Positions 1-64,000 of a stretch of 64,000 nt of DNA are shown here, piece by piece. The stretch's first letter is position 1. The number at the start of each line of letters is the position of its first letter. Location of the stretch: the NCBI GenBank assembly GCA_016200895.1, contig JACQDX010000048.1, positions 1-64,000 of the forward strand, read 5' to 3'. Below the pieces are notes generated by a model. It did not search any database and was not told the DNA's origin. It was given only the letters and a program-made list of their open reading frames with translations. The stretch is from Burkholderiales bacterium. GTDB taxonomy: Bacteria; Pseudomonadota; Gammaproteobacteria; Burkholderiales; Burkholderiaceae_D. The position numbers and the translations under genes are program-made.

Positions 1-297
1 CCGGCTGATAAATTGAGGGTCGCAAAAAATTATCACGATTCAATCCGGATGAAAGTGTCCAAGCAGCATGCTTACCTCCATGTGTTCGTTGAAGACCAGA
101 TTGCCCATGGCGTGAGGCCTGTTATTCGAGCAATGGAGCGACTACAAAGCGGCGGCTTGGAGCGTCATGAGGCAATACACGCAGTTGCAGCTGTCTGTGC
201 CGCGCATTGGCAAAGAGTATCGCTTTCCTCAACTGAAACAGATCAATCAGCAGCTCAATTACGCCTCAATTCTGAGCTTGATTCCTTACATCGATGA
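1..297 (+). CDS. 3' part of a small protein, DUF1841-like (partial)
   Basis: The frame is open to the left edge, so the true start lies outside the window. The visible 98 codons contain a His/Glu-rich helical pattern: LHVFVEDQIAHGVRP, then about twenty residues later RHEAIHAVAAV. This resembles the arrangement in DUF1841 proteins, small cytoplasmic proteins of unknown function. The family match is from memory of the pattern and is weak. The gene ends just before a 600-base gap that precedes pgk and points the same way as pgk. Confidence 0.5.
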   Translation, partial: PADKLRVAKNYHDSIRMKVSKQHAYLHVFVEDQIAHGVRPVIRAMERLQSGGLERHEAIHAVAAVCAAHWQRVSLSSTETDQSAAQLRLNSELDSLHR

Positions 298-906
298 CCC
301 ATGAAAGAGCCCTGGATTTTGTTTGCTCTGGCCCTTTATGTCGTTATTCCTGCGAAAAGCACACTGGATTGGTGTAGCAATCATGTGGATGTAATGAAGC
401 GCAATAACTTCGACTGCAGCAATCCATTCAAGGCATATAAGTACACTCATGGCGTGTAACATGAAAAATTGATTAAAAAGACAATAAAAGCACGAACGTA
501 CCGTTTGCCTGCCGAGAATCGACGATTCCCAATGAAACTTGGCCAAAATCCCCCCAGCCCGAACAATTGCGCCAAATAAATGCAAATTTATTACCAATTC
601 CCACATTAAACTCGCAAAACCCGCGCAAAACCGTATGGTCTGCAAGCGGGCTTTGGTAAAATAGCGGGCTGGGGACTTTTGCAGTAATGGATTTATTTGG
701 ACTTATCCACAGGGCTTACACAAGATTGTTCCGGCCATGCACCAACATGGCGCAATAGCAGCTTTGTGTAAGTCTTGAAATATCCCGGCGTCGTGTTTTT
801 GTCAGGCTTTGTCATGTGCTGTCGTGCGCTATCATGGGCACCATCATGGTTCATGGCTGGCTGAGACAGGGGCGCCACCCTTCAACCTTGCCAACTCCAT
901 ATCACG
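298..906. other. Intergenic region upstream of pgk
   Basis: About 600 bases without a convincing gene. The reverse-strand frames here (286-645, 693-878) have no ribosome binding site and read like random translation. The region should hold the pgk promoter, but I could not pick out a convincing -35/-10 pair. No clear Shine-Dalgarno precedes the pgk ATG. Confidence 0.5.
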
Positions 907-2100
907 ATGCAATTCAACCGACTCAGTGACCTGATCGCAGCCAACCAGCTCCAGGGCAAACGTGTTTTCATCCGCGCCGATTTGAACGTTCCCCAGGACG
1001 ATAACGGCAATATTACCGAAGATACCCGTATCCGTGCGTCTGTCCCGGCGATACAGCAGGCTTTGCAGGCAGGTGCTGCCGTGATGGTGACTTCGCACCT
1101 GGGTCGCCCTACGGAAGGTGAATTCAAGGCGGAAGACACACTGGCACCAGTTGCCAAGCGCTTGTCTGAATTGCTGGGCGTGAACGTAGAACTCAAGCAA
1201 AACTGGGTCGATGGTGTGGACGTAGCGCCAGGCCAGGTGGTCTTGCTGGAAAACTGCCGCGTCAACAAGGGCGAAAAGAAAAACGACGATGCACTGGCGC
1301 AAAAGATGGCTGCCCTGTGCGATGTGTATGTGAATGATGCCTTTGGCACTGCCCACCGTGCAGAAGCCACTACCCATGGTATCGCCAAGTTTGCCCCCGT
1401 TGCCTGCGCTGGCCCGCTGTTGTCTGCGGAGCTGGATGCGTTGGGCAAGGCGCTGGGGCACCCGGCCCGCCCACTGGTGGCGATTGTTGCTGGTTCCAAA
1501 GTATCGAGCAAACTGACTATTTTGAAATCGCTGGCAGACAAGGTCGATAACCTCATCGTCGGCGGTGGCATCGCCAACACCTTCATGCTGGCATCCGGCC
1601 TCAAGATCGGCAAGTCACTGGCCGAGGCTGACCTGGTAGAAGAAGCCAAAGCGATCATCGATATGATGGCCAAGCGCGGTGCGTCCGTGCCTATTCCTAC
1701 TGACGTTGTCTGCGCCAAAGAATTCTCGCCAACAGCAGTGGCAACCGTCAAGGCAGTAGCGGATGTGCAGGACGACGACATGATCCTCGACATCGGCCCG
1801 ACGACAGCAGCATTGCTGGCAGAGCAAATCAAGAAAGCCGGCACGATCGTCTGGAACGGCCCGGTAGGCGTGTTTGAATTTGACCAGTTCGGCAACGGCA
1901 CCAAGGTGCTGGCACAGGCGATTGCAGATTCGGCAGGCTTCTCCATCGCTGGCGGTGGCGATACCTTGGCCGCAATTGCCAAGTACAACATCGCTGACAA
2001 GGTAGGTTATATCTCAACAGGCGGCGGCGCTTTCCTGGAATTTTTGGAAGGCAAAACCCTGCCAGCAGTAGAAATTTTGTTGCAACGTGCAGTGAAATAA
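907..2100 (+). CDS. pgk: Phosphoglycerate kinase
   Basis: Transfers phosphate between 1,3-bisphosphoglycerate and ADP in cytoplasmic glycolysis/gluconeogenesis. The 397-residue length is normal for bacterial PGK. The N-terminal substrate-binding signature [10 protein letters not shown] is at about residues 20-29 and the TSHLGRP loop near residue 60. The C-terminal nucleotide domain has NGPVGVFE and the glycine-rich GGGDTLAAI stretch. It is followed by pyk and fba on the same strand, a glycolytic grouping typical of Burkholderiales. The gap to pyk is about 270 bases, so pyk may have its own promoter. Confidence 0.98.
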
Positions 2101-2369
2101 ATGCATTCATCTCAACGCAGAGACTTAGAGAAAATCTGAAGCGTAAAAAGCAAAATTTTCTGAGTTTCTTGTAGAGATTTTGAAGATATTAAATAAAACC
2201 AAATGTGCAGGCTCTGCATAAACGTAGCGAGCGGCACTAGTTTGACGAATGTAAACTGCGGAAGCGCAGTCGTACTTAAGTACGACAAGCATCGCAGGCT
2301 CAAAATTGTCAGCCTGGTGATGCAGTAGCTTAGGCAGTGCTTGCAATAAGAAAATTTTCAGGAGACCAG
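2101..2369. other. pgk-pyk intergenic region with an 18-bp perfect palindrome
   Basis: This 269-base spacer contains the self-complementary 18-mer GTCGTACTTAAGTACGAC at 2269-2286, flanked by AAGCGCA and AAGC. The flanks and the GTACGAC core match the dispersed hairpin family found elsewhere in the window (13031, 16856, 19566, 57431, 58149). It may be a derivative of that repeat rather than an operator. The pyk ribosome binding site (CAGGAGACCAG before ATG 2370) lies at the end. Confidence 0.6.
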
Positions 2370-3803
2370 ATGTCACGTGCCACCAAGATTGTTGCCACCA
2401 TAGGCCCAGCTTCCAATGACCTGCCTACGCTCAAGCGTATGATACAGGCCGGGGTGAATGTGGTGAGGTTGAATTTCTCGCATGGCAAGGCGCAGGATCA
2501 TATAGACCGGGCCACGATGGTGCGCCAGGCAGCAGCAGAGTGTGGCCGTGAAATCGCCATCATGGCCGATTTGCAAGGCCCTAAAATCCGTATCGGCAAG
2601 TTTGAAAATTCCCGCATTCAGTTGGAAAACGGTGACAAGTTCATCCTCGATGCCGACTGCACCATGGGTACGCAAGAGCGTGTCGGCCTTGATTACAAAG
2701 CACTGCCGCGCGATGTCAGGAATGGCGACCTGTTGTTGCTGAATGATGGCCTGATCGTACTGATCGTTGAAAAAGTCGTTGGCAATGAAATCCATACTGT
2801 CACCAAGATCGGTGGTGAGTTGTCCAACAACAAGGGCATCAATCGCCAGGGCGGTGGCCTGACAGCACCGGCACTGACTGGCAAGGACATGGAAGACATC
2901 AAGACAGCCATGTCTTTCCAGGCGGATTATGTGGCCGTATCTTTCCCAAAAAATGCGACTGACATGGAAATGGCAAGGCAACTCTCCAATATCGCGGGCG
3001 AGCCTTACAACCACAAACCCATGATGATCGCCAAGATAGAACGTGCAGAAGCGATTCCTCTGCTGCAAGAGATATTGGATGCATCTGACGGCATCATGGT
3101 GGCCCGTGGAGACCTGGCGGTGGAAGTTGGCAATGCTGCCGTGCCAGCCCTGCAAAAACGCATGATCAAGATGGCGCGTGCTTCCAACAAGGTGGCCATT
3201 ACTGCCACCCAGATGATGGAATCCATGATCGTCAATGCCGTGCCTACCCGTGCTGAAGTGTCAGATGTGGCCAATGCGGTGCTCGATGGCACAGATGCCG
3301 TCATGACCTCGGCAGAAACTGCCTCTGGAAAATACCCGATAGAAACTGTGGAAGCAATGTCAGCCATTTGTCTGGAAGCTGAAAAATTCCAGGAAAACAA
3401 GCTCGATGCTGACTTCCTCAACATGACTTTTACCCGTATCGACCAGTCCATCGCTTATGGCGCGCTGTTCACAGCCCATCACCTGGGCGTGAAAGCCATC
3501 GTGGCCCTGACTGAATCGGGTTCAACTGCCTTGTGGATGAGCCGTCACAGTGTCGATGTGCCACTGTTTGCATTGACCCCTAGTGTGGCAACCCAGCGCA
3601 AGGCAGCGCTATACCGCAATGTCCAGACCTTCAACCTGCCATATTCGTCTGACCGCGAAGTGGTGTTGAAATCTGCTGAAACTGTCTTGCTCAAAAATGA
3701 TGTCGTCGTCAAAGGCGACATGATCGTCGTCACCTGGGGTGAACCCATGGGGCAGGTGGGCGGCACCAATGCAATGAAAATTGTCAGGGTAGGCGATAAC
3801 TGA
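2370..3803 (+). CDS. pyk: Pyruvate kinase
   Basis: Converts phosphoenolpyruvate and ADP to pyruvate and ATP, the last step of glycolysis. The start at 2370 is preferred because it follows AGGAG at the right distance and gives the family N-terminus MSRATKIVATIGPAS. The upstream TTG at 2337 adds eleven unrelated residues. Visible motifs are VVRLNFSHG (near residue 30), ADLQGPKIRIG and the active-site stretch MIAKIERAEAI followed by GIMVARGDLAVE. The allosteric C-terminal domain is present, giving 477 residues, normal for the family. A hairpin with a T-run follows directly. Confidence 0.97.
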   Translation: MSRATKIVATIGPASNDLPTLKRMIQAGVNVVRLNFSHGKAQDHIDRATMVRQAAAECGREIAIMADLQGPKIRIGKFENSRIQLENGDKFILDADCTMGTQERVGLDYKALPRDVRNGDLLLLNDGLIVLIVEKVVGNEIHTVTKIGGELSNNKGINRQGGGLTAPALTGKDMEDIKTAMSFQADYVAVSFPKNATDMEMARQLSNIAGEPYNHKPMMIAKIERAEAIPLLQEILDASDGIMVARGDLAVEVGNAAVPALQKRMIKMARASNKVAITATQMMESMIVNAVPTRAEVSDVANAVLDGTDAVMTSAETASGKYPIETVEAMSAICLEAEKFQENKLDADFLNMTFTRIDQSIAYGALFTAHHLGVKAIVALTESGSTALWMSRHSVDVPLFALTPSVATQRKAALYRNVQTFNLPYSSDREVVLKSAETVLLKNDVVVKGDMIVVTWGEPMGQVGGTNAMKIVRVGDN

Positions 3804-3805
3804 GC

Positions 3806-3841
3806 GCCGCTTCAGTATGAAAGTGCGGCAAAGATTTTTTT
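3806..3841 (+). terminator. Putative intrinsic terminator after pyk
   Basis: Stem GCCGC (3806-3810) pairs with GCGGC (3825-3829), with an additional TTC/GAA pairing inside, followed by AAGATTTTTTTA. It lies between pyk and fba and would separate them, at least in part. Confidence 0.55.
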
Positions 3842-3863
3842 ATAAAGCAATCTGGAGTTAATT

Positions 3864-4928
3864 ATGCCACTCGTATCCATGCGTCAATTGCTGGACCACG
3901 CCGCCGAAAACGGTTACGGTCTGCCAGCTTTCAACGTCAACAACCTGGAGCAAGTCACCGCCATCATGCAGGCCGCCGATGAAGTTGGTGCGCCTGTCAT
4001 CATGCAAGCTTCGGCTGGTGCCCGCAAATATGCTGGCGAAGCATTCTTGCGTCATTTGATTGAAGCTGCGGTAGAAGCTTATCCGCACATCCCTGTCGTC
4101 ATGCATCAGGACCATGGCCAGTCGCCAGCGGTTTGCATGGCCGCTATCAAATCCGGTTTCACCTCGGTGATGATGGATGGTTCATTGATGGAAGATGGCA
4201 AGAGCGTCGCCAGCTATGAATACAATGTCGAAGTATCGCGTGAAGTGGTCAAGTTTGCCCACTCCATCGGTGTCACGGTAGAAGCAGAACTGGGCGTGCT
4301 CGGTTCTCTGGAAACCATGATGGGCGACAAGGAAGACGGCCACGGTGCCGACGGCAAGATGACGCGCGAACAATTGCTCACCGACGTGCAGCAAGCGGCT
4401 GACTTCGTCAAGCAAACCCAGTGCGATGCATTGGCGATTGCCATCGGTACATCCCACGGTGCCTACAAATTCTCACGCAAACCTACTGGCGACATCCTGG
4501 CAATCGATCGCATCAAGGAAATCCATCAACGCATCCCCAACACCCATCTGGTGATGCACGGTTCTTCTTCCGTACCGCAAGAGTTGCTGGATGAAATCCG
4601 CCAGTTCGGTGGCGACATGAAAGAAACCTACGGCGTGCCGGTTGAAGAAATCGTCATCGGCATCCAGAACGGCGTGCGCAAGATCAATATCGACACTGAC
4701 ATCCGTCTGGCAATGACAGGCGCGATCCGTCGCTATATGTTTGAAAACCCATCCAAGTTTGATCCACGTGATTATTTGAAACCAGCGCGTGAAGCAGCGA
4801 AACTGGTGTGCAAGGCACGTTACCTGTCTTTCGGTTGCGAAGGCCAGGCAGGCAAGATCAAGCCTATGGCTTTGGAAAAAGTGGCTGAGCAGTACAAGAA
4901 GGGCGCTTTGTCGCAGATCGTAAATTAA
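3864..4928 (+). CDS. fba: Class II fructose-bisphosphate aldolase
   Basis: Zinc-dependent aldolase cleaving fructose-1,6-bisphosphate to dihydroxyacetone phosphate and glyceraldehyde-3-phosphate. The protein is 354 residues, the length of the CbbA-type class IIB enzymes. The catalytic Asp and zinc ligand are in VVMHQDHG (D83, H84). A second region has [12 protein letters not shown], and the later HGSSSVP and NIDTDIR motifs bind zinc and phosphate. The ribosome binding site is TGGAG, nine bases before the ATG. It is placed with pgk and pyk, as in other Burkholderiales. Confidence 0.97.
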
Positions 4929-4950
4929 GAGATAAGTAAGTTTGTTTCCT

Positions 4951-4972
4951 CATTCCGGTGCGAGCCGGAGTG
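4951..4972. terminator. Hairpin after fba, possible terminator
   Basis: CATTCCGG pairs with CCGGAGTG (one G-U pair) around the hexaloop TGCGAG. There is no T-run afterwards, so intrinsic termination is doubtful. It separates the glycolytic genes from the purine genes. Confidence 0.35.
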
Positions 4973-5096
4973 GGGAAGTTCAGGGTTTAGACAAAATTGG
5001 TGGTGTTCGGGTATTCGTAGGTTGGACTACAAAATCGCGCCAAGCCACCAACAATTTTGTGTAAACCCTATCCAGATCGAAATAAAGAAATCCCTC

Positions 5097-5993
5097 ATGA
5101 CTACGCAAATCAATTCCACTCTTCATTCCCTGCCTTTGCTGGGCCGTGGCAAGGTACGTGACAACTACGCTGTCGGCGACGACAAGCTGCTCATCGTCAC
5201 CAGTGACCGCTTGTCCGCATTCGATGTCATCATGAATGAACCCATCCCTGACAAAGGCCGTGTGTTGAACCAGATGGCAAATTTCTGGTTCGAAAAACTG
5301 GGCCACATCGTGCCTAATCACCTGACAGGCATCGCACCAGAATCCGTGGTCGCAGCAGACGAAGTCGCGCAAGTCAAAGGCCGTGCCGTTGTCGCCAAAC
5401 GCCTGAAACCCATCATGGTAGAGGCCGTGGTACGTGGCTATATCATCGGCTCTGGCTGGAAAGATTATCAAGAGACTGGCGCAATCTGCGGCATACAATT
5501 GCCAGCAGGCTTGCCACAGGCTGCCAAGTTGCCAGCCCCTATCTTCACCCCGGCTGCCAAGGCAGAAATGGGCGAGCATGATGAAAACATCAGCTATGCA
5601 GAAACTGAGCAACGCATAGGCGCAGAACTGGCCGCCAAGATCCGCGACATCAGCATACAGCTCTATACCGAAGCCGCAGAATACGCCGCCACCCGTGGCA
5701 TCATCATCGCCGACACCAAGTTTGAATTTGGCCTCGATGACAACGGTGTCCTACATTTGATGGATGAAGTATTGACGGCAGACTCTTCCCGCTTCTGGCC
5801 TGCTGACTCGTATGCTACCGGCATTTCACCACCATCTTTTGACAAACAGTTCGTGCGTGATTATCTGGAAACCATCACCAGCTGGAAAAAGACCGCACCA
5901 GCGCCAGCCCTGCCGGATGAAGTCGTGCAAAAAACCGCCACCAAATACCGCGAGGCACTGGAACGCCTGACTGGCGAAAGCCTGAAGGACTGA
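5097..5993 (+). CDS. purC: Phosphoribosylaminoimidazole-succinocarboxamide synthase (SAICAR synthase)
   Basis: Joins CAIR and aspartate in purine synthesis, using ATP. The start at 5097 gives [20 protein letters not shown] and 298 residues, the usual length of the proteobacterial long form. An upstream ATG at 5022 would add 25 atypical residues. Visible are the substrate loop [20 protein letters not shown], the [13 protein letters not shown] motif and the metal/ATP-site stretch IADTKFEFG. The last base of its stop codon is the first base of the purE ATG, so the two are translationally coupled. Confidence 0.96.
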
Positions 5994-6493
5994 TGATGAC
6001 TACAACGGATAAAATTGTCGTCGGCGTCGTCATGGGTTCCTCCTCAGACTGGGACGTCATGCAAAACGCCATCGCCATCCTCAAGGAATTTGGCATAGGC
6101 TTTGAAGCCAAAGTCGTCTCTGCCCACCGCATGCCGGATGAAATGTTCACGTACGCAGAAACCGCCCGCGAGCGCGGCCTGCGCGCCATCATCGCCGGTG
6201 CTGGCGGTGCAGCCCACCTGCCAGGCATGATCGCTGCCAAGACCATCGTGCCAGTATTGGGTGTGCCCGTGCCATCCAAATACCTGCGCGGCGAAGACTC
6301 GTTGCTGTCCATCGTGCAAATGCCCAAGGGCATACCGGTGGCGACATTTGCGATAGGCGAGGCAGGCGCAGCAAACGCCGCCCTGGCCGCGATTGCGATG
6401 CTGGCGACGACCGATGATGCTTTGGCCGCTCGATTGATCGAGTTCCGCGAAAAGCAAACGCAAGTTGCACGCGATATGGTGTTGCCGGTTTGA
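5993..6493 (+). CDS. purE: N5-carboxyaminoimidazole ribonucleotide mutase
   Basis: Class I PurE rearranges N5-CAIR to CAIR, the step before PurC and after PurK. The family signature GSSSDWDVM is at about residues 15-23. The second conserved loop [11 protein letters not shown] is followed by [12 protein letters not shown]. The length (166 residues) is normal. Two adjacent ATGs (5993 and 5996) are equally possible starts. Overlap with purC indicates one operon. The gene for its partner PurK follows, separated by a large inverted repeat. Confidence 0.96.
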
Positions 6494-6516
6494 GAGTATG
6501 TAGGTTGGATTAATAT

Positions 6517-6649
6517 CGTAGGTTGGGCCAGGCCCCGCTGGGCTACGCTTCACCAGCCCAACACTGGGCCTCAACAAACGTATACGTTATTTAAGCGCCC
6601 AGTGTTGGGCTGATAAGGCGTAGCCTCGCGAGGCCCGGCCCAACCTACG
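6517..6649. repeat. Large imperfect inverted repeat between purE and purK
   Basis: The outer ends are CGTAGGTTGGGCC (6517 on) and GGCCCAACCTACG (ending 6649). The inner ends are CCAGCCCAACACTGGGC and GCCCAGTGTTGGGCTG. The arms are about 53 bases, and the centre contains the 12-bp palindrome AACGTATACGTT. Fragments of the same outer sequence (GTAGGTTGG) occur just upstream at 6500 and at about 5016. It looks like a dispersed palindromic element and would form a strong hairpin in the pur transcript. Confidence 0.75.
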
Positions 6650-6776
6650 CTCTGGCCCAACCCGCAAGCCCGGTGTTTAACGCGAGCAAACAAGCTTCAA
6701 TTTACCCAAACACCCGTACCACCTTTGCTTTGTCCCACCCGGCAAAAACAAGCCAAGTTTGAAAACATTCACTACC

Positions 6777-7988
6777 ATGAACAATCAACCACAGCCACGC
6801 CAGCCATTGTTACCCAACACCTCCGCCAGTTGCCTCGGCATCATGGGTGGAGGCCAACTGGGCCGCATGTTTATCCAGGCTGCGCAAGCCATGGGTTACC
6901 AGGTGGCCGTGCTGGAACCTGAAGCAGGCTGCCCGGCAGCGCAAGTAACAGGCCAGCATATCCAGGCAGGCTATGAAAACCACCCTGGCCTGATGGCGCT
7001 GGCCAAGCTCAGCAAAGCCGTCACTACAGAATTTGAAAACGTCCCGGCAGAAAGTTTGAAGCTGCTGGCGCAAACCAGTTTCGTCGCTCCGGCTGCTGCC
7101 TGCGTCTCCATCGCGCAAGACCGCATCGCAGAAAAAAACTTCTTCACCCGCTGTGGCATGACGACTGGCGTCTACCCGGCACCGCATCTGGCCATCAATA
7201 GCCAGGACGACGTCGCCAAAGCCAGTGATGACCTCTTGCCTGGCATCTTGAAAACCGTACGCATGGGTTATGACGGCAAAGGCCAGGCCCGCGTGCGTGA
7301 CCGTGCCGAACTCGCCGCTGCCTTCGCTGGCATGAACGGCCAGGTCTGCGTACTCGAAAAAATGCTGCCGCTGGCCTATGAAGTGTCTGTCCTCGTCGCC
7401 CGTGGTGTCGATGGTGAAGCTGTTGTGTATCCCATTGCAGAAAACGTCCACCGCGACGGCATCCTGTTCACCACCATTGCCCCCAGCACCCATGTGTCAG
7501 CAGATGTCGCCAGCAAGGCGCAAGCTGCGGCCCTGCACATCATTGCAGAAATGGGTTATGTTGGCGTGCTGTGCATAGAGTTTTTTGTACTCAAGGATGG
7601 CAGCCTGGTCGTCAATGAAATGGCACCACGCCCGCACAATAGCGGCCATTACACGATCGATGCCTGCATCACCAGCCAGTTCCAGCAACAGGTCAGGGCG
7701 CTGGCACAATTGCCGCTGGGCGATGTGCGCCAGCATTCGCCAGCCGCCATGCTCAATATCCTTGGTGATGTCTGGTATGAAGGCGACACCGACACCATGC
7801 GCGAACCAGCGTGGGACAAAGTGCTGGCCATCCCTGGCGCCCACCTGCATCTGTACGGCAAGGCAGAAGCCCGCCGCGCCCGCAAGATGGGCCACATCAC
7901 CTTCGTTTCGCCGACGATGGCAGAGGCACAGGGCAACCTCGGCAAAGCCTGCGCCATCCTTGGCATAGCAGCACCGGAGTCGGCATGA
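6777..7988 (+). CDS. purK: 5-(carboxyamino)imidazole ribonucleotide synthase
   Basis: ATP-grasp enzyme that carboxylates AIR to N5-CAIR with ATP and bicarbonate, feeding PurE. The ATG at 6777 gives 403 residues, with the nucleotide-fold signature GIMGGGQLGRMFIQAA after about 20 residues. A TTG at 6759 is an alternative start. Other visible features are TEFENVP, KTVRMGYDGKGQ (ATP-grasp loop), EKMLPLAYEVSVLVAR and NEMAPRPHNSGHYT near the metal site. The stop codon overlaps the next ATG by four bases (ATGA at 7985-7988). Confidence 0.96.
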   Translation: MNNQPQPRQPLLPNTSASCLGIMGGGQLGRMFIQAAQAMGYQVAVLEPEAGCPAAQVTGQHIQAGYENHPGLMALAKLSKAVTTEFENVPAESLKLLAQTSFVAPAAACVSIAQDRIAEKNFFTRCGMTTGVYPAPHLAINSQDDVAKASDDLLPGILKTVRMGYDGKGQARVRDRAELAAAFAGMNGQVCVLEKMLPLAYEVSVLVARGVDGEAVVYPIAENVHRDGILFTTIAPSTHVSADVASKAQAAALHIIAEMGYVGVLCIEFFVLKDGSLVVNEMAPRPHNSGHYTIDACITSQFQQQVRALAQLPLGDVRQHSPAAMLNILGDVWYEGDTDTMREPAWDKVLAIPGAHLHLYGKAEARRARKMGHITFVSPTMAEAQGNLGKACAILGIAAPESA

Positions 7989-9025
7989 AGTCGCAAGCCA
8001 GTACGCCTGAGGCAATCGGACAAGCAGCGCAAGCACTGGAGAGCGGCCAGCTAGTCGCCTTCCCGACCGAGACCGTTTATGGCCTGGGTGCAGATGCAGA
8101 AAACCCCGCCGCCGTTGCCAACATCTACGCCGCCAAGGGCAGGCCATCGAATCATCCGGTCATCGTCCACGTCGCCCCCGGCGCAGACATCAGCTACTGG
8201 GCCAAGGACATCCCGGCAGAAGCGCACAAGCTCATCGCCGCCTTCTGGCCCGGCCCGCTGACCCTGATTTTGAAACGTGCTGACCATATCCCCGATGCTG
8301 TATCAGGCGGGCAAGGCACTGTCGGCATACGCTGCCCATCGCACCCTGTAGCACAAGAACTCTTGCGTGCCTTCAAAGGCGGCAAGGGCGGTGTGGCTGC
8401 ACCATCGGCCAATAAATTCGGCCACGTCAGCCCGACAATGGCCGCGCATGTCGAAGAAGAATTCGAACAAGAGATACAACCCGGCGGCCTCATCGCCAGC
8501 ATACTCGACGGTGGCCAAAGTGATGTCGGCATAGAATCAACCATCGTTGACCTCAGCCGCCTCGCCACCCACGGCCCTGTGCTACTGCGCCCCGGCCACA
8601 TCACCGTCGCCCAAATGGCTGCTGTGCTGGGAGTTACACCTGCCGCACCAGATGCCGCAGCCCCGCGCGCATCCGGCACGCTGGACGCCCATTACGCACC
8701 TCACACACCAGTGATTTTGGTAGAAGCCGCAGAACTCGACGATACCGTCAACCGCCTGCACGCCAAAAACAAAAAACTCGCCCTCATGAGCTACCAGGCC
8801 CACCCAGCCATCCACGCAGAAGCCTGGCGCCACCTGCCCGCCGACCCGGTAGGTTACGCCCATGACCTCTATGCAGGTTTGCGTGAACTCGATCATGCAA
8901 ATGCAGATTTGATTTTGGTAGAAGCCCTGCCGCAAGACAAAGACTGGCAGGGCGTGAATGACCGTTTGCGCAGGGCAGCATTTGATTCGCGTGATATTTT
9001 GAAAGCTTTGCTTGACAATGACTGA
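7985..9025 (+). CDS. L-threonylcarbamoyladenylate synthase, Sua5 type
   Basis: Makes threonylcarbamoyl-AMP for the t6A37 modification of ANN-decoding tRNAs. The N-terminal YrdC domain (residues about 12-205) has FPTETVYGLGADA and the KGRPSNHP motif that binds threonine and ATP. It continues into a C-terminal Sua5 domain (ASGTLDAHYAPHTPVILV onward), so this is the long Sua5 form (346 residues), not short TsaC. The ATGA overlap with purK implies coupled translation. Longer upstream starts in this frame lie inside purK and are rejected. Confidence 0.94.
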   Translation: MKSQASTPEAIGQAAQALESGQLVAFPTETVYGLGADAENPAAVANIYAAKGRPSNHPVIVHVAPGADISYWAKDIPAEAHKLIAAFWPGPLTLILKRADHIPDAVSGGQGTVGIRCPSHPVAQELLRAFKGGKGGVAAPSANKFGHVSPTMAAHVEEEFEQEIQPGGLIASILDGGQSDVGIESTIVDLSRLATHGPVLLRPGHITVAQMAAVLGVTPAAPDAAAPRASGTLDAHYAPHTPVILVEAAELDDTVNRLHAKNKKLALMSYQAHPAIHAEAWRHLPADPVGYAHDLYAGLRELDHANADLILVEALPQDKDWQGVNDRLRRAAFDSRDILKALLDND

Positions 9026-9536
9026 TCAGAACAAAGCCAGTCAGCTAGTCCAGGAGGGTTTGGCCCTGTGGGGAAAAGACGAGCTGGAATTGGCCGCACA
9101 AAAAACAGAAGAAGCAATCGCCCTTGCCGATAAAGGCAGTTGGGCTGTGCCTGACTATCATGGTCAACTGGCGGGCATTTATGCGCAGGCGGGCCAGAAC
9201 GACAAAGCCAGAATCCACTACGAGCAAGCGCTATGCCTTCAATTGCAGGCTGGTGAAATCGAGGGCGGTATCACCATCATCACCAGCAGATATTTCCTGT
9301 CTATGCATTTACTGGAAATGAATCTCGCAAACGAAGCCCTGGATGCGCTACAGCCTGCTTTGCAAGCCGCTCCTACTCACTGGTTGAATTGCAATGGACA
9401 TGCCCACATCTTGCACTCATTGGGCAGATGTGCAGAGGCAAAACAGGCTGCGCAATTGGCCATTGAACATGCACCTTCGGTGGAAAAGGCTGAGCAATTG
9501 GCGGAGAATCTGAAAGCAGTGCTTTCTGAGGTCTGA
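9018..9536 (+). CDS. Tetratricopeptide-repeat protein of unknown function
   Basis: A 172-residue soluble protein built of helical pairs. ALWGKDELELAAQKTEEAIAL and AGIYAQAGQNDKARIHYEQA fit the TPR pattern, with at least one further degenerate repeat ending LHSLGRCAEAKQAAQLAIEH. There is no signal peptide. It starts at ATG 9018, eight bases inside the 3' end of the sua5 gene, so it ends the purine operon by translational coupling. The partner protein is unknown. Confidence 0.75.
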   Translation: MTDQNKASQLVQEGLALWGKDELELAAQKTEEAIALADKGSWAVPDYHGQLAGIYAQAGQNDKARIHYEQALCLQLQAGEIEGGITIITSRYFLSMHLLEMNLANEALDALQPALQAAPTHWLNCNGHAHILHSLGRCAEAKQAAQLAIEHAPSVEKAEQLAENLKAVLSEV

Positions 9537-9627
9537 ACTTCAAAGCAAATAATCAGCGTCTAGGTAGACACACAGTTATTCTGGGATTACTAGCGGTTGT
9601 CAGTTCGCAAAATAAAATAGGAATCGT

Positions 9628-10053
9628 ATGTTTGTCGATCTGGAGCATCAATGGAGATGTCCTACCAGCGAGGCAATGCATGCACTTGCCAAGCAACTTG
9701 ATTTACCTCCCACACCTCTGGCTTATGAATGGCATTATGCGGTAGCTGATCCTGCCAGGATTGAAGATTTTGTCGTTGCGTATGAAAATTTGTCATTAAG
9801 CGACGACGAAAGATTCACTTTGATGGAAGTGATACTCAACTCGGTCATTGATGCTGCAGATACGACTATTCTGGAAGGTCATGTATGGGAAAATATATTG
9901 ATTTTGATAGAAAATAACATAGCACTGCACATCTACTCGGTTTGGTACTATTCAAGTGCGGAGCAAGAAAATATTGCAGATGCTTGGTGCATCGCCCCTG
10001 GTATGCGGAAAATCCTGCTGCAGCATCAAGATAAATTCGCACAGCCCAGGTAG
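9628..10053 (+). CDS. Hypothetical acidic protein
   Basis: A 141-residue protein with a good ribosome binding site (AGGAATCGT before the ATG). It is acidic and rich in Trp and aromatic residues (CPTSEAMHALAKQL, YEWHYAV, VWYYSSAEQENIADAW). There is no signal or membrane segment. The size and character resemble small immunity-type or SUKH-like proteins, but I cannot assign it to a family. The weak spacing to the TPR gene suggests a separate transcript. Confidence 0.6.
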   Translation: MFVDLEHQWRCPTSEAMHALAKQLDLPPTPLAYEWHYAVADPARIEDFVVAYENLSLSDDERFTLMEVILNSVIDAADTTILEGHVWENILILIENNIALHIYSVWYYSSAEQENIADAWCIAPGMRKILLQHQDKFAQPR

Positions 10054-10272
10054 GCCCGATTGATTCCGCGTAATCGCACCCACACCAAGATGATGTGCAC
10101 TCAGCACAGTAGCCAAAAGTATCCAAGCGTGTCGTTAATTGAAAGCGCCGGGAATGGGCTAACGATACACTATTCGCAGGCGAGTACCCCCGATGTTAAA
10201 GGCCAGATAATGAGGCGACTCCGGTGCCAGCGAAGACCAGGTACCGAAGTCCAAAGAAAATCAGTTAAGACG

Positions 10273-11415
10273 TTAAAGTAAGGTCCGCACACGCTCCATG
10301 TTGCGGCGATCCTCATTCGCGAGGTCCGCGATCGGCGACAGGATCTCGTGATCGAATTCATCGAGTGGTGCGCCGCGCAGCACGCGCGCGGGCCAGTCTG
10401 AGTGGGTCAGCGCACCGCGTCCAAGCGACACTACATCGGCCTGACCGCTGCCGATCATGTCGGCAGCGCGTAGAGGGTCCTGCAGTGATCCATTGGCGAT
10501 CACATGGACGCCAGCATGTCGTCTGGCTAGTGTAGCCAGGCTGGCGCCGTTCCCGAAGGCACTCTTCCATGCTTCAAACTCGGTCGTGTGGATGTAGTCG
10601 ATAGGCAGCTTTGCCAACGTCCCGAAGATTTGCACAGCCTCGTTTTCACCATTGCGCCACTTGTGCGTGAAATCGTTGACTTTCCCTTGGGATATGCGCA
10701 GACCAACCGTGAACTCAGGGCCAACTGCTGCGCGTATGGCTTGCGTGACCTCGACGATCAGGCGCAGGCGGCGTTCGAGGTCTCCACCATATTGGTCATT
10801 GCGCAGGTTCGTCCCTTCGGTGAGGAATTGGTCTAGCAGGTAGCCGTTCGCCCCATGAATTTCGACGCCGTCGAAGCCAGCATGTTTTGCCCGGACCGCC
10901 GCATCGGCGAAACCACGGATCGCTTCCGTGATCTCGTCGAGAACCATAGCGCGTGGCATAGGATAGTTACCTTCGCCTCTATAGAATGCCATCTGTTGTC
11001 CTTTGGGCTGTACTGCTGATGGGCCAACCGAGTCGACTCGGTGAGGGTTTCCCTGCGAGAGTGCACCTGCGTGCATCAGTTGCGCAACCATGCGCGCCCC
11101 GCCTTCGTGGACTCTGTCAATCACCGTAGCCCAGGTATCACGCTGGACGTCGTCGGCCAGTCCGGGCTGGTTCCGGTAGCCTTGTGAGTAAGCCTTATCC
11201 GTATAGATCCCTTCGGTGATGACTAGTCCAAAACCACCCTCGGCGAAGGCACCGTAGTAACGTGCCATGCGCTCTGTCGTGCAGCCGCCGTCGGTTGCGC
11301 TGACACGCGTCATGGGTGCTACCGCCAGGCGATTCCTAAGCACCATGCGGCCAATGACCAGCGCCTCGAACAGGCAGTCGCGCTGGTGAGCATCATGCGT
11401 ATTGGTGGCACCCAT
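10273..11415 (-). CDS. NADH:flavin oxidoreductase, old yellow enzyme family
   Basis: FMN-dependent TIM-barrel ene-reductase. The start at 11415 follows GGGAG and gives 380 residues; the upstream extension is discarded. Visible are LRNRLAVAPMTR near the N-terminus, the HAG loop in LMHAGALSQGN, the family signature GVEIHGANGYLLDQFL with the His-Asn substrate pair, and the C-terminal phosphate-binding ADVVSLGRGAL. It lies one base downstream of the ridA stop, so the two form an operon. The likely role is reduction of an activated alkene or imine-derived compound. The substrate is unknown. Confidence 0.9.
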   Translation of the reverse strand: MGATNTHDAHQRDCLFEALVIGRMVLRNRLAVAPMTRVSATDGGCTTERMARYYGAFAEGGFGLVITEGIYTDKAYSQGYRNQPGLADDVQRDTWATVIDRVHEGGARMVAQLMHAGALSQGNPHRVDSVGPSAVQPKGQQMAFYRGEGNYPMPRAMVLDEITEAIRGFADAAVRAKHAGFDGVEIHGANGYLLDQFLTEGTNLRNDQYGGDLERRLRLIVEVTQAIRAAVGPEFTVGLRISQGKVNDFTHKWRNGENEAVQIFGTLAKLPIDYIHTTEFEAWKSAFGNGASLATLARRHAGVHVIANGSLQDPLRAADMIGSGQADVVSLGRGALTHSDWPARVLRGAPLDEFDHEILSPIADLANEDRRNMERVRTLL

Positions 11416-11416
11416 A

Positions 11417-11812
11417 TCAACTCCCAGTATGAGGACGTACAGCGGCAATGGCCTCGATCTCTATCATTGCCGCGGGATCGTACAGGGCCTTGATTTCGGC
11501 GATAGTGTCTGCCGGATAGGGCGCTGTGAAGAACTGACGGCGCAGTTCCACGACCTCGTTGAAGTTGCCCATATCGGTCACGAAGATGGTGACCTTGATG
11601 ACTTCTTCAAGGCTCGATCCACCAGCTTCTAGCGCGCGCCTGAGGTTGGCAAAAGCCTGCTCGCCCTGAGCGCGAAAATCGCCTGCTACAATTTTGCCAT
11701 CATCGTCTGCACCTGCCTGGCCGGAGACAAACAACAGGTTGCCGAATTTGATCGCCTGAGAAAGCAGGTAGGGTTCATAGTTGTCTGGTTGGGTAATAAT
11801 TTGTTCGAGCAT
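11417..11812 (-). CDS. RidA family enamine/imine deaminase-like protein
   Basis: Small (131-residue) chorismate-mutase-like-fold protein of the YjgF/YER057c/UK114 family. RidA itself hydrolyses reactive 2-aminoacrylate imines. The start at 11812 has an ideal AAGGAG; the longer frame to 11938 runs into the promoter region. Visible are LLFVSGQAGADDDGKIV, the QGEQAFANLRRALEAGG helix and VIKVTIFVTDM. The terminal catalytic Arg motif is present as IEIEAIAAVRP. It is co-transcribed with the flavin oxidoreductase and divergent from a LysR gene. Confidence 0.88.
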   Translation of the reverse strand: MLEQIITQPDNYEPYLLSQAIKFGNLLFVSGQAGADDDGKIVAGDFRAQGEQAFANLRRALEAGGSSLEEVIKVTIFVTDMGNFNEVVELRRQFFTAPYPADTIAEIKALYDPAAMIEIEAIAAVRPHTGS

Positions 11813-11894
11813 GATTTGCTCCTTTTCGTAATGTGAGTGAAAGAGTGTCCTGCTTGTCAGGGCCGCAACGAGAAGATAGGCGTGTGCGATTGCG

Positions 11895-11940
11895 TTGACA
11901 AACGCTATGTTGTCAGGCATAAGATGAGTTATTCTCATCT
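11895..11940. promoter_or_regulatory. Divergent ridA/lysR control region with a LysR-type operator
   Basis: On the plus strand TTGACA (11895-11900) is followed after 17 bases by CATAAG, a plausible promoter for the LysR gene. Overlapping it is a perfect inverted repeat AGATGAG-TTATT-CTCATCT (11922-11940), which fits the T-N11-A LysR box pattern. The location suggests the regulator binds here, controlling ridA and possibly itself. Confidence 0.5.
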
Positions 11941-11961
11941 ATCGTTTCGACTATATTCGCA

Positions 11962-12867
11962 ATGCGGCGACTCCCCTCACTCTCAGCACTACGCGCGTTT
12001 GAAGCGGCAGCCCGCCACGGCAGCTTCAAGCAGGCCGCCAATGAGCTTGCCGTCACACCGACAGCAATCAGCCATCAGATACGTCTTCTTGAGGAATACA
12101 CTGGCCTGTGCCTGTTCGAGCGGCAGGTGCGTAAAGTGATCTTGACCGACGCCGGTGTGGAGCTGTATCCAGTGCTGCGCGACGGTTTCAATGCTTTCGA
12201 GGCAGTCCTGCAGCAATTGGGAAAGCCACTTGCTCGCCGCCGGGTCATCATCTCAACGACCAATGCATTCATGGCGCGCTGGTTGGCCCCCCGGGTGACT
12301 GGCTTTCAAAAGTTGCATCCGGAAATCGACCTGGAGCTGCATGCATCTGATCAAGCCGTCGACCTTGGGTCAGACGTCGCCGACGTAGCGATACGCTACG
12401 GACGAGGGCCGTATCCTGGAATGGTAGTGGAGGAGCTGTTCACTGACTGCTTTGCACCGGTGTCTAGCCCCCAGCTCGGGCCAATAGGATTGGCGGATCT
12501 GAACCAACTCCCGCTGATCGATTTCAAGTGGACTCACGACCACCCGCTGAACCCAACCTGGAAAAACTGGTTCGCTGCAGCAGGCTTACCTTGGAAGGCA
12601 CGTCAGGGCCAACTTCTTTTTTCGGACGAAGGTCATGCCATCCAGGCGGCCTTGGCCGGTCAAGGTATCGCACTGTTGAGCCTTGAACTGGTGGCGGACG
12701 ACATCGCGGCTGGGCGCCTGACACAGCCGTTTGGCCCGAGCATACCCGGACATACCTATCATCTCGTCCGAAGTGCGGGCCATGTACCCGGGCCGCATGT
12801 CGACTCAGCATTAGCGTGGTTGCGCAGCCAAATACATGGTCCGGCAAACCTTTCCGCTCAGTCATGA
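11962..12867 (+). CDS. LysR family transcriptional regulator (GcvA-like)
   Basis: A 301-residue regulator. The N-terminal winged helix-turn-helix is clear: LRAFEAAARHGSFKQAANEL then VTPTAISHQIRLLEEYTG (about residues 9-46). A periplasmic-binding-like effector domain follows (about 90-295). The wording of the HTH and the phrase DVADVAIRYGRGPYPG resemble the GcvA subgroup. It is divergent from ridA and the flavin oxidoreductase, which are its probable targets. The stop codon lies inside a perfect 9-bp inverted repeat. Confidence 0.9.
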   Translation: MRRLPSLSALRAFEAAARHGSFKQAANELAVTPTAISHQIRLLEEYTGLCLFERQVRKVILTDAGVELYPVLRDGFNAFEAVLQQLGKPLARRRVIISTTNAFMARWLAPRVTGFQKLHPEIDLELHASDQAVDLGSDVADVAIRYGRGPYPGMVVEELFTDCFAPVSSPQLGPIGLADLNQLPLIDFKWTHDHPLNPTWKNWFAAAGLPWKARQGQLLFSDEGHAIQAALAGQGIALLSLELVADDIAAGRLTQPFGPSIPGHTYHLVRSAGHVPGPHVDSALAWLRSQIHGPANLSAQS

Positions 12868-12888
12868 AATGAATTTGCGTTTCATGAC
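12861..12888. terminator. Hairpin overlapping the LysR stop codon
   Basis: GTCATGAAA and TTTCATGAC form a perfect 9-bp stem with a 10-base loop, and the stop TGA is inside the left arm. There is no T-run. It could be a weak terminator or an RNA-stability element. Confidence 0.35.
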
Positions 12889-13030
12889 TTACAAGGCAGA
12901 TTCGAAAAATTGCTTGCGTCGGCACATTGGTCCGTAGAACCAGGAACCCGGGTACAGTGGAATGGAAAACCGGGTTAAGGGAATCAAGGGCGCTCAGGAG
13001 AATGGAAAACATGGTGCGGTAGGAAGCCCA

Positions 13031-13068
13031 CGTAGGTACGACAAGCGCAGCGTAATCGTACGCAAGTC
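13031..13068 (+). repeat. Dispersed palindromic repeat, copy A
   Basis: CGTAGGTACGACAAGCGCAG then CGTAATCGTACGCAAGTC. The left part GTACGA pairs with TCGTAC to form a hairpin. It is nearly identical to copies at 19566 and 58149. It lies between two genes that both end here, as is typical of extragenic palindromes. Confidence 0.75.
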
Positions 13069-13093
13069 AATTAACAACAAGTCGACACCCAGC

Positions 13094-13477
13094 TCACTGC
13101 AACCTGTATTTCGCCAGACTGGCAATCACAAGCGCCAGCAGCGCCACGCCATCCACCATGACGACACGGCCTATGGCGGCATTATATCCGCCGACTATCA
13201 TCGCAATTGACAGGAACGAGACTACGCTGACCAGCCCGACACCCAGAGCGAACCACTGCAATTCAGACTTTGCCGCAGCAAACAACATGAATACGCCAGA
13301 CAAGCCGAACAACACAGCCCGGTGGCGCAGCAAGATTTCCGCATCCGGCCCGTTGATGCTGATCCCGTACAAGGCAGCAAGCTGCGCTTGCCCAAGGCAA
13401 CCGGCAACAGGTGCCAGATGCACCAGCCCGGCCACAAGCAGACCCGCCGAAACAATATAAGAAAGTGAAAAAGTCAT
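13094..13477 (-). CDS. Small integral membrane protein, unknown function
   Basis: A 127-residue hydrophobic protein with four predicted membrane helices (LSYIVSAGLLVAGLVHLAPV; AVLFGLSGVFMLFAAA; WFALGVGLVSVVSFLSIAMI; VVMVDGVALLALVIASLA). The start at 13477 is preceded by AAAGGG. Homologues in Burkholderiales are, as I recall, often labelled 'phosphopantetheine adenylyltransferase', although nothing in the sequence resembles CoaD. I regard that name as a propagated error. It is probably monocistronic. Confidence 0.7.
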   Translation of the reverse strand: MTFSLSYIVSAGLLVAGLVHLAPVAGCLGQAQLAALYGISINGPDAEILLRHRAVLFGLSGVFMLFAAAKSELQWFALGVGLVSVVSFLSIAMIVGGYNAAIGRVVMVDGVALLALVIASLAKYRLQ

Positions 13478-13630
13478 GACGCTGCCCTTTAGAAATGTAG
13501 CAGCGATCATAAACGCATCACAAGATTTGGCAATTACTTGAGAGGTAAAATCAAATTGAAAAATTGTAAGTCCATGTATGCATGGTGCGGCCTGATCATA
13601 TCCAGATTTGCCGGATTGGTTTATTCAATC

Positions 13631-13648
13631 GGTGCCTTGCAACGCACC
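13631..13648. repeat. Short palindrome of the GGTGCGTTGCAACGCACC type
   Basis: GGTGCCTTGCAACGCACC at 13631-13648 is one mismatch away from a perfect palindrome. A second copy (GGTGCGTTGCAACGCGCC) is at 25601. Both are intergenic. Confidence 0.55.
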
Positions 13649-13686
13649 CGTGCTGTTTTGCATATCGGATTTCTCCAGTAAATTAA

Positions 13687-14382
13687 TTACTTGGACATGA
13701 CTTGTGGCTTGAGAGCAGCGCGCTGCCGTTTGATCAGTGTGCGCCCCAACCAATACAACATAGTGCCGAGTACCAGAAGGACGGGGATGACCAGGACCGG
13801 TATCCCCAGAATGGCGCTCTTACGGATGAAAGTTGGAAAGACCTGCATTTGCCCCGTAAAAAGTGATGCGGTAGCAATCAGCATCGCAAAGCTCATGCGC
13901 CACAGGTGCCGTACCAAACGATGTGCTCCAGCGATGTGCCCTGCCCATATCATGCGAAGGTCCAGGACTGAGCACACTAAGCTTAGTGTACCGAATACAA
14001 GCAGCGCTTGAGGTGGGCTGCTTCTGGTGACCAGCGTTTTCGGATCTGCAAGGAAGTTGAACCACAAACCAAGCGCATACACGCCAAGCAGCGCCGCAGC
14101 AAACCCAAAGCCCTGCAGTAAAGCACGGCTTTCTTGCACCGTGCGTTTGGTCACTAACCACGCAGTGCAAACCAGATAAGCAGTGAACAATGCCGCAACG
14201 CCATTAACGTGGTCGGTGCGCAAGAAGAGCGAAATAATTGCCGCACTTGAGGTCATGAACAGCATGGAGATCGTAAACATGGTTCCTGATTTTCGGTGCA
14301 GTGGTGAGCCTTTGGCGGCATACAGCGCAATGGCACCGGAAGCGATTGCCAGCAAGCCGGCGATAATATGTATCCATTTCAT
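13687..14382 (-). CDS. DUF2306-like membrane protein
   Basis: A 231-residue protein with about seven membrane helices. The N-terminus IIAGLLAIASGAIALYAAKG followed by HRKSGTMF is the recognisable DUF2306 pattern, with a His on the loop after the second helix. A second His pair is in AGHIAGAHRLVRHLWR. No biochemical role is known for the family. It is convergent with nothing; upstream lies the divergent LytS/LytTR pair. Confidence 0.75.
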   Translation of the reverse strand: MKWIHIIAGLLAIASGAIALYAAKGSPLHRKSGTMFTISMLFMTSSAAIISLFLRTDHVNGVAALFTAYLVCTAWLVTKRTVQESRALLQGFGFAAALLGVYALGLWFNFLADPKTLVTRSSPPQALLVFGTLSLVCSVLDLRMIWAGHIAGAHRLVRHLWRMSFAMLIATASLFTGQMQVFPTFIRKSAILGIPVLVIPVLLVLGTMLYWLGRTLIKRQRAALKPQVMSK

Positions 14383-14762
14383 GATGACTCTTTATTCGAG
14401 GAGTAGTTGATGGCAGACAGATTAAGGCTACCTGCGAAATTGGGGAAACGGATTGCGACGAATGACGGACAAAATAGACCCGATGACGTTATAGGACGAT
14501 GGTTACCGCAGTAGTCGCGTAGCGATAGCAGCTTGATCATCGAAATGATCGATTCTTTTGAAGCTGTTTTTTTAAAAGTGAATATGTCGCTGCATTTCAT
14601 CGCGGTATAACGTAGTTCAGGCAAAGCCGAGCGTGACTCGTCTGTGGGAGATTCCTGAGTCCAGATAAGCAGTATAAACTGTAGGTATTGCTTGCTTGTT
14701 TGTTTGTAGCCCTGAAGCCAGTCCAAGTGCTAATCCCCTGAATGTATTGAAATGAACAAATC
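14383..14762. other. Intergenic region between DUF2306 gene and the two-component pair
   Basis: A 380-base divergent region that must hold both promoters. It contains the small hairpin GATCAT-CGAA-ATGATC at about 14535-14550. The minus-strand frame at 14379-14726 has no ribosome binding site and no recognisable content, so I do not call it. Confidence 0.45.
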
Positions 14763-15863
14763 ATGAATAGTGTATCGCCATCTCAAATGCCAAAGCTGCA
14801 ACCTCTATTTGCCTGGCATCGTGTGCGCGTTGTACTGGTTGCAAGCCTTGTTCTTAGTCTGCTGTGGTTGCCCATCTTTCAGTCGTCTTGGATCCTGCCG
14901 CCGATTCGGCTGGTGTTTGTTGGTTTGATTCAATTGTTGGTTTTTGGCCTGTTCGAGCGTTGGCCGCGGCAGTTGCCCGCTTGGATGGCGCGCTGGGTAT
15001 TGCAAGTGGCCACGGTGGCAATTGTTGTGCCATTCGCGACGGCATTTATTTACTCACTGACAACCTTCAGTAGTCCAGGCATATGGACGCTTGACGACAA
15101 AAAGATGTTTGGTTTTGCTTTGTTGACCGCTGCTGGCCTCTTGGTCTCACCTTGGATCGCCATGTCAGCGCTGTATCGCCAGATCAGTGGTCAGGCTCAA
15201 AGACAGGCGCTGTCATTTGAGTTGGTACGTAGTGAGCTCGCACGGGATGCACTTGATTCGCGTCTGCGTTTGTTGCAGGCACAAGTGGAGCCACATTTTT
15301 TGTTTAACACTCTTGCAAATGTGCGTGAATTGGTCGACTCCGGGTCACCACAGGCTTCAGCGGTTTTGAATAGCTTGATCGATTACTTGCGCGCCGCCGT
15401 TCCGAATTTAAATGACGCTGCTACCACGCTGGGGCAAGAGTTGAAATTGGTACGTGCTTATCTTGAATTGATGCACATGCGTATGCCAGACCGGTTGCAG
15501 TTTTCAATCAATGTTGACGATGCTGCGTTAAGGATATTATGCCCACCGATGACCTTGCTGACCCTGGTTGAAAACGCTGTGCGTCATGGTATCGATCCGA
15601 GTGAGGAAGGAGGGCAAATCGAAGTCACTGCCCGGCTGGAAGATGGCCGTTGTCTGGCGCAAGTCAGTGATACAGGTATCGGTCTTGCACAAAATGCACA
15701 CAGCAATCAAGTGAGTAAAGGCTTAGGCACTGGGTTGGCAAATCTGCGTGAACGTATGCAGTTGGTATTTGCAGGTGATGCGCAACTTAGTCTGACCGGG
15801 ATAGTTCCGCATGGTTTTAGCGCCGCACTCAATTTTCCAGCCAAATTTGAATCTTCAGAATAA
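14763..15863 (+). CDS. Sensor histidine kinase, LytS/YehU type
   Basis: A 366-residue membrane kinase. Four to five membrane helices occupy residues about 22-140. A short linker leads to the His_kinase domain, with QAQVEPHFLFNTLANV (phospho-accepting H178). A HATPase domain follows, with TLVENAVRHGI (N box) and VSDTGIGL and GTGLANLRERM (G boxes). There is no periplasmic sensor domain, so the signal is probably sensed in or near the membrane. The response-regulator gene follows after 12 bases. Confidence 0.93.
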   Translation: MNSVSPSQMPKLQPLFAWHRVRVVLVASLVLSLLWLPIFQSSWILPPIRLVFVGLIQLLVFGLFERWPRQLPAWMARWVLQVATVAIVVPFATAFIYSLTTFSSPGIWTLDDKKMFGFALLTAAGLLVSPWIAMSALYRQISGQAQRQALSFELVRSELARDALDSRLRLLQAQVEPHFLFNTLANVRELVDSGSPQASAVLNSLIDYLRAAVPNLNDAATTLGQELKLVRAYLELMHMRMPDRLQFSINVDDAALRILCPPMTLLTLVENAVRHGIDPSEEGGQIEVTARLEDGRCLAQVSDTGIGLAQNAHSNQVSKGLGTGLANLRERMQLVFAGDAQLSLTGIVPHGFSAALNFPAKFESSE

Positions 15864-15875
15864 AAAGGGAACAAC

Positions 15876-16661
15876 ATGACATCAGCACGTCCTACTGCAT
15901 TGATCGCTGACGATGAGCCTTTGCTGCGTAACTCCTTGACGCGCATGCTAGCCCAGGCCTGGCCTGAATTGGAAATCGTGGCGCAGGCGCGTAATGGGAG
16001 AGAGGCGGTTGAGCAATACCAGGCACACAAGCCAACAGTCTGTTTTCTCGACGTACATATGCCCGGCATGACTGGCGTGGAAGCAGCACGCCAGATTGGT
16101 CGTGGTGCGCACTTGGTATTTGTCACTGCCTACAGTGAGTATGCGGTGGAAGCTTTTGCGCAAGGTGCCTTGGATTACCTGGTAAAACCAGTAGATCCAG
16201 CACGTCTCGCGGACACTATAATGCGGGTGCGTGAACGCATGGTCACTGCTCAGGAGGCACCGGACATCGAGGTCTTGCTGGATAAATTGGAAGCCCGCTT
16301 GCAAAAGAAAGCGGCACCAGAACCTTTGCGCTGGATTAAGGCATTAATGGGGCAAACAGTGCGCATGATTCCGGTTGCCGATATTGATTATTTGCGCTCG
16401 GACGAAAAGTACACATTGATCGCCTGGCGTGGCGATAGTGGTGAAGTCGGTGAGGCATTGATACGGACTTCACTCAAGGAACTGCTAGATCAACTCGATG
16501 GGACTCACTTTATCCAGGTGCATCGCTCGGTGGTGGTGAATATGAATATGGTGAGTCATGTTACGCGCGGTGAAAACGAGACAGCAACCGTTTATATGAA
16601 AGGGCGCCCGGAGAAATTGCCAGTCAGTCGTAGCTATGTGCACCACTTCAAGCAAATGTGA
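15876..16661 (+). CDS. LytTR-family response regulator
   Basis: A 261-residue regulator. The receiver domain (residues about 6-125) has the acidic pair ADDEP, phospho-acceptor D59 in CFLDVHMPGMTG, and the conserved T and K in FVTAYSEYAVEAF and LDYLVKPVDPARL. The C-terminal LytTR DNA-binding domain (about 160-258) contains VADIDYLRSDEKYTLI and FIQVHRSVVVNM. Paired with the upstream kinase. Targets are unknown. The adjacent DUF2306 gene is a candidate by position only. Confidence 0.94.
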   Translation: MTSARPTALIADDEPLLRNSLTRMLAQAWPELEIVAQARNGREAVEQYQAHKPTVCFLDVHMPGMTGVEAARQIGRGAHLVFVTAYSEYAVEAFAQGALDYLVKPVDPARLADTIMRVRERMVTAQEAPDIEVLLDKLEARLQKKAAPEPLRWIKALMGQTVRMIPVADIDYLRSDEKYTLIAWRGDSGEVGEALIRTSLKELLDQLDGTHFIQVHRSVVVNMNMVSHVTRGENETATVYMKGRPEKLPVSRSYVHHFKQM

Positions 16662-17040
16662 ATCTGTCGAAAAATAAGATATCGGTGTCCCAGGCAACGT
16701 GGCTCAACTACGCCAGTTTAATTTTGCAATGGTCTCTGAATAAGCCTGCTTCAGTCAACGTCAATTCAAGGCAAGAATCCGTTCTCCGCTTAAAGAAAAA
16801 ACAAACCGGCTTCGGTACTGGCTTGGCGTACCCCAGTTATCTGTTGCGCACCATTGCATGCGTACGACTACGTTGCACAAGTCGTACCTAATCCCTATAC
16901 CTATGTTTGCAATGTTCTCTGAGAAACATGCACACCAACATACCGTCAGCAACTGTTGTTATTCACTGCTTTTTGATTATCGCTACTGGAGTCCGTAGTA
17001 TATTGTTGCAATCAAATTACGCTCACCAAGGTGGTCGCTC
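16662..17040. other. Intergenic region upstream of the RTX gene, with a repeat copy
   Basis: This 380-base gap contains an inverted-orientation copy of the dispersed palindrome at 16856-16891 (GCATGCGTACGACTACGTTG to AAGTCGTACCTAA). No gene is apparent. It ends with the ribosome binding site AAGGTGG for the GTG-initiated RTX gene. Confidence 0.55.
16856..16891 (-). repeat. Dispersed palindromic repeat, copy B
   Basis: Read on the minus strand this is TTAGGTACGACTTGTGCAAC followed by GTAGTCGTACGCATGC, matching copies A and C with a few changes. It lies upstream of the RTX protein gene. Confidence 0.65.
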
Positions 17041-19530
17041 GTGCCAAACGTCAATATTACCTATAACGATGTCGCAGGGAAACTGGCTGCGTTACCACTA
17101 TTGGCTGCCACCATCAATGCGGCCATCAAGTATCTCGATCAGTTTGTCATCTTCAGGGGCACGATAGATATCCTGGTCAATGCAGACTCCACTTCTACAG
17201 GACGTTTTAGTGGTAGTTACACCTCATCTTATGTTGGCAAAAAAAATGGTCTGGACGTCTATGAGGCATCGCAGGCGACAGAGTCACGCACGGGTATCGA
17301 TCCCTCTCCGGATAAGCCAGACCTGATCATCAATATTGACCCGACCTCATCCTATGCCAGTGGTCTGTACTGGGATCCCAATATTGCCAATAGCATCGGC
17401 GGCAAGGTCGATGCCAGCAAGGTCGATGCTTTCTCTGGAATTCTGCATGAGCTTTTGCATGGCATGGGTTTTCTTGGTTACCGTGACGCGTCTGGCAAAT
17501 TGCCAGGCAATTATGAGTCGGTCTGGGATTCATTCCTGACTGTGAATAGCAACAACACAGCCACTCTCGGTGGCCCTGCCGTCGTTGCCCTGTTAGGTGA
17601 GCCGGTGGAGGTGCGCGTTGGTGGCAGCCAGAGCATATATCACCTGGGCACCGGTCCTAATGTAGCAGACAGCAAAATGCCCTGGCTGGAGGCAAGCAAT
17701 TTCAACGGCTATTACTATAACTATGGCGAGCGTTACCTGTTGGGTAGACTGGAGCTGGCCATGTTGCAGGACATGGGCTGGGTACTCAAGCCGACCACCA
17801 TAACCAATGTCGTCAACATCTGGGACAATAAAATTGCCCCGTTGTATTTGGTAGGATGGGACACCGATGAGCAGATCATAGGCGACGCCAAGGATGACCG
17901 CATAGAAGGCCGTGGCGGTAACGATACGCTGATCGGTGGCCTCGGCGATGACAGCCTGTATGGCGGTAACGGTAATGATTTTCTGTATGGAGATGGCGGC
18001 AGTGATGTCGCGGTATTTTCTGGCAATGCCAATGATTACACCGTCACCTACAATGCGAGTAATACCAGCTATACCATCAAGGACAGTGTCAGTAACCGGG
18101 ACGGTAGCGATACTGTTTTTTCTGTAGAAAACCTGAGATTTGCCGACGGCATCAAGACCCCGGCCAGCCTGATCAATAACCCGGCTGCCGGTATTGGTAG
18201 CGGCAACACCATCAATGGCACTGCTGGCAATGACACGCTGACTGGCACGGCAGGCAATGACACCATCAATGCCCTGGCCGGTGATGACAGCTTGCGCGGC
18301 GCTGCGGGCAACGACACACTGTACGGCGGCGACGGCACTGACACCGCGCTTTTTACTGGCAGCATAGCTGACTATACCGTCAGCTATGACACAGCCAATG
18401 CCAGCTATACCGTGACTGACAAAGTCAATGGCCGCGATGGTAGCGACACTCTGTATTCGATAGAACTGCTCACGTTTTCTGACATCACCAATATTCGCCC
18501 AAGTTTGCTGATAGCCATACCCAGCCTCATTATCGATGGTGGCCCCTACAATGATTACCTGATCGGCACTACCGGCAATAACACCATCAACGGCCTGGCC
18601 GACAACGACACCCTGGTCGGCGGTGCTGGTGACGACAGCCTCTATGGAGGGGACGGTAACGACACCGCCAACTACACCGGCAATACGGGTGACTACACCG
18701 TCACTTACAATGCGGCCAACACCAGCTACACCATCCTGGACAAAACCAGCAACCGTGATGGCACTGACACTTTATATTCTATAGAACTCTTGAGCTTTGC
18801 CGATGGCAGCCGGACACCCACCAGCATGCTGATCAGCAGCGTTATCGGCATCACCATCAATGGCACCACTGCCAATGAAGTCCTGACCGGGACGGCAGGG
18901 GGCGACTACCTGTATGGTTTTGCTGGCAAGGACACGCTGACAGGCGGTGCGGGCAATGACCTGCTGGCTGGCGGCGATGACCTGGACATGGCCAGCTTTA
19001 CCGGGCAGCGCGCCAGCTACAGCATCAGCAAAAGCAAGGACGGCCAGTCATGGGTCATCACCGATCTGGTTGGCAGCGATGGTACTGACCAACTTATCGA
19101 CATAGAGCGCCTGCAATTCAAGGACCAGGCGCTGGCGCTCGATATCAATGGCACGGCTGGCCAGGTGTACCGGTTGTACCAGGCAGCCTTTGACCGCAAA
19201 CCTGATCTGGTCGGCCTTGGTTACTGGATCAATGACATGGACAAGGGTTCCAGCCTGACCCAGGTGGCGGCCGGTTTTTTCCAGTCACCCGAATTCCAGA
19301 AACTGTATGGTGCTGCCCCCAGCAATGCCACCCTGGTTGGCAACTTCTACCAAAATGTCTTGCACCGTGCGCCAGACCAGGTTGGTTATGATTACTGGCT
19401 CAACCAGCTTAACACCGGCAAAATCAGTGCAGCCGGTGTACTGGCCAGTTTTTGCGACAGCCCGGAAAACCAGGCACTGGTCGCCAGTTCCATACAAAAC
19501 GGCATTGACTATACGCTCTGGCTAGCTTAG
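17041..19530 (+). CDS. Secreted RTX protein with zinc-metalloprotease-like N-terminus and C-terminal DUF4214
   Basis: An 829-residue protein starting at GTG 17041 with an AAGGTGG site. Residues about 1-260 contain the zinc-protease motif HELLHGMGFLG (H136, E137, H140). Next come several blocks of calcium-binding nonapeptides such as GGNDTLIGG and GDDSLYGGNGND. Each block is followed by a similar 'TVTYNAxxTSYTI' segment, so the unit is repeated at least three times. The C-terminal 130 residues are DUF4214 (YRLYQAAFDRKPD, NVLHRAPDQVGYDYWLNQL). There is no N-terminal signal, so type I secretion is likely, but no secretion genes are in the window. The third zinc ligand is not obvious. Confidence 0.88.
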   Translation: MPNVNITYNDVAGKLAALPLLAATINAAIKYLDQFVIFRGTIDILVNADSTSTGRFSGSYTSSYVGKKNGLDVYEASQATESRTGIDPSPDKPDLIINIDPTSSYASGLYWDPNIANSIGGKVDASKVDAFSGILHELLHGMGFLGYRDASGKLPGNYESVWDSFLTVNSNNTATLGGPAVVALLGEPVEVRVGGSQSIYHLGTGPNVADSKMPWLEASNFNGYYYNYGERYLLGRLELAMLQDMGWVLKPTTITNVVNIWDNKIAPLYLVGWDTDEQIIGDAKDDRIEGRGGNDTLIGGLGDDSLYGGNGNDFLYGDGGSDVAVFSGNANDYTVTYNASNTSYTIKDSVSNRDGSDTVFSVENLRFADGIKTPASLINNPAAGIGSGNTINGTAGNDTLTGTAGNDTINALAGDDSLRGAAGNDTLYGGDGTDTALFTGSIADYTVSYDTANASYTVTDKVNGRDGSDTLYSIELLTFSDITNIRPSLLIAIPSLIIDGGPYNDYLIGTTGNNTINGLADNDTLVGGAGDDSLYGGDGNDTANYTGNTGDYTVTYNAANTSYTILDKTSNRDGTDTLYSIELLSFADGSRTPTSMLISSVIGITINGTTANEVLTGTAGGDYLYGFAGKDTLTGGAGNDLLAGGDDLDMASFTGQRASYSISKSKDGQSWVITDLVGSDGTDQLIDIERLQFKDQALALDINGTAGQVYRLYQAAFDRKPDLVGLGYWINDMDKGSSLTQVAAGFFQSPEFQKLYGAAPSNATLVGNFYQNVLHRAPDQVGYDYWLNQLNTGKISAAGVLASFCDSPENQALVASSIQNGIDYTLWLA

Positions 19531-19565
19531 CCAGCATTAGAGATCTCTGGGGGAAAGTAAAGTCG

Positions 19566-19603
19566 CGTAGGTACGATTAGCAGAGCGTAATCGTACGCAT
19601 GTC
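19566..19603 (+). repeat. Dispersed palindromic repeat, copy C
   Basis: CGTAGGTACGATTAGCAGAG then CGTAATCGTACGCATGTC. The best-preserved copy: GCGTA(GGT)ACGATTA pairs with TAATCGTACGC. It lies between the convergent RTX and hydrolase genes. Confidence 0.8.
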
Positions 19604-19720
19604 GATTAACTTTCCCGATGATTCGCACTTCTTTGTGAGACGAATGTTAAAAGTCTTTGGAGTTGGGTTTGGCATGACTATTGTTATTCCGCAGTTTTCC
19701 ATAAGTACGATGACGTTTCA

Positions 19721-19751
19721 CTAATCGCACCTACCTCTAATCGTATCTACG
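19721..19751 (-). repeat. Degenerate copies of the dispersed repeat
   Basis: CTAATCGCACCTAC and CTAATCGTATCTACG in tandem are reversed half-copies of the GTAGGTACGATTAG arm. They lie about 120 bases from copy C, in the same gap. Confidence 0.45.
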
Positions 19752-19761
19752 TTTCTTTCCC

Positions 19762-20397
19762 TCAGACTTTACCAAACCACTGTTCAATTGCTCTCAATGC
19801 ATCATCATTCAATGGAATGAAAGCATGGCTCGCCGGGACAGGAACAGAATGCGCTTGTGACGATGGCAGTGCCTCATCGGCTGCGACCATGCCGTCGTGT
19901 GGAAATTTAAATCCAAAGAAGACACCGAAAGCACCTAACCATGGCCACACGCCGTAGATGTGGGCGGTTGGAATATCCAGCAAGGGAACACTGTTCATCA
20001 GATCGTCATCAGCGGCAAACTGACCGCATTCTCCTGTCAAGAACCGGTAGATTTTCCAGTCCTGCAATCTGCGCGCAAGCCTCATGGCGCGTAACGGTGA
20101 CGCAAGTAAAACTATGCGCCTGGGCCGTAACGGGGGCGCAAGCTGCTCGTTAAGACTCCTGAGAAGTACGCCACCAAAAGAATAGCCTACCGCGTGGTAA
20201 TCACCAGCATTGCCGATCCTGGATAGAAAATCGCTCAGGTTCTTTTTGATTTCATCAAGGGACTGAGATGCTACCTGGTAGTCAAAACATGCAACGGAAT
20301 ATCCACGCTGTTCAAAATAGCGGACAAACTTGCCGCGCATATAGCGCTTGCCACCTACGCCATCGATAAAAACAATCTGGCGGGTACTGCTGCTCAT
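19762..20397 (-). CDS. Alpha/beta hydrolase-like protein
   Basis: A 211-residue protein with the nucleophile-elbow motif GYSFGG (Ser in the G-x-S-x-G position) and the early strand IVFIDGVGGKRYMRG. The C-terminal SHAFIPLND could supply the catalytic His. A hydrophobic GVWPWLGAFGVFFGFKFPHDG segment lies between. There is no signal peptide. The substrate is unknown. It converges with the RTX gene and is divergent from the GH31 gene. Confidence 0.75.
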   Translation of the reverse strand: MSSSTRQIVFIDGVGGKRYMRGKFVRYFEQRGYSVACFDYQVASQSLDEIKKNLSDFLSRIGNAGDYHAVGYSFGGVLLRSLNEQLAPPLRPRRIVLLASPLRAMRLARRLQDWKIYRFLTGECGQFAADDDLMNSVPLLDIPTAHIYGVWPWLGAFGVFFGFKFPHDGMVAADEALPSSQAHSVPVPASHAFIPLNDDALRAIEQWFGKV

Positions 20398-20738
20398 GAA
20401 AACACTCCAATAAGATTTGAAACAGGTTTTTTCAACTTTGTTTCTCCAGCCTTCTGGCTGCGTGTTGATGCAAAAAATTCTCTGAAGAGCGACACAAAGC
20501 GTTTACAAATAAGTGTCACATTGTAGCGTGGGTCAGACTTTATCAGTCTGGATTTGTATTTTAGAACTCCCGGCGCTGCTTGCTGGCAGGCCTTTCACGC
20601 AGGCAGATATGCCAGGCTTGAGTCTTACCCGGAATGTATGGGAGAATAGCTTTAATATATTAACGATGATTGCCCCGGCCAATATTCACTCGCCTGAACA
20701 GACATTCACCTACCGCAGAATTTACCGCTTACGCCACC
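20398..20738. other. Divergent control region between the hydrolase and GH31 genes
   Basis: About 340 bases with no recognised gene. A plus-strand frame at 20513-20878 overlaps the GH31 start and is rejected. Promoters for both flanking genes should lie here, but I could not assign them. Confidence 0.4.
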
Positions 20739-23700
20739 ATGCACCCACACTTGCGCAAGACCCTGATTTCCAGTCTGTTTGTTTTGTCCCTGCCAGCCAC
20801 CAGCCATGCCGCACCCTTGGGCAACATGCGCAACTTGTCTGTCGGTGCGCAGCGCCAGATAGAGTTCATGACAGATGACGGCAGCATCGTCCGCATCAAC
20901 CTGCTCAAGCCTGATCTGTTCCGTGTCTGGGCAGGCACCAAGGGGCAGTTGCTCGATGCCGGTGACAAGGCTGCACCTATCGTCCTTAAAAAAGATTATG
21001 CGGATTTCCCGGTCAGCATCACTGCGCCTGAGGGCTATCAACTGGTGCAGACATCCGCCATGGCCTTGCGCATCTACCGCTCACCGGTGCGCCTGGCGCT
21101 CTACAAGGCAGACAACAAGACCCTGCTCTGGGAAGAAAAACAGCCGCTGGAACTGGGCGATAAGGCCAGCTTCCAGACCATCTCCAGCACGCCGGATGAA
21201 GCCTTTTTTGGTGGCGGCCAGCAAAACGGCAGCTATGCTTTCAAGGGCAAACAGCTTGAGGTATCTTACTCCGGCGGTTGGGAAGAGGGCGACAGGCCCA
21301 GCCCCGCCCCGTTTTACATGAGCAGCAAAGGCTATGGTGTGCTGCGCAATACCTGGAGCAATGGCAGCTATGATTTTCGCTCCAATGATTATCTCAACAC
21401 CAGCCACCAGGAAAAACGCTTCGACGCCTATTACTTTGTCGGCGACAGTATCAAGGACGTGCTGGCCAGCTATACCGAACTCACAGGCCGCGCCAGACTC
21501 TTGCCGCGCTGGGCTTATGAATATGGCGATGCTGATTGCTACAACGATGGCGACAACAGCAAAAAGCCCGGCACCGTCCCTGTGGGCTGGAGTGATGGCC
21601 CCACAGGCAAGACACCAGATGTGGTGGTTAGCGTCGCCGCCAAATACCGTGAACACGACATGCCCGGCGGCTGGATATTGCCTAACGATGGCTATGGTTG
21701 CGGCTACAGCAATTTGCCCGAGGTAGTCGCTGGGCTGAAGAAGCATGGCTTCCGCACCGGCCTGTGGACAGAAAACGGTGTCGATAAAATCGCATGGGAA
21801 GTCGGCACCGCAGGCACGCGCGCGCAAAAGCTCGACGTCGCCTGGACAGGTAAGGGCTATCAGTTCTCGCTCGATGCCAACATGGCTGCAGCACAAGGCA
21901 TACTAGCCAATTCCAATGCCCGCCCATTCGTCTGGACCGTCATGGGGTGGGCAGGCACGCAACGCTATGCCGTCACCTGGACGGGTGACCAGTCCGGCAG
22001 CTGGGACTATATACGCTGGCACATCCCCACACTGATAGGCTCAGGTTTATCAGGGCAGGCCTATGCCACCGGCGATGTCGATGGCATCTTTGGCGGCAGC
22101 CCCGAGACCTTCACGCGTGACCTGCAATGGAAGACTTTTACGCCCGTACTCATGGGCATGTCCGGCTGGTCAAAGTCAGAACGCAAACACCCCTGGTGGT
22201 TTGATGAACCCTACCGCAGCATCAACCGCGATTACCTCAAACTCAAGATGCGCCTCATGCCCTACATGTATACCTATGCGCATGAAGCAGAGCAAAGCGG
22301 CGCACCCATCGTGCGCGGCCTTATGTGGGATTATCCGCAAGACCCCAATGCCAATAACGAGAACTACAAATACCAGTTCATGCTCGGCAAAGACTTTCTG
22401 GTGGCACCCGTTTACCGCAGCCAGGCCGCCAGCAAGGGCTGGCGCAAAGGCATCTATTTGCCGCAAGGCCAGTGGATAGATTACTGGGATGGCCGCGTCG
22501 TCGCAGCAGACGCCAAAGGCAAAGTCATCGACCAGCAAGTCACGCTGGACAAACTGCCCGTCATGGTACGCGCCGGCGCGATTTTGCCCATGTACCCCGT
22601 CGCTTTGTACGACGGTCAGGTGCCCAAAGATGTGCTGACACTGGACATCTACCCGCACGGCAAATCCAGCTTCACCCTGTACGAAGACGATGGCGAAAGC
22701 CGCCAGTACCAGAGCGGCAAATCAAGCCTGCAAACCTTCACTGTCGATGCACCAGAAAACCGCGCAGGCGATATCAGCATCAACATCAGCGCTGTCAACG
22801 GCAGCTATGAAGGCATGGAACAACAACGCGGCCTGCAACTGCAAATCCACACCCGCGTGCAGCCAGATTCTGTGCACTTTGGCAAACAAAACCTGCAGGC
22901 ACACAGCAGCCGCGCGGATTACGACAAAGCCAGCAGCGGCTGGTATTTTGACGCTGCAGAAAAATACGGCACCGTCCACATCAATACCGGCAAACTGCCA
23001 GTCAACCAGGCTCACCAGTTCCGCCTGGCCGTTGCCGCGAACAAGCAGCTCGCGACAACAGCAAACTACCCGCCAGCGCCAGACCTGGGCAACAGCATCG
23101 CCCCAGACAGCCTCATCGTGCTAAGCCGCCCGGCAGAAGAACCCGGCCACCCGCTGGAAAACGCCTTCGACGGCAAACCTGGCACCTGGTTCCGCACCGT
23201 GCGTGACCAGTCGCAAAAGACAGGCGCGCATGAATTCAGCCTCGCCCTTGGCGAGCGCCGCATGGTCAACGGTTTTGAAATCGCCCCACGCAATGACAAG
23301 AACTGGCAATACGGCCAGGTCAAAGACTTTGAGATCTACCTGGCCGACACCAATGGCGAATGGGGCAAACCCATCTACACCGGCCAGCTCAAAAAGCAGG
23401 AAGGCAAACAAAAAGTAGAATTCGCCGCCAAAGCAGGCCGCCTGTTCCGCTTCCGCGTACTCAGCACCCACGACCAGAACGACGACGGCGACGCACAAGA
23501 CCCCATGGTATTGACCAGCACAGGCGAAGCCAAAGCAGCCAAAGCCTTTAACGCCTTCAACCCGGTAGTCGTCAGCCCGGTCACGATTTCAGAATTCAGC
23601 ATCCTCGAAAAACCAACGCCAGACAAAGCCAAGCTGCAAACCTATTTGTCTGATGCCGTTGCTACTAACATCGCAGGCAACAAAAGCAGCTACGCCAAAG

Positions 23701-24125
23701 ACCATGCCTATAGCAACGCAAGTGCCAAGCCAATGAAAGCTGAAGTCAGAAAACAATCCGGCACGCAAAGCAGCATGCAAATGAATGGCCTGCGCTTCCA
23801 CAAAGGCCTGGGCGTACCCGGCAACAGCGAAATCGAATACCAGCTTAAAGGCGACTGGCAAACCTTCCGCGCCGACGTCGGCATAGACGACAACTGCCGC
23901 AATAACGGCGGTCTGCAATTCCAGGTATGGGGCGACGATAAACTATTGTTCGATAGCGGCCTCATCATAGCGCCAGCAGTCGTCAAACCAGAACTCGACA
24001 TACGTGGTATCAGCAAACTTAAATTGAAGACGACGGGTGTCAAAGCGATGGGCCGGGCAGAGGTTTGTGCCAACTGGGCGAATGCTTCGGTGATTGGGTT
24101 TGTGGGGGATGGGGTGGGGAAGTAG
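20739..24125 (+). CDS. Secreted GH31 family glycosidase with F5/8-type and NPCBM domains
   Basis: A 1128-residue exported enzyme. Start 20739 is chosen because it gives a clean signal peptide (KTLISSLFVLSLPATSHA). An N-terminal beta domain is followed by the GH31 barrel: KLDVAWTGKGYQFSLD holds the probable nucleophile D366, and WTGDQSGSWDY the probable acid/base D417. A GH31 C-terminal beta domain follows (VRAGAILPMYP, LYEDDGES). Next is an F5/8-type (discoidin) domain with ENAFDGKPGTWFRT, then an NPCBM domain near the end (GLRFHKGLGV, FRADVGIDD). It probably acts on an alpha-linked glucan or galactoside outside the cytoplasm. The exact specificity cannot be read from the sequence. A strong terminator follows. 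Confidence 0.92.
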   Translation: MHPHLRKTLISSLFVLSLPATSHAAPLGNMRNLSVGAQRQIEFMTDDGSIVRINLLKPDLFRVWAGTKGQLLDAGDKAAPIVLKKDYADFPVSITAPEGYQLVQTSAMALRIYRSPVRLALYKADNKTLLWEEKQPLELGDKASFQTISSTPDEAFFGGGQQNGSYAFKGKQLEVSYSGGWEEGDRPSPAPFYMSSKGYGVLRNTWSNGSYDFRSNDYLNTSHQEKRFDAYYFVGDSIKDVLASYTELTGRARLLPRWAYEYGDADCYNDGDNSKKPGTVPVGWSDGPTGKTPDVVVSVAAKYREHDMPGGWILPNDGYGCGYSNLPEVVAGLKKHGFRTGLWTENGVDKIAWEVGTAGTRAQKLDVAWTGKGYQFSLDANMAAAQGILANSNARPFVWTVMGWAGTQRYAVTWTGDQSGSWDYIRWHIPTLIGSGLSGQAYATGDVDGIFGGSPETFTRDLQWKTFTPVLMGMSGWSKSERKHPWWFDEPYRSINRDYLKLKMRLMPYMYTYAHEAEQSGAPIVRGLMWDYPQDPNANNENYKYQFMLGKDFLVAPVYRSQAASKGWRKGIYLPQGQWIDYWDGRVVAADAKGKVIDQQVTLDKLPVMVRAGAILPMYPVALYDGQVPKDVLTLDIYPHGKSSFTLYEDDGESRQYQSGKSSLQTFTVDAPENRAGDISINISAVNGSYEGMEQQRGLQLQIHTRVQPDSVHFGKQNLQAHSSRADYDKASSGWYFDAAEKYGTVHINTGKLPVNQAHQFRLAVAANKQLATTANYPPAPDLGNSIAPDSLIVLSRPAEEPGHPLENAFDGKPGTWFRTVRDQSQKTGAHEFSLALGERRMVNGFEIAPRNDKNWQYGQVKDFEIYLADTNGEWGKPIYTGQLKKQEGKQKVEFAAKAGRLFRFRVLSTHDQNDDGDAQDPMVLTSTGEAKAAKAFNAFNPVVVSPVTISEFSILEKPTPDKAKLQTYLSDAVATNIAGNKSSYAKDHAYSNASAKPMKAEVRKQSGTQSSMQMNGLRFHKGLGVPGNSEIEYQLKGDWQTFRADVGIDDNCRNNGGLQFQVWGDDKLLFDSGLIIAPAVVKPELDIRGISKLKLKTTGVKAMGRAEVCANWANASVIGFVGDGVGK

Positions 24126-24193
24126 TGAAGAACTGATGAAGTGCTGGTAGTGTCCGATATTGCCAAAGTGTGATATCTCAAATTTTTTTACGT

Positions 24194-24231
24194 GACTGCA
24201 TTGCTTGATAGAGATGCAGTCATTTTTTTTT
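24194..24231 (+). terminator. Strong intrinsic terminator after the GH31 gene
   Basis: GACTGCAT (24194-24201) pairs perfectly with ATGCAGTC (24214-24221), loop 12 bases, followed by A and nine T. This is the clearest intrinsic terminator in the window. Confidence 0.85.
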
Positions 24232-24504
24232 GGAAATTACGTGTAAGTTTTTGTCACTTGGTAAATCAATCGATTCAAATGCTAAAAATGATGTCGCATA
24301 GCAATGATTGAAAATGATGAAAAATTTCTGTACCTCGTCACTAAGTCCCGATTGAAGGCAATAACATGCAAATACAACAGAAAAGTTTTAATTTTGTTAA
24401 ATATCGAAAATACATTACTTATTGATAAGTATTGTTGAGCGTAATGCTTATACTAAAAAATAAGCTGATTCAAAAATTGAAATTGTAATTAAGAGGGGCG
24501 AAGC

Positions 24505-24753
24505 ATGGCGAACACTAAGACTACGGGCACCAAAGCGGCGACATCTGCCTCCAAAACTCTACAGAGCAATGCAACAGGCGCAAATTCAAAAACTGCAGCT
24601 GCAAGTGCTTTGTCACAAACAAGTGCGCCAAAAAAACAAACTTCGCCTTCAGCGGCGAGTGCCGCTTCACAGGTATTGCGTGATGGACGGACGAGCACAC
24701 AATCAAAGTCGGCAGCAGGTAGTGCGTTAGCACAGGCGAAAAATAAGAAGTGA
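24505..24753 (+). CDS. Small Ala/Ser/Thr/Lys-rich protein with an internal duplication
   Basis: An 82-residue basic protein with ribosome binding site AGAGGGG. Two copies of one unit are visible: ATSASKTLQ...NSKTAAASALSQ (about residues 11-38) and AASAASQVLRD...QSKSAAGSALAQ (about 51-78). I recall small proteobacterial proteins ending in a similar SAAGSALAQ unit, with no known function. The composition (no aromatic residues, many Ala/Ser/Lys) resembles disordered or histone-like tails. It lies in an AT-rich intergenic setting and is probably monocistronic. Confidence 0.75.
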   Translation: MANTKTTGTKAATSASKTLQSNATGANSKTAAASALSQTSAPKKQTSPSAASAASQVLRDGRTSTQSKSAAGSALAQAKNKK

Positions 24754-24882
24754 TTTTTGTTAAGCGACATTCATTAAAAAACATAAAATGGCTTTGCGTA
24801 CGTATAAAAAATTAATTGAATAATGGTATTTAAATTGAGACCAACTTAACAGTTTTTTTTAGCTGATACGGATATTTTAATC

Positions 24883-25170
24883 ATGAGAAGTTGGCTCAGA
24901 GTTGCATTATTTATTTCGTCACTTTCGCCCGCGTTGCTTGGTTTTGGATGGGGGCGTTACGTCATTAACGGATGGTCTGTTGAAGTTGCACAATTTATGA
25001 TTATCAGCATCCTTGGGACACTGTTGCCAATATTAGTCATTCATTGGCTTGCCCAGCAAGGAGAGTCGATAACTATCAGCGTGAAAAAAGTAGAATCGAA
25101 TGACTTTATTCTGATTGCGTTTTTAGTGAGTTACGTTCTCCCATTTTTTATTAATGGGTCACAAACTTAA
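24883..25170 (+). CDS. Small membrane protein
   Basis: A 95-residue protein with three predicted membrane helices (LRVALFISSLSPALLGFGW; FMIISILGTLLPILVIHWL; FILIAFLVSYVLPFFI) and a short cytoplasmic or periplasmic loop. No family is recognised. The next gene starts 26 bases after its stop, so the two are probably co-transcribed. The local composition is more AT-rich than the housekeeping blocks, which suggests acquisition. Confidence 0.6.
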   Translation: MRSWLRVALFISSLSPALLGFGWGRYVINGWSVEVAQFMIISILGTLLPILVIHWLAQQGESITISVKKVESNDFILIAFLVSYVLPFFINGSQT

Positions 25171-25196
25171 AATTTCTATTAAATTGAGTGAATGTA

Positions 25197-25496
25197 ATGA
25201 CAGAAAATGAAGTAATTGAAGAATTCAAAAAAATAAAATCCGGGAAATATTCACCTGAAATTCTGAGGGCAAGAGTGGTCGATGAATTGCGGAAGATGAA
25301 GTCTTTGGGGCAAACACCTTCTGCAATGTTGAAGCATCTTAAAAATGAATGCGCCATCATCTCCTGGATCGACATTTTCAGATATTTCAGACTTGCATTT
25401 GATTTGTCTTTAAAAGAAGTGTCGCCTATTCAGGGTTGGTTGTCCGGTGAAATTTCGGATGAACGAATCGATAAATACATATCCGATGAATGGTAA
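25197..25496 (+). CDS. Hypothetical soluble protein
   Basis: About 99 residues, charged and helical, from ATG 25197 (a GTG at 25188 is also possible). It starts TENEVIEEFKKIKSGKYSPE and ends SDERIDKYISDEW. There are no membrane segments or known motifs. It follows the small membrane protein closely, and the two may function together. A toxin/immunity or sensor/anchor pairing is possible but nothing specific supports it. Confidence 0.6.
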   Translation: MTENEVIEEFKKIKSGKYSPEILRARVVDELRKMKSLGQTPSAMLKHLKNECAIISWIDIFRYFRLAFDLSLKEVSPIQGWLSGEISDERIDKYISDEW

Positions 25497-25600
25497 TTTG
25501 CAAGATATTGATTAACAACTTTTCTCATCAAGCACGATAAAAATATCGCCAGATTTTTGTGAATTGTATATTTGATAGCGTCATGAATTTAGCGCTCACC

Positions 25601-25618
25601 GGTGCGTTGCAACGCGCC
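25601..25618. repeat. Short palindrome, second copy of the GGTGCGTTGCAACGCACC type
   Basis: GGTGCGTTGCAACGCGCC, one mismatch from a perfect palindrome. Same family as 13631-13648. It sits between two convergent genes. Confidence 0.55.
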
Positions 25619-25631
25619 CTACAAATTTTCT

Positions 25632-26387
25632 TCAGACAGCTTCCTTTTCTTTTTTGAGCGCAATGGCCAAGTCCAGAATTTCTGATTGATAAACATAATC
25701 TCGCATCCCGCGGCTCAGATAGACAACTACAAAAGCCAGCAGGGTCAGCAGGAATGCCGCACCGAATAAAAATTCATAAAGAGGGGCGGAGAGTAAAGAA
25801 ATTTCGGGAAATTTCACAGGAAGATTTTTAGACGAGAACTCTTTTAGCAAGGTCCATCCAATTGCTGCCAGTGAGAGGAGTGCTATCTTGTCTGGGGAGC
25901 CGATAACGAGGCTGATTTTGTTTTTGATGCGGGCGATTTTTAACTGGATGATCCTTTGCGCGAACTCAAGATCTTTTTTTGAGTATGAATCCAACTCGCT
26001 CACATGTTTTTGATCGGTTTCGATGTCAAGTATGAAGTTATCCAGCGACTTCTTTTTCAGATTTTTGATAGTCACGATGGTTGAATAAATCATGATAAGA
26101 AAGGCGCAGGTTGGAAGGCCTATCGCGGCAACACCCAGAGCAAGGGCGAGCATCACAGCATACTCATTCAAAGGGCTGATGAAGTGCCACAATGCGAAGA
26201 TGATGATCAGTGCCAATAATACGAACCCGGCTTTCGTTAACATTTCTGGGACTTTTTCATGCCAATGCTCTTCCCTGGATGCGGGTTCTGATCCTTCGCT
26301 ATTACGCATGCCATGTAATTTTCTGATGATGTCCAGAGTTTGCGGGTTTTGTATCTTGACTGCTTGATGTTTGAATGAGCGTGGCAT
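25632..26387 (-). CDS. Membrane protein of unknown function
   Basis: A 251-residue protein. A charged N-terminal 45 residues is followed by two membrane helices (AGFVLLALIIIFALWHFI; VMLALALGVAAIGLPTCAFL). A Lys/Asp-rich cytoplasmic helical segment comes next (residues about 105-160). Two more helices follow (KIALLSLAAIGWTLLKEF; FLFGAAFLLTLLAFVVVYL). The charged middle could be a coiled coil. No family is recognised. It stands alone and converges on the small-protein pair. Confidence 0.65.
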   Translation of the reverse strand: MPRSFKHQAVKIQNPQTLDIIRKLHGMRNSEGSEPASREEHWHEKVPEMLTKAGFVLLALIIIFALWHFISPLNEYAVMLALALGVAAIGLPTCAFLIMIYSTIVTIKNLKKKSLDNFILDIETDQKHVSELDSYSKKDLEFAQRIIQLKIARIKNKISLVIGSPDKIALLSLAAIGWTLLKEFSSKNLPVKFPEISLLSAPLYEFLFGAAFLLTLLAFVVVYLSRGMRDYVYQSEILDLAIALKKEKEAV

Positions 26388-26747
26388 AAGTGGGACGATA
26401 ATTACAGTTAAAAAATAGATAACTATAATTGTATTTTTAACTACTTGCCAGCGAAATCGCTTTATGACGTGTATGCTGATTGTGCAGCTACTGTCCTTGC
26501 TTTAATGTGCCAACAGGTAGCCTCAGTGCGGTGCCAATCAGATGCGCGCTGAATATAATCGGTAAACAGTGGTAGGTGGTGCAAGGCAATTTGAGGATGG
26601 TTGCGGAATCGTCCCGATGCTGTTGAGGAGATGGTACGACAGCATTTTGTGAAGGTGGATGTCGGGCTTCGCAAGTTCAGCACCAAGCTACGGGCTTGAT
26701 GCTGAAACATATCTTATTCGATTAGAGTGTGCAGTGTGAGCAAAACC
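26388..26747. other. Intergenic region, nothing recognised
   Basis: About 360 bases. The minus-strand frame 26462-26710 encodes a low-confidence, compositionally odd peptide with no ribosome binding site. I see no repeat or terminator that I can support. Confidence 0.4.
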
Positions 26748-27149
26748 TTACTGCGGTGGCTTAACCGGCACAACCAGTTCACGTGAGATGCCGCCACTTT
26801 GTTCGCTGCCGGATTGGGTTCCGGCTCCGCGCATGCGTTGCAGGCAGTATTCGCGGTCTGCTGGCGGGTGGGAGTCGCAGCGGCGTTCGCGGTTGCGCTG
26901 GAGTTGTTCTTCACTCGCTGTGGTGAGGCTGTCTGATTTGGCTTGCTGTCTGGCTGCGCCTGCCTCGCGCAGGCAGGTTTCTTTTGATTGATTGGACTGG
27001 CCGTTGAGGCAGATGCTCTTCTCTTGTTCGTAACGTGCGCGGGCGCTAGCGCTGGCATCTTGGCGATCTGCTGCCATGCACATATTGACAAAGAGGAAGG
27101 AAGAAATGATGCCAGCAATCAAGCCCACTGCTTTTTTGACGGCTGGCAT
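26748..27149 (-). CDS. Secreted Cys-containing small protein
   Basis: A 133-residue protein starting at 27149 behind AGAGAG. This start gives a signal peptide (VKKAVGLIAGIISSFLFVNM ending CMA before ADRQD). An upstream ATG at 27206 would add 19 hydrophilic residues. The mature part is charged, with regularly spaced Cys (SICLNGQ, TCLREAGAAR, RRCDSHPP, EYCLQRMRGAG). This pattern recurs in Burkholderiales periplasmic proteins of unknown function. Two disulphides are likely. It stands alone on its strand. Confidence 0.75.
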   Translation of the reverse strand: MPAVKKAVGLIAGIISSFLFVNMCMAADRQDASASARARYEQEKSICLNGQSNQSKETCLREAGAARQQAKSDSLTTASEEQLQRNRERRCDSHPPADREYCLQRMRGAGTQSGSEQSGGISRELVVPVKPPQ

Positions 27150-27508
27150 GCGTGACTCTCTATGAATAAATTGGATAATGCTGTCTTTTGTTTGATCGTG
27201 TTTCATGGCATGGCCTCATTGAAATGGTAAAGATTCTGTACATGCGGGCAGGGAGCAAGTGTCAATGCATTGACTTCCATGCCCGCAATTTATCTCATTA
27301 CTTGCTTGAGTGTAGTCGCCAGCGGGGTATTCTTCTGGGCGCTAGCGTACATTGCCAAAAAATCTTTATCGTCCATGGGGATGTCAATGACATGGCAAAC
27401 GATGACATCAAGTATGATATCCACAATCATATCCACGCTGCGTATGCCAAGCTTGCTGAGCTGCGTTAGCATCACATGTATCCACAGTATTAGAAAGATC
27501 AAAAGTCC
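27150..27508. other. Intergenic region upstream of a secreted-protein gene
   Basis: About 360 bases in a divergent position. Two overlapping frames (27188-27469 plus, 27290-27532 minus) have no ribosome binding site or recognisable content. The divergent promoters are expected here. Confidence 0.4.
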
Positions 27509-28174
27509 ATGAAGCTTGCCACATCTATCCAATTTTGCGCCCTGTTACTTGCCGTGGTGCTGCACAACAGCAGCCAGGCACAACAAAACGCACCTTTTGG
27601 CAAAAAAATGCCAGCTACCGCACCGGCGCTGCGTGATTTTGTGCCACCTGGCTGGGCTGTGGAAAACCAGGTCAGCGGTGACCTCAATGGCGACGGCTTG
27701 GCAGATATTGCCGCTGTAGTGGTGGAAGGCAAGGGTAGTGCTGATGACAGGCAACGTGGCTTGATCGTGTTGCTGGCGAGCGCTGGCAAGGGATACAGTT
27801 TATTGGGCAGCAATGGCAAGCTTTTGCAATGCCAGGGTTGCGGTGGTGTCAAGGATGGTGTCAACGTCGCTGTCAAAAACGGCGTGCTGGTCGTTAGCCA
27901 GTACAGCGGTTCGCGTGAATACTCCGTCTACACCTGGCGCTTTCGCCTGGACGCAGCCAGCCAGCGTCTGCAAATGATAGGGATAGATGAAGAAGATGCG
28001 GATGGTATGGTGGGCAAGGGTTCCACCGTCAGCACCAACTTGCTGACCGGCCAGCAAATCAGTGAAAGCTATCAATATGACGAGAAACGCGATCGTAAAG
28101 TCATACTCAGTTCAAAGAAAAGCAAGGTCGCTAAAAGCATGACTTTGTTGGAAGATGCGGTTGGGAGTCAATGA
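27509..28174 (+). CDS. Secreted protein of unknown function with a VCBS/FG-GAP-like start
   Basis: A 221-residue protein with a signal peptide (SIQFCALLLAVVLHNSSQAQ). The mature N-terminus has VSGDLNGDGLADIAAVVVEG, which resembles the calcium-binding DxNxDGxxD loop of FG-GAP/VCBS repeats, but only one copy is present. A CQGCGG motif and an Arg/Lys-rich C-terminus follow. It is probably periplasmic. It has no operon partner. Confidence 0.75.
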   Translation: MKLATSIQFCALLLAVVLHNSSQAQQNAPFGKKMPATAPALRDFVPPGWAVENQVSGDLNGDGLADIAAVVVEGKGSADDRQRGLIVLLASAGKGYSLLGSNGKLLQCQGCGGVKDGVNVAVKNGVLVVSQYSGSREYSVYTWRFRLDAASQRLQMIGIDEEDADGMVGKGSTVSTNLLTGQQISESYQYDEKRDRKVILSSKKSKVAKSMTLLEDAVGSQ

Positions 28175-28240
28175 GGGCAGGTATGTTCGATTAGTGGATA
28201 GTAACCTCAAATTTCATAAGCTCACAACAGGAGAATCGTC

Positions 28241-28612
28241 ATGATGAATTCATCGGAAATTTCTGTATGCGGAAAATGCAGTAGTCCGGTCGAAGTGCGG
28301 CGTGAAGGTAGCTCACAGGGTTTATTTTGCATGAAGTGTGATTGGGCGGTTGTGACAACTTACATATCAGAAATTTTGCGCGACGGAACTTCGTACGAGG
28401 TGAGTATCACTTCGGGTGAGGACAAGAACGATCTGCACATTAGAACGATCGCAAAATTGACCGGAGTGAATTTCCTTGCTGCTCGAAAATTATTGCAGAC
28501 GGACGTCAATTTTGTGTTGCTCACGGGCGTGGCATCACAGATTATTGAAACCAGAGAAGCATTACGGCTAGTGGGGCTATCATATGAAATTAAACCGTCG
28601 TTTCCGTATTGA
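28241..28612 (+). CDS. Zinc-ribbon protein with an L7/L12 C-domain-like tail
   Basis: A 123-residue protein behind AGGAGAATCGTC. Residues about 10-34 form a zinc ribbon (CGKCSSPVEV ... LFCMKCDW, two CxxC pairs). The rest, IRTIAKLTGVNFLAARKLL followed by ASQIIETREALRLVG, resembles the ribosomal protein L7/L12 C-terminal fold (a leucine-rich helix then a small domain). I recall unnamed proteins of this layout in proteobacteria. The function is unknown. Stand-alone gene. Confidence 0.7.
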   Translation: MMNSSEISVCGKCSSPVEVRREGSSQGLFCMKCDWAVVTTYISEILRDGTSYEVSITSGEDKNDLHIRTIAKLTGVNFLAARKLLQTDVNFVLLTGVASQIIETREALRLVGLSYEIKPSFPY

Positions 28613-28734
28613 AAAACAGTGATATAACGGCATTACGCGGAAGCGTCGCCCCTGGCTTTAAGTGTAAGTCATGCACGTAGTGACAAGGGGGCGCTTGCAT
28701 TGCACCATCGATATTCAACAACGGTGATGAGTTA

Positions 28735-30207
28735 TCAAATCCCCAATTTCTCGTGCCTCCTCATCTTCAAACGTCCAAACTCCGCAATCCCCAGCGCCAC
28801 AACCAGCATTACCCCTGCCACGATAAACGTCATTTGCATGCCAGTTGCAATCGCTGCTGGCGCGGCGGTCCTGATGTCGCTGCTTGCTGATGCCCAGGCA
28901 AATACTGCACCCATTAAAGTTGCACCTGTGATGAGGCCGAGGTTGCGAGAGAGGTTGAGCATGCCGGAGGTAAGGCCGCGCTGGTTGGGTGCTATGTCTT
29001 GCATGACGGCGGTATTGTTGGCGGCCTGGAACAGTTGGTAGCCGGGGGTGAGGATGGCGATGGCGATGATGTAGCCGGTGATTCCTAGTATAGCGGGTAG
29101 CAAGGCCAGGGCGAATGCGCCAACTGTCATGGCGATGAGCCCGGCGGTGACGGTGGCAGGTGCGCCCATGCGGTCTACGATGCGGCCTGCAATGACACCG
29201 CTGCAGGCAGAGATGCCGGGGCCTATGGACATGACGAGGCCGACCATGGCGTCGCTAAGTGTCAGTGCGCGTGACAGGTAGAAGGGGCCGACCACCAGCG
29301 TGGCCATCATGACGGTGGCGACCAGGGTGTTCATGATCAGGCTGGTGCTGAGGGTAATGTCGCGGAATAGGGCGGGGCGTAGCAGCGGTGATGCGACTTT
29401 GCTCTCTGCCAGCATGAAAAGGGCAGCGCCGAGGATGGCGGCCAGCAACAGTGCCAGGTTGAGCGCTCCAAAATGGCCGCGTCCCAGAGTCATGGAGAGG
29501 GCGTAGGCGGCCAGGGTCAGCGCCAGCAGGAGTGTGCCTGTGTGGTCAAAGCGCGGGCTGGCTTTATTATTGGCTTTGTTGCTGGCTTGCTGGTCTTGTG
29601 GCAGATGGCGGTGGGCAAGGATAAAACTCAGGATGCCCAACGGGACATTGATAAAGAAGATGGCTCGCCAGTTGATGCCTGCAATTAATATGCCGCCCAG
29701 TGAAGGGCCGAGGGCAGTGCCCACGGCTGACATGGTGCCCAGCAAACCCATGGCGCTACCGGTTTTCTCTTTGCTGACGGTTTCACCGACAAAGGCCATG
29801 GTTAGCGCCATCATGATGGCGGCTCCCAGACCTTGCACGGCACGGGCGGTGATCAGCATATTCAGTGTGGGGGCTGCACCGCACAAGCATGACGCTATCG
29901 TGAAAAGGGCTATGCCTGCCAGCAACAGGCGTTTGCGGCCCATCAGGTCACCCAGGCGGCCTACGCTGACGATGAGGGTGGTGATTGCGAGCAGATAGGC
30001 GACGACTACCCATTGAACTTGCTGGAATGAGGCATGGAATACATGAGTCAGGGTTGGTAATCCCACATTGGCGATGCTGGTGCCGAGTGAAGACAGCAGC
30101 ATGGACAGGGACAGGCTGGCGAGTATCCATCGGATGGAGGACGGCATTTGCTGGCTTTCTGCACTGCTGCTTGCATTCGTTGGGATGGATTCTGGCACAG
30201 CTTTCAT
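28735..30207 (-). CDS. MFS drug:H+ antiporter, DHA2 (EmrB/QacA) type
   Basis: A 490-residue transporter with about 14 membrane helices. Visible are the first-helix region ANVGLPTLTHVF, motif A in GRLGDLMGRKRLLL, the motif B-like ARAVQGLGAA, and motif C as GTALGPSLGGIL after helix 4-5. These place it in the 14-helix DHA2 exporters, which expel hydrophobic or cationic toxic compounds. A LysR regulator gene is divergent with a 137-base gap and is its probable controller. The substrate is unknown. Confidence 0.92.
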   Translation of the reverse strand: MKAVPESIPTNASSSAESQQMPSSIRWILASLSLSMLLSSLGTSIANVGLPTLTHVFHASFQQVQWVVVAYLLAITTLIVSVGRLGDLMGRKRLLLAGIALFTIASCLCGAAPTLNMLITARAVQGLGAAIMMALTMAFVGETVSKEKTGSAMGLLGTMSAVGTALGPSLGGILIAGINWRAIFFINVPLGILSFILAHRHLPQDQQASNKANNKASPRFDHTGTLLLALTLAAYALSMTLGRGHFGALNLALLLAAILGAALFMLAESKVASPLLRPALFRDITLSTSLIMNTLVATVMMATLVVGPFYLSRALTLSDAMVGLVMSIGPGISACSGVIAGRIVDRMGAPATVTAGLIAMTVGAFALALLPAILGITGYIIAIAILTPGYQLFQAANNTAVMQDIAPNQRGLTSGMLNLSRNLGLITGATLMGAVFAWASASSDIRTAAPAAIATGMQMTFIVAGVMLVVALGIAEFGRLKMRRHEKLGI

Positions 30208-30344
30208 TTTTGGCTAACGTGGGTGGCGATACACCATCATAGGCGTCTGCAATATATGGCGGAAGGCGCACGGTTTGCACTTTATTCATGCGCCTGACGC
30301 TATGTCATAAGCCATGTCATGTAAAAGCACGTTAGAATAAATGC

Positions 30345-31286
30345 ATGTCTATCCCTGATCTTAACTTGCTGATTACGCTTGATGCAGTGCTTGCCGAAGG
30401 CAGCGTGGCGCGCGCGGCTGCGAGGCTGAGGCTCAGCCCATCGGCCATGAGCCGGGCGCTGGCACGCTTGCGTGAGACCACGGGCGACCCTTTGCTGGTC
30501 AGGGCGGGACGTGGCCTGGTGCCTACACCCCGGGCGCTGGAATTGCGTGAGCAGGTGAGTCAACTGGTGCAGGATGCACAGGTGGTATTGCGCCCGGCAG
30601 CGCAGCTCAATCTTGCGCAGTTGGCGCAGACTTTTACCTTGCGTACCAGTGATGGCTTTGTCGAGAACTTCGGGCCTGCGCTGATTGCCCGCGTCAGTGC
30701 AGAAGCACCGGGTGTACGCCTGACTTTCATGCCCAAATTGAACAAGGACAGCGCGCTCTTGCGTGATGGCAGCGTAGATTTGGAAACTGGCGTCGTTGGT
30801 GATTCCATCAGCCCTGAGGTGCGTACCCGTGCCTTGTTCCGCGACCGATTCATAGGCGTGATGCGCATGGGGCATCCCTTGAGTCAGTTTGCTATGACGC
30901 CAGCCGTGTATGCGTCCGGCCAGCATGTCCTGGTGGCACGCCGTACCCAGAGCAAGGGGCCGATGGCGGATGTATTGAAACCTTATGGGCTGGAGCGGGA
31001 TGTGCTTACTACCGTGGGTGGTTTTTCTGCGGCGCTGGCACTGGCGCGGGCATCAGATTTGATTGCTACTGTGCCCGAGCGTCACACTGGTAATTTGCGT
31101 ACTGACATGCATAGTTTTGATCTGCCATTTTCTACGCTGGAGATTACGGTGTCCATGCTATGGCATCCGCGTATGGATGCTGATCCTGGGCATCGGTGGT
31201 TGCGGCAATGTTTGTGGGAAGTATGTGCCGGGCAGGCTGAGGGTCTTGGGCCAGGAATGGGCCTATTCATAAAAGGCGGAGCTTAA
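30345..31286 (+). CDS. LysR family transcriptional regulator
   Basis: A 313-residue regulator. The N-terminal HTH is LLITLDAVLAEGSVARAAARL then LSPSAMSRALARLRETTGD, at about residues 8-46. The effector-binding domain follows. The MSRALARLRE wording is of the NodD/SyrM-like branch. It is divergent from the DHA2 exporter, so it probably controls that gene in response to the exporter substrate or an aromatic inducer. Confidence 0.9.
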   Translation: MSIPDLNLLITLDAVLAEGSVARAAARLRLSPSAMSRALARLRETTGDPLLVRAGRGLVPTPRALELREQVSQLVQDAQVVLRPAAQLNLAQLAQTFTLRTSDGFVENFGPALIARVSAEAPGVRLTFMPKLNKDSALLRDGSVDLETGVVGDSISPEVRTRALFRDRFIGVMRMGHPLSQFAMTPAVYASGQHVLVARRTQSKGPMADVLKPYGLERDVLTTVGGFSAALALARASDLIATVPERHTGNLRTDMHSFDLPFSTLEITVSMLWHPRMDADPGHRWLRQCLWEVCAGQAEGLGPGMGLFIKGGA

Positions 31287-31604
31287 CGGTTTCCAGCGGT
31301 ATTGCTCGTGCTTTGCGAGTGTGAGTGTAGAGGTGATTTTGTCAGCCTCGCTTCAACGTACATCACGGCTTAACGACACTGGATGCCAGATTGAGTCTGG
31401 CTTGACGGTTGGGGGCTGGTTTTGGTAAGGGGCATTGCCGGGCATTGAATAGCACTGCAGAAGCTAATTTTCCTGGTGTGACTAAAGCTATTCTTGCTGC
31501 CGCTTCTAATTTTATATAAAAACCAAAGTAAAATATATTCTGTTGTAGAATAGGTATTGTTGATGCTTTTCCCCCTTGCCTCATACTTCAAGAAGTGGAT
31601 GCCT
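31287..31604. other. Intergenic region
   Basis: About 320 bases. Minus-strand frames at 31363-31591 are spurious. The tract TATATAAAAACCAAAGTAAA near 31510 is AT-rich and likely part of the promoter for the gene at 31605. No terminator was identified. Confidence 0.4.
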
Positions 31605-32183
31605 ATGAATAACTACTTTTCCGACAGTTTTCGTTTGTTGAGCAGTCTTATCGTTGGGGCGGCCTTGCTGCCTGCTGTTGCCAGCGCGCAAGTGGCGACC
31701 AAATCCGCGACCTATATCACCGAAGCCAGCCTGCATTGTGAAGAGCTTGATGTCAGCGTCGAGACTTATTGCGAAGCTAATGAACGTCTTGACGGCGCAT
31801 GCTTCCTGCAAAAAGTGAAGCTGCGGCAGACTGGAACAGACAAGTTTTCTGAAAAACTTTATCTCTACGAAGAATATCTGAAAGACCGTTCACTGATTAC
31901 GCAACTGGCTTGCGTCAAAGGTAAAGGGGACAAGGGGCGTAGCAAGATCGTACTGAGTTCAACCAACCTGGGTAACTGCAAATCTTGCGAGTGGGACGAT
32001 TATTTTTCTGAGACAGGTGCTTTCCTCGGTTCTACCCGTGAAAAATTTGGGGCAACGAATTTCAAGCCCAAGGTCTTGCCCGGCAATTTTCTTCAAAAGC
32101 ATGATTTTGCACTGGATGACACTGGGCGTTTCACTGAAATTGAAAAAGTATCAGTAAAGCGCACACAGCGCGAGGGGAAATAA
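31605..32183 (+). CDS. Periplasmic Cys-rich protein of unknown function
   Basis: A 192-residue protein. The ATG at 31605 gives a signal peptide (RLLSSLIVGAALLPAVASA). An upstream frame to 31557 adds 16 residues. Mature Cys residues are in ASLHCEELDV, ETYCEANE, DGACFLQKV, TQLACVKG and a CKSCEWDDY pair, suggesting disulphides. It precedes a lysozyme-like protein that lacks a signal by only one base, so the two are co-translated. A role as periplasmic partner or immunity protein of the next gene product is a hypothesis. Confidence 0.7.
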   Translation: MNNYFSDSFRLLSSLIVGAALLPAVASAQVATKSATYITEASLHCEELDVSVETYCEANERLDGACFLQKVKLRQTGTDKFSEKLYLYEEYLKDRSLITQLACVKGKGDKGRSKIVLSSTNLGNCKSCEWDDYFSETGAFLGSTREKFGATNFKPKVLPGNFLQKHDFALDDTGRFTEIEKVSVKRTQREGK

Positions 32184-32184
32184 C

Positions 32185-33003
32185 ATGACTGGTGGTAAAC
32201 ACAAAACCAAGAACTATAGCCATAACGGCGATCCATTGACACCAGACTCTCAGGGCGACAGCCGCACCTGGGGTGATGCCAATGACCACGTGAAGTTTGA
32301 AGTGCAGAAAGAAATCGTGCTGCAGGCGGGTAAGGCCAAACTGTCGCAAAAGGACACTGCCAACCTGCTCGCGCTAGCTGAGGTAGAGTCGGGCTTCAAT
32401 CCCGATGCAGCGACGACTTCGCGCAAGTCTTCTGCGTCCGGCGTGTTTGCCATTACTGACAGCACGGCCAAAGATGCGTCTGAAAGACTGAGCGGCAGCA
32501 AGCGCATAGGCGGCTATGAGGTGGCAGACAAGTACGACAGGTTTAACACGGCATCCAATGTGTCTTATGGCATTGCCGTTTATATGGATAAGAAGAAGGT
32601 CGCCGGTTCTGATGATGTGGGCGATATCTACAAGGCATGGAATACCAATCCCGCCGAATACAATAAATTGCTGACGCGCCTGGACAAGCATGCGACGCAG
32701 TATGACAAAGACCTGACCAATAAAGTGTGGGATGGCCCAGGCCCGGCAGCCCCGGCCAAGCCTGCAGTGCCAGCCAAGCCCGGTGAAACTGCAGAGCCAG
32801 CCAAATCCACCAAGCCAACTAAGGAAGAATCAGAAGCACCAAAAAAATCTGGCGATGTGCTGTCATCCATCCCGCTGTTGAACAAGGCGGGGCAGGATGC
32901 CGACAAAAACTGGAACATGTTGATGGGTACCGATTCACCTTCCAGTCGCATGATGATGCGGGTGCCTGAGCCGGTGAAAAAAGAGACAGTCAAGCCGCAA
33001 TAA
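32185..33003 (+). CDS. Lysozyme-like (SLT-fold) protein without a signal peptide
   Basis: A 272-residue protein behind GAGGGGAAATAAC. Residues about 55-190 match the lytic-transglycosylase fold: LLALAEVESGFNPDA with catalytic-type Glu68, then SSASGVFAITDSTAKDA (the usual SxAxGxxQ region) and a conserved YGIAVYMDKK helix. The C-terminal 80 residues are Pro/Ala/Lys-rich linker (APAKPAVPAKPGETAEPAK) with a short tail. No export signal is visible. It is coupled to the periplasmic protein gene just upstream. It could be a secreted toxin or a wall-remodelling enzyme exported by another route. Confidence 0.75.
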   Translation: MTGGKHKTKNYSHNGDPLTPDSQGDSRTWGDANDHVKFEVQKEIVLQAGKAKLSQKDTANLLALAEVESGFNPDAATTSRKSSASGVFAITDSTAKDASERLSGSKRIGGYEVADKYDRFNTASNVSYGIAVYMDKKKVAGSDDVGDIYKAWNTNPAEYNKLLTRLDKHATQYDKDLTNKVWDGPGPAAPAKPAVPAKPGETAEPAKSTKPTKEESEAPKKSGDVLSSIPLLNKAGQDADKNWNMLMGTDSPSSRMMMRVPEPVKKETVKPQ

Positions 33004-33015
33004 TATGCAAACTTA

Positions 33016-33042
33016 TGCCGGGCGATAGAGATTTGCCCGGTA
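33016..33042 (+). terminator. Hairpin after the lysozyme-like gene
   Basis: TGCCGGGC pairs with GCCCGGTA around GATAGAGATTT (one G-U pair). It is followed by TATCTCTC, a weak T-run. Probable terminator. Confidence 0.5.
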
Positions 33043-33124
33043 TATCTCTCGCTACAATATCACTACGTGCGCTGCATCTGTATATTGCATGTCGGCGTAG
33101 CGCCGTAGACCATGTTGTAAGGAT

Positions 33125-34108
33125 CTATGCTTTTCTCAGTTGATCCCATGTTGTTCCGAACGCCCACTTGACACTCTGTATGCCACGTTGCATGGCATTG
33201 CCCAACATCAGAACTTGTTCGTCTTCCACGTTCGTGCCACGCAAAGTCGGGTTGAGAATTTCAAACGCACGACCAGCCTGGGCGGGACGATAGGGAAATG
33301 CCAGTTTCAGCTGCAACGGTGATTTGCCGTAAGTATACAGAATGACGATCACCGCATCAAAACGACCATCTTCAAGATCGGCGAAACCATCGTAAGCAAG
33401 CACTTGCCAGCTTGTGCCGTGCGGGTTTTTCTCCAGGCAGTCAACACCATACTGCAGCGCTTCTTCAGGATTTTCACCCGGCAGGCCAGACATGAGTGCG
33501 CGCCAGGACATAGGCTCGGTTGACCGCAGCATCAAGGGCAGCACAGCGCCGCCATCAGCCGCTATCATCATTTGCCACGAGGCAGTTCGCCCCAGGGCTT
33601 GCATGCCTGTCCACCAAACAACGGGGCCGTTACGCTCAAGTTGCTGTATCAGGCTGGTGACATAATCTGCAGCTCTGGATTGCTGGTCGTCACCGAATAT
33701 CTCTGCCTCTATCCAATCCAGCGGCATGAATGCAACGCCCTGATCAGGCGCAAGGGCAATCAGCCGTGCGAACGCTTCGTTGGGCAATTGCACACCAGCC
33801 GGTAATGCCTCAGTGGCGGATGCCCTGTCATGCCAATCGATATGTGCACCGCTACGGCGACGCACGACTTCGATCACATGATAGGCGATCAGGGCGCAAA
33901 AGTTGCGACCTTGCACCGACCCTTGCATGTCCTCGCGAGATGGCTTTACACGTTCCCGCATGGCTGCAAACAATTGGTCCAGCCGGTGTAAACCCTTGTC
34001 CGAATAATCGAGCTGAGCTTGCTGCAAGGCTTTGGCAAATTTCCAGCCACCTTCTATTTCGCCACCGCTGGCATAGGCATCCAAAAAGCTTTTGGCTATT
34101 TCATTCAT
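33125..34108 (-). CDS. Hypothetical protein
   Basis: A 327-residue cytoplasmic protein. The ATG at 34108 is preferred because it begins MNEIAKSFLDAYASGGEIEGGW and avoids a 43-residue Lys/Tyr-rich extension in the promoter. It shows alternating helices and strands and several Trp residues (VVWWTGMQALGRTASWQMM), with no catalytic motif that I know. It stands alone between convergent and divergent small genes. No family is recognised. Confidence 0.6.
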   Translation of the reverse strand: MNEIAKSFLDAYASGGEIEGGWKFAKALQQAQLDYSDKGLHRLDQLFAAMRERVKPSREDMQGSVQGRNFCALIAYHVIEVVRRRSGAHIDWHDRASATEALPAGVQLPNEAFARLIALAPDQGVAFMPLDWIEAEIFGDDQQSRAADYVTSLIQQLERNGPVVWWTGMQALGRTASWQMMIAADGGAVLPLMLRSTEPMSWRALMSGLPGENPEEALQYGVDCLEKNPHGTSWQVLAYDGFADLEDGRFDAVIVILYTYGKSPLQLKLAFPYRPAQAGRAFEILNPTLRGTNVEDEQVLMLGNAMQRGIQSVKWAFGTTWDQLRKA

Positions 34109-34303
34109 GTAGCAATCTTTCGGTGTGTTACTGCAGCGTTCAAGGTAAAAGTATCTACTGCCTTTAGTCTTGGGAACGCCATTTTTTAGATAGATTGTAA
34201 CGCATCGGTAAAACAGCAAAGATGTTGCCACCCACATTGACAGGATAATACGAACTGATCAAAGCTTAAAAGAATTGATCTGACCGATGCCTCCACATTT
34301 ATA

Positions 34304-34636
34304 ATGTGGGCTATGACAATATCCGCAAAAAAATTGAAAAAAAATACACCACAGGCTCCAACCATCTGGCGTGTACTTGAGCAGGGCGGATTTGTCCTGA
34401 CCTTAGTCGTGTTTTTCTGGGCGGGGAAAAATACCGGTGTGCGTGTAATGGGCTTCTCGATGCTGGTATTTGCATGCCATTGCTTGTTCGTGCGGCGTAT
34501 TCCTTATGGCGTGGAAGGACAGGAACCTATCGGATATCTGACAGGCATCCTCGCGATTTTTTGCGGCCTTATTGCTCTTGGTATCGCGATTTTCATGATT
34601 CTCAAGCCGGCACTGGTGCTGGATATTTTTCACTGA
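34304..34636 (+). CDS. Small membrane protein
   Basis: A 110-residue (or 107 from ATG 34313) protein with a Lys-rich N-terminus (SAKKLKKNTPQAP). Three membrane helices follow (FVLTLVVFFWAGKNTGV; VMGFSMLVFACHCLFV; LTGILAIFCGLIALGIAIFM). No family is recognised. Confidence 0.55.
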   Translation: MWAMTISAKKLKKNTPQAPTIWRVLEQGGFVLTLVVFFWAGKNTGVRVMGFSMLVFACHCLFVRRIPYGVEGQEPIGYLTGILAIFCGLIALGIAIFMILKPALVLDIFH

Positions 34637-34831
34637 ACACATTTATCATTCAAGAATCTTTGCTGGTGACGCTTGACTTTATTGGTAGGTATTTGCCTGC
34701 ATTTAAAAATTTTCAGACGTGATTAATCACGGCGGTTTTGTGTACGTTCTGGATATTGCCTTGTTGACCATAAACCTTAGTCATCGTATGCTGCCATGTG
34801 ATCATCAATTTTTGAGGGGCGACCATTTTCC

Positions 34832-35320
34832 ATGCCAGTTACTCCATTTCATTTCGGTCTTGGCGCTGCTCTCAAGGCGGCAGCGCCTGCCCGTTTCAGT
34901 TTCTTGTCATTCGCGGCTGTGAATGTATTCATTGATGTGGAGTCGTTCTATAACCTGATGAATGCGCGCTTCCCTGTGCATGCTTTCTTTCATACCTATC
35001 TTGGCGCGCCTTTGATGGCGGGTTTTACGATCTTGTTATTCTTGCTGGCGCGCTGGTGTGCCAGGCGCTTTTATTTGCCCAACTTTTATCGATGGCAACA
35101 GTTGACCTTGCTACAGGTCAGCCTTGGCGCAATACTTGGTGCCTGGTCACATGTGGTGTTCGACAGCATCATGCATGCTGACATACGGCCTTTACGCCCT
35201 TACAGTGATGAGAATGTATTGTATGAAATTATTCCTTTGATGTATTTGCATTTGCTCTGTGTGTTTTTGGGTGTGGTCGGATTGATAGGAGTGTATGTGC
35301 GGCGGGCGGATGAGCTTTAA
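34832..35320 (+). CDS. Membrane metal-dependent hydrolase-like protein (YdjM/DUF457 type)
   Basis: A 162-residue protein with four to five membrane helices behind GAGGGG. The family pattern is visible: TPFHFGLGAALK at the start, FPVHAFFHTYLGAPL in the middle, and LGAWSHVVFDSIMHADIRPL near the C-terminus. His and Asp residues lie at the membrane face where such proteins are thought to bind metal. Activity is unproven for the family. The neighbour downstream is a DUF4259 gene, with no evident functional link. Confidence 0.7.
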   Translation: MPVTPFHFGLGAALKAAAPARFSFLSFAAVNVFIDVESFYNLMNARFPVHAFFHTYLGAPLMAGFTILLFLLARWCARRFYLPNFYRWQQLTLLQVSLGAILGAWSHVVFDSIMHADIRPLRPYSDENVLYEIIPLMYLHLLCVFLGVVGLIGVYVRRADEL

Positions 35321-35405
35321 GAATTCGTCATTGTCAACTGCAGAGATTTTTCTAATGGGGGAGGCGCTTGCCTTCCAATTCATATTTCAATAGTAAGGAT
35401 ATTTT

Positions 35406-35825
35406 ATGGGTGCCTGGGCTGCTGATTCTTTTGGAAACGATACTGCCTGTGACTGGGCTTATGCTATCGAAGATTGTAATGACCTGTCGCTGGTAGAAGA
35501 GACGCTGGACAAGGTATTGCAGGAAGGGGATGGCTATATTGACGCTTCTGATGCAGAGGAAGCCATTGCCGCTATCGAAGTGATTGCGAGGTTGCAGGGC
35601 AACTGGGGCATGCGCAACGCCTATAGCGAGAGTGTCGATAAATGGGTCAAGAAATCAAAACTGGTGCCGGATAAGGAACTGGTAGAAAAAGCCCATCAGG
35701 TGATCGCAAGAATCCTGGGGGATGAATCTGAACTCAAAGAGCTTTGGGAGGATTCAAACCTGTCTAACGAATGGGCCGTATCGGTGCAGGAGTTGGCGGG
35801 TCGTGTGAAGGTATCGCAGGTTTGA
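35406..35825 (+). CDS. DUF4259 domain protein
   Basis: A 139-residue acidic cytoplasmic protein behind AAGGATATTTT. The N-terminus MGAWAADSFGNDTACDWAYA is the signature of DUF4259, and EAIAAIEVIARLQGN continues it. Members often lie among immunity-like proteins, but no function is established. It is followed 58 bases later by a small membrane protein gene. Confidence 0.85.
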   Translation: MGAWAADSFGNDTACDWAYAIEDCNDLSLVEETLDKVLQEGDGYIDASDAEEAIAAIEVIARLQGNWGMRNAYSESVDKWVKKSKLVPDKELVEKAHQVIARILGDESELKELWEDSNLSNEWAVSVQELAGRVKVSQV

Positions 35826-35883
35826 TTTTATTAAGGACAAGAAAAATGCGGCCCGGGAATATGACAGAGTTGGTCAATCCATC

Positions 35884-36180
35884 ATGAGCAGCCATCCGAT
35901 TTTATTCGCGGTATTGATGTTTGCATCGCTCTGCGCCACCATCAAAATTTGGAGCATGGTCTTGCGCAGAGCAGGTCATCCCTGGGGCAAGTGTTTGCTC
36001 ATGTTTATTTCTGTGATTCCTTTTTTTGGTCCTGTCTTCTTTGTGTTTATTGACGCGCCTCCTGTCTTGCCTTTAGCTGAACAGGAAAAACCATTTCCTA
36101 AAGGGACAGAAATCTATCCTGATTTTTACCCTCTGATAAACAGCATCAGGAAAATTTTTGGTCAATCCAAAGTTGATTGA
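35884..36180 (+). CDS. Small membrane protein
   Basis: A 98-residue protein with two membrane helices (ILFAVLMFASLCATIKIWSM; CLLMFISVIPFFGPVFFVFI) and a short C-terminal tail. It is probably co-transcribed with the DUF4259 gene. No family is recognised. Confidence 0.6.
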   Translation: MSSHPILFAVLMFASLCATIKIWSMVLRRAGHPWGKCLLMFISVIPFFGPVFFVFIDAPPVLPLAEQEKPFPKGTEIYPDFYPLINSIRKIFGQSKVD

Positions 36181-36966
36181 ACTCTTTCAAGCCTTGTTTG
36201 AATTTCGCCATCCACTCCGGGTAGATAGAGGGCCGTGCGCACTGTTCGGAACGACACCTTGCTTGCGATATGAGGTGCCGCGAAACGGTGCGTATGACAC
36301 GGTCTACAGCTTGAGGCATATCCTCTGCGGCCTGTCGAGCATCAATCTGCAAACATGGCGTCAGCCTTACCCTGAGGCGAAATAGCGACGGCTTTGACCG
36401 GGCTATCTTTGACGCCACGTAGTATCAATTGTGACGCGCACAGCTCAACAAAAATAAGTTACGAAAACGACCGGAATTTTGTTGATGCACTTGATGTCTC
36501 CAGATGCTTCTGTTCCGTTCAGACGAATTGTAAAGTGTGTAATTGAACGTGTGCAAAACACAGCCATATCCGCAAGAATATTTCCGTAGTCAATACAGTA
36601 TTGTTGGGTGCTGGCATAGCGCAGCATTGTCACAGCTCATTTGACCCATACAGCCAGCTAGATGTTGCATTTACTTACAGGCCCAGCCTAGCTGCAATTC
36701 TCTGCTACAAAACATTACATCACCCGGTCAGCAAGACTTTACCATTGAAATTATGGCAAGCATGCTTAAGGCTGTCCAGCCGTAGCGGGCTTAAGCAACT
36801 GATGGCGAGTTCTTTGGACACCCCGTGTCCGCTAGTGTCTCGTCAGCACCCTGCACGTACACAGATTAACCAGACCAACAGATGGAAAAAAGGAGGCCGC
36901 CAGCCGACGTGCGAACCGTTGATTTATATTCACTGACCAACAAGAAATCTACATCAACATCATCCA
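36181..36966. other. Long intergenic region before the glycosidase lipoprotein gene
   Basis: A 786-base gap. A minus-strand frame (36146-36418, 90 residues) and plus-strand frames here lack convincing ribosome binding sites. The minus-strand one could be a degraded gene because it keeps a plausible helical sequence, but I do not call it. The end of the region (36937-36966) is a degenerate copy of the 30-base tandem repeat that continues into the next gene. Confidence 0.4.
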
Positions 36967-37026
36967 ATGACAAGCAAATCCGAATGGATATCTAAAATGA
37001 AAAGCAAATCCAGATCGACATCAAAA
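36937..37026 (+). repeat. Three tandem 30-base units spanning the start of the lipoprotein gene
   Basis: Units begin at 36937, 36967 and 36997. The last two each start with ATG(A) followed by an AAGCAAATCC core and end with ATC(T/A)AAA. They encode MTSKSEWISK and MKSKSRSTSK. The first unit is more diverged and lies upstream of the first ATG. Confidence 0.65.
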
Positions 37027-38958
37027 ATGAAAAACTATCAAGCAATATTGGGCGCACTGTTCTTCGCGCTCTTGCAAGGTTGCGGGGGGAGCGACAACAC
37101 ATCCGCTGCGGTGGACGGTGCGAGCCAGTCCAGGATAGCCGCTGCACCTCCACTTAACAAAACCGGGAAAGACGACAGCGTCGGCGCCCCGGCACTGGGT
37201 TCCAACTTAATCCGCACCCGCCATGCTGGTGGCGCAGGCATGAACCTGGCAGGGTTCATTGATTATAGTGCGGATGCCGCCACAATTGATTTGGCCAAAC
37301 GCATGCGGCCCTGGATTACCTCTGACAGTAACGGCACTTGGGACACCGGAGAAGAAGCCAGGCTGGACCTTGATGAAAATGGCTGGGTAAAGAGCCTGCC
37401 GCCGCCACTCAAAACCAACAGCGACCTGAAATACAATGCGGTAACGACGGTTCTTGATGACAGCAAAACAGGCCTGGCTATGCCCGCCGGGGATTACCAT
37501 GTTTTCTACGATGGTGATGGCGACCTTTATTTCGCTGGGGATGTCACGTTCAAAAAGGTTGAGGAGGGTCACATCATCGTGACACGCGTGCCAAAAACTG
37601 GCGATACCTTCTGGATGCGCATCACACGCATCAATCAGGACAATTATCTGCGCAATATCCGTGTGATCATGCCAGGCGGCATTTGTACTGGCAAGCCCCT
37701 GGAGTGGGTTGTCGGCCCGGATGCGTGCCCTGCCGGTGGCTACACCTCATTGGTGGAATTATCCAAGAATCAGATCTGGCATCCCAACTTTCTAGCCGAC
37801 CTCAATGGTGTACGGACTCTGCGTTTCATGGATTGGTTCAGGATCAATAGTTCCACCATGTCCACCTGGTCGCAGCGTCCAGCCAAGAGCGATGCGACCT
37901 GGGCCACACCCAATGGTGTGCCTGTTGGTGTTGCTGTCAATCTGGCCAACACACTTTTGGCCGATGCCTGGCTGAACGTTCCCTACCGCGCTGACAACGA
38001 CTACGTGCAACGCATGGCGCAGTTGGTCAAGACCAGTCTGAATCCGGCTGCCAAATTCATTGTCGAGTACGGCAACGAACCCTGGAATTGGGCTCCTCCC
38101 TTCTATGCAAACTTCTTGTGGCTGGCGGATCAGGGTTTGACCAGATTTCACCGGAACGACCAGGCGGATGCCCCTCAGTATGAGCGTGCCATAAACTATT
38201 ACTCACTGCGCTCGAATGAAATCTGCCAGATCGTCAAAAAGGAATTTGGTGACCAGTCCTCGCACGTGCAATGTGTGCTGAACACCCAGTTTGGCGGGCC
38301 TGAACAAGCGAACATGGCACTCGCCTGCAGTCTGGCCGTAAAGACGGGCACAATCACCAAAGACTGTTCTGGCCCGATTGATGCGGTGGCTGTCGGCACG
38401 TACGTGGGCGGCTACCTGGGGGATGTTGGGAACGTAGAGAGGGTGGCCAGTTGGGGCACGGGGAGTGCGGGAGTAGACAAGGTCTTCGAGGAGTTGCTTG
38501 GCAAGGACGTCAACGGCAAGGATGTCAAAACCCCATTGCAGGTATCCTACGCCCTTAAAGGCGCTGTTGCCCATGCCGGTGACCTTATCCGTGAGTACAA
38601 AACCAACATGGCCAACGGACCCTACAAGAAGCCGCTGTTCGCCTACGAGGGAGGACAGCACCTGGTTGTAACGACCGCCAATCCTTATCCAGACGCTACC
38701 AGCTTGTTCAGCACTGCTAATCGTGACAAGCGCATGGGGGATGTCTACAACGGACTGTTGGCGGAATGGAGAAAGGGCGAGGGCATAGGCCCTGGCCAGG
38801 TTTTCATGCACTTCAACAACGTCAGCCAGTACACCAAAGACGGAGCATGGGGACTGCGCGAAGCGGCATTCGCCAACGGGGCGGACAGCCCCAAGTGGAT
38901 GGCTTTCAAGCCTTACCGCGACACTATAGGATGCTGGTGGGACAAGTGCAGCCAGTAA
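36967..38958 (+). CDS. Lipoprotein with a glycoside-hydrolase-like (clan A) domain
   Basis: Up to 663 residues. Three starts are possible (36967, 36997, 37027) because the N-terminus is a tandem repeat. All lead into a signal peptide with lipobox LLQGC, so it is likely lipid-anchored. The catalytic-like Glu residues are E371 in EYGNEPWNW (the NEP motif of TIM-barrel glycosidases) and E561 in LFAYEGGQHL. Large Trp-rich surfaces suggest polysaccharide binding; similar proteins are often named cellulose-binding. No Shine-Dalgarno is visible before any start. It is monocistronic, with a hairpin following. Confidence 0.75.
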   Translation: MTSKSEWISKMKSKSRSTSKMKNYQAILGALFFALLQGCGGSDNTSAAVDGASQSRIAAAPPLNKTGKDDSVGAPALGSNLIRTRHAGGAGMNLAGFIDYSADAATIDLAKRMRPWITSDSNGTWDTGEEARLDLDENGWVKSLPPPLKTNSDLKYNAVTTVLDDSKTGLAMPAGDYHVFYDGDGDLYFAGDVTFKKVEEGHIIVTRVPKTGDTFWMRITRINQDNYLRNIRVIMPGGICTGKPLEWVVGPDACPAGGYTSLVELSKNQIWHPNFLADLNGVRTLRFMDWFRINSSTMSTWSQRPAKSDATWATPNGVPVGVAVNLANTLLADAWLNVPYRADNDYVQRMAQLVKTSLNPAAKFIVEYGNEPWNWAPPFYANFLWLADQGLTRFHRNDQADAPQYERAINYYSLRSNEICQIVKKEFGDQSSHVQCVLNTQFGGPEQANMALACSLAVKTGTITKDCSGPIDAVAVGTYVGGYLGDVGNVERVASWGTGSAGVDKVFEELLGKDVNGKDVKTPLQVSYALKGAVAHAGDLIREYKTNMANGPYKKPLFAYEGGQHLVVTTANPYPDATSLFSTANRDKRMGDVYNGLLAEWRKGEGIGPGQVFMHFNNVSQYTKDGAWGLREAAFANGADSPKWMAFKPYRDTIGCWWDKCSQ

Positions 38959-38982
38959 GACCTAAAAGTAACAGCGCGGCAT

Positions 38983-39031
38983 AAAGAGAGTGGCCTGCTC
39001 CTGGCGACAAAGCGCCCGGACAGGCCTCTTT
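38983..39031 (+). terminator. Imperfect hairpin after the glycosidase gene
   Basis: AAAGAG(AGT)GGCCTG pairs with CAGGCCTCTTT, with a three-base bulge and a GC-rich loop. The T-run is short (TTT). Possible terminator. Confidence 0.4.
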
Positions 39032-39305
39032 CCAGGCTAGCACTGCAGTCTGGCCCAGCACACTGGCAGATTTGCCGCGAATCCACCTGCGCACCACTCA
39101 TAGCGAGCAGGTGGGGCAGGTGGCCTCGTGCGTGGCATCCGGGCTATCTGCACTCCAGCCTCCTGTATATCATGCTGCACCACTTGACTGGACGTACTTT
39201 GTACGCCAACGCACAGATGTTTCGGCAGCATGCGCCTATCTTGTTTGTAAGCATTCTCATTGGCTCATGCCAATGCAGGGTTCTGCAACCAGGATGGAGA
39301 TGACC

Positions 39306-39959
39306 ATGACTCATATTATTGCCGGGCGACTGCAGCAGCAGGAACAGGTACAGCAGGCTATCTATCAACTGATGGTACTGGGCTTTGCGCCGGGACAAAT
39401 CAGCTCTTTTTATCTTAATCCTCCGGGGCAACATGATATGTATCCTGTCGGCGGTGACCGCGATGAATCACCAGGGGCAACCAAGGCTGGTAGTGGTGCA
39501 GTCAATGGCGCTGCTGCTGGTGGCGCGGTTGGTGCTGCCGTGGGTTTGATCGGTGCGCCTGTGACTGGCCCGGTGAGTACGGCATTGGGTGCGCTGGTTG
39601 GTGCACACGTGGGAGCGCTGATAGGTAGTTTGTCGCAGATGAAGGACAAAGGTGAGGTGACAGAAGACGACGCTGAAAATGCTGCCGCCGTGCGACGGTC
39701 TGGCATGATGGTGGCCGTCAGTGTCAGTAAGCCTGAGAGTGAGCAGCATGTCATTACCGTGTTGAAAAATCTGGGCGCAGACCAGATTGAGCTGAGCGAA
39801 GGTACGATCAGCAAAGGTGACTGGACAGATTTTGATCCGCGCGTGCCGCCTAATTTAATCCCTGCCAATTTGCCATCGGCTGCGAGTAATGGTGCAGCTA
39901 CTCCCCCCACTGTTGAACAGCAGGCTGCGGAGCAGGGAGTGACTGGCCGTGAGCTATAA
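39306..39959 (+). CDS. Glycine-zipper stress-type protein
   Basis: A 217-residue protein. ATG 39306 is preferred, with GGAG upstream; 39294 and 39300 are alternatives. The N-terminus ATIIAGRLQQ-like MTHIIAGRLQQQEQVQQAIYQL forms a ferredoxin-like strand-helix. The centre is a long Gly/Ala zipper membrane-like segment (GAVNGAAAGGAVGAAVG; GALVGAHVGALIG). A second strand-helix follows (GMMVAVSV; HVITVLKNLGADQIE). This layout is common in betaproteobacterial stress proteins without a known reaction. The gene overlaps the next by eleven bases. Confidence 0.75.
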   Translation: MTHIIAGRLQQQEQVQQAIYQLMVLGFAPGQISSFYLNPPGQHDMYPVGGDRDESPGATKAGSGAVNGAAAGGAVGAAVGLIGAPVTGPVSTALGALVGAHVGALIGSLSQMKDKGEVTEDDAENAAAVRRSGMMVAVSVSKPESEQHVITVLKNLGADQIELSEGTISKGDWTDFDPRVPPNLIPANLPSAASNGAATPPTVEQQAAEQGVTGREL

Positions 39960-40209
39960 ACAAGCAGGCGTCAAGAGCAAAACACAAAAACTGCGACGAG
40001 TGCCGGAAACAGATATCACCTCACCAGAGAGTGATGTCAAGTTGCCGCATGAGCGTGATGAAACGACCGATAGCCGGACAAAGCCACGCAAAGTCATGAA
40101 GCAGGCTTTGCGCGATTTGCAGGCTGGCATGCTAGATACTGACTTACATGGTGAGCGTGGAGTTGAGGTTGTCTTCAAGCCCAAGGCAAAGAGTATCCGC
40201 AAGCATTAA
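39949..40209 (+). CDS. Small basic hypothetical protein
   Basis: An 86-residue protein starting at GTG 39949 inside the end of the previous gene, behind GGGAG. The C-terminal half KQALRDLQAGMLDTDLHGERG is the best-structured part, with Lys-rich ends. It is translationally coupled to the glycine-zipper protein. Unknown function. Confidence 0.65.
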   Translation: MSYKQAGVKSKTQKLRRVPETDITSPESDVKLPHERDETTDSRTKPRKVMKQALRDLQAGMLDTDLHGERGVEVVFKPKAKSIRKH

Positions 40210-40306
40210 TACTTCTGGACAGGTAGCAAAGGCAGGTAGAGGGCTGCTGTGCGAAATCCTGCTGAAATACCTTATATCAACTTGCGGGCTTTCTTGCAGG
40301 CAGGGT

Positions 40307-41332
40307 TTATTGTTGATGCGCCTGTTCCGCACGTTTCTTCATCAGTCCCAGTATGGATTGATGAAAGTCGTTCAGTACCATTTTTCCCCACAGATCACCA
40401 TAGGTCTTGAGTTGTGACTTATTGATGAAACGGGTGCTCAGGCGCAATTCTGTGCCGCCATCTTTTGCTTTCAGGTCATAGCCACCATCGAGCACATCGA
40501 AGTATTCGCCACCCATTTCCACATGCCTGTCAAGCGCGTCTCTGGGGATGCCTCCAACTGGAATGTGAAAACGGTAATGCATGGCGTAAGGCTTTTGCCA
40601 GGTAGTGATGATTTCTTCAAAACTGACATTCTTTTCCCAGCGCGAGGTCCTGACTGCACCTACGCCATTACCGTTCATATTCGCTGCCAACGGCTTGGGC
40701 AGGCCGATCAGATGTACGAATGAAAAGCCGAGCTCATCAGCTTTGATATTTTGCACAGAAGCCAATTGATCAAACACTTCTTCGGGGTTGGCCTGTATCT
40801 GTATGACGGAACTGACAAGCTGCTCACTTTGTGCAGGTGGCAGGTTTGCTTCTATCGGGCCAAGCAAGAGCGGCAACAGGGCGAAAGAAGACAAACTGAC
40901 TTTGGATGCGTGGAAGTGATTGTGTATCACGCCTGCAATCAGACCACCCAGCAAGGCAGCGACCATGAAGACCGGGGCGACCAGCACCAGGCAAATCATG
41001 CCTTCCAGCAGGCAAACAAACATGGCAAGCAGGAACATCGCCATCGACAGGCAGGACACCATGGCTTGCCTGCCCAGGCTAATGCGAGATTTGCCAGCCG
41101 CCAGCAGCACTGCGATTGCACCGATGCTGAAAGGGGCAACAATCAGGAAGGTGGTAGACACGATTTGCAGCCATGCATGCAGGGACTTATTTTCAAAACT
41201 GATGCGCAACAGCAGGCCATACACTACACCCACAATCAGTGCACCTATCATGCGCAGTTTAAAATGTGGGCTATCCGTAGCCGGATTTTGCGTGCTGCCT
41301 GACGTACTGTTTGGGCTGTTGTTTTCAGACAT
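40307..41332 (-). CDS. Membrane protein with a C-terminal SRPBCC (START-like) domain
   Basis: A 341-residue protein. Residues about 25-165 hold four or more membrane helices (MIGALIVGVVYGLLL; IVSTTFLIVAPFSIGAIAVL; CLSMAMFLLAMFVCLL; VFMVAALLGGLIAGV). The C-terminal 165 residues look like a polyketide-cyclase/SRPBCC fold (VIQIQANPEEVFDQLASV, ending FHQSILGLMKKRAEQ), which binds hydrophobic ligands. It is monocistronic. The ligand is unknown. Confidence 0.7.
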   Translation of the reverse strand: MSENNSPNSTSGSTQNPATDSPHFKLRMIGALIVGVVYGLLLRISFENKSLHAWLQIVSTTFLIVAPFSIGAIAVLLAAGKSRISLGRQAMVSCLSMAMFLLAMFVCLLEGMICLVLVAPVFMVAALLGGLIAGVIHNHFHASKVSLSSFALLPLLLGPIEANLPPAQSEQLVSSVIQIQANPEEVFDQLASVQNIKADELGFSFVHLIGLPKPLAANMNGNGVGAVRTSRWEKNVSFEEIITTWQKPYAMHYRFHIPVGGIPRDALDRHVEMGGEYFDVLDGGYDLKAKDGGTELRLSTRFINKSQLKTYGDLWGKMVLNDFHQSILGLMKKRAEQAHQQ

Positions 41333-41526
41333 GCTGCCTACCTGAGTAAATGGGCTAGTGACTTAAAACCTGCTTACGATCTTACTGCGCGTGCGTGATC
41401 TGGGCTCATGCGCTGCTCAAAATGCTCACGTACATAGAGTACATTCCGCTTTTTTCGCTGCGTTTTCGTTACCCTGACCCCGCTGCCGCATGCTCGCTAC
41501 AGATCGTAAACAGGTTCTTAGAAAAT

Positions 41527-41790
41527 TTATTTGTAGACCAGCTTCATCACCAAGATGAAAAGCGCCAGCATCAGCGTGATCATATTGGCGATAATGATGG
41601 GCAAGGCGCTGAGCATGAGGCCATACACCAGCCACAGCATGATGCCGACGACGAGGATGATGTACATGCCTAGGGACACGCCTTCGGCCCGCTTGCGACG
41701 CCAGGTCAGCCAGGCTTGCGGGACAAAAGCAGTGGTCGTCAGACAGGCGGCGATGTAGCCGACCAGGTCGACAGGCAAAATAGAGGGCAT
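41527..41790 (-). CDS. SemiSWEET-type sugar transporter
   Basis: An 87-residue protein with three membrane helices and the PQ-loop motif TTTAFVPQAWLTWRRKRAEG at about residues 17-36, the hallmark of bacterial SemiSWEETs, which dimerise to pass sugars. Start 41790 gives the family length. It lies just downstream of a flavin-reductase gene on the same strand (nine bases), so the two are probably co-transcribed without an obvious functional link. Confidence 0.88.
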   Translation of the reverse strand: MPSILPVDLVGYIAACLTTTAFVPQAWLTWRRKRAEGVSLGMYIILVVGIMLWLVYGLMLSALPIIIANMITLMLALFILVMKLVYK

Positions 41791-41798
41791 GGGCAGGT

Positions 41799-42308
41799 TT
41801 ATTCTTTGTTGGGGGGCAGGAACTGGCCAGAGTGGAACACCAGCGGTGCCTGTTTGGTGAATTCGCAATGCTCAACCTCGCCAACGAAGATGACATGGTC
41901 GCCCTCAGGATAACGGCTGCGGTTGTGGCATTCAAACCAGGCCGATGCGCCTGTCAGTATGGGGTGGCCAGTGCGCGAGAGGGTGTAATCAACACCGGCA
42001 AAGCGGTCAGTCTTACGGCTGGCAAATTGCGCGGCCAGCCAGGCTTGTTCACTCGATAGTATATTCACCACATAGTGAGAATTGCCGCTGAACACGGGCA
42101 GGCTATTGGCTGCGGTGCCCAGGCTCCAGAGTATCAGTGGCGGGTCGAGTGAGACAGAATTGAAGGAAGATGCCGTCAAGCCCAAAAACTGCCCATCCGC
42201 CAAACGTGTGGTGATGACAGTAACGCCGGTGGCAAATTGCGACAGGGCGTCCCGGAAATGGCGGGTATCAAATTCACGCTTTTCAGAGCGGGGTGAGCGG
42301 GTGTGCAT
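41799..42308 (-). CDS. Flavin reductase family protein
   Basis: A 169-residue FMN-binding split-barrel protein (start 42308; two upstream ATGs are possible). Visible are FRDALSQFATGVTVITTR near residue 20, the flavin-binding GLTASSFNSVSLDPPLILWS, and GDHVIFVGEVEHCE. Such enzymes supply reduced flavin to monooxygenases. Its partner monooxygenase is not next to it. Confidence 0.88.
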   Translation of the reverse strand: MHTRSPRSEKREFDTRHFRDALSQFATGVTVITTRLADGQFLGLTASSFNSVSLDPPLILWSLGTAANSLPVFSGNSHYVVNILSSEQAWLAAQFASRKTDRFAGVDYTLSRTGHPILTGASAWFECHNRSRYPEGDHVIFVGEVEHCEFTKQAPLVFHSGQFLPPNKE

Positions 42309-42505
42309 GAGGTTCCATGGTTCTTTTTTTACCATTATCACAGATTTTCAGGCATTTTGGCTCATTGCGGCTTCATGGCCTGCTATGCTGCAATAGGAAG
42401 TGTGGCGCTGATTGTGTTAAACTTGCAGGCTTGCCGGTTTCCCCAGGTTTTAAGCTAAGTAGTTGATTTGCTTGAACTAAATTTCCCACTAAGAGGTGCT
42501 GAGGT

Positions 42506-42895
42506 ATGCCTATGCTGCTGATTTTACGCCGTGTAATGATGATGTCTGTGTTAGCCCTGCTAACGATGACGAGTTTGCAAGGTTTTGCACAAATACCGGA
42601 GGAACGCAATTTCCCGGAAAATACCAGGCGCGGTGTCTTGAATATGTCGCAATATCCCAATGTCCTGATTGATGGCAAAGCCAAGAATACAGCGCCGGGT
42701 TTGCGTATCTATGATGATCAGAACCTGTTCATCTCGCCTACGCAAATTACCGGTAACTACGTCATCGTTAATTATCTTGAGGATAATTTTGGTGATGTCT
42801 CAAAAATCTGGGTATTGACCGAGATTGAACGTAAAAGGGTATTGCCAGTCGCCAAGGAATGGGTGCCACAGATTTTCCAGAACAAAAATTTTTGA
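42506..42895 (+). CDS. Secreted hypothetical protein
   Basis: A 129-residue protein with a signal peptide (RRVMMMSVLALLTMTSLQGFAQ). The mature part is about 100 residues with RGVLNMSQYPNVLIDGKAKN and a charged C-terminus. I recall similar small periplasmic proteins in Oxalobacteraceae without known function. It is transcribed towards miaB and followed by the 9-base tandem repeats. Confidence 0.7.
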   Translation: MPMLLILRRVMMMSVLALLTMTSLQGFAQIPEERNFPENTRRGVLNMSQYPNVLIDGKAKNTAPGLRIYDDQNLFISPTQITGNYVIVNYLEDNFGDVSKIWVLTEIERKRVLPVAKEWVPQIFQNKNF

Positions 42896-42948
42896 GATCT
42901 GCTCAGGGATTACAGCCACGCCTGGCGCAGTGATGTAATCCCGAAAAT

Positions 42949-42984
42949 AAGTAAAGTAAGTAAAGTAAGTTGAGTAAGTAAAAA
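42949..42984 (+). repeat. Four tandem 9-base units just upstream of miaB
   Basis: AAGTAAAGT, AAGTAAAGT, AAGTTGAGT, AAGTAAAAA, ending four bases before the miaB ATG at 42988. The units contain purine-rich GAGT/AAGT blocks but no strong Shine-Dalgarno. Confidence 0.7.
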
Positions 42985-42987
42985 ATC

Positions 42988-44328
42988 ATGCAAAAAAAAG
43001 TATTTATCAAAACCTTCGGTTGCCAGATGAACGAGTACGACTCGGACAAGATGGCAGATATCCTCAATGCCAATGATGGCATGGTGCAGACCGATAATCC
43101 CGACGATGCCGACGTTATCTTGCTGAATACCTGCAGCGTGCGCGAAAAAGCATCTGAAAAAGTATTTTCTGACCTCGGTCGCCTGCGTGAACTCAAGCGC
43201 AAAAAACCTGAGCTGCTGATTGGTGTTGGCGGTTGTGTGGCGTCGCAAGAAGGCGATGCCATCATCAAACGCGCCCCTTATGTAGACGTGGTATTTGGCC
43301 CGCAAACCCTGCACCGCTTGCCGCAATTGATAGATGCGCGCCGTACTTCTGGTCGCTCGCAGGTCGATATCAGTTTCCCTGAAATTGAAAAGTTTGACCA
43401 TATGCCACCAGCCCGTGTTGAGGGCGCAAGCGCCTATGTGTCCATCATGGAAGGTTGCAGCAAGTATTGCAGTTACTGCGTTGTGCCTTATACCCGCGGT
43501 GAAGAAGTCTCGCGCCCTTTTGATGATGTGCTGGCAGAAGTGGCTGGCCTGGCTGAGCAGGGCGTCAAGGAAATCTCATTGCTGGGGCAAAACGTGAATG
43601 CCTACCGTGGCGTCATGGAAGATGGCGAGATCGCCGACTTTGCGCTGTTGATTGAATACATCGCCGAGTTTCCGCAGATAGAACGCATACGCTTTGTTAC
43701 CAGCCATCCCAAAGAATTCACCCAGCGCCTGATTGACTGTTATGCCAAGGTGCCCAAGCTGGTCAATCACTTGTACCTGCCTGCCCAGCATGGCTCTGAC
43801 CGTATCTTGTCGGCGATGAAGCGCGGCTATACTGCCATAGAATACAAATCCGTCTTGCGCCGTTTGAGGCAGGTGCGCCCCGATATTTCTGTGTCGTCTG
43901 ATTTTATCGTCGGCTTCCCTGGTGAGACCGATGAAGATTTTGATGCGCTGATGAAGCTCATCAATGACATTGGTTTTGATAACAGCTTCAGCTTTATCTT
44001 CAGCCCGCGCCCTGGTACGCCAGCGGCTAACCTGACTGACGATACTCCGGCAGAATTGAAGTTGCGCCGCCTGCAGCATTTGCAGTCTGTGATTGATGCC
44101 AATACCAAGAAATACAGCAATGCCATGATAGGTACGGTACAGCGTATTCTGGTAGAAGGCCCGTCGGTCAAGGACCCTAATGAATTGCAGGGCCGCACCG
44201 AAAATAACCGCGTCGTCAATTTCGCGGGTTCCAAAGACCTGGTCGGTACGCTGGTGAATACCCGCATCACCGAATCCTATAATTATTCCTTACGCGGCGA
44301 ATTAGTCGAAGAGGCTGTGACAGCATAA
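42988..44328 (+). CDS. miaB: tRNA-2-methylthio-N6-dimethylallyladenosine synthase
   Basis: Radical SAM methylthiotransferase acting on i6A37 of tRNAs. It has 446 residues, normal length. The N-terminal UPF0004 domain holds the auxiliary Fe-S cysteines ([30 protein letters not shown]). The radical SAM motif is [15 protein letters not shown] at about residues 157-171. A TRAM domain follows at the C-terminus. Its stop overlaps the phoH ATG. This is the first gene of the miaB-phoH-ybeY operon seen throughout proteobacteria. Confidence 0.97.
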
Positions 44329-45440
44329 TGGCAAAAACACCCGTGCCGGTGGCACATTTCATCCCTCAACCTCTGGACAACACCCGTCTGGCGCATCTGT
44401 GCGGGCCATTGGATGAGAACTTGCGGCAGATATCATCCGCACTGGATGTGACGATATTTCGCCGTGGTGAAAAATTTATCGTCAGCGGCCACAATGCCGA
44501 AAAAGCGATAGAGATACTTGAGCATTTCTATGGACTGGCGAAAAAAATCATCACCATCGATGAAGTGCAACTGGCCCTGGTAGAGCAACGCGCCAGCAAG
44601 AGCCTGAAAAAAGGCAAGGCAGGTAAGGACAATGAGGAAGATATCATTCCGGCGGATGCCGTCGCGGTTGATGCCCCACTGCCGGAAGATGCCGACATCG
44701 AAAGCCCGATGCTGAAAACCCGCCGCAGCGATTTGCGCGGGCGCACGCCGCATCAGAATCATTACATCAAGGCCATACTTGAACACGACATCAGCTTTGG
44801 CATAGGCCCGGCTGGTACAGGTAAAACTTACCTCGCCGTTGCTTGCGCCGTGGATGCGCTGGAGCGTGATGCCGTCAAACGCATAGTGCTGACCCGCCCT
44901 GCAGTGGAAGCAGGCGAGCGCCTGGGTTTCTTGCCGGGTGACCTGGCGCAAAAGGTGGACCCTTATCTGCGCCCGTTGTATGACGCCCTGTATGATTTAC
45001 TGGGCTTTGACCGCACGCAAAAGATGTTTGAAAAACAGGTCATTGAAATCGCCCCGCTGGCTTACATGCGTGGCCGCACCCTGAACCATGCTTTCGTCAT
45101 TCTCGATGAGGCGCAAAACACCACCGCTGAACAGATGAAGATGTTCCTCACGCGCATAGGCTTTGGCAGCAAGGCCGTGATCACCGGTGACGTGACCCAG
45201 ATCGATTTGCAGCGCGGCCAAAAGAGCGGCTTGATTGACGCTTGCCAGGTGCTCGATGGCGTGCGTGGCATTGCCTTTACCCAGTTTGCTAGCGTGGACG
45301 TGGTACGTCACCCGCTGGTGGCCCGCATCGTCGATGCCTATGAAAGCGCAAGTGCCAATGCCACCGCCAACAGCGCCGCCATCGGCCTCCTGAAACCCGC
45401 AACCCCCTTAAGCTCTGCCCACCATGGTCGCAAAAAGTAA
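44328..45440 (+). CDS. ybeZ: PhoH-like ATPase (YbeZ)
   Basis: A 370-residue P-loop ATPase linked to ribosome and RNA metabolism and always found beside YbeY. Walker A GPAGTGKT is at about residues 162-169 and the Walker B region VILDEAQNTT is near 260. A KH-like N-terminal domain precedes it. It overlaps miaB by one base and ybeY by 17 bases. The tail after about residue 345 is Ala-rich and not conserved. Confidence 0.94.
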   Translation: MAKTPVPVAHFIPQPLDNTRLAHLCGPLDENLRQISSALDVTIFRRGEKFIVSGHNAEKAIEILEHFYGLAKKIITIDEVQLALVEQRASKSLKKGKAGKDNEEDIIPADAVAVDAPLPEDADIESPMLKTRRSDLRGRTPHQNHYIKAILEHDISFGIGPAGTGKTYLAVACAVDALERDAVKRIVLTRPAVEAGERLGFLPGDLAQKVDPYLRPLYDALYDLLGFDRTQKMFEKQVIEIAPLAYMRGRTLNHAFVILDEAQNTTAEQMKMFLTRIGFGSKAVITGDVTQIDLQRGQKSGLIDACQVLDGVRGIAFTQFASVDVVRHPLVARIVDAYESASANATANSAAIGLLKPATPLSSAHHGRKK

Positions 45441-45942
45441 AACTGCATCTAAAGCTGAACCTAAAGCTGAATCTAAAGCTGAACCTAAAGCTGTCACCAA
45501 ACACAAGCTGACATTGTCGGTGCAATATGCCGACAAACGCCTGCAAGATATCCTGACCCGCCCGCTGATACGCAAGACTGTGCAGGCGGCGCTGTTCTTC
45601 CCGGCAGAAATCACTTTGCGTTTTGTCGATGCCGAAGAAGGCAAGCTACTCAACCATGATTATCGCGGCAAAGACTATGCCACCAATGTCTTGACCTTTG
45701 CCTATACAGAAGATGAAGATGCCGAGGTGACCCAGGCTGACATTATCCTGTGTACCGATGTGCTGGAGAAGGAAGCTGCCGAGCAAAAGAAAACTGTGCT
45801 CGAACATGCCCAGCATCTGATCGTCCACGGCGTCTTGCATGCCCAGGGTTATGATCATGAAGAGGATGATGAGGCTGAGGAAATGGAGGCGCTGGAGATA
45901 GAAATACTGGCGGGGATCGGGTTGGGGAATCCGTATCAGTAG
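45424..45942 (+). CDS. ybeY: Endoribonuclease YbeY with a repeat-encoded N-terminal extension
   Basis: Zinc-dependent endonuclease needed for 16S rRNA maturation and ribosome quality control. The metal motif HGVLHAQGYDH is at about residues 135-145. The N-terminal 25 residues are low complexity, from 12-base tandem repeats giving KAEPKAESKAEPKA. The family-like part begins near residue 26. The next operon members in other proteobacteria are corC and lnt. Here they are 8 kb away. Confidence 0.95.
   Translation: MVAKSKTASKAEPKAESKAEPKAVTKHKLTLSVQYADKRLQDILTRPLIRKTVQAALFFPAEITLRFVDAEEGKLLNHDYRGKDYATNVLTFAYTEDEDAEVTQADIILCTDVLEKEAAEQKKTVLEHAQHLIVHGVLHAQGYDHEEDDEAEEMEALEIEILAGIGLGNPYQ
45451..45492 (+). 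repeat. 12-base tandem repeats in the start of ybeY
   Basis: Units AAAGCTGAACCT, AAAGCTGAATCT, AAAGCTGAACCT, then AAAGCT..., preceded by the related AAAACTGCATCT. In frame, each unit encodes Lys-Ala-Glu-Pro/Ser. Confidence 0.7.
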
Positions 45943-46031
45943 TTGGTACTCTGTGGGTCATCTAAGAATGTCTGTATGTAAGTCGGATTATTTTGATGCT
46001 AATCCGAGATACATTGCCGCAGTGATCAACA

Positions 46032-46224
46032 AACGCCACTAGGCTCCTGCCTGCGCAGGAGCGACGGAGTTGAGGATAGTCATATTGCGGATTCATTCAG
46101 CGTTTGTCTAATAAAAGCTTAATCCCTCAACCGTAGAGCATGCTCTATGGTGTTTTCCTGAGACTCTAAAACCCGTCGCTCCTGCGTAGGCAGGAGACCA
46201 CCGGGCTGGCGCACCAGTGGCGTT
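46032..46224. repeat. MITE-like inverted-repeat element
   Basis: The ends are perfect 9-bp inverted repeats AACGCCACT (46032-46040) and AGTGGCGTT (46216-46224). Just inside are GGCTCCTGCCTGCGCAGGAG and the matching CTCCTGCGTAGGCAGGAG. The unit is about 190 bases and non-coding. It lies at the junction between ybeY and the inserted genes. Confidence 0.65.
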
Positions 46225-46318
46225 CGCTGAGTAACAATAGTTCGTCGCAACGATTGCGGACATCATGAACAATAGCAGACAATACCGGACTATGGAAACC
46301 TCATAAAAAATATCCAGC

Positions 46319-47269
46319 ATGAACTCCTCCCGGTTCTTCAAGGATAAAAAATTTCAAGCGAAAGCCCCCAACATGACCCAAGATAAACCACATGGCCGAC
46401 GCATCAGCATGGGTGGCCGTTCCGTCGTTGCCTATGGTTTGCGCACCCAGTTCTGGCAAGACATTTATTACTATGCGATGACGTCCAGCTGGCCCGTGTT
46501 TTTTGCGGGCGTGGGCTTGGTGTTCCTGGTCTTGAACATGTGCTTTGCCTCGCTGTTCATGCTGGGTGATAACCCGATAGGAAACCTGCATCCGAATGGT
46601 TTTCTGGGTGCGTTTTTCTTTAGTGTGGAGACACTGGCGACGGTGGGCTATGGCGACATGCACCCGCAAACCGTGTATGGGCATAGCATCGCCACGCTCG
46701 AGATTTTTATCGGCATGGCCAGCGTGGCCCTGATTACTGGCGTCATGTTTGCGCGCTTTTCACGTCCGCGTTCCAGCATTATTTTTGCCAACCACCCTGT
46801 CAGTCACCTGATGGATGGCAAGCAGGTCTTGCTGATACGCCTGGCCAATGCGCGCATGAATATCATCAGTGAGGCAACCGCCAAACTACGCCTGATGCGG
46901 GATGAAAACACCGCCAACATGGGCAGTTTTCGCAAGATCACAGACATGAAGCTGGAGCGTGAACAGCATCCCATTTTTATACTCGGCTGGACTGTCATTC
47001 ACGTGATTGATGAAAGCAGCCCGCTGTTTGGCCTGGATGCAGAAGCCCTGCACGCGTGCAGGGCTTCGCTGATACTGAGTATAGAAGGGGTGGATGACAC
47101 TACCAACCAGCCGCAAAGGGCGCGTCACTATTACCCTTGCAGCCAGATACACTGGAACCATCGTTATGTCGATGTGTTTGAAAACAACCTGGATGCAGAT
47201 AATGTCCAGCACATCCATTATTCACGCTTCCATGAGTCAGAAGAGATCGTCGATGTGCCGGAAAATTGA
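46319..47269 (+). CDS. Inward-rectifier-type potassium channel (KirBac-like)
   Basis: A 316-residue channel subunit. TM1 is about residues 58-83, the pore helix about 95-106, the selectivity filter TVGYGDM (108-114) and TM2 about 118-146. A cytoplasmic beta-rich domain follows (residues 150-316, with VLLIRLANARMN and HPIFILGWTVIHVIDESSPL), typical of bacterial Kir channels. The length is normal. It is the first gene of the block between ybeY and corC. No ribosome binding site is clear before 46319; ATG 46373 is a possible start. Confidence 0.92.
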   Translation: MNSSRFFKDKKFQAKAPNMTQDKPHGRRISMGGRSVVAYGLRTQFWQDIYYYAMTSSWPVFFAGVGLVFLVLNMCFASLFMLGDNPIGNLHPNGFLGAFFFSVETLATVGYGDMHPQTVYGHSIATLEIFIGMASVALITGVMFARFSRPRSSIIFANHPVSHLMDGKQVLLIRLANARMNIISEATAKLRLMRDENTANMGSFRKITDMKLEREQHPIFILGWTVIHVIDESSPLFGLDAEALHACRASLILSIEGVDDTTNQPQRARHYYPCSQIHWNHRYVDVFENNLDADNVQHIHYSRFHESEEIVDVPEN

Positions 47270-47270
47270 T

Positions 47271-47627
47271 TTAAAAGTGCAGTAATACTAAAGCCAGCAA
47301 AGCCGGTACTGCTTGTATGTAGAGAATACGGCGGCTGACTGAATATGCGCCATAGGCCCCGGCAATGATGACGCATGTAAGGAAGAAAATCTTCACATGA
47401 AATCCTTCATGGCCACCCATCAGCAAACCCCAGACCAGGCCTGCCGCCAGGAAGCCATTGTATAAACCCTGGTTTGCTGCCAGCACCTTGGTGGTCTCGG
47501 CTTTCTCTGGTGTATTGCGGAAGGTGCGCAAGCCCATGGGTTTGTCCCACAGGAACATTTCCAGTATCAGGAAGTAGATATGCAGGGCGGCGACGATGCC
47601 GGTCAGTATGTTGGCGATGAGGTACAC
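47271..47627 (-). CDS. DUF1304 membrane protein
   Basis: A 118-residue, four-helix membrane protein starting at GTG 47627 behind AAGGAG. The early motif AALHIYFLILEMFLW and the sequence NTPEKAETTKVLAANQGLYN are characteristic of DUF1304. The function is unknown. It is convergent with the Kir channel gene, with one base between the stops. It is on the same strand as, and downstream of, the four-gene oxidase operon but 85 bases away. Confidence 0.88.
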   Translation of the reverse strand: MYLIANILTGIVAALHIYFLILEMFLWDKPMGLRTFRNTPEKAETTKVLAANQGLYNGFLAAGLVWGLLMGGHEGFHVKIFFLTCVIIAGAYGAYSVSRRILYIQAVPALLALVLLHF

Positions 47628-47712
47628 GGTTTCTCCTTGTTGGATTTCTATGTGCTGATACTAGTTGATCCCCGGCCATTTAAACAGTGTTGAAAGTGAC
47701 AGTCTTGGCGGT

Positions 47713-48771
47713 TTATGTGCGTGCCCGCATAATAAACTGCGCATAGTCTTGCCAGGCAGTCTCCATGCCATACAGGCAGCCCCTGATCTGGTTCAGCAAT
47801 GCCGTGGCATGCAGTTGCCGTTGCTGTTTTTGCCTTTCCTGAAAATTTGCCTTCGCCAGTGGCGTGCCCAAGTCAGCTGCGCACAGTGCTTCAGACAATC
47901 CGCAGGACAAACCTTGCGAAGAAAGGATGTCACGAGCCAGGGCAGCATCGCCGATCAGCACGCTACGCTCAGACGTGGCCCATTGTAGCGAAACCGGATG
48001 GCCCATGCCGCCTTGGAACTCCGCCAGATCTGACAAACCCTGCAGCACCCAGCCAGCCCCGGCGCTTTGTAATAATTGCTGTAATTCTCCTGCACTACCT
48101 TTGACTGCATTGCCACGCCCGACAAAAACGACATTCTGTACCTGGGATGTCGCCAGGCTGTAGACGTAGCCCTGGGGCAGTGCAGCCAATTTAAAGTGTG
48201 GCTGGAAATTTCCTGGTTGCCGGGTTTGGCGGGCCAGCGTGAACAGGCGGGCCACCCAGGGTTGTTGCGATTTGTCTATGCTGCTGGCAGTCCTGGCGGC
48301 GCGGCCACTGGCGTCGATCAGCAGGTCGGCGTGCCAGTCGTCGCTATTGCCACTATCAGCGCCATTGGCACCGGCGTCATGCAATTGCAGGCTTTGTTCG
48401 CCAAGGCGCAGGTGGATACGCGGTTCCTGCAAAAGCTTTTGCCACAGGGCCTGCTCCAGCGCGGGGCGGTGGATGTGTACGGTCTTGGGTGTAGGCAGAG
48501 ACAGGCTGGTCTTGCTGTCCCACTGTATCTGCCTGAGATCATGCGCTTGGTCAGCTCCGATCAGGTGGGGATGGATGCCATATTCCAGCAGTAATGCCAG
48601 CAGGCTGACGGGGACAGCCTCGATGCGGTAGCCGCTCCCGTCAGCATCAACACTGGCAGGCGGGTCTGCGGCTAGTAATAACACAGGGCCGCGGCCTTGC
48701 CTGGCTGCATGCAAGGCCGCCAGTATGCCAACCGGGCCATTGCCAAGCACCGCAACACGATAATGATTCAT
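47713..48771 (-). CDS. FAD-dependent oxidoreductase, LodB-like
   Basis: A 352-residue flavoprotein. The FAD motif VLGNGPVGILAALHAARQG is at about residues 8-26. The second FAD motif is LIGDAALARDILSSQGLSCG near residue 300. The layout is that of the halogenase-related flavoproteins (LodB, GoxB) that hydroxylate the Trp precursor of cysteine tryptophylquinone in LodA-type oxidases. The ATG overlaps the stop of the preceding gene (ATGA), so it is the last gene of the operon. The proposed role, hydroxylating the Trp in the adjacent CTQ-site protein, is an inference from family and position. Confidence 0.8.
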   Translation of the reverse strand: MNHYRVAVLGNGPVGILAALHAARQGRGPVLLLAADPPASVDADGSGYRIEAVPVSLLALLLEYGIHPHLIGADQAHDLRQIQWDSKTSLSLPTPKTVHIHRPALEQALWQKLLQEPRIHLRLGEQSLQLHDAGANGADSGNSDDWHADLLIDASGRAARTASSIDKSQQPWVARLFTLARQTRQPGNFQPHFKLAALPQGYVYSLATSQVQNVVFVGRGNAVKGSAGELQQLLQSAGAGWVLQGLSDLAEFQGGMGHPVSLQWATSERSVLIGDAALARDILSSQGLSCGLSEALCAADLGTPLAKANFQERQKQQRQLHATALLNQIRGCLYGMETAWQDYAQFIMRART

Positions 48772-50501
48772 AAGCCCGGCGGCGGGGCGACAGGGGTAAA
48801 ACGGGCATCACTGATGGTATCGAAAGACAGCAGGAAACCCGCATGGATCACGGCTCTGGCAGCGCTGCCAAAACCGTTGGCGGCAACCATGTCGCCACGC
48901 GCCGAGTTAATATCCACCGCCCCCTGGGGCATGCCCGCCTGGTAACCGGCATACAGTTTTTCCAGCAAGTTGCGGTAAGCTTTTTGCAGAGCCTTGTAGG
49001 TGCTGTTGCTGGCAGGTGCCTGTACCAGGGGCTGGTGCAGATACTGGCTGGGCTGGAAGCCTTGCAGCCATACCTGCATGTTCTCAAAGGTTTCAAAGTG
49101 ATCCTGACCCTCTGCCATGATGTAGCGTATGCCCTGGCAGTCTGCATCGCTACCAAAACCTGGCTGGCGCAGGGTAGCGTAGATACGTGCATATAAATCG
49201 TCGGCACCTCTGTTGGCCTGTTCCAGGGCCAGGAAATCTTGCAGGGATTGCGGGTCGAGTATCCTCGCACGTACCGGGCGCTGATTGCCAGCGGCATCAG
49301 GAATCGTTTTGGCTACTTGCAAAGCCGGTGTATAGGCAGGGCCATTAAGGGAAAGCAGCACATTATTGACAACCCGCAGGTGGCGCATTTCTCCATAGGC
49401 GATGCGCATGAGTTCAGCAAAGCTGACCGTGACATTGTTGCGCAGATCACCCGCTGCCAGCGTCGCCGGGCTCAGCAGCGAATAGGCTGCCGACAGGTAT
49501 TCCTGGATGGCAGCTAGTTCCAGACCGGCTGCATAACGCAGGTATAACTGTAATTCTTCTCTGGATGCCAGTGGGAGTGCAGTGAACTTGCCTGGCTTAT
49601 AGGGGCGTATGGTTTCGCGGCCTTCCAGCACGAAGTTCAGGGTTTGCCACTGGTGGTTGATGGCGTAATGGCCCAGTTCTACTGGCTCATTAATGTCGGC
49701 GGGTGCAGGCGGTGTGTTGCCTATGCGTCTGTCCAGTCTTTCCCATGGCACTGCGGCCAGCCAGGGCACGCCAGGTTCGCTGGCATCGGGTGTCGGTGGC
49801 TGGGCAATGTCAGGATGATTGCTGGCCCAGTAAAAGCAACCACAATCGCGGAAATCATGGGTCCAGGGGCTGCACAGGGATTGTGTGAGTTCGCCGGGTT
49901 CAAACATGGCGGCCAGGCTGCCAGTGCTGCTCAAATAGGGTGAACGCTTTCCTTGCAGTGAAATGCTGCCGGTACTGGTCTGTATTGTCAGGGTAAGGGG
50001 TGTGTTTTCTGGCAGCAGGCGTATCGCAGTCCAGGCATCCGGGGGCGAGGTGCTGATATCCGTATTGCCTGGTGGGCTTAATGTGGCAATGCTCAAATCC
50101 TGATTGCCGAAGGGACCAAAGTTGCCGTTGATCCCGGTGATCGTGCAGGGTCGGTTCTGGCTGATGTCACGCGCCAGATTGCGATATTTCTTTGCTGCGG
50201 CTGCGCTCATTGGCGTGTTTGCCGTACCCGGTGTGGTGGTGGCTGCGTCAATGCCGCTACTGTTGACAGCCACGATACGGATCTCAGTATCGTCGATGTC
50301 TACTTCAAGGAAAGGGAAAAAACGTCTTTCCAGATTACGCAAATCGGCTTCCAGGCCCGGATAACAATTACCGACGCCAGACTCCAGACGGGTAGAGACA
50401 GGATTGCCAGCAACAGGTGTAATGGCGCTGTCAGCAGTTTGTGCGCGACGCAGGGCGGCAGCATTGCGGGGGATCAGTTTGATGATGTCGGGAAGGCTCA
50501 T
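48768..50501 (-). CDS. LodA C-terminal-like (CTQ-site) region fused to a ferritin-like diiron domain
   Basis: A 577-residue protein (an alternative GTG start adds 20 repeat-encoded residues). Residues about 1-260 resemble the cofactor-bearing C-terminal part of LodA/GoxA: GVGNCYPGLEADLRN (C46) corresponds to the CxGGxFxPGIE motif. PGELTQSLCSPWTHDFRDC with FYWASNHPDI corresponds to the PGDLTxxMxxPWxxDFxxC...PD motif (candidate W213, H215). C46 or C119 could be the partner Cys. Residues about 310-560 are a VioB/ferritin-like domain with diiron ligands: E328 (GLELAAIQEYLSAAYSL), E371/H374 (GEMRHLRVVNN), E464/H468 (AEGQDHFETFE). A two-domain protein of this kind is, to my knowledge, not described. 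Confidence 0.75.
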   Translation of the reverse strand: MSLPDIIKLIPRNAAALRRAQTADSAITPVAGNPVSTRLESGVGNCYPGLEADLRNLERRFFPFLEVDIDDTEIRIVAVNSSGIDAATTTPGTANTPMSAAAAKKYRNLARDISQNRPCTITGINGNFGPFGNQDLSIATLSPPGNTDISTSPPDAWTAIRLLPENTPLTLTIQTSTGSISLQGKRSPYLSSTGSLAAMFEPGELTQSLCSPWTHDFRDCGCFYWASNHPDIAQPPTPDASEPGVPWLAAVPWERLDRRIGNTPPAPADINEPVELGHYAINHQWQTLNFVLEGRETIRPYKPGKFTALPLASREELQLYLRYAAGLELAAIQEYLSAAYSLLSPATLAAGDLRNNVTVSFAELMRIAYGEMRHLRVVNNVLLSLNGPAYTPALQVAKTIPDAAGNQRPVRARILDPQSLQDFLALEQANRGADDLYARIYATLRQPGFGSDADCQGIRYIMAEGQDHFETFENMQVWLQGFQPSQYLHQPLVQAPASNSTYKALQKAYRNLLEKLYAGYQAGMPQGAVDINSARGDMVAANGFGSAARAVIHAGFLLSFDTISDARFTPVAPPPGL

Positions 50502-50502
50502 T

Positions 50503-50538
50503 TTATATTCCTTATATTCCTTATGTTCCTTATGTTCC
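50503..50538 (-). repeat. Four tandem 9-base units forming the ribosome-binding region
   Basis: On the minus strand: GGAACATAA twice, then GGAATATAA twice, directly before ATG 50501. Each unit brings an AAGGAA Shine-Dalgarno-like block. The array fills the whole gap between the radical SAM stop and the next start. Confidence 0.75.
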
Positions 50539-50541
50539 AGC

Positions 50542-51891
50542 TTATGCTGGCGTGCTGGCACGTGGTGATGGCAGACAATGGGTAAAATAATCCGGCCTGG
50601 CCTGGCTCAGTTCGCAATAAGACTGCAGACAAAAAGTCAGCCAGCGCCGGATGTAGTTGCAGGAAGCCACACTGCGGCTGGCTTTTTCCTGGTGGCAGCC
50701 GCCTGAACACAGGTAACGCGCCCAGCAAGTCTGGCAATCGGTCTGGGCATGTACATGGCGCTCTTGCAAAAACTGCAGACGTTTGGGCGCATCCAGCGCA
50801 TGCCGGTCACCCAGCTTGTAGGTTTCTTCACCGATGGCACGGTGGCAGGCATACCAGTCGCCATTGCTGGCAACAGAAAAATAACCTCCACCTGCGCCAC
50901 AGGGGTAAGGGCTGCTGGCACCAACATGCAATTGCTTCAGGGCAGTGGCGAAATTGCTCAAGCGTATCTGCTGCCCCTGCAAGGCGCGCTGCAGTTCCCG
51001 GCTGGCCAGGCTGACCATGGCTAGTTCATAGACTGGCCAGTCTTGATCCTGCAATGCCAATGCTGAACCGCTGCGCAAGGGCGAGAAGCCTATGTCCTGG
51101 AAGCCCAGCGCGGCGATGGCGTCAAACTGCTGGTCCAGGTCAAGCGAGAGGCTGTTGGCCGTGGCACGGGCCGCCAGTTTGCACATCCCGGGTGTGTCCA
51201 GCAAAGGCTGGCAGTGCTCAATGACTGCAGCAAAGGAATCACGTTTACCATTGAGCATGGGGCGCTGGCGGTTCTGGACGACGCTGCCGCCATCAATGCT
51301 GACGGTGACTGCAAAGCGATGCTGTCGTAGCAGTTCGTGATCTTCTGGACGCAGCAAGGTGCCATTGGTGGTGACGGAATAGCGCAAGTCCAGGTGCTGC
51401 TCGCGGGCCAGCGCAGCACTGTAGTGCACGCACTGGTGTATCAGGGCGCGATTGACAAAGGGTTCGCCGCCGATAAACCCCAGGGTCAGCGGTGCTTGTG
51501 GATTGGCTTCTGCCAGCAAACGGTCTATGCTGCTGCGCGCCTGCTCCCAGTCCATCCCTTTGCTTTGTTTGCCCTCAAAATTACCCTGGCTGGCATAGCA
51601 ATAGCTGCAGCCCAGATTGCAACTGGAACTGACATTCAGCGACAGGCTTTGTACTGTCGGCAGGCTCAGAGAGTCGAGACTGGCTTCATTGTGTAGAGTA
51701 TGTGCCAGCATCTGGCTGAGGACATGATCGAGGCTGGCATCAGTGTCAGCATCAGCATCAGCATCGGTTTCTTGTTCTGGCAGGTCATAAATCTGGCTGT
51801 GCGGTACCACCAGTAAATGCTGACCCAGGCTGGACCTGAAACGGTAACTGCCCGGTGCATGCACAGCAGAGGGGAGTGGCAGCAGACTCAT
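50542..51891 (-). CDS. Radical SAM/SPASM maturase-type protein
   Basis: A 449-residue enzyme. The radical SAM motif SSCNLGCSYCYA (C91, C95, C98) is followed by GGEP at 141-144. The C-terminal SPASM/twitch region has CGAGGGYFS (C331), WYACHR (C349), DCQTCW (C386, C389), YLCSGGC (C395, C399) and C411, enough for two auxiliary [4Fe-4S] clusters. This resembles peptide- and protein-modifying maturases such as QhpD, which builds thioether bonds in quinohemoprotein amine dehydrogenase. Residues about 41-53 are an Asp/Ala/Thr repeat. It overlaps the upstream LodA-like gene by ATGA. The likely substrate is one of the two LodA-like chains. Confidence 0.88.
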   Translation of the reverse strand: MSLLPLPSAVHAPGSYRFRSSLGQHLLVVPHSQIYDLPEQETDADADADTDASLDHVLSQMLAHTLHNEASLDSLSLPTVQSLSLNVSSSCNLGCSYCYASQGNFEGKQSKGMDWEQARSSIDRLLAEANPQAPLTLGFIGGEPFVNRALIHQCVHYSAALAREQHLDLRYSVTTNGTLLRPEDHELLRQHRFAVTVSIDGGSVVQNRQRPMLNGKRDSFAAVIEHCQPLLDTPGMCKLAARATANSLSLDLDQQFDAIAALGFQDIGFSPLRSGSALALQDQDWPVYELAMVSLASRELQRALQGQQIRLSNFATALKQLHVGASSPYPCGAGGGYFSVASNGDWYACHRAIGEETYKLGDRHALDAPKRLQFLQERHVHAQTDCQTCWARYLCSGGCHQEKASRSVASCNYIRRWLTFCLQSYCELSQARPDYFTHCLPSPRASTPA

Positions 51892-53552
51892 GTCTGGCCA
51901 CCAGCAGGATTTGTGCTGGTGCCCATGCCTGCCAGGATTTCATCCCGCCGTTCATTGGCGCGATTGGCGACAATGGCTGAACGCCCCAGTGGTGAAGCCA
52001 CGGGCGTCTGGATGATATCGTCAACCCAGCTCATCAGCAGATCATATTGCCATGTGCTGAGCGTCAGTGGCAGTGCATTCGAGTTGCGCATCAGCGGTGG
52101 CATCTGCATGCTGGTGGCATCGGCAGTTTCAGATGACCTCAGATGAAAACTCTGGCGTATCAGTTCCTTAAGCCGAGTGGGACGTAATTGCACAAAATCG
52201 TGCAGGGCCTGCAAATCAGACAGATAGCGGTGGCGTGAACGTGCATGTGTGGTCAGTGGCAAGGGATCGGCAGCATTGGCATTGGGAATCGTGAAATCTG
52301 GATTGCGCAAGAGGTCACGCCCGCCAAATGCCCGTAGTGGTTCAAGCATGCCATCACCGGTAATTTTTCTGGGCAGCCGCGCATTGGCGGGCAAGTCCAT
52401 GGAGCGCCGGTCGCGGTAGTGATCGACGTTGAACAGGCTCAGGGTTTCATAGACGCGCTCAAACAAGTCTTCTACCCAGCGTTCGCGCTCGGCTGTGGTC
52501 ATGGCGGCGTTGCGTCTGGCCATGTCGCCACTGCGGTCATTGATCTCGTCAGCCATGGACAGGAAAGGCCGGCGGTCCGGGGCAAAATCGGGTGGGGCAA
52601 CAAAGACATTGGCCGACGTGTTGAGAGTTCGTCCTGTCGCGCCGAGGAAACGCAACGTGACTTTAATCCTGGCTTCGCAGGTATCGTCGACAACACCCAG
52701 CGACAACTCATCATTGGCGTCGTTGTCATTACCATCATCCGCGCCATCATAGGTATCCCAGGGGCTGACGATCGATGCCTGGGTGCCGGTGGTACCACGC
52801 CAGCCTGCGTCTGGATTGAGGAAGTTAAAAGGTTCCAGTACCGGGGGTGCTGGGGAACCCACTGGTGGCGGATGGTTCTGGCTGGTATCTGGCGGACCAT
52901 ACACGCGCCCACGCGCGGGGGTAAAGCGAAAGCGCAGTACTTCGACATTGACTTCTGCCAGCCAGGGTTGACCATTGACTGGCTGGGGTTTGCTGAGTAA
53001 GAATTGTATGCTGCCAAGTGGAATATTGCGTCCAGTCGGTATCATGGGTGCGGTAGCGGCGGGTGGGCTGACACCCAACAGAGGGGTGTTCGCATGATTG
53101 TCAGCCGCCACTACAACAGGGGGAGTGGTGCCAAAACGCAAAAGCGGGTTGGCGGCACGCCGGGCTGCCTTGTGGTTTTGCGCGTTCACTTCCAGCGACA
53201 GATTGGCAATCGGGATCTTGAAACGCTTCAACAATGCCGGGGTCAGCGGTGTATCAATCCAGCTGCTTTCTGCCGAGCCGGGCTCTCCCATTTTTGCCCA
53301 GATTTCAAAGAAGGGGGCTACAGGCCGTATCAGCTCGCCATCGCGCAGGCTGATTTCTGTTGGCATATAAGGCTCAACTGAACTGTCAGGCAAGATACGT
53401 AGCGACCAGTCAGGTGCAATCACCGTTTCTGCATTGGCGCGCGGTGTTGGATTTTGTATCCACTGGAAAGCCTCCTGCGGCGTACTACTGCCACCCAGAC
53501 GGGCAATTGCTATAGGTGGGTTGATAAAGATGGCCTGGATGATTGCTGACAT
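51888..53552 (-). CDS. LodA N-terminal-like protein lacking the cofactor region
   Basis: A 554-residue protein with ribosome binding site GGAG eight bases before the ATG. Segments match the LodA/GoxA oxidase order: NPPIAIARLGGS (N-terminus), RPVAPFFEIWAKMG, LGVVDDTCEARIKV, NVFVAPPDFAPDRR and LPLTLSTWQYDLLMSWVDD. In LodA the last motif is followed by the Cys motif CxGGxFxPGIE. Here the protein ends about 40 residues later and contains a single Cys (in DDTCEAR), so it cannot hold the cofactor alone. That region appears in the gene two positions downstream. It is the first gene of a four-gene operon. Without the other half, no activity is expected. Confidence 0.8.
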   Translation of the reverse strand: MSAIIQAIFINPPIAIARLGGSSTPQEAFQWIQNPTPRANAETVIAPDWSLRILPDSSVEPYMPTEISLRDGELIRPVAPFFEIWAKMGEPGSAESSWIDTPLTPALLKRFKIPIANLSLEVNAQNHKAARRAANPLLRFGTTPPVVVAADNHANTPLLGVSPPAATAPMIPTGRNIPLGSIQFLLSKPQPVNGQPWLAEVNVEVLRFRFTPARGRVYGPPDTSQNHPPPVGSPAPPVLEPFNFLNPDAGWRGTTGTQASIVSPWDTYDGADDGNDNDANDELSLGVVDDTCEARIKVTLRFLGATGRTLNTSANVFVAPPDFAPDRRPFLSMADEINDRSGDMARRNAAMTTAERERWVEDLFERVYETLSLFNVDHYRDRRSMDLPANARLPRKITGDGMLEPLRAFGGRDLLRNPDFTIPNANAADPLPLTTHARSRHRYLSDLQALHDFVQLRPTRLKELIRQSFHLRSSETADATSMQMPPLMRNSNALPLTLSTWQYDLLMSWVDDIIQTPVASPLGRSAIVANRANERRDEILAGMGTSTNPAGGQT

Positions 53553-54000
53553 GGATGAATCTCCATTTGTAAAGTTGCCGCTGCTGCTACTTCTTCTACT
53601 GCTACTTCAATGTCAGTGCTAGAGTCGACAGGAGGAACGTATTCCTGACGCCAGATGGCAGTTTGGGATGTTCCTCCACCAGCATAAGTTGTCGAAAAAT
53701 TAAAGGCAATTGTTTTGTTAATCTTTTATTTCATAAAAATTAATTGACGTTTTTATACCACTATCCCCACTTGTTGGTGATGCCAGGAGAGGAAATTGGA
53801 CAGGCAAGCCAGGCAAGGATGGAATGCGAATTACCTGGTTTGATTTATGACAGACGAATGACAAATGGTGCTTTTCGCTGGTTTTGACGCGCTGTTGAAC
53901 ATGTTTTGCGATAGTTTTTGTATCTGTTCATGTCAAAATTTGGGAAACCGCTGCCATTTGTTGTATTCTGTAGGATTGAAACAACGGCGTTACGCCTATT
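53553..54000. other. Divergent region between the oxidase operon and corC
   Basis: A 448-base region holding the operon promoter above and presumably the corC promoter. It contains a minus-strand open frame (53725 to 53510, 71 codons) without an ATG, GTG or TTG before its last quarter, and a run of short GTAGCAG/GAAGTAG-like repeats at 53580-53610. The left side is AT-rich. Confidence 0.5.
53681..53709 (-). promoter_or_regulatory. Putative sigma-70 promoter of the split-oxidase operon
   Basis: On the minus strand TTGCCT (53709-53704) and TATGCT (53686-53681) are separated by 17 bases. Each matches the consensus at 4 of 6 positions, with an AT-rich spacer. It would give a leader of about 120 bases before ATG 53552. 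Confidence 0.4.
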
Positions 54001-54879
54001 ATGCAAGAGCATTCTAGTAAGGTCAGACCATCTGACCTTAAACCACATAGGTCATTGTTTGAACGATTGACCGCCCTGATTTCTCCTGAACCTGAAAACC
54101 GCGCCGAACTGCTGGAAGTTTTGCACGACGCGCAAGAACGCAACCTCATCGATGCCGATGCACTGGCTATGATAGAAGGCGTGTTCCAGGTATCTGACCT
54201 GTGCGCACGCGATATCATGGTGCCGCGCGCGCAAATGGATGTCATCGATATTTCCAATCCCATACAAGAATGGATGCCAGAAGTGCTGGAGACAGCGCAT
54301 TCCCGTTTCCCTGCTGTCGATGGTGATCGCGACAAGGTCGTTGGCATTTTGCTGGCCAAGGATTTGCTGCGCTATTACGCCTCTGACGCATTTGATGTGC
54401 GTGACATGCTGCGTCCGGTCATCTATATCCCTGAATCCAAACGCCTGAACATCTTGCTACGCGACTTCCGCGCCAACCGCAATCATATTGCCATGGTGGT
54501 GGATGAATACGGCGGTGTCTCTGGCCTGATCACCATTGAAGATGTGCTGGAACAAATCGTCGGCGATATCGAAGATGAATACGATTTCGAGGAAGAAGAA
54601 GACAATATCCTGGCGCTGGAAAGCAAGGGCAACGGCAAACGCTGGCGCATCAAGGGTCTGACTGATCTTGAACAATTCAATAACACCCTGGGTACGACGC
54701 TGGGGTCTGAGCATGCCGAAACCATCGGTGCCTATGTGGCCGACTATATGGGCCAGGTGCCGCATATGGGTGATGAATTCTCGATAGGCAATCTGTACTT
54801 CGAAGTCTTGCGTGCCGATGCGCGTGAAGTGCAAATGCTGATGGTGGAACAAAGACCAACTGTGCGGTCTGATGATTAA
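54001..54879 (+). CDS. corC: CorC/YbeX family CBS-domain protein
   Basis: A 292-residue protein of the HlyC/CorC type, implicated in magnesium/cobalt handling and, as YbeX, in ribosome/rRNA homeostasis. The first CBS domain is around residues 70-125 (ARDIMVPRAQMDVIDISN), the second around 130-190 (DEYGGVSGLITIEDVLEQIVGDIEDEYD). The C-terminal CorC-HlyC domain follows. The gene overlaps lnt by eight bases. In many proteobacteria it follows ybeY directly; here the insertion separates them. Confidence 0.95.
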   Translation: MQEHSSKVRPSDLKPHRSLFERLTALISPEPENRAELLEVLHDAQERNLIDADALAMIEGVFQVSDLCARDIMVPRAQMDVIDISNPIQEWMPEVLETAHSRFPAVDGDRDKVVGILLAKDLLRYYASDAFDVRDMLRPVIYIPESKRLNILLRDFRANRNHIAMVVDEYGGVSGLITIEDVLEQIVGDIEDEYDFEEEEDNILALESKGNGKRWRIKGLTDLEQFNNTLGTTLGSEHAETIGAYVADYMGQVPHMGDEFSIGNLYFEVLRADAREVQMLMVEQRPTVRSDD

Positions 54880-56452
54880 GGCTGCAATGTCTTTGCGGTC
54901 TTTGTTGTCCTCCTTGTCTGCACGTTCATCCTTTCTGCTTGTGCTGGTGGCAGGGGGGCTGAATGTGCTGTCGTTCGCCCCTTTCCATTTCTGGCCTGCG
55001 CAAATCCTGAGTCTGGCCTTGTTGTTCAGCCAGGTTTTGCGTGAGGGCGACAGCGCCATCAGCCGCAAACGGGCAGGCTGGCTGGCCTGGGCTTATGGTC
55101 TGGGGTGGCTGACGGCCAGCACCAGCTGGCTGGTGTATGCCATGACCGTGTTCGGCGGTTTGCCCGGCGTACTTTCTTTGCTGGCCCTGATGTTTTTGAC
55201 AGGCGCATTGTCTGTCTATGTGGCTGCTGCTGCCTGGGGCACGCGCTGGCTGCAGCAGCGCTGGAAAATCTCGTCTACCATCGCAGGCCTGCTGGTCTTG
55301 CCCGGTTTGTTTACCGTGGCTGAATGGCTGCGCATTTGTTTTTTAACCGGCTTTCCCTGGACTATCTCCGGTTATTCCCATACCCATAGCCCACTGGCTG
55401 GTTTTGCACCTGTCATTGGTGTACTTGGCCTGTGCTGGCTGAATGCCTTGCTGGCTGCGGCACTGGCCTTGTTGCTGTTGACGGATGCTAGCCGCAAGCA
55501 AAAACTGTCTCTACCTGCTCTGGCCCTTGTCGTATTTGTCGCAGGCTATGGCTTGCAGCAAATCAGCTGGACCAAGCCGCAAGGCCAGGCCATACAGGTG
55601 CGGCTGTTGCAGGGCAATGTTGCGCAAGACATGAAGTTCAGCCAGGAACACCTGAATGACTCGCTGACTCTGTACCACGACATGATCACGCAAACCCCGG
55701 CTGACCTCATCGTCACGCCTGAGACTGCACTGCCCATGCTGACATCGCAATTGCCGCCAGATTATCTGCCGCTGCTCAACAGCTTTGCACAAGACAGCGC
55801 CAGTACCGTCATCCTTGGTGTGGGCGTGCATGATGGAGCTGACAAGTATTCCAACAGCGTGCTCGGCATGTCGCGCCAGTATGCCCAGCCTTACCGCTAC
55901 GACAAACATCATCTCGTGCCTTTTGGCGAATTCATTCCGCCGGGCTTTCGCTGGTTTGTGAACATGATGTCCATTCCCATGGGCGAGTTTTCAACCTCTG
56001 GCCCGATACAGCCAGCCATGAAAGTTGCAGGCCAGTGGGTGATGCCGAATATCTGTTATGAAGATTTGTTCGGCGAAGAAATTGCTGCGCAACTCTCTGC
56101 ACAGCACGCTGCAGGCCAACCCGTTGCCAGCATCTTGCTGAATGCATCCAACTTGGCCTGGTATGGCAATTCATTCGCCATCCCTCAGCATTTGCAGATA
56201 TCGCAAATGCGGGTTCTGGAAACTGGTAGACCCATGCTGCGTGCAACTAACACAGGAGCCACTGCAGTCATCGTGCCGGGTGGTGTGGTTGAGCAGTTAT
56301 TGCCTGAGAATACCCGGGCAGTGCTGGCTGCGAATGTGCAGGGTTATACGGGCATGACGCCCTACATCCTCATTGGCAACCTCGGTGCATTGGGATTGTC
56401 TGTGCTAGGAGTGTTGCTGGCTTTTTTGCTGGGGCGCAGAGCAAAAAAATAG
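54872..56452 (+). CDS. lnt: Apolipoprotein N-acyltransferase
   Basis: Transfers the third acyl chain to the N-terminal Cys of lipoproteins at the inner membrane. It has 526 residues, normal length. Seven or eight membrane helices lie in the first 220 residues, then a periplasmic nitrilase-like domain. The catalytic triad regions are VTPETALPML (Glu), DKHHLVPFGEFIPPG (Lys) and NICYEDLFGEE (Cys). A final C-terminal helix is present. It overlaps corC, so the pair form an operon. Confidence 0.96.
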   Translation: MIKAAMSLRSLLSSLSARSSFLLVLVAGGLNVLSFAPFHFWPAQILSLALLFSQVLREGDSAISRKRAGWLAWAYGLGWLTASTSWLVYAMTVFGGLPGVLSLLALMFLTGALSVYVAAAAWGTRWLQQRWKISSTIAGLLVLPGLFTVAEWLRICFLTGFPWTISGYSHTHSPLAGFAPVIGVLGLCWLNALLAAALALLLLTDASRKQKLSLPALALVVFVAGYGLQQISWTKPQGQAIQVRLLQGNVAQDMKFSQEHLNDSLTLYHDMITQTPADLIVTPETALPMLTSQLPPDYLPLLNSFAQDSASTVILGVGVHDGADKYSNSVLGMSRQYAQPYRYDKHHLVPFGEFIPPGFRWFVNMMSIPMGEFSTSGPIQPAMKVAGQWVMPNICYEDLFGEEIAAQLSAQHAAGQPVASILLNASNLAWYGNSFAIPQHLQISQMRVLETGRPMLRATNTGATAVIVPGGVVEQLLPENTRAVLAANVQGYTGMTPYILIGNLGALGLSVLGVLLAFLLGRRAKK

Positions 56453-56466
56453 ACAGCTTGCAGGTA

Positions 56467-56529
56467 GGAGCGGCTTCAGCCGCGAACAATGAACACTATC
56501 CGTCATTTGTTCGCGGCTGAAGCCGCTCC
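56467..56529. repeat. Perfect 23-bp inverted repeat between lnt and the next gene
   Basis: GGAGCGGCTTCAGCCGCGAA(CAA) at 56467-56489 pairs perfectly with its complement at 56507-56529, loop 17 bases. It resembles the 'AGCGGCTTCAGCCGC' extragenic palindromes seen in several proteobacteria. It may act as a terminator for lnt, but there is no T-run. Confidence 0.75.
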
Positions 56530-56610
56530 AACAGAGAATGCTAACTATTGGCAGGTACAATCAGCGCACTGTACATCTCCCGTTCTACGTAAATCATTGC
56601 AGGAAACAAT

Positions 56611-57351
56611 ATGACAGAAGACCTCTCCGTCCTGACCCGCAAGGGTAATCCACCTGACCACAGCCTGATTTATGGCAGTCATGCAGACCAGGTAGCCGAT
56701 ATACGGTTTGGCAGTGACGGTGCACGACGTCCACTACTGATGCTGATACATGGCGGTTTCTGGAAACCAGAATATGACAGGCAGCACACCGAGGCGATGT
56801 CCAGCGCACTGGCTACTGAAGGCTGGACGGTAGTCACACCAGAATATCGCCGCATTCCCAGTAATCCTGACGCCAGCCTGGAAGACATCGCCAGCGCGAT
56901 AGAAATGCTGCCACACCAAGTGGCGCGACACAACGGCAAGATAGTATTGATTGGACATTCTGCTGGTGGCCATCTCGTGCTGTGGGCCGCAGTCAAATGT
57001 GCAACGCCCGCGCTCGCCGGTGTACTTGCCCTGGCACCCGCCGCCGACCTGCGCATGGCCCATGATTTGAAACTGGGTGATGGTGCAGTGTTGAAGTTTC
57101 TAGGCAAGAATCCGGCTGAACGCCCGGACGCCGATCCCATGCAATTACCTGCTCCTGCAGTGCCAGTGACGGTGCTACAAGGCAGCCTTGATAAAGTTGT
57201 GCCACCGGTTGTGCCTGAAGCTTATTGCAAGGCTTTCCCAAAAACGCAATTGGTATTGTTGCCAGAAGCTGGGCATTTTGCGGTGATTGATCCGCAAAGT
57301 AATGCATGGCCTGCAGTGTCATTGGCTTTGCGTGGTTTGTCGGGGGCGTGA
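56611..57351 (+). CDS. Alpha/beta hydrolase, esterase/kynurenine formamidase-like
   Basis: A 246-residue soluble hydrolase. The oxyanion-hole motif HGGFW (residues about 47-51) and the nucleophile elbow GHSAGGH (about residues 114-120) are clear. The final His is in LLPEAGHFAVIDP and an acidic residue in GSLDKVVPP. This HGGFW + GHSAGGH combination is shared with kynurenine formamidases and related esterases. No other tryptophan-degradation gene is next to it, so I do not name it. Confidence 0.85.
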   Translation: MTEDLSVLTRKGNPPDHSLIYGSHADQVADIRFGSDGARRPLLMLIHGGFWKPEYDRQHTEAMSSALATEGWTVVTPEYRRIPSNPDASLEDIASAIEMLPHQVARHNGKIVLIGHSAGGHLVLWAAVKCATPALAGVLALAPAADLRMAHDLKLGDGAVLKFLGKNPAERPDADPMQLPAPAVPVTVLQGSLDKVVPPVVPEAYCKAFPKTQLVLLPEAGHFAVIDPQSNAWPAVSLALRGLSGA

Positions 57352-57648
57352 ATCAATGTGCACACCATGTTGAAATAATCCAGATGCGCATTTTGTTGAA
57401 TAAACCTATCGAAGGGCGCAACACTAGCTCATGTAGACACGATTAGCTCAGCGCAATCGCACGCATGTTAGCCGCCATTTTCTATATCTTTCCGGTGGTT
57501 CCCTGCAAGAAAATGATATTCCGAAATACAATTTGATGAGGGATGAATCCAGAAAATTAATCGCAAATGAAAATTGGCAGTTCTCTAAATCATTATTTGC
57601 CATTCGATATGTACGCTTTTTGCACCTGTCATTTCTACGTAAGCTGTC
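57352..57648. other. Intergenic region with a repeat copy
   Basis: About 300 bases, containing a copy of the dispersed palindrome at 57431-57469. No gene recognised. Confidence 0.4.
57431..57469 (+). repeat. Dispersed palindromic repeat, copy D
   Basis: ATGTAGACACGATTAGCTCA then GCGCAATCGCACGCATGTT. Several changes from the consensus, but the two arms (CACGATT and AATCGCACG region) keep pairing. Confidence 0.6.
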
Positions 57649-58074
57649 ATGAATAAGTCGATCCCTCATATAGGTGCAGTACTAGGAATTAGTCTGTACG
57701 TTTCAAGTTTTTTCTTTCCAGTGTTCAGTTGCATTGATGGCCCGCGTCATATGGGATACAACGTCGCTTGGGCAGGATGGATGGCAATCTTTGCCCTGGA
57801 CCCAAGGTGGTTCGCAAATCCTCTCGCTCTGCTGATCGTTGCCGCAGTTGCAAGAGGGAAGGCGCTCCCGCTAGTGTCCTTGTATTCAATCCTCGTCTTG
57901 GCAGTGGCGATTTCTTGCCTTTATGTTCCCGCAATGGCGTGTGGTTCGAGTGCAGGAGGGGCGGAACCTTCACAGGGACTAAGATTTGGCGGCTACCTTT
58001 GGATTGCTGCACTCTCTGTTTTGTCGCTTACAGGCTTCGCGTGGCAAATTACCAAACCCACGAATGACGGCTAG
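57649..58074 (+). CDS. Small membrane protein
   Basis: A 141-residue protein with four predicted helices (IGAVLGISLYVSSFFFPVF; NVAWAGWMAIFAL; LPLVSLYSILVLAVAISCLY; LWIAALSVLSLTGFAWQI). A conserved-looking Cys pair is in FSCIDG and MACGSS. No family is recognised. Confidence 0.65.
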   Translation: MNKSIPHIGAVLGISLYVSSFFFPVFSCIDGPRHMGYNVAWAGWMAIFALDPRWFANPLALLIVAAVARGKALPLVSLYSILVLAVAISCLYVPAMACGSSAGGAEPSQGLRFGGYLWIAALSVLSLTGFAWQITKPTNDG

Positions 58075-58450
58075 ACCTTCTATCGAGGCGTCGTCACCCT
58101 GATTTCCTGGCACTGCTCTTTCCTGACTCTGAAAAAGCGAGTAGGGACATAGGTGTTATACAAGCGCAGCGTAATCGTACGCATGTCTGTTTACCCCCGG
58201 TCTGCAATCGAATGTTACGTGTGAAGATATTTGAAAAACAGATTCGTAAAACAATACGAACCTGAATTTAAATCAGATCACGCCTTGGAGCGCCTGCCCG
58301 TTGAACTCTTGTCAAAAACACGCAGGAATAACGTAATGTTCATCACTGCTTATCAAATGGCGAATTTAGTAAGTCCGGTGAAAAACGTAATACGTAAACT
58401 CACATCCGGGCAGCCAAGCTTAGACCAACGCCCCGTCGCCGGGGACCTAT
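58075..58450. other. Intergenic region with repeat copy E
   Basis: About 375 bases between convergent genes. A plus-strand frame at 58231-58515 starts at a TTG and overlaps the next gene on the opposite strand; I do not call it. Confidence 0.45.
58149..58187 (+). repeat. Dispersed palindromic repeat, copy E
   Basis: ATAGGTGTTATACAAGCGCAG with CGTAATCGTACGCATGTC. The right half (AAGCGCAGCGTAATCGTACGC) is identical to copy A, while the left arm is degraded. Confidence 0.7.
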
Positions 58451-58828
58451 TTACTTATTCCCTTGCACCATCTGCGCATCAATATCCGCCAGACATTCAA
58501 TACCACGCTGGGTAATCGTCATCTTGCCAGTCTCGGCATTGACTTCTACATGGGCTTTCTTGCCCAGGAAGGTAGCTACCGGGCCGGGGAGGGGCGTGTC
58601 AGGGTCATTCGCAATCGCGCGCAAGCCATCTATGCATTGCTTGATGAACAGGGTTTGCCTGCCTGCATCGGTCAGTTCCAGCGTGCCGTCTTTGCGGTGG
58701 GTCATGAACTTGATGCCGCACAGGCGCTTGGCATTGCGGCTGATGCAGGCATTCGGTTTGGTATTGCGCGGCAGCTTGCTTAATTGCTCCAGTGCGTCGT
58801 ATTCATCTATGCTGAGTTTCTGATTCAT
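58451..58828 (-). CDS. Hypothetical protein
   Basis: A 125-residue soluble protein with no signal or membrane segment. Its N-terminal part is helical (SIDEYDALEQLSKL), its C-terminal half more beta-like (KKAHVEVNAETGKMTITQRG). The TITQRG...ECLADID ending resembles the wing of a winged-helix protein, but that is weak. It stands upstream of nothing on its strand. No family recognised. Confidence 0.6.
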   Translation of the reverse strand: MNQKLSIDEYDALEQLSKLPRNTKPNACISRNAKRLCGIKFMTHRKDGTLELTDAGRQTLFIKQCIDGLRAIANDPDTPLPGPVATFLGKKAHVEVNAETGKMTITQRGIECLADIDAQMVQGNK

Positions 58829-58947
58829 TGCTACTTTCTAAAATGGAAAACGAGAAATCAAAATTTAATAACCATAATCTATTGGTTTTCTTCTGATCTT
58901 CTCTGTGCCTCTGTGCCTCTGTGGTGAGAGGTCTTGATCTTGAAAAT

Positions 58948-60252
58948 TTACTTATATACTTTGCCATTCTTCATGACGAAAGCTACCTTGGTCAAGCTAG
59001 TCACGTCTACCAGCGGATCGGTATCGACGGCAATGATGTCCGCGAACTTGCCAATCTTGATGCTGCCGACCTTGTCTTTCAAGCCCAGTAAATCTGCCGC
59101 ATTGATGGTGGCTGCCTGTATGGCTTGCATGGGGGTCATGCCATACTTGACCATGTAATAAAACTGCTTGCCATTGTCACCATGCGGGTAGACGCCAGCG
59201 TCTGAGCCAAATGCCATGCGGGCACCGCCTTGCAGGGCAGCACGGAAGTTGTCGCGTTGTTTTTGGCCTATCTCTTTTTCCTTGGCCAGCGATTCAGGCA
59301 AGAAACCCGCTTTTTCGCCTTCGCCAAGGATATAGTCGTCATTATAGATGTCCATGACCAGCCATGTGCCATGTTGTTTGGCCAATTTGATGCCTTCGTT
59401 GTCAATCAGGCTGCTGTGCTCGACTGAATCTACACCGGCGCGTATGGCATCACTGATGCCACTGGCACCGTGGGCATGGGCGGCAACCTTGCGGCCCAGC
59501 TTGTGGGCTTCCTGCACGATGGCCTGCATTTCTTCGAGGGTATATTGCTGGGCACCTGCGGCATCGCCTTTGGACAATACACCGCCAGTGGCGCAAATCT
59601 TGATGACATCTGCACCATACTTGGCCATTTCACGCACTTTGCTGCGGGCTGCCCATGGGCCATCGGCCACACCTTTGCCTACGTCATTGTATTCAGGTGG
59701 CAGCAGGTTATTGTCGCAATGACCACCCTTGATGCCTAAGGCATAGCCTGCGGCGAGTATGCGCGGGCCGGGGAAGTCGCCATCATTGATGGCATCGCGC
59801 AGGGCAACATCAGAAAAACCTTCAGAACCAACATCACGCACGGTGGTGAAACCTGCATTCAAAGTATCGCGAGCAGCCCTGACACCGTAGAGCGCACCGC
59901 GTACCGTGGATGTACCCAGAGAGCTATAGCCATGCTGGTGTGGATTGCTGGTCAGGTGCGTATGCGCATCAATCAGGCCAGGCAATACGGTGGATTTGGA
60001 CAGGTCTATGACCCTGGCCGCTGCCGGGATGGGCGTGCCAGCTATTGGCGTTATCGTAATAATATGCTCACCTTCAATGACGATAAGCTGGTCGCGCAAG
60101 ATTTTGCCGCTTTCGACATCCAGCAGGCGACCAGCCTTGATGGCGATGGTTTCTTTGGTGGGGGCTTTATCTTCAGCCTGGGTCGGGCTGGCTGCCAACA
60201 TCAGGCTGCATAGCATGCTGCTCAATAATACGGGTGCCAGGTTTTTATTCAT
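58948..60252 (-). CDS. Secreted amidohydrolase, imidazolonepropionase/prolidase-like
   Basis: A 434-residue exported metal-dependent hydrolase. A signal peptide is followed by cleavage near SPTQA-ED. Metal ligands are visible: H97 and H99 in LIDAHTHL, a carboxylated-Lys candidate in VIKICATGG, His in VAAHAHG and VEHSS, and the Asp in FGSDAGVYPHG. The overall wording is that of the Xaa-Pro/Xaa-Arg dipeptidase branch (Sgx9260-like). The substrate is probably a dipeptide or N-acyl amino acid in the periplasm. Monocistronic. Confidence 0.88.
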   Translation of the reverse strand: MNKNLAPVLLSSMLCSLMLAASPTQAEDKAPTKETIAIKAGRLLDVESGKILRDQLIVIEGEHIITITPIAGTPIPAAARVIDLSKSTVLPGLIDAHTHLTSNPHQHGYSSLGTSTVRGALYGVRAARDTLNAGFTTVRDVGSEGFSDVALRDAINDGDFPGPRILAAGYALGIKGGHCDNNLLPPEYNDVGKGVADGPWAARSKVREMAKYGADVIKICATGGVLSKGDAAGAQQYTLEEMQAIVQEAHKLGRKVAAHAHGASGISDAIRAGVDSVEHSSLIDNEGIKLAKQHGTWLVMDIYNDDYILGEGEKAGFLPESLAKEKEIGQKQRDNFRAALQGGARMAFGSDAGVYPHGDNGKQFYYMVKYGMTPMQAIQAATINAADLLGLKDKVGSIKIGKFADIIAVDTDPLVDVTSLTKVAFVMKNGKVYK

Positions 60253-60382
60253 TGTTGTTCTCTAGGATGTTTTTATATGGAATTTTCATCTTGCCGGTAT
60301 GGTGGCAAGCTGATTGCCAGCGAATATAACATGGGGAAGTTTCACGCAGCGCATCTCACATGGCAATGCTTAAGGCGCATGA

Positions 60383-60712
60383 CTAATCCACAATAAACAA
60401 CTTCGCCCCGGTCGTTGTTGATGAGCGGTGCGCTTCAGCTCCGTCAGCAACCTGGTAGCTCATGCCAGCCTTCAAAGTCAGCACGCGGCCATCATCAAGT
60501 TCGGTCAGCATTTCACCTTCCATGCACAGCAGGATATGTCCCTTGCTGCACCAGTGATCGGCCAGATAGCCGGGTGTGTATTCGACCATGCGCACGCGGA
60601 TGTCGCCAAACTTGCAGGTGCGCCAGAAGGCCTTGCCGGTAATGCCGGGATGTTCGGTTTTTTCAACAGTGGACCAGTCGGTAGTGCCAAAGGGGATATC
60701 TGAAATTTTCAT
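60383..60712 (-). CDS. DHCW-type cupin protein
   Basis: A 109-residue single-domain cupin. The name-giving motif is here varied as ADHWCSKGHILLCMEGE (residues about 51-67), giving His and Glu metal ligands. The second cupin motif is near the C-terminus (AEAHRSST). The substrate is unknown. It is the last gene of a probable operon with the acetyltransferase and the nucleosidase (94-base gap). Confidence 0.85.
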   Translation of the reverse strand: MKISDIPFGTTDWSTVEKTEHPGITGKAFWRTCKFGDIRVRMVEYTPGYLADHWCSKGHILLCMEGEMLTELDDGRVLTLKAGMSYQVADGAEAHRSSTTTGAKLFIVD

Positions 60713-60805
60713 GTGAAGGTTTTATAGAATTGAAGTGAATAATCTTTCGATACATGGAGACCAGGCTGCTGTTGCTGTCTCTTTGATGCGATGTCTTGAG
60801 CTTGA

Positions 60806-61447
60806 TTATTCTGCCAAAGCAATCGCCTTCAAAGCCCCAATATCCCCTGCGGTAATGACACTGATATGGCGGCTGATTTTTTCTGCCGGCCAATCCCACC
60901 AGGCGATTTGTTCCAGGGTATCGATAACATCGTCCGTAAAACGCCATCGTATCGGTTTGGCTGGATTGCCGCCGACGATGGTATAAGCAGGCACATCGCC
61001 GACGACCACAGAGCGTGATGAGATGATGGCACCGTTGCCTATCTTCACACCCGGCATGATCAGTGCCTCGTAGCCTATCCAGACATCGTTGCCGATGATA
61101 GTGTCACCCTTGTAGGGCAGGGCTTCAAGGTCCATCGGCGTTTTCTCCCAGCCATTGCCAAAGATCTGGAAAGGGTAGGTCGAGATACCCGCCATATTGT
61201 GGTTTGCCCCATTCATGATGAACTTGACACCACGCGCCAGCGCGCAGAACTTGCCTATGATGAGCTTGTCGCCGATGAAGGGGAAATGGTAGAGCACATT
61301 GCGCTCGAAATCTTCGGCACCATCCGGGTCATCATAATAGGTGTAGTCACCGATAAGGATATTCGGGTTGCTGACCGTATTCTTGATATAGCAAACCTGA
61401 GGGAAGCCCTGCATGGGGTGGGCGTTTTTTGGGTCTGGTCCGTGCAT
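60806..61447 (-). CDS. Xenobiotic acyltransferase, Vat/CatB-related
   Basis: A 213-residue left-handed beta-helix acetyltransferase. Visible are hexapeptide-repeat segments (IIGNDVWIGYEALIMPGVKIG), the catalytic His in MNGANHNMAG, and the YPFQIFGNGWE loop of the Vat/CatB family. Vat enzymes acetylate streptogramin A, CatB chloramphenicol; chromosomal members often have unknown substrates, so resistance is not implied. It lies six bases after the nucleosidase stop. Confidence 0.85.
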   Translation of the reverse strand: MHGPDPKNAHPMQGFPQVCYIKNTVSNPNILIGDYTYYDDPDGAEDFERNVLYHFPFIGDKLIIGKFCALARGVKFIMNGANHNMAGISTYPFQIFGNGWEKTPMDLEALPYKGDTIIGNDVWIGYEALIMPGVKIGNGAIISSRSVVVGDVPAYTIVGGNPAKPIRWRFTDDVIDTLEQIAWWDWPAEKISRHISVITAGDIGALKAIALAE

Positions 61448-61453
61448 AAAATT

Positions 61454-62047
61454 TTAATGTTGTATGTCGTCAAGCAACTGATGCAAGGCCTTGGTCATGG
61501 CCTTGATCGAGCCCTGCATATCCCATTCATCATTATCGACATTGACGAAATTCGATATGGCGCGCAATTCCAGGAAAGGCTGGTCTTCCTGCAGGCAGGT
61601 ATAGAAGAAGGCCGCACCTTCCATGTTTTCCAGGTCAACGAATTCAGTATTGACGTAGTGCGCCATGGCGGCATTCAGTGACATGCTGCGGGCTCTCGGG
61701 AATTCTGTACCTGCGGGGATGAAGGGGCAGCTAAGCGTATGGCGGCGTTCAAATTCCATGTCGATGGGCAGGTGCGCCAGGTGGGTGAAGCCCTCGGGCG
61801 TGAAAAAGCCCAGGTCACCTTCAACCTCGCTTTCAACCAGCGCCACGTCACCTACCTTGAAACTGGAATGCGGATAAGCCCCGGCTATGCCCGCCATGAT
61901 GAGCATGTCTGGCTCATATTCGTAAATAGCCCTGAGGGTCGCATGGGCGGTCGCGGTAAGCCCGACACCAGAGACGATGGTGATAATGCCTTCGCGCTGG
62001 AACAGGCTGGCTTCAGTCTGTGTAGGGAAGAGGACGGCTATTTTCAT
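61454..62047 (-). CDS. Phosphorylase-family nucleosidase, futalosine-hydrolase-like
   Basis: A 197-residue protein of the PNP/MTAN fold. It begins KIAVLFPTQTEASLF, with SGVGLTATAHATL and MAGIAGAYPHSSFKVGDVALV. The nucleoside-binding signature DLENMEGAAFFYTC and the catalytic-Asp-type region LRAISNFVNVDNDEWD follow. The combination is closest to futalosine hydrolase (MqnB), but no other menaquinone genes are present, so the substrate is uncertain. It is the first gene of a probable operon. Confidence 0.8.
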   Translation of the reverse strand: MKIAVLFPTQTEASLFQREGIITIVSGVGLTATAHATLRAIYEYEPDMLIMAGIAGAYPHSSFKVGDVALVESEVEGDLGFFTPEGFTHLAHLPIDMEFERRHTLSCPFIPAGTEFPRARSMSLNAAMAHYVNTEFVDLENMEGAAFFYTCLQEDQPFLELRAISNFVNVDNDEWDMQGSIKAMTKALHQLLDDIQH

Positions 62048-62348
62048 GATGTAGTGCTTTCTGCAGCTTGGCCAAGGCTATGAGCGGATGATTGTATTTT
62101 ATCAATGATTAGGGCTCAGCCAAATTGAATTGACTGGTTTTTTAGCTGCTGTTGTATGAATTGTGCCGAAATTTTTTGGCATATACTGCATAAATAGGGG
62201 ATTTTGCGCCTGGATTCGATCTGGCAATGACCCTGAGTTTATTCTATCTACAGGATGGGACACTGAAACTTTGAGAAAGTTTGCCGTTAAGTAGGCATGC
62301 TTGCTGTTTCCGATATGAACATTTGCTGCAATAAGTGCAGGTGCAACG
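62048..62348. other. Divergent intergenic region
   Basis: About 300 bases between the nucleosidase and the DUF4214 gene. A minus-strand frame (62102-62665) overlaps the coding sequence that follows and is rejected. Confidence 0.4.
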
Positions 62349-64000
62349 ATGGCCAAAACCAATAAAGAATTTGTCACAGGCTTGTTCCAGATACTCTGGG
62401 ACAAACAACCCGACCAGCAGACGGTGGATTTATATGCCTCCCGCCTGGATTCTGGCTTGCTCACGCGTGCCGGGGTTGAATACAGCTTTTTGATTGCGCC
62501 AGAGTATAGCCCGGTTGCCGAACAAGTCGTGCGCCTGTACCTGGCAGCCTTCAACCGTATTCCTGACACCGATGGCTTCACCTTCTGGATGGGCGTGCAC
62601 AGGAATGGCGGTAGTAATAGCCAGATCGCCCAGGTGTTTGCCCAGTCAGAAGAGTTTGTCAGCAAATATGGTGGCAGTTTGTCGAATAGCCAGTTCCTCG
62701 ACCTGATTTATCAAAATGTGCTCGGCCGTACCGCCGATACAGCAGGCCGTGATTATTGGGTAGGGCAAATGACGAACGGCATGGCGCGTGGCGAGATCGT
62801 CAACCAGTTTGCGCAGTCACAAGAATTCAAGATAGCCGCTTCAACCAAGGTGTATGCCAGTGTGGTCTACACAACCTTGATAGGCCGCATGCCAACTGCG
62901 GCTGAAGCGGCTGCTGCACCCACCAATGTCGAACAACTCGTCTTGAAAGTGGCGCAGGCATCGGAAGTGACGCCGACCATAGGCAGCATCTCTTATTCAG
63001 CACCTGCATTTGTCGAGCAGCAACTCAATGATGGCAGCATGACCAGCAGTATTGTTTTAACACTGACTGGCGACACCTTCAAGGGTAATGTCGGCGCTGC
63101 ACTGGGCAAGTTGACTAATGTACCCACCGGCCTGACTGGCACCCTGGTCAAGACCACAGACACCACCGCCACCCTGACCCTGAGTGGCAAGGCCACGGCC
63201 AATGCCAGTATCAATAACATCACTAACCTGACTGTGACGCTGGATAACACCTCCTTCACGGGTGGCAAGGTTGTGAATATCCTTAATGCAGTCAAGTCTG
63301 ATCTGCAAATCAATTACATTGATATCCCGCTCAACGAAACCAATCATTTACTGAGCGGCAAAGGCGCGCTGACCACGGCTCTGGTGATTGACTTGAATCT
63401 GGATGTGCTGACACTGGACAGCAAGCCCCTGGCTTTGCTGAGTGGCGACATCAAACAGGTGGATTACGTTGACCTGAGTTCGATTGCCGCAGCCACCACT
63501 ACAGGAACAAGCACAAGTACTTCCGGCACCAAGGTGACTGTAACCACCACCATCAAGGGTGATGAAGCAAATAATTTGCTGATAGGCTCGAATTATCCGA
63601 ATTTTTTCACAGGCGGTGGCGGGCACGACACCATGCAGGGTGGTGTTGGCGTGGACACCTATACATTCGGCATCACCCCGGTTGCCAATGGCGTTGACAC
63701 CATCACCAATTTCACGATAGGCAAGGGTGGTGATGTATTGAATTTCTCCGCCTTCCTGAACAAGACTGGCACCACCAAAATCGCCGCCGTCAACGCCGCA
63801 GCCACCACACCCAAAGCCTGGGCCAATGGCGACGTTTTAGCGGTACAGGGTAACGCCCTCGACACCACAAAAATTGCCGCCCTGTTCGGCACAGGCAAAG
63901 CCTTCACCGGCCCCACCGTCGCCAGCAAAATGGTCATCATCACTGCAGACATCATCGGCGATGCCAGCGTCTGGTATGTGATTAACCAGTTGGATGTCAA
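62349..64000 (+). CDS. DUF4214 / RTX-type secreted protein (partial, runs off the window)
   Basis: At least 550 codons from ATG 62349, still open at the right edge. The N-terminal 180 residues are DUF4214 (VVRLYLAAFNRIPDTDGFTF; IYQNVLGRTADTAGRDYWV). A Thr/Gly-rich beta region follows, with one or two calcium-nonapeptide-like elements (NNLLIGSNYPNFFTGGGGHD and GGVGVDTYTFG). It is the second DUF4214 protein of the window (compare 17041), but with the DUF at the N-terminus. There is no signal peptide, so type I secretion is likely. Confidence 0.85.
   Translation, partial: MAKTNKEFVTGLFQILWDKQPDQQTVDLYASRLDSGLLTRAGVEYSFLIAPEYSPVAEQVVRLYLAAFNRIPDTDGFTFWMGVHRNGGSNSQIAQVFAQSEEFVSKYGGSLSNSQFLDLIYQNVLGRTADTAGRDYWVGQMTNGMARGEIVNQFAQSQEFKIAASTKVYASVVYTTLIGRMPTAAEAAAAPTNVEQLVLKVAQASEVTPTIGSISYSAPAFVEQQLNDGSMTSSIVLTLTGDTFKGNVGAALGKLTNVPTGLTGTLVKTTDTTATLTLSGKATANASINNITNLTVTLDNTSFTGGKVVNILNAVKSDLQINYIDIPLNETNHLLSGKGALTTALVIDLNLDVLTLDSKPLALLSGDIKQVDYVDLSSIAAATTTGTSTSTSGTKVTVTTTIKGDEANNLLIGSNYPNFFTGGGGHDTMQGGVGVDTYTFGITPVANGVDTITNFTIGKGGDVLNFSAFLNKTGTTKIAAVNAAATTPKAWANGDVLAVQGNALDTTKIAALFGTGKAFTGPTVASKMVIITADIIGDASVWYVINQLDV

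Follow-up and report, generated by a model that had tools for sequence, protein, structure and literature searches.

A split LodA-like protein encoded with QhpD-like and QhpG-like helpers in a Burkholderiales bacterium: a rarer branch of a widespread gene cassette

What kind of enzyme is encoded where a LodA-like protein is divided between two genes, and what is the role of a radical SAM gene lying between the halves? The question is raised by four genes in the window, which is the whole stretch of 64,000 nucleotides analysed here (positions 1 to 64,000 of contig JACQDX010000048.1, assembly GCA_016200895.1, from a Burkholderiales bacterium). The genes, their products P1 to P4 and the features discussed below are:

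53552-51888, minus strand: P1, 554 aa, LodA/GoxA-type N-terminal half
51891-50542, minus strand: P2, 449 aa, radical SAM/SPASM protein, QhpD-like
50501-48768, minus strand: P3, 577 aa from ATG, C-terminal half of LodA with the cysteine tryptophylquinone (CTQ) site, joined to a ferritin-like domain
48771-47713, minus strand: P4, 352 aa, FAD monooxygenase-like protein, QhpG-like
49809..49874, minus strand: putative CTQ core of P3 (C210, D216, C220, C222, W225, D231)
50349..50366, minus strand: C46...E51 motif NCYPGLE of P3
48771..49586, minus strand: ferritin-like (PF12902) domain of P3
50503..50538, strand not assigned: 9-bp tandem repeat in 4 copies, immediately 5' of the P3 start

The listing of open reading frames in the window places all four genes on the minus strand, as the initial annotation had it, and the 4-base ATGA overlaps described there are present between P1 and P2 and between P3 and P4; the gap at the middle junction measures 40 bases and not 41 as previously given. 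The repeat preceding the start codon of P3 consists of four copies of a 9-bp unit forming AAGGA-like repeats, and two copies were counted by eye at the sister locus L022. This repeat might tune the translation of P3.

Profile-profile comparison (hhalign) of the P1 family with the N-termini of 32 classical LodA loci gave a score of 101.5 over 350 columns, corresponding to P1 residues 12-517, against a highest value of 24.2 among 60 column-shuffled controls. P1 itself had no match in Pfam at E<=1. Because its family profile matches the classical LodA N-termini, P1 is identified as a LodA/GoxA N-terminal half, and the earlier proposal for the 554-residue protein holds. The companion proposal, that the 577-residue P3 carries the CTQ half of the split chain, is likewise sustained by a LodA_C region (residues 188-231, Pfam E 9e-4, below the cut-off) and by the invariant CTQ residues within the core LC210SPWTHD216FRDC220GC222FYW225ASNHPD231. 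A feature check against LodA/GoxA found the LodA_N and LodA_C fold in the oxidase, with the CTQ Cys, the CTQ Trp and the active-site Asp conserved in the P3 family; scores against the curated LodA/GoxA equivalog models, which describe whole chains, remained far below their cut-offs. Structure prediction was poor for P3 (pLDDT 43.8), and the predicted structure of a fused homologue matches LodA/GoxA, with pLDDT <50 in its residues 665-723, which hold the CTQ core.

Within this core C220-W225 is the candidate CTQ pair and D216 the putative active-site Asp, and judging from the order of residues W225 would correspond to Trp581 of LodA, the loop being shorter in the P3 family. Residues C210, D216, C220, C222, W225, D231 and E51 are invariant (82/82) in the aligned set, a conservation due partly to selection, as the patterns of the scan that supplied the 80 loci described below contain C210, W213, D216 or C220, C222, W225. 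The core is as well intact in 14/14 plasmid loci found by tblastn; C46 is present in 12 of these and absent in two, and LodA too has a Cys at this position. The LodA fold might instead have decayed or been turned to a different role, leaving no quinone enzyme at all, and the divergence of the two halves and the absence of Pfam matches for P1 would be consistent with this. Against such decay stand the retention of the CTQ residues in both sets of sequences and the CxxxCxxC motif found in 97/97 radical SAM rows (three of them QhpD), and we regard it as very improbable.

The pattern of acids and cysteines in P3 recalls QhpC of quinohemoprotein amine dehydrogenase, the mature form of which, taken from qhp operons, matches 1JMX. 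According to the accessible text of PMC8172795, QhpC carries the crosslinks Cys7-Glu16, Cys27-Asp33 and Cys41-Asp49 along with the CTQ pair Cys37-Trp43. The P3 core aligns with QhpC at C210/D216, C220/W225 (CTQ) and C222/D231, and the crosslink residues are present in the same order throughout the P3 family, with spacing that is identical for Cys27/Asp33/Cys37 and differs by 1-2 for Cys41/Trp43 and by 4 for Cys7/Glu16. Thioethers are hence predicted in P3 at C210-D216 and C222-D231; C46-E51 is a possible third, the counterpart of Cys7-Glu16 and the weakest of the three. The initial idea of an additional crosslink is thereby narrowed, since the CTQ core of P3 carries the Cys and acidic residues corresponding to those through which QhpD crosslinks QhpC. 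The extra cysteines 210 and 222 were found in 96/96 relatives read versus 0/35 classical LodA loci with a readable motif, all 35 of which possess C220.

Of 7190 ORFs, a pattern designed to suit QhpC and the C halves alike picked out 100 of C type, identified from the PW of their core, 3 of QhpC and none besides. The NCBIfam model QH_gamma matched 41/49 C halves at E<=1, these matches being individually weak (best 0.0068) and mutually non-independent, and the LodA model matched 36/49 at the same threshold. The C-half piece of the window gave no QH_gamma match and was matched by LodA alone (E 0.22), and the score of 15.3 bits for QH_gamma at locus L029, against a cut-off of 50, does not indicate a small QhpC gamma subunit. 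In hhalign comparisons the C-half family scored 64.3 with the classical LodA C-termini, QhpC scored 46.5 with the latter (37 loci; 0/200 shuffles as high), and QhpC with the C-half family reached a weak 20.9 (3/200 shuffles as high). The kinship of QhpC with LodA is therefore firmer than that of QhpC with the cassette family, a link which, taken alone, is weak.

The helper genes, too, resemble their qhp counterparts. The radical SAM/SPASM gene reported between the two LodA halves is confirmed by the match of P2 to PF04055 (E 4e-12) and by its CNLGCSYC motif. Its best NCBIfam model is TIGR03906, of the QhpD type (256 bits, 6e-76), and the score lies below the cut-off of 453, as does that of the radical SAM protein at locus L025 (325 bits). 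As for P4, described initially as LodB-like, the flavoprotein is indeed present, but it is closer to QhpG (75 bits, cut-off 240) than to GoxB (37 bits) or LodB (27 bits), with all three scores below the cut-offs. QhpG was the best NCBIfam model for 16/16 FAD proteins scanned next to radical SAM genes (P4 and 15 relatives): its cut-off was exceeded in 10/10 proteins not of the window type (252-297 bits), and 6/6 window-type proteins fell below it (56-131 bits). Among 16 partner flavoproteins located at classical loci, LodB or GoxB was best in 10/10 scanned. These scores suggest the QhpD type for the radical SAM partner and the QhpG type for the flavin partner.

Maturation might alternatively follow the LodB style, with P4 alone making the CTQ and the radical SAM protein acting elsewhere, for example on a different peptide or on the ferritin-like domain. 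There are weak matches of P4 to GoxB and LodB, and the flavoprotein is the sole helper of classical LodA named in the accessible part of PMC4417212. This alternative appears distinctly unlikely, as the radical SAM gene belongs to 78/80 cassettes versus 0/38 classical LodA loci (sampled with 3-3.5 kb of sequence each, a FAD-type gene being present in 36/38), the two extra cysteines co-occur with it, and QhpG outscores LodB and GoxB in all 16 FAD proteins scanned next to radical SAM genes.

The counts over 80 loci come from a wider contig scan, in which 206 relatives were found and 80 kept for examination. In 76 of these a ferritin-like gene, LodA (N and C, in one or two pieces), a radical SAM gene and a FAD gene occur together. 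Loci L083 and L126 are interrupted by contig ends, L076 has no ferritin-like gene and little of N, L105, from a MAG, has both halves and the extra cysteines without a radical SAM or FAD gene in 14.8 kb, and L131 carries its FAD gene on the opposite strand. One of the two loci that have no radical SAM gene is truncated by a contig end, and the 78 others span five phyla. According to the ORF calls, LodA is one ORF in 43/80 loci and two in 37/80, and three changes between the split and fused states are needed on the radical SAM tree. Existing labels of the cassette proteins are hypothetical, radical SAM, ferritin-like, FAD-dependent monooxygenase and tryptophan 7-halogenase. Adjoining the radical SAM-linked cassette at L078, L090 and L116 is an extra ORF resembling classical LodA by eye, and the genome of the window holds on another contig (G000, C33, L047) a separate classical LodA-type gene, with a 1029-aa open frame and a GoxB/LodB-like partner.

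A search of 294 genomes of the family with P3 matched 12: that of the window; G288, where locus L022 has the identical four-gene set at 83-91% identity; nine with matches to the C-half stretch; and G192, a weak match with a long LodA-like ORF. Eight of the nine were inspected by BLAST and ORFs and have a five-gene form, and six of these eight loci recur in the 206-relative scan. In a plasmid collection 19 records matched and 14 loci were examined; the order of the window (N, radical SAM, C::ferritin) was met in R. sophoriradicis, R. etli, Microvirga, two Nostoc and a Streptomyces plasmid. Near each of them lies a FAD gene resembling QhpG or P4, in one Nostoc upstream on the other strand. Eight radical SAM proteins of the window type, two of them from the window and L022, form a group apart from 86 others with SH-aLRT 89, in a quick tree where this grouping was not starred and long-branch warnings were raised. 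The initial view of the four genes as a new architecture thus gives way to that of one arrangement within a widespread cassette. The notable point is a broad LodA-like family with helpers of the quinohemoprotein amine dehydrogenase (QHNDH) type, in which the window stands for a rarer branch, and not the gene fission in the window. Annotated serine and C25 cysteine peptidases lie near rhizobial cassettes (L163, 903-1877 and 7800-9344; L172, 1-556); the maturation of QhpC likewise involves a protease, according to the available text of PMC7876137.

The initial annotation was right to place a ferritin-like domain on the same chain as the CTQ half: P3 residues 321-432 match PF12902 (E 4e-12; 46.8 bits versus a gathering score of 22.3) over profile positions 1-106 of 221. 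Residues E328, E371, H374, E427 and H468, which we take to be its metal ligands, are invariant in 20/20 alignment rows, and the module adjoins or is fused to the LodA parts in 79/80 loci. Two further arrangements were seen: in Nostoc sp. UHCC 0302 (L168, 2031-3665) a LodA-N protein has an N-terminal ferritin-like stretch along with a downstream C::ferritin fusion, and in R. leguminosarum (L166, 102-2828) a 909-aa protein with PF12902 and PSII_BNR/BNR-type matches is divergent from the split cassette.

Two alternatives concern this domain. The first tryptophan hydroxylation in LodA has been described as autocatalytic and copper-linked. In the cassette the domain might instead serve maturation as a third enzyme, acting as a diiron oxygenase that adds the first hydroxyl to Trp225 before P4 adds the second, which would agree with its near-constant presence, with the invariance of the E, ExxH, E and H positions, and with the PF12902 ferritin-like gene near lodA at fungal group V loci (PMC4417212, accessible text). 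In QHNDH, by contrast, both oxygens are inserted by QhpG, and no ferritin-like gene is among the qhp genes that the available portion of PMC7876137 lists; we find the proposal doubtful.

The other alternative is that the domain acts on the product in the manner of VioB (iminophenylpyruvate dimer synthase), which has a PF12902-type ferritin-like domain. VioB acts after an amino-acid oxidase, and by analogy the P3 domain could take the imine of the quinoprotein, the cassette being a small biosynthetic pathway. Among NCBIfam models the domain is matched best by TIGR04492 VioB, with E 3.5e-4 for the window and 0.005 for L029, far below the cut-off, but this weak similarity is confined to the ferritin-like part of P3 and each neighbour family is shared by at most 10/94 loci, making the pathway a rather unlikely one. 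A Dyp-type peroxidase family, so named in L163, lies near 5/94 loci, a thin observation that agrees with formation of H2O2.

Compared with known systems, the cassette shares with LodA/GoxA (L-lysine 6-oxidase and glycine oxidase, both CTQ enzymes) the fold of the fused relative, the homology of both halves, the positions of the CTQ Cys and the Asp, and a flavoprotein partner gene; unlike LodA/GoxA, the window has two chains, a QhpD-like radical SAM protein and the extra Cys 210 and 222, and the cassette has a flavoprotein nearer to QhpG and a ferritin-like domain. With QHNDH it shares QhpD-like and QhpG-like helpers beside the CTQ half and the ordered crosslink residues, but its core sits within a LodA-fold protein, which makes an oxidase more probable than a dehydrogenase; no haem alpha or beta-propeller beta subunits were recognised by eye among the ORFs flanking the window genes. 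Since the scores of P2, P3 and P4 miss tested features of each, the cassette is assigned neither to LodA/GoxA nor to QHNDH and would work as a CTQ oxidase of LodA fold that is matured in the QHNDH way. The fungal group V loci also cluster lodA-like, lodB-like and ferritin-like genes, a likeness taken from their published description, but the accessible text of PMC4417212 gives no radical SAM gene for them. A literature search whose scope took in no bioRxiv preprints and only a minority of subscription papers returned no description of a split LodA or of a radical SAM protein partnering a LodA-type enzyme.

The reading that we favour, with a probability of roughly 0.7, is a two-chain oxidase of LodA fold whose maturation relies on thioethers made by a radical SAM enzyme and on dihydroxylation of Trp in the QhpG manner. 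P1 and P3 would assemble as one LodA/GoxA-fold quinoprotein oxidase, with a CTQ formed on P3 from Cys220 and Trp225 and with Asp216 in the active site, and the cofactor would be built by the QHNDH route instead of the LodB/GoxB route. P2 would make the Cys-to-Asp/Glu thioethers C210-D216, C222-D231 and perhaps C46-E51, and P4 would then dihydroxylate Trp225 before the Cys220-Trp225 bond closes, much as QhpG dihydroxylates Trp43 of QhpC (PMC7876137, available text). The mature P1-P3 enzyme would oxidise an amine or amino acid, passing electrons to O2 to give H2O2, and the ferritin-like domain would probably handle O2, peroxide or the imine product.

More tentatively, and at somewhat less than even odds, LodA-type oxidases and quinohemoprotein amine dehydrogenase may be branches of one CTQ lineage, bridged by the cassette family: here an oxidase of LodA fold would have its catalytic half, which many lineages make as a chain of its own, crosslinked in the QhpC manner by a radical SAM enzyme and dihydroxylated by a QhpG-type flavoprotein, with a ferritin-like diiron domain taking part in making the quinone or using the product. 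The combination of a widespread LodA fold with QhpC-like crosslink residues and QhpD/QhpG-like helpers makes this common origin directly testable. If the favoured reading is true, it would add large-protein substrates to radical SAM thioether chemistry and would assign a role to proteins currently labelled 'hypothetical', 'ferritin-like' or 'tryptophan 7-halogenase'.
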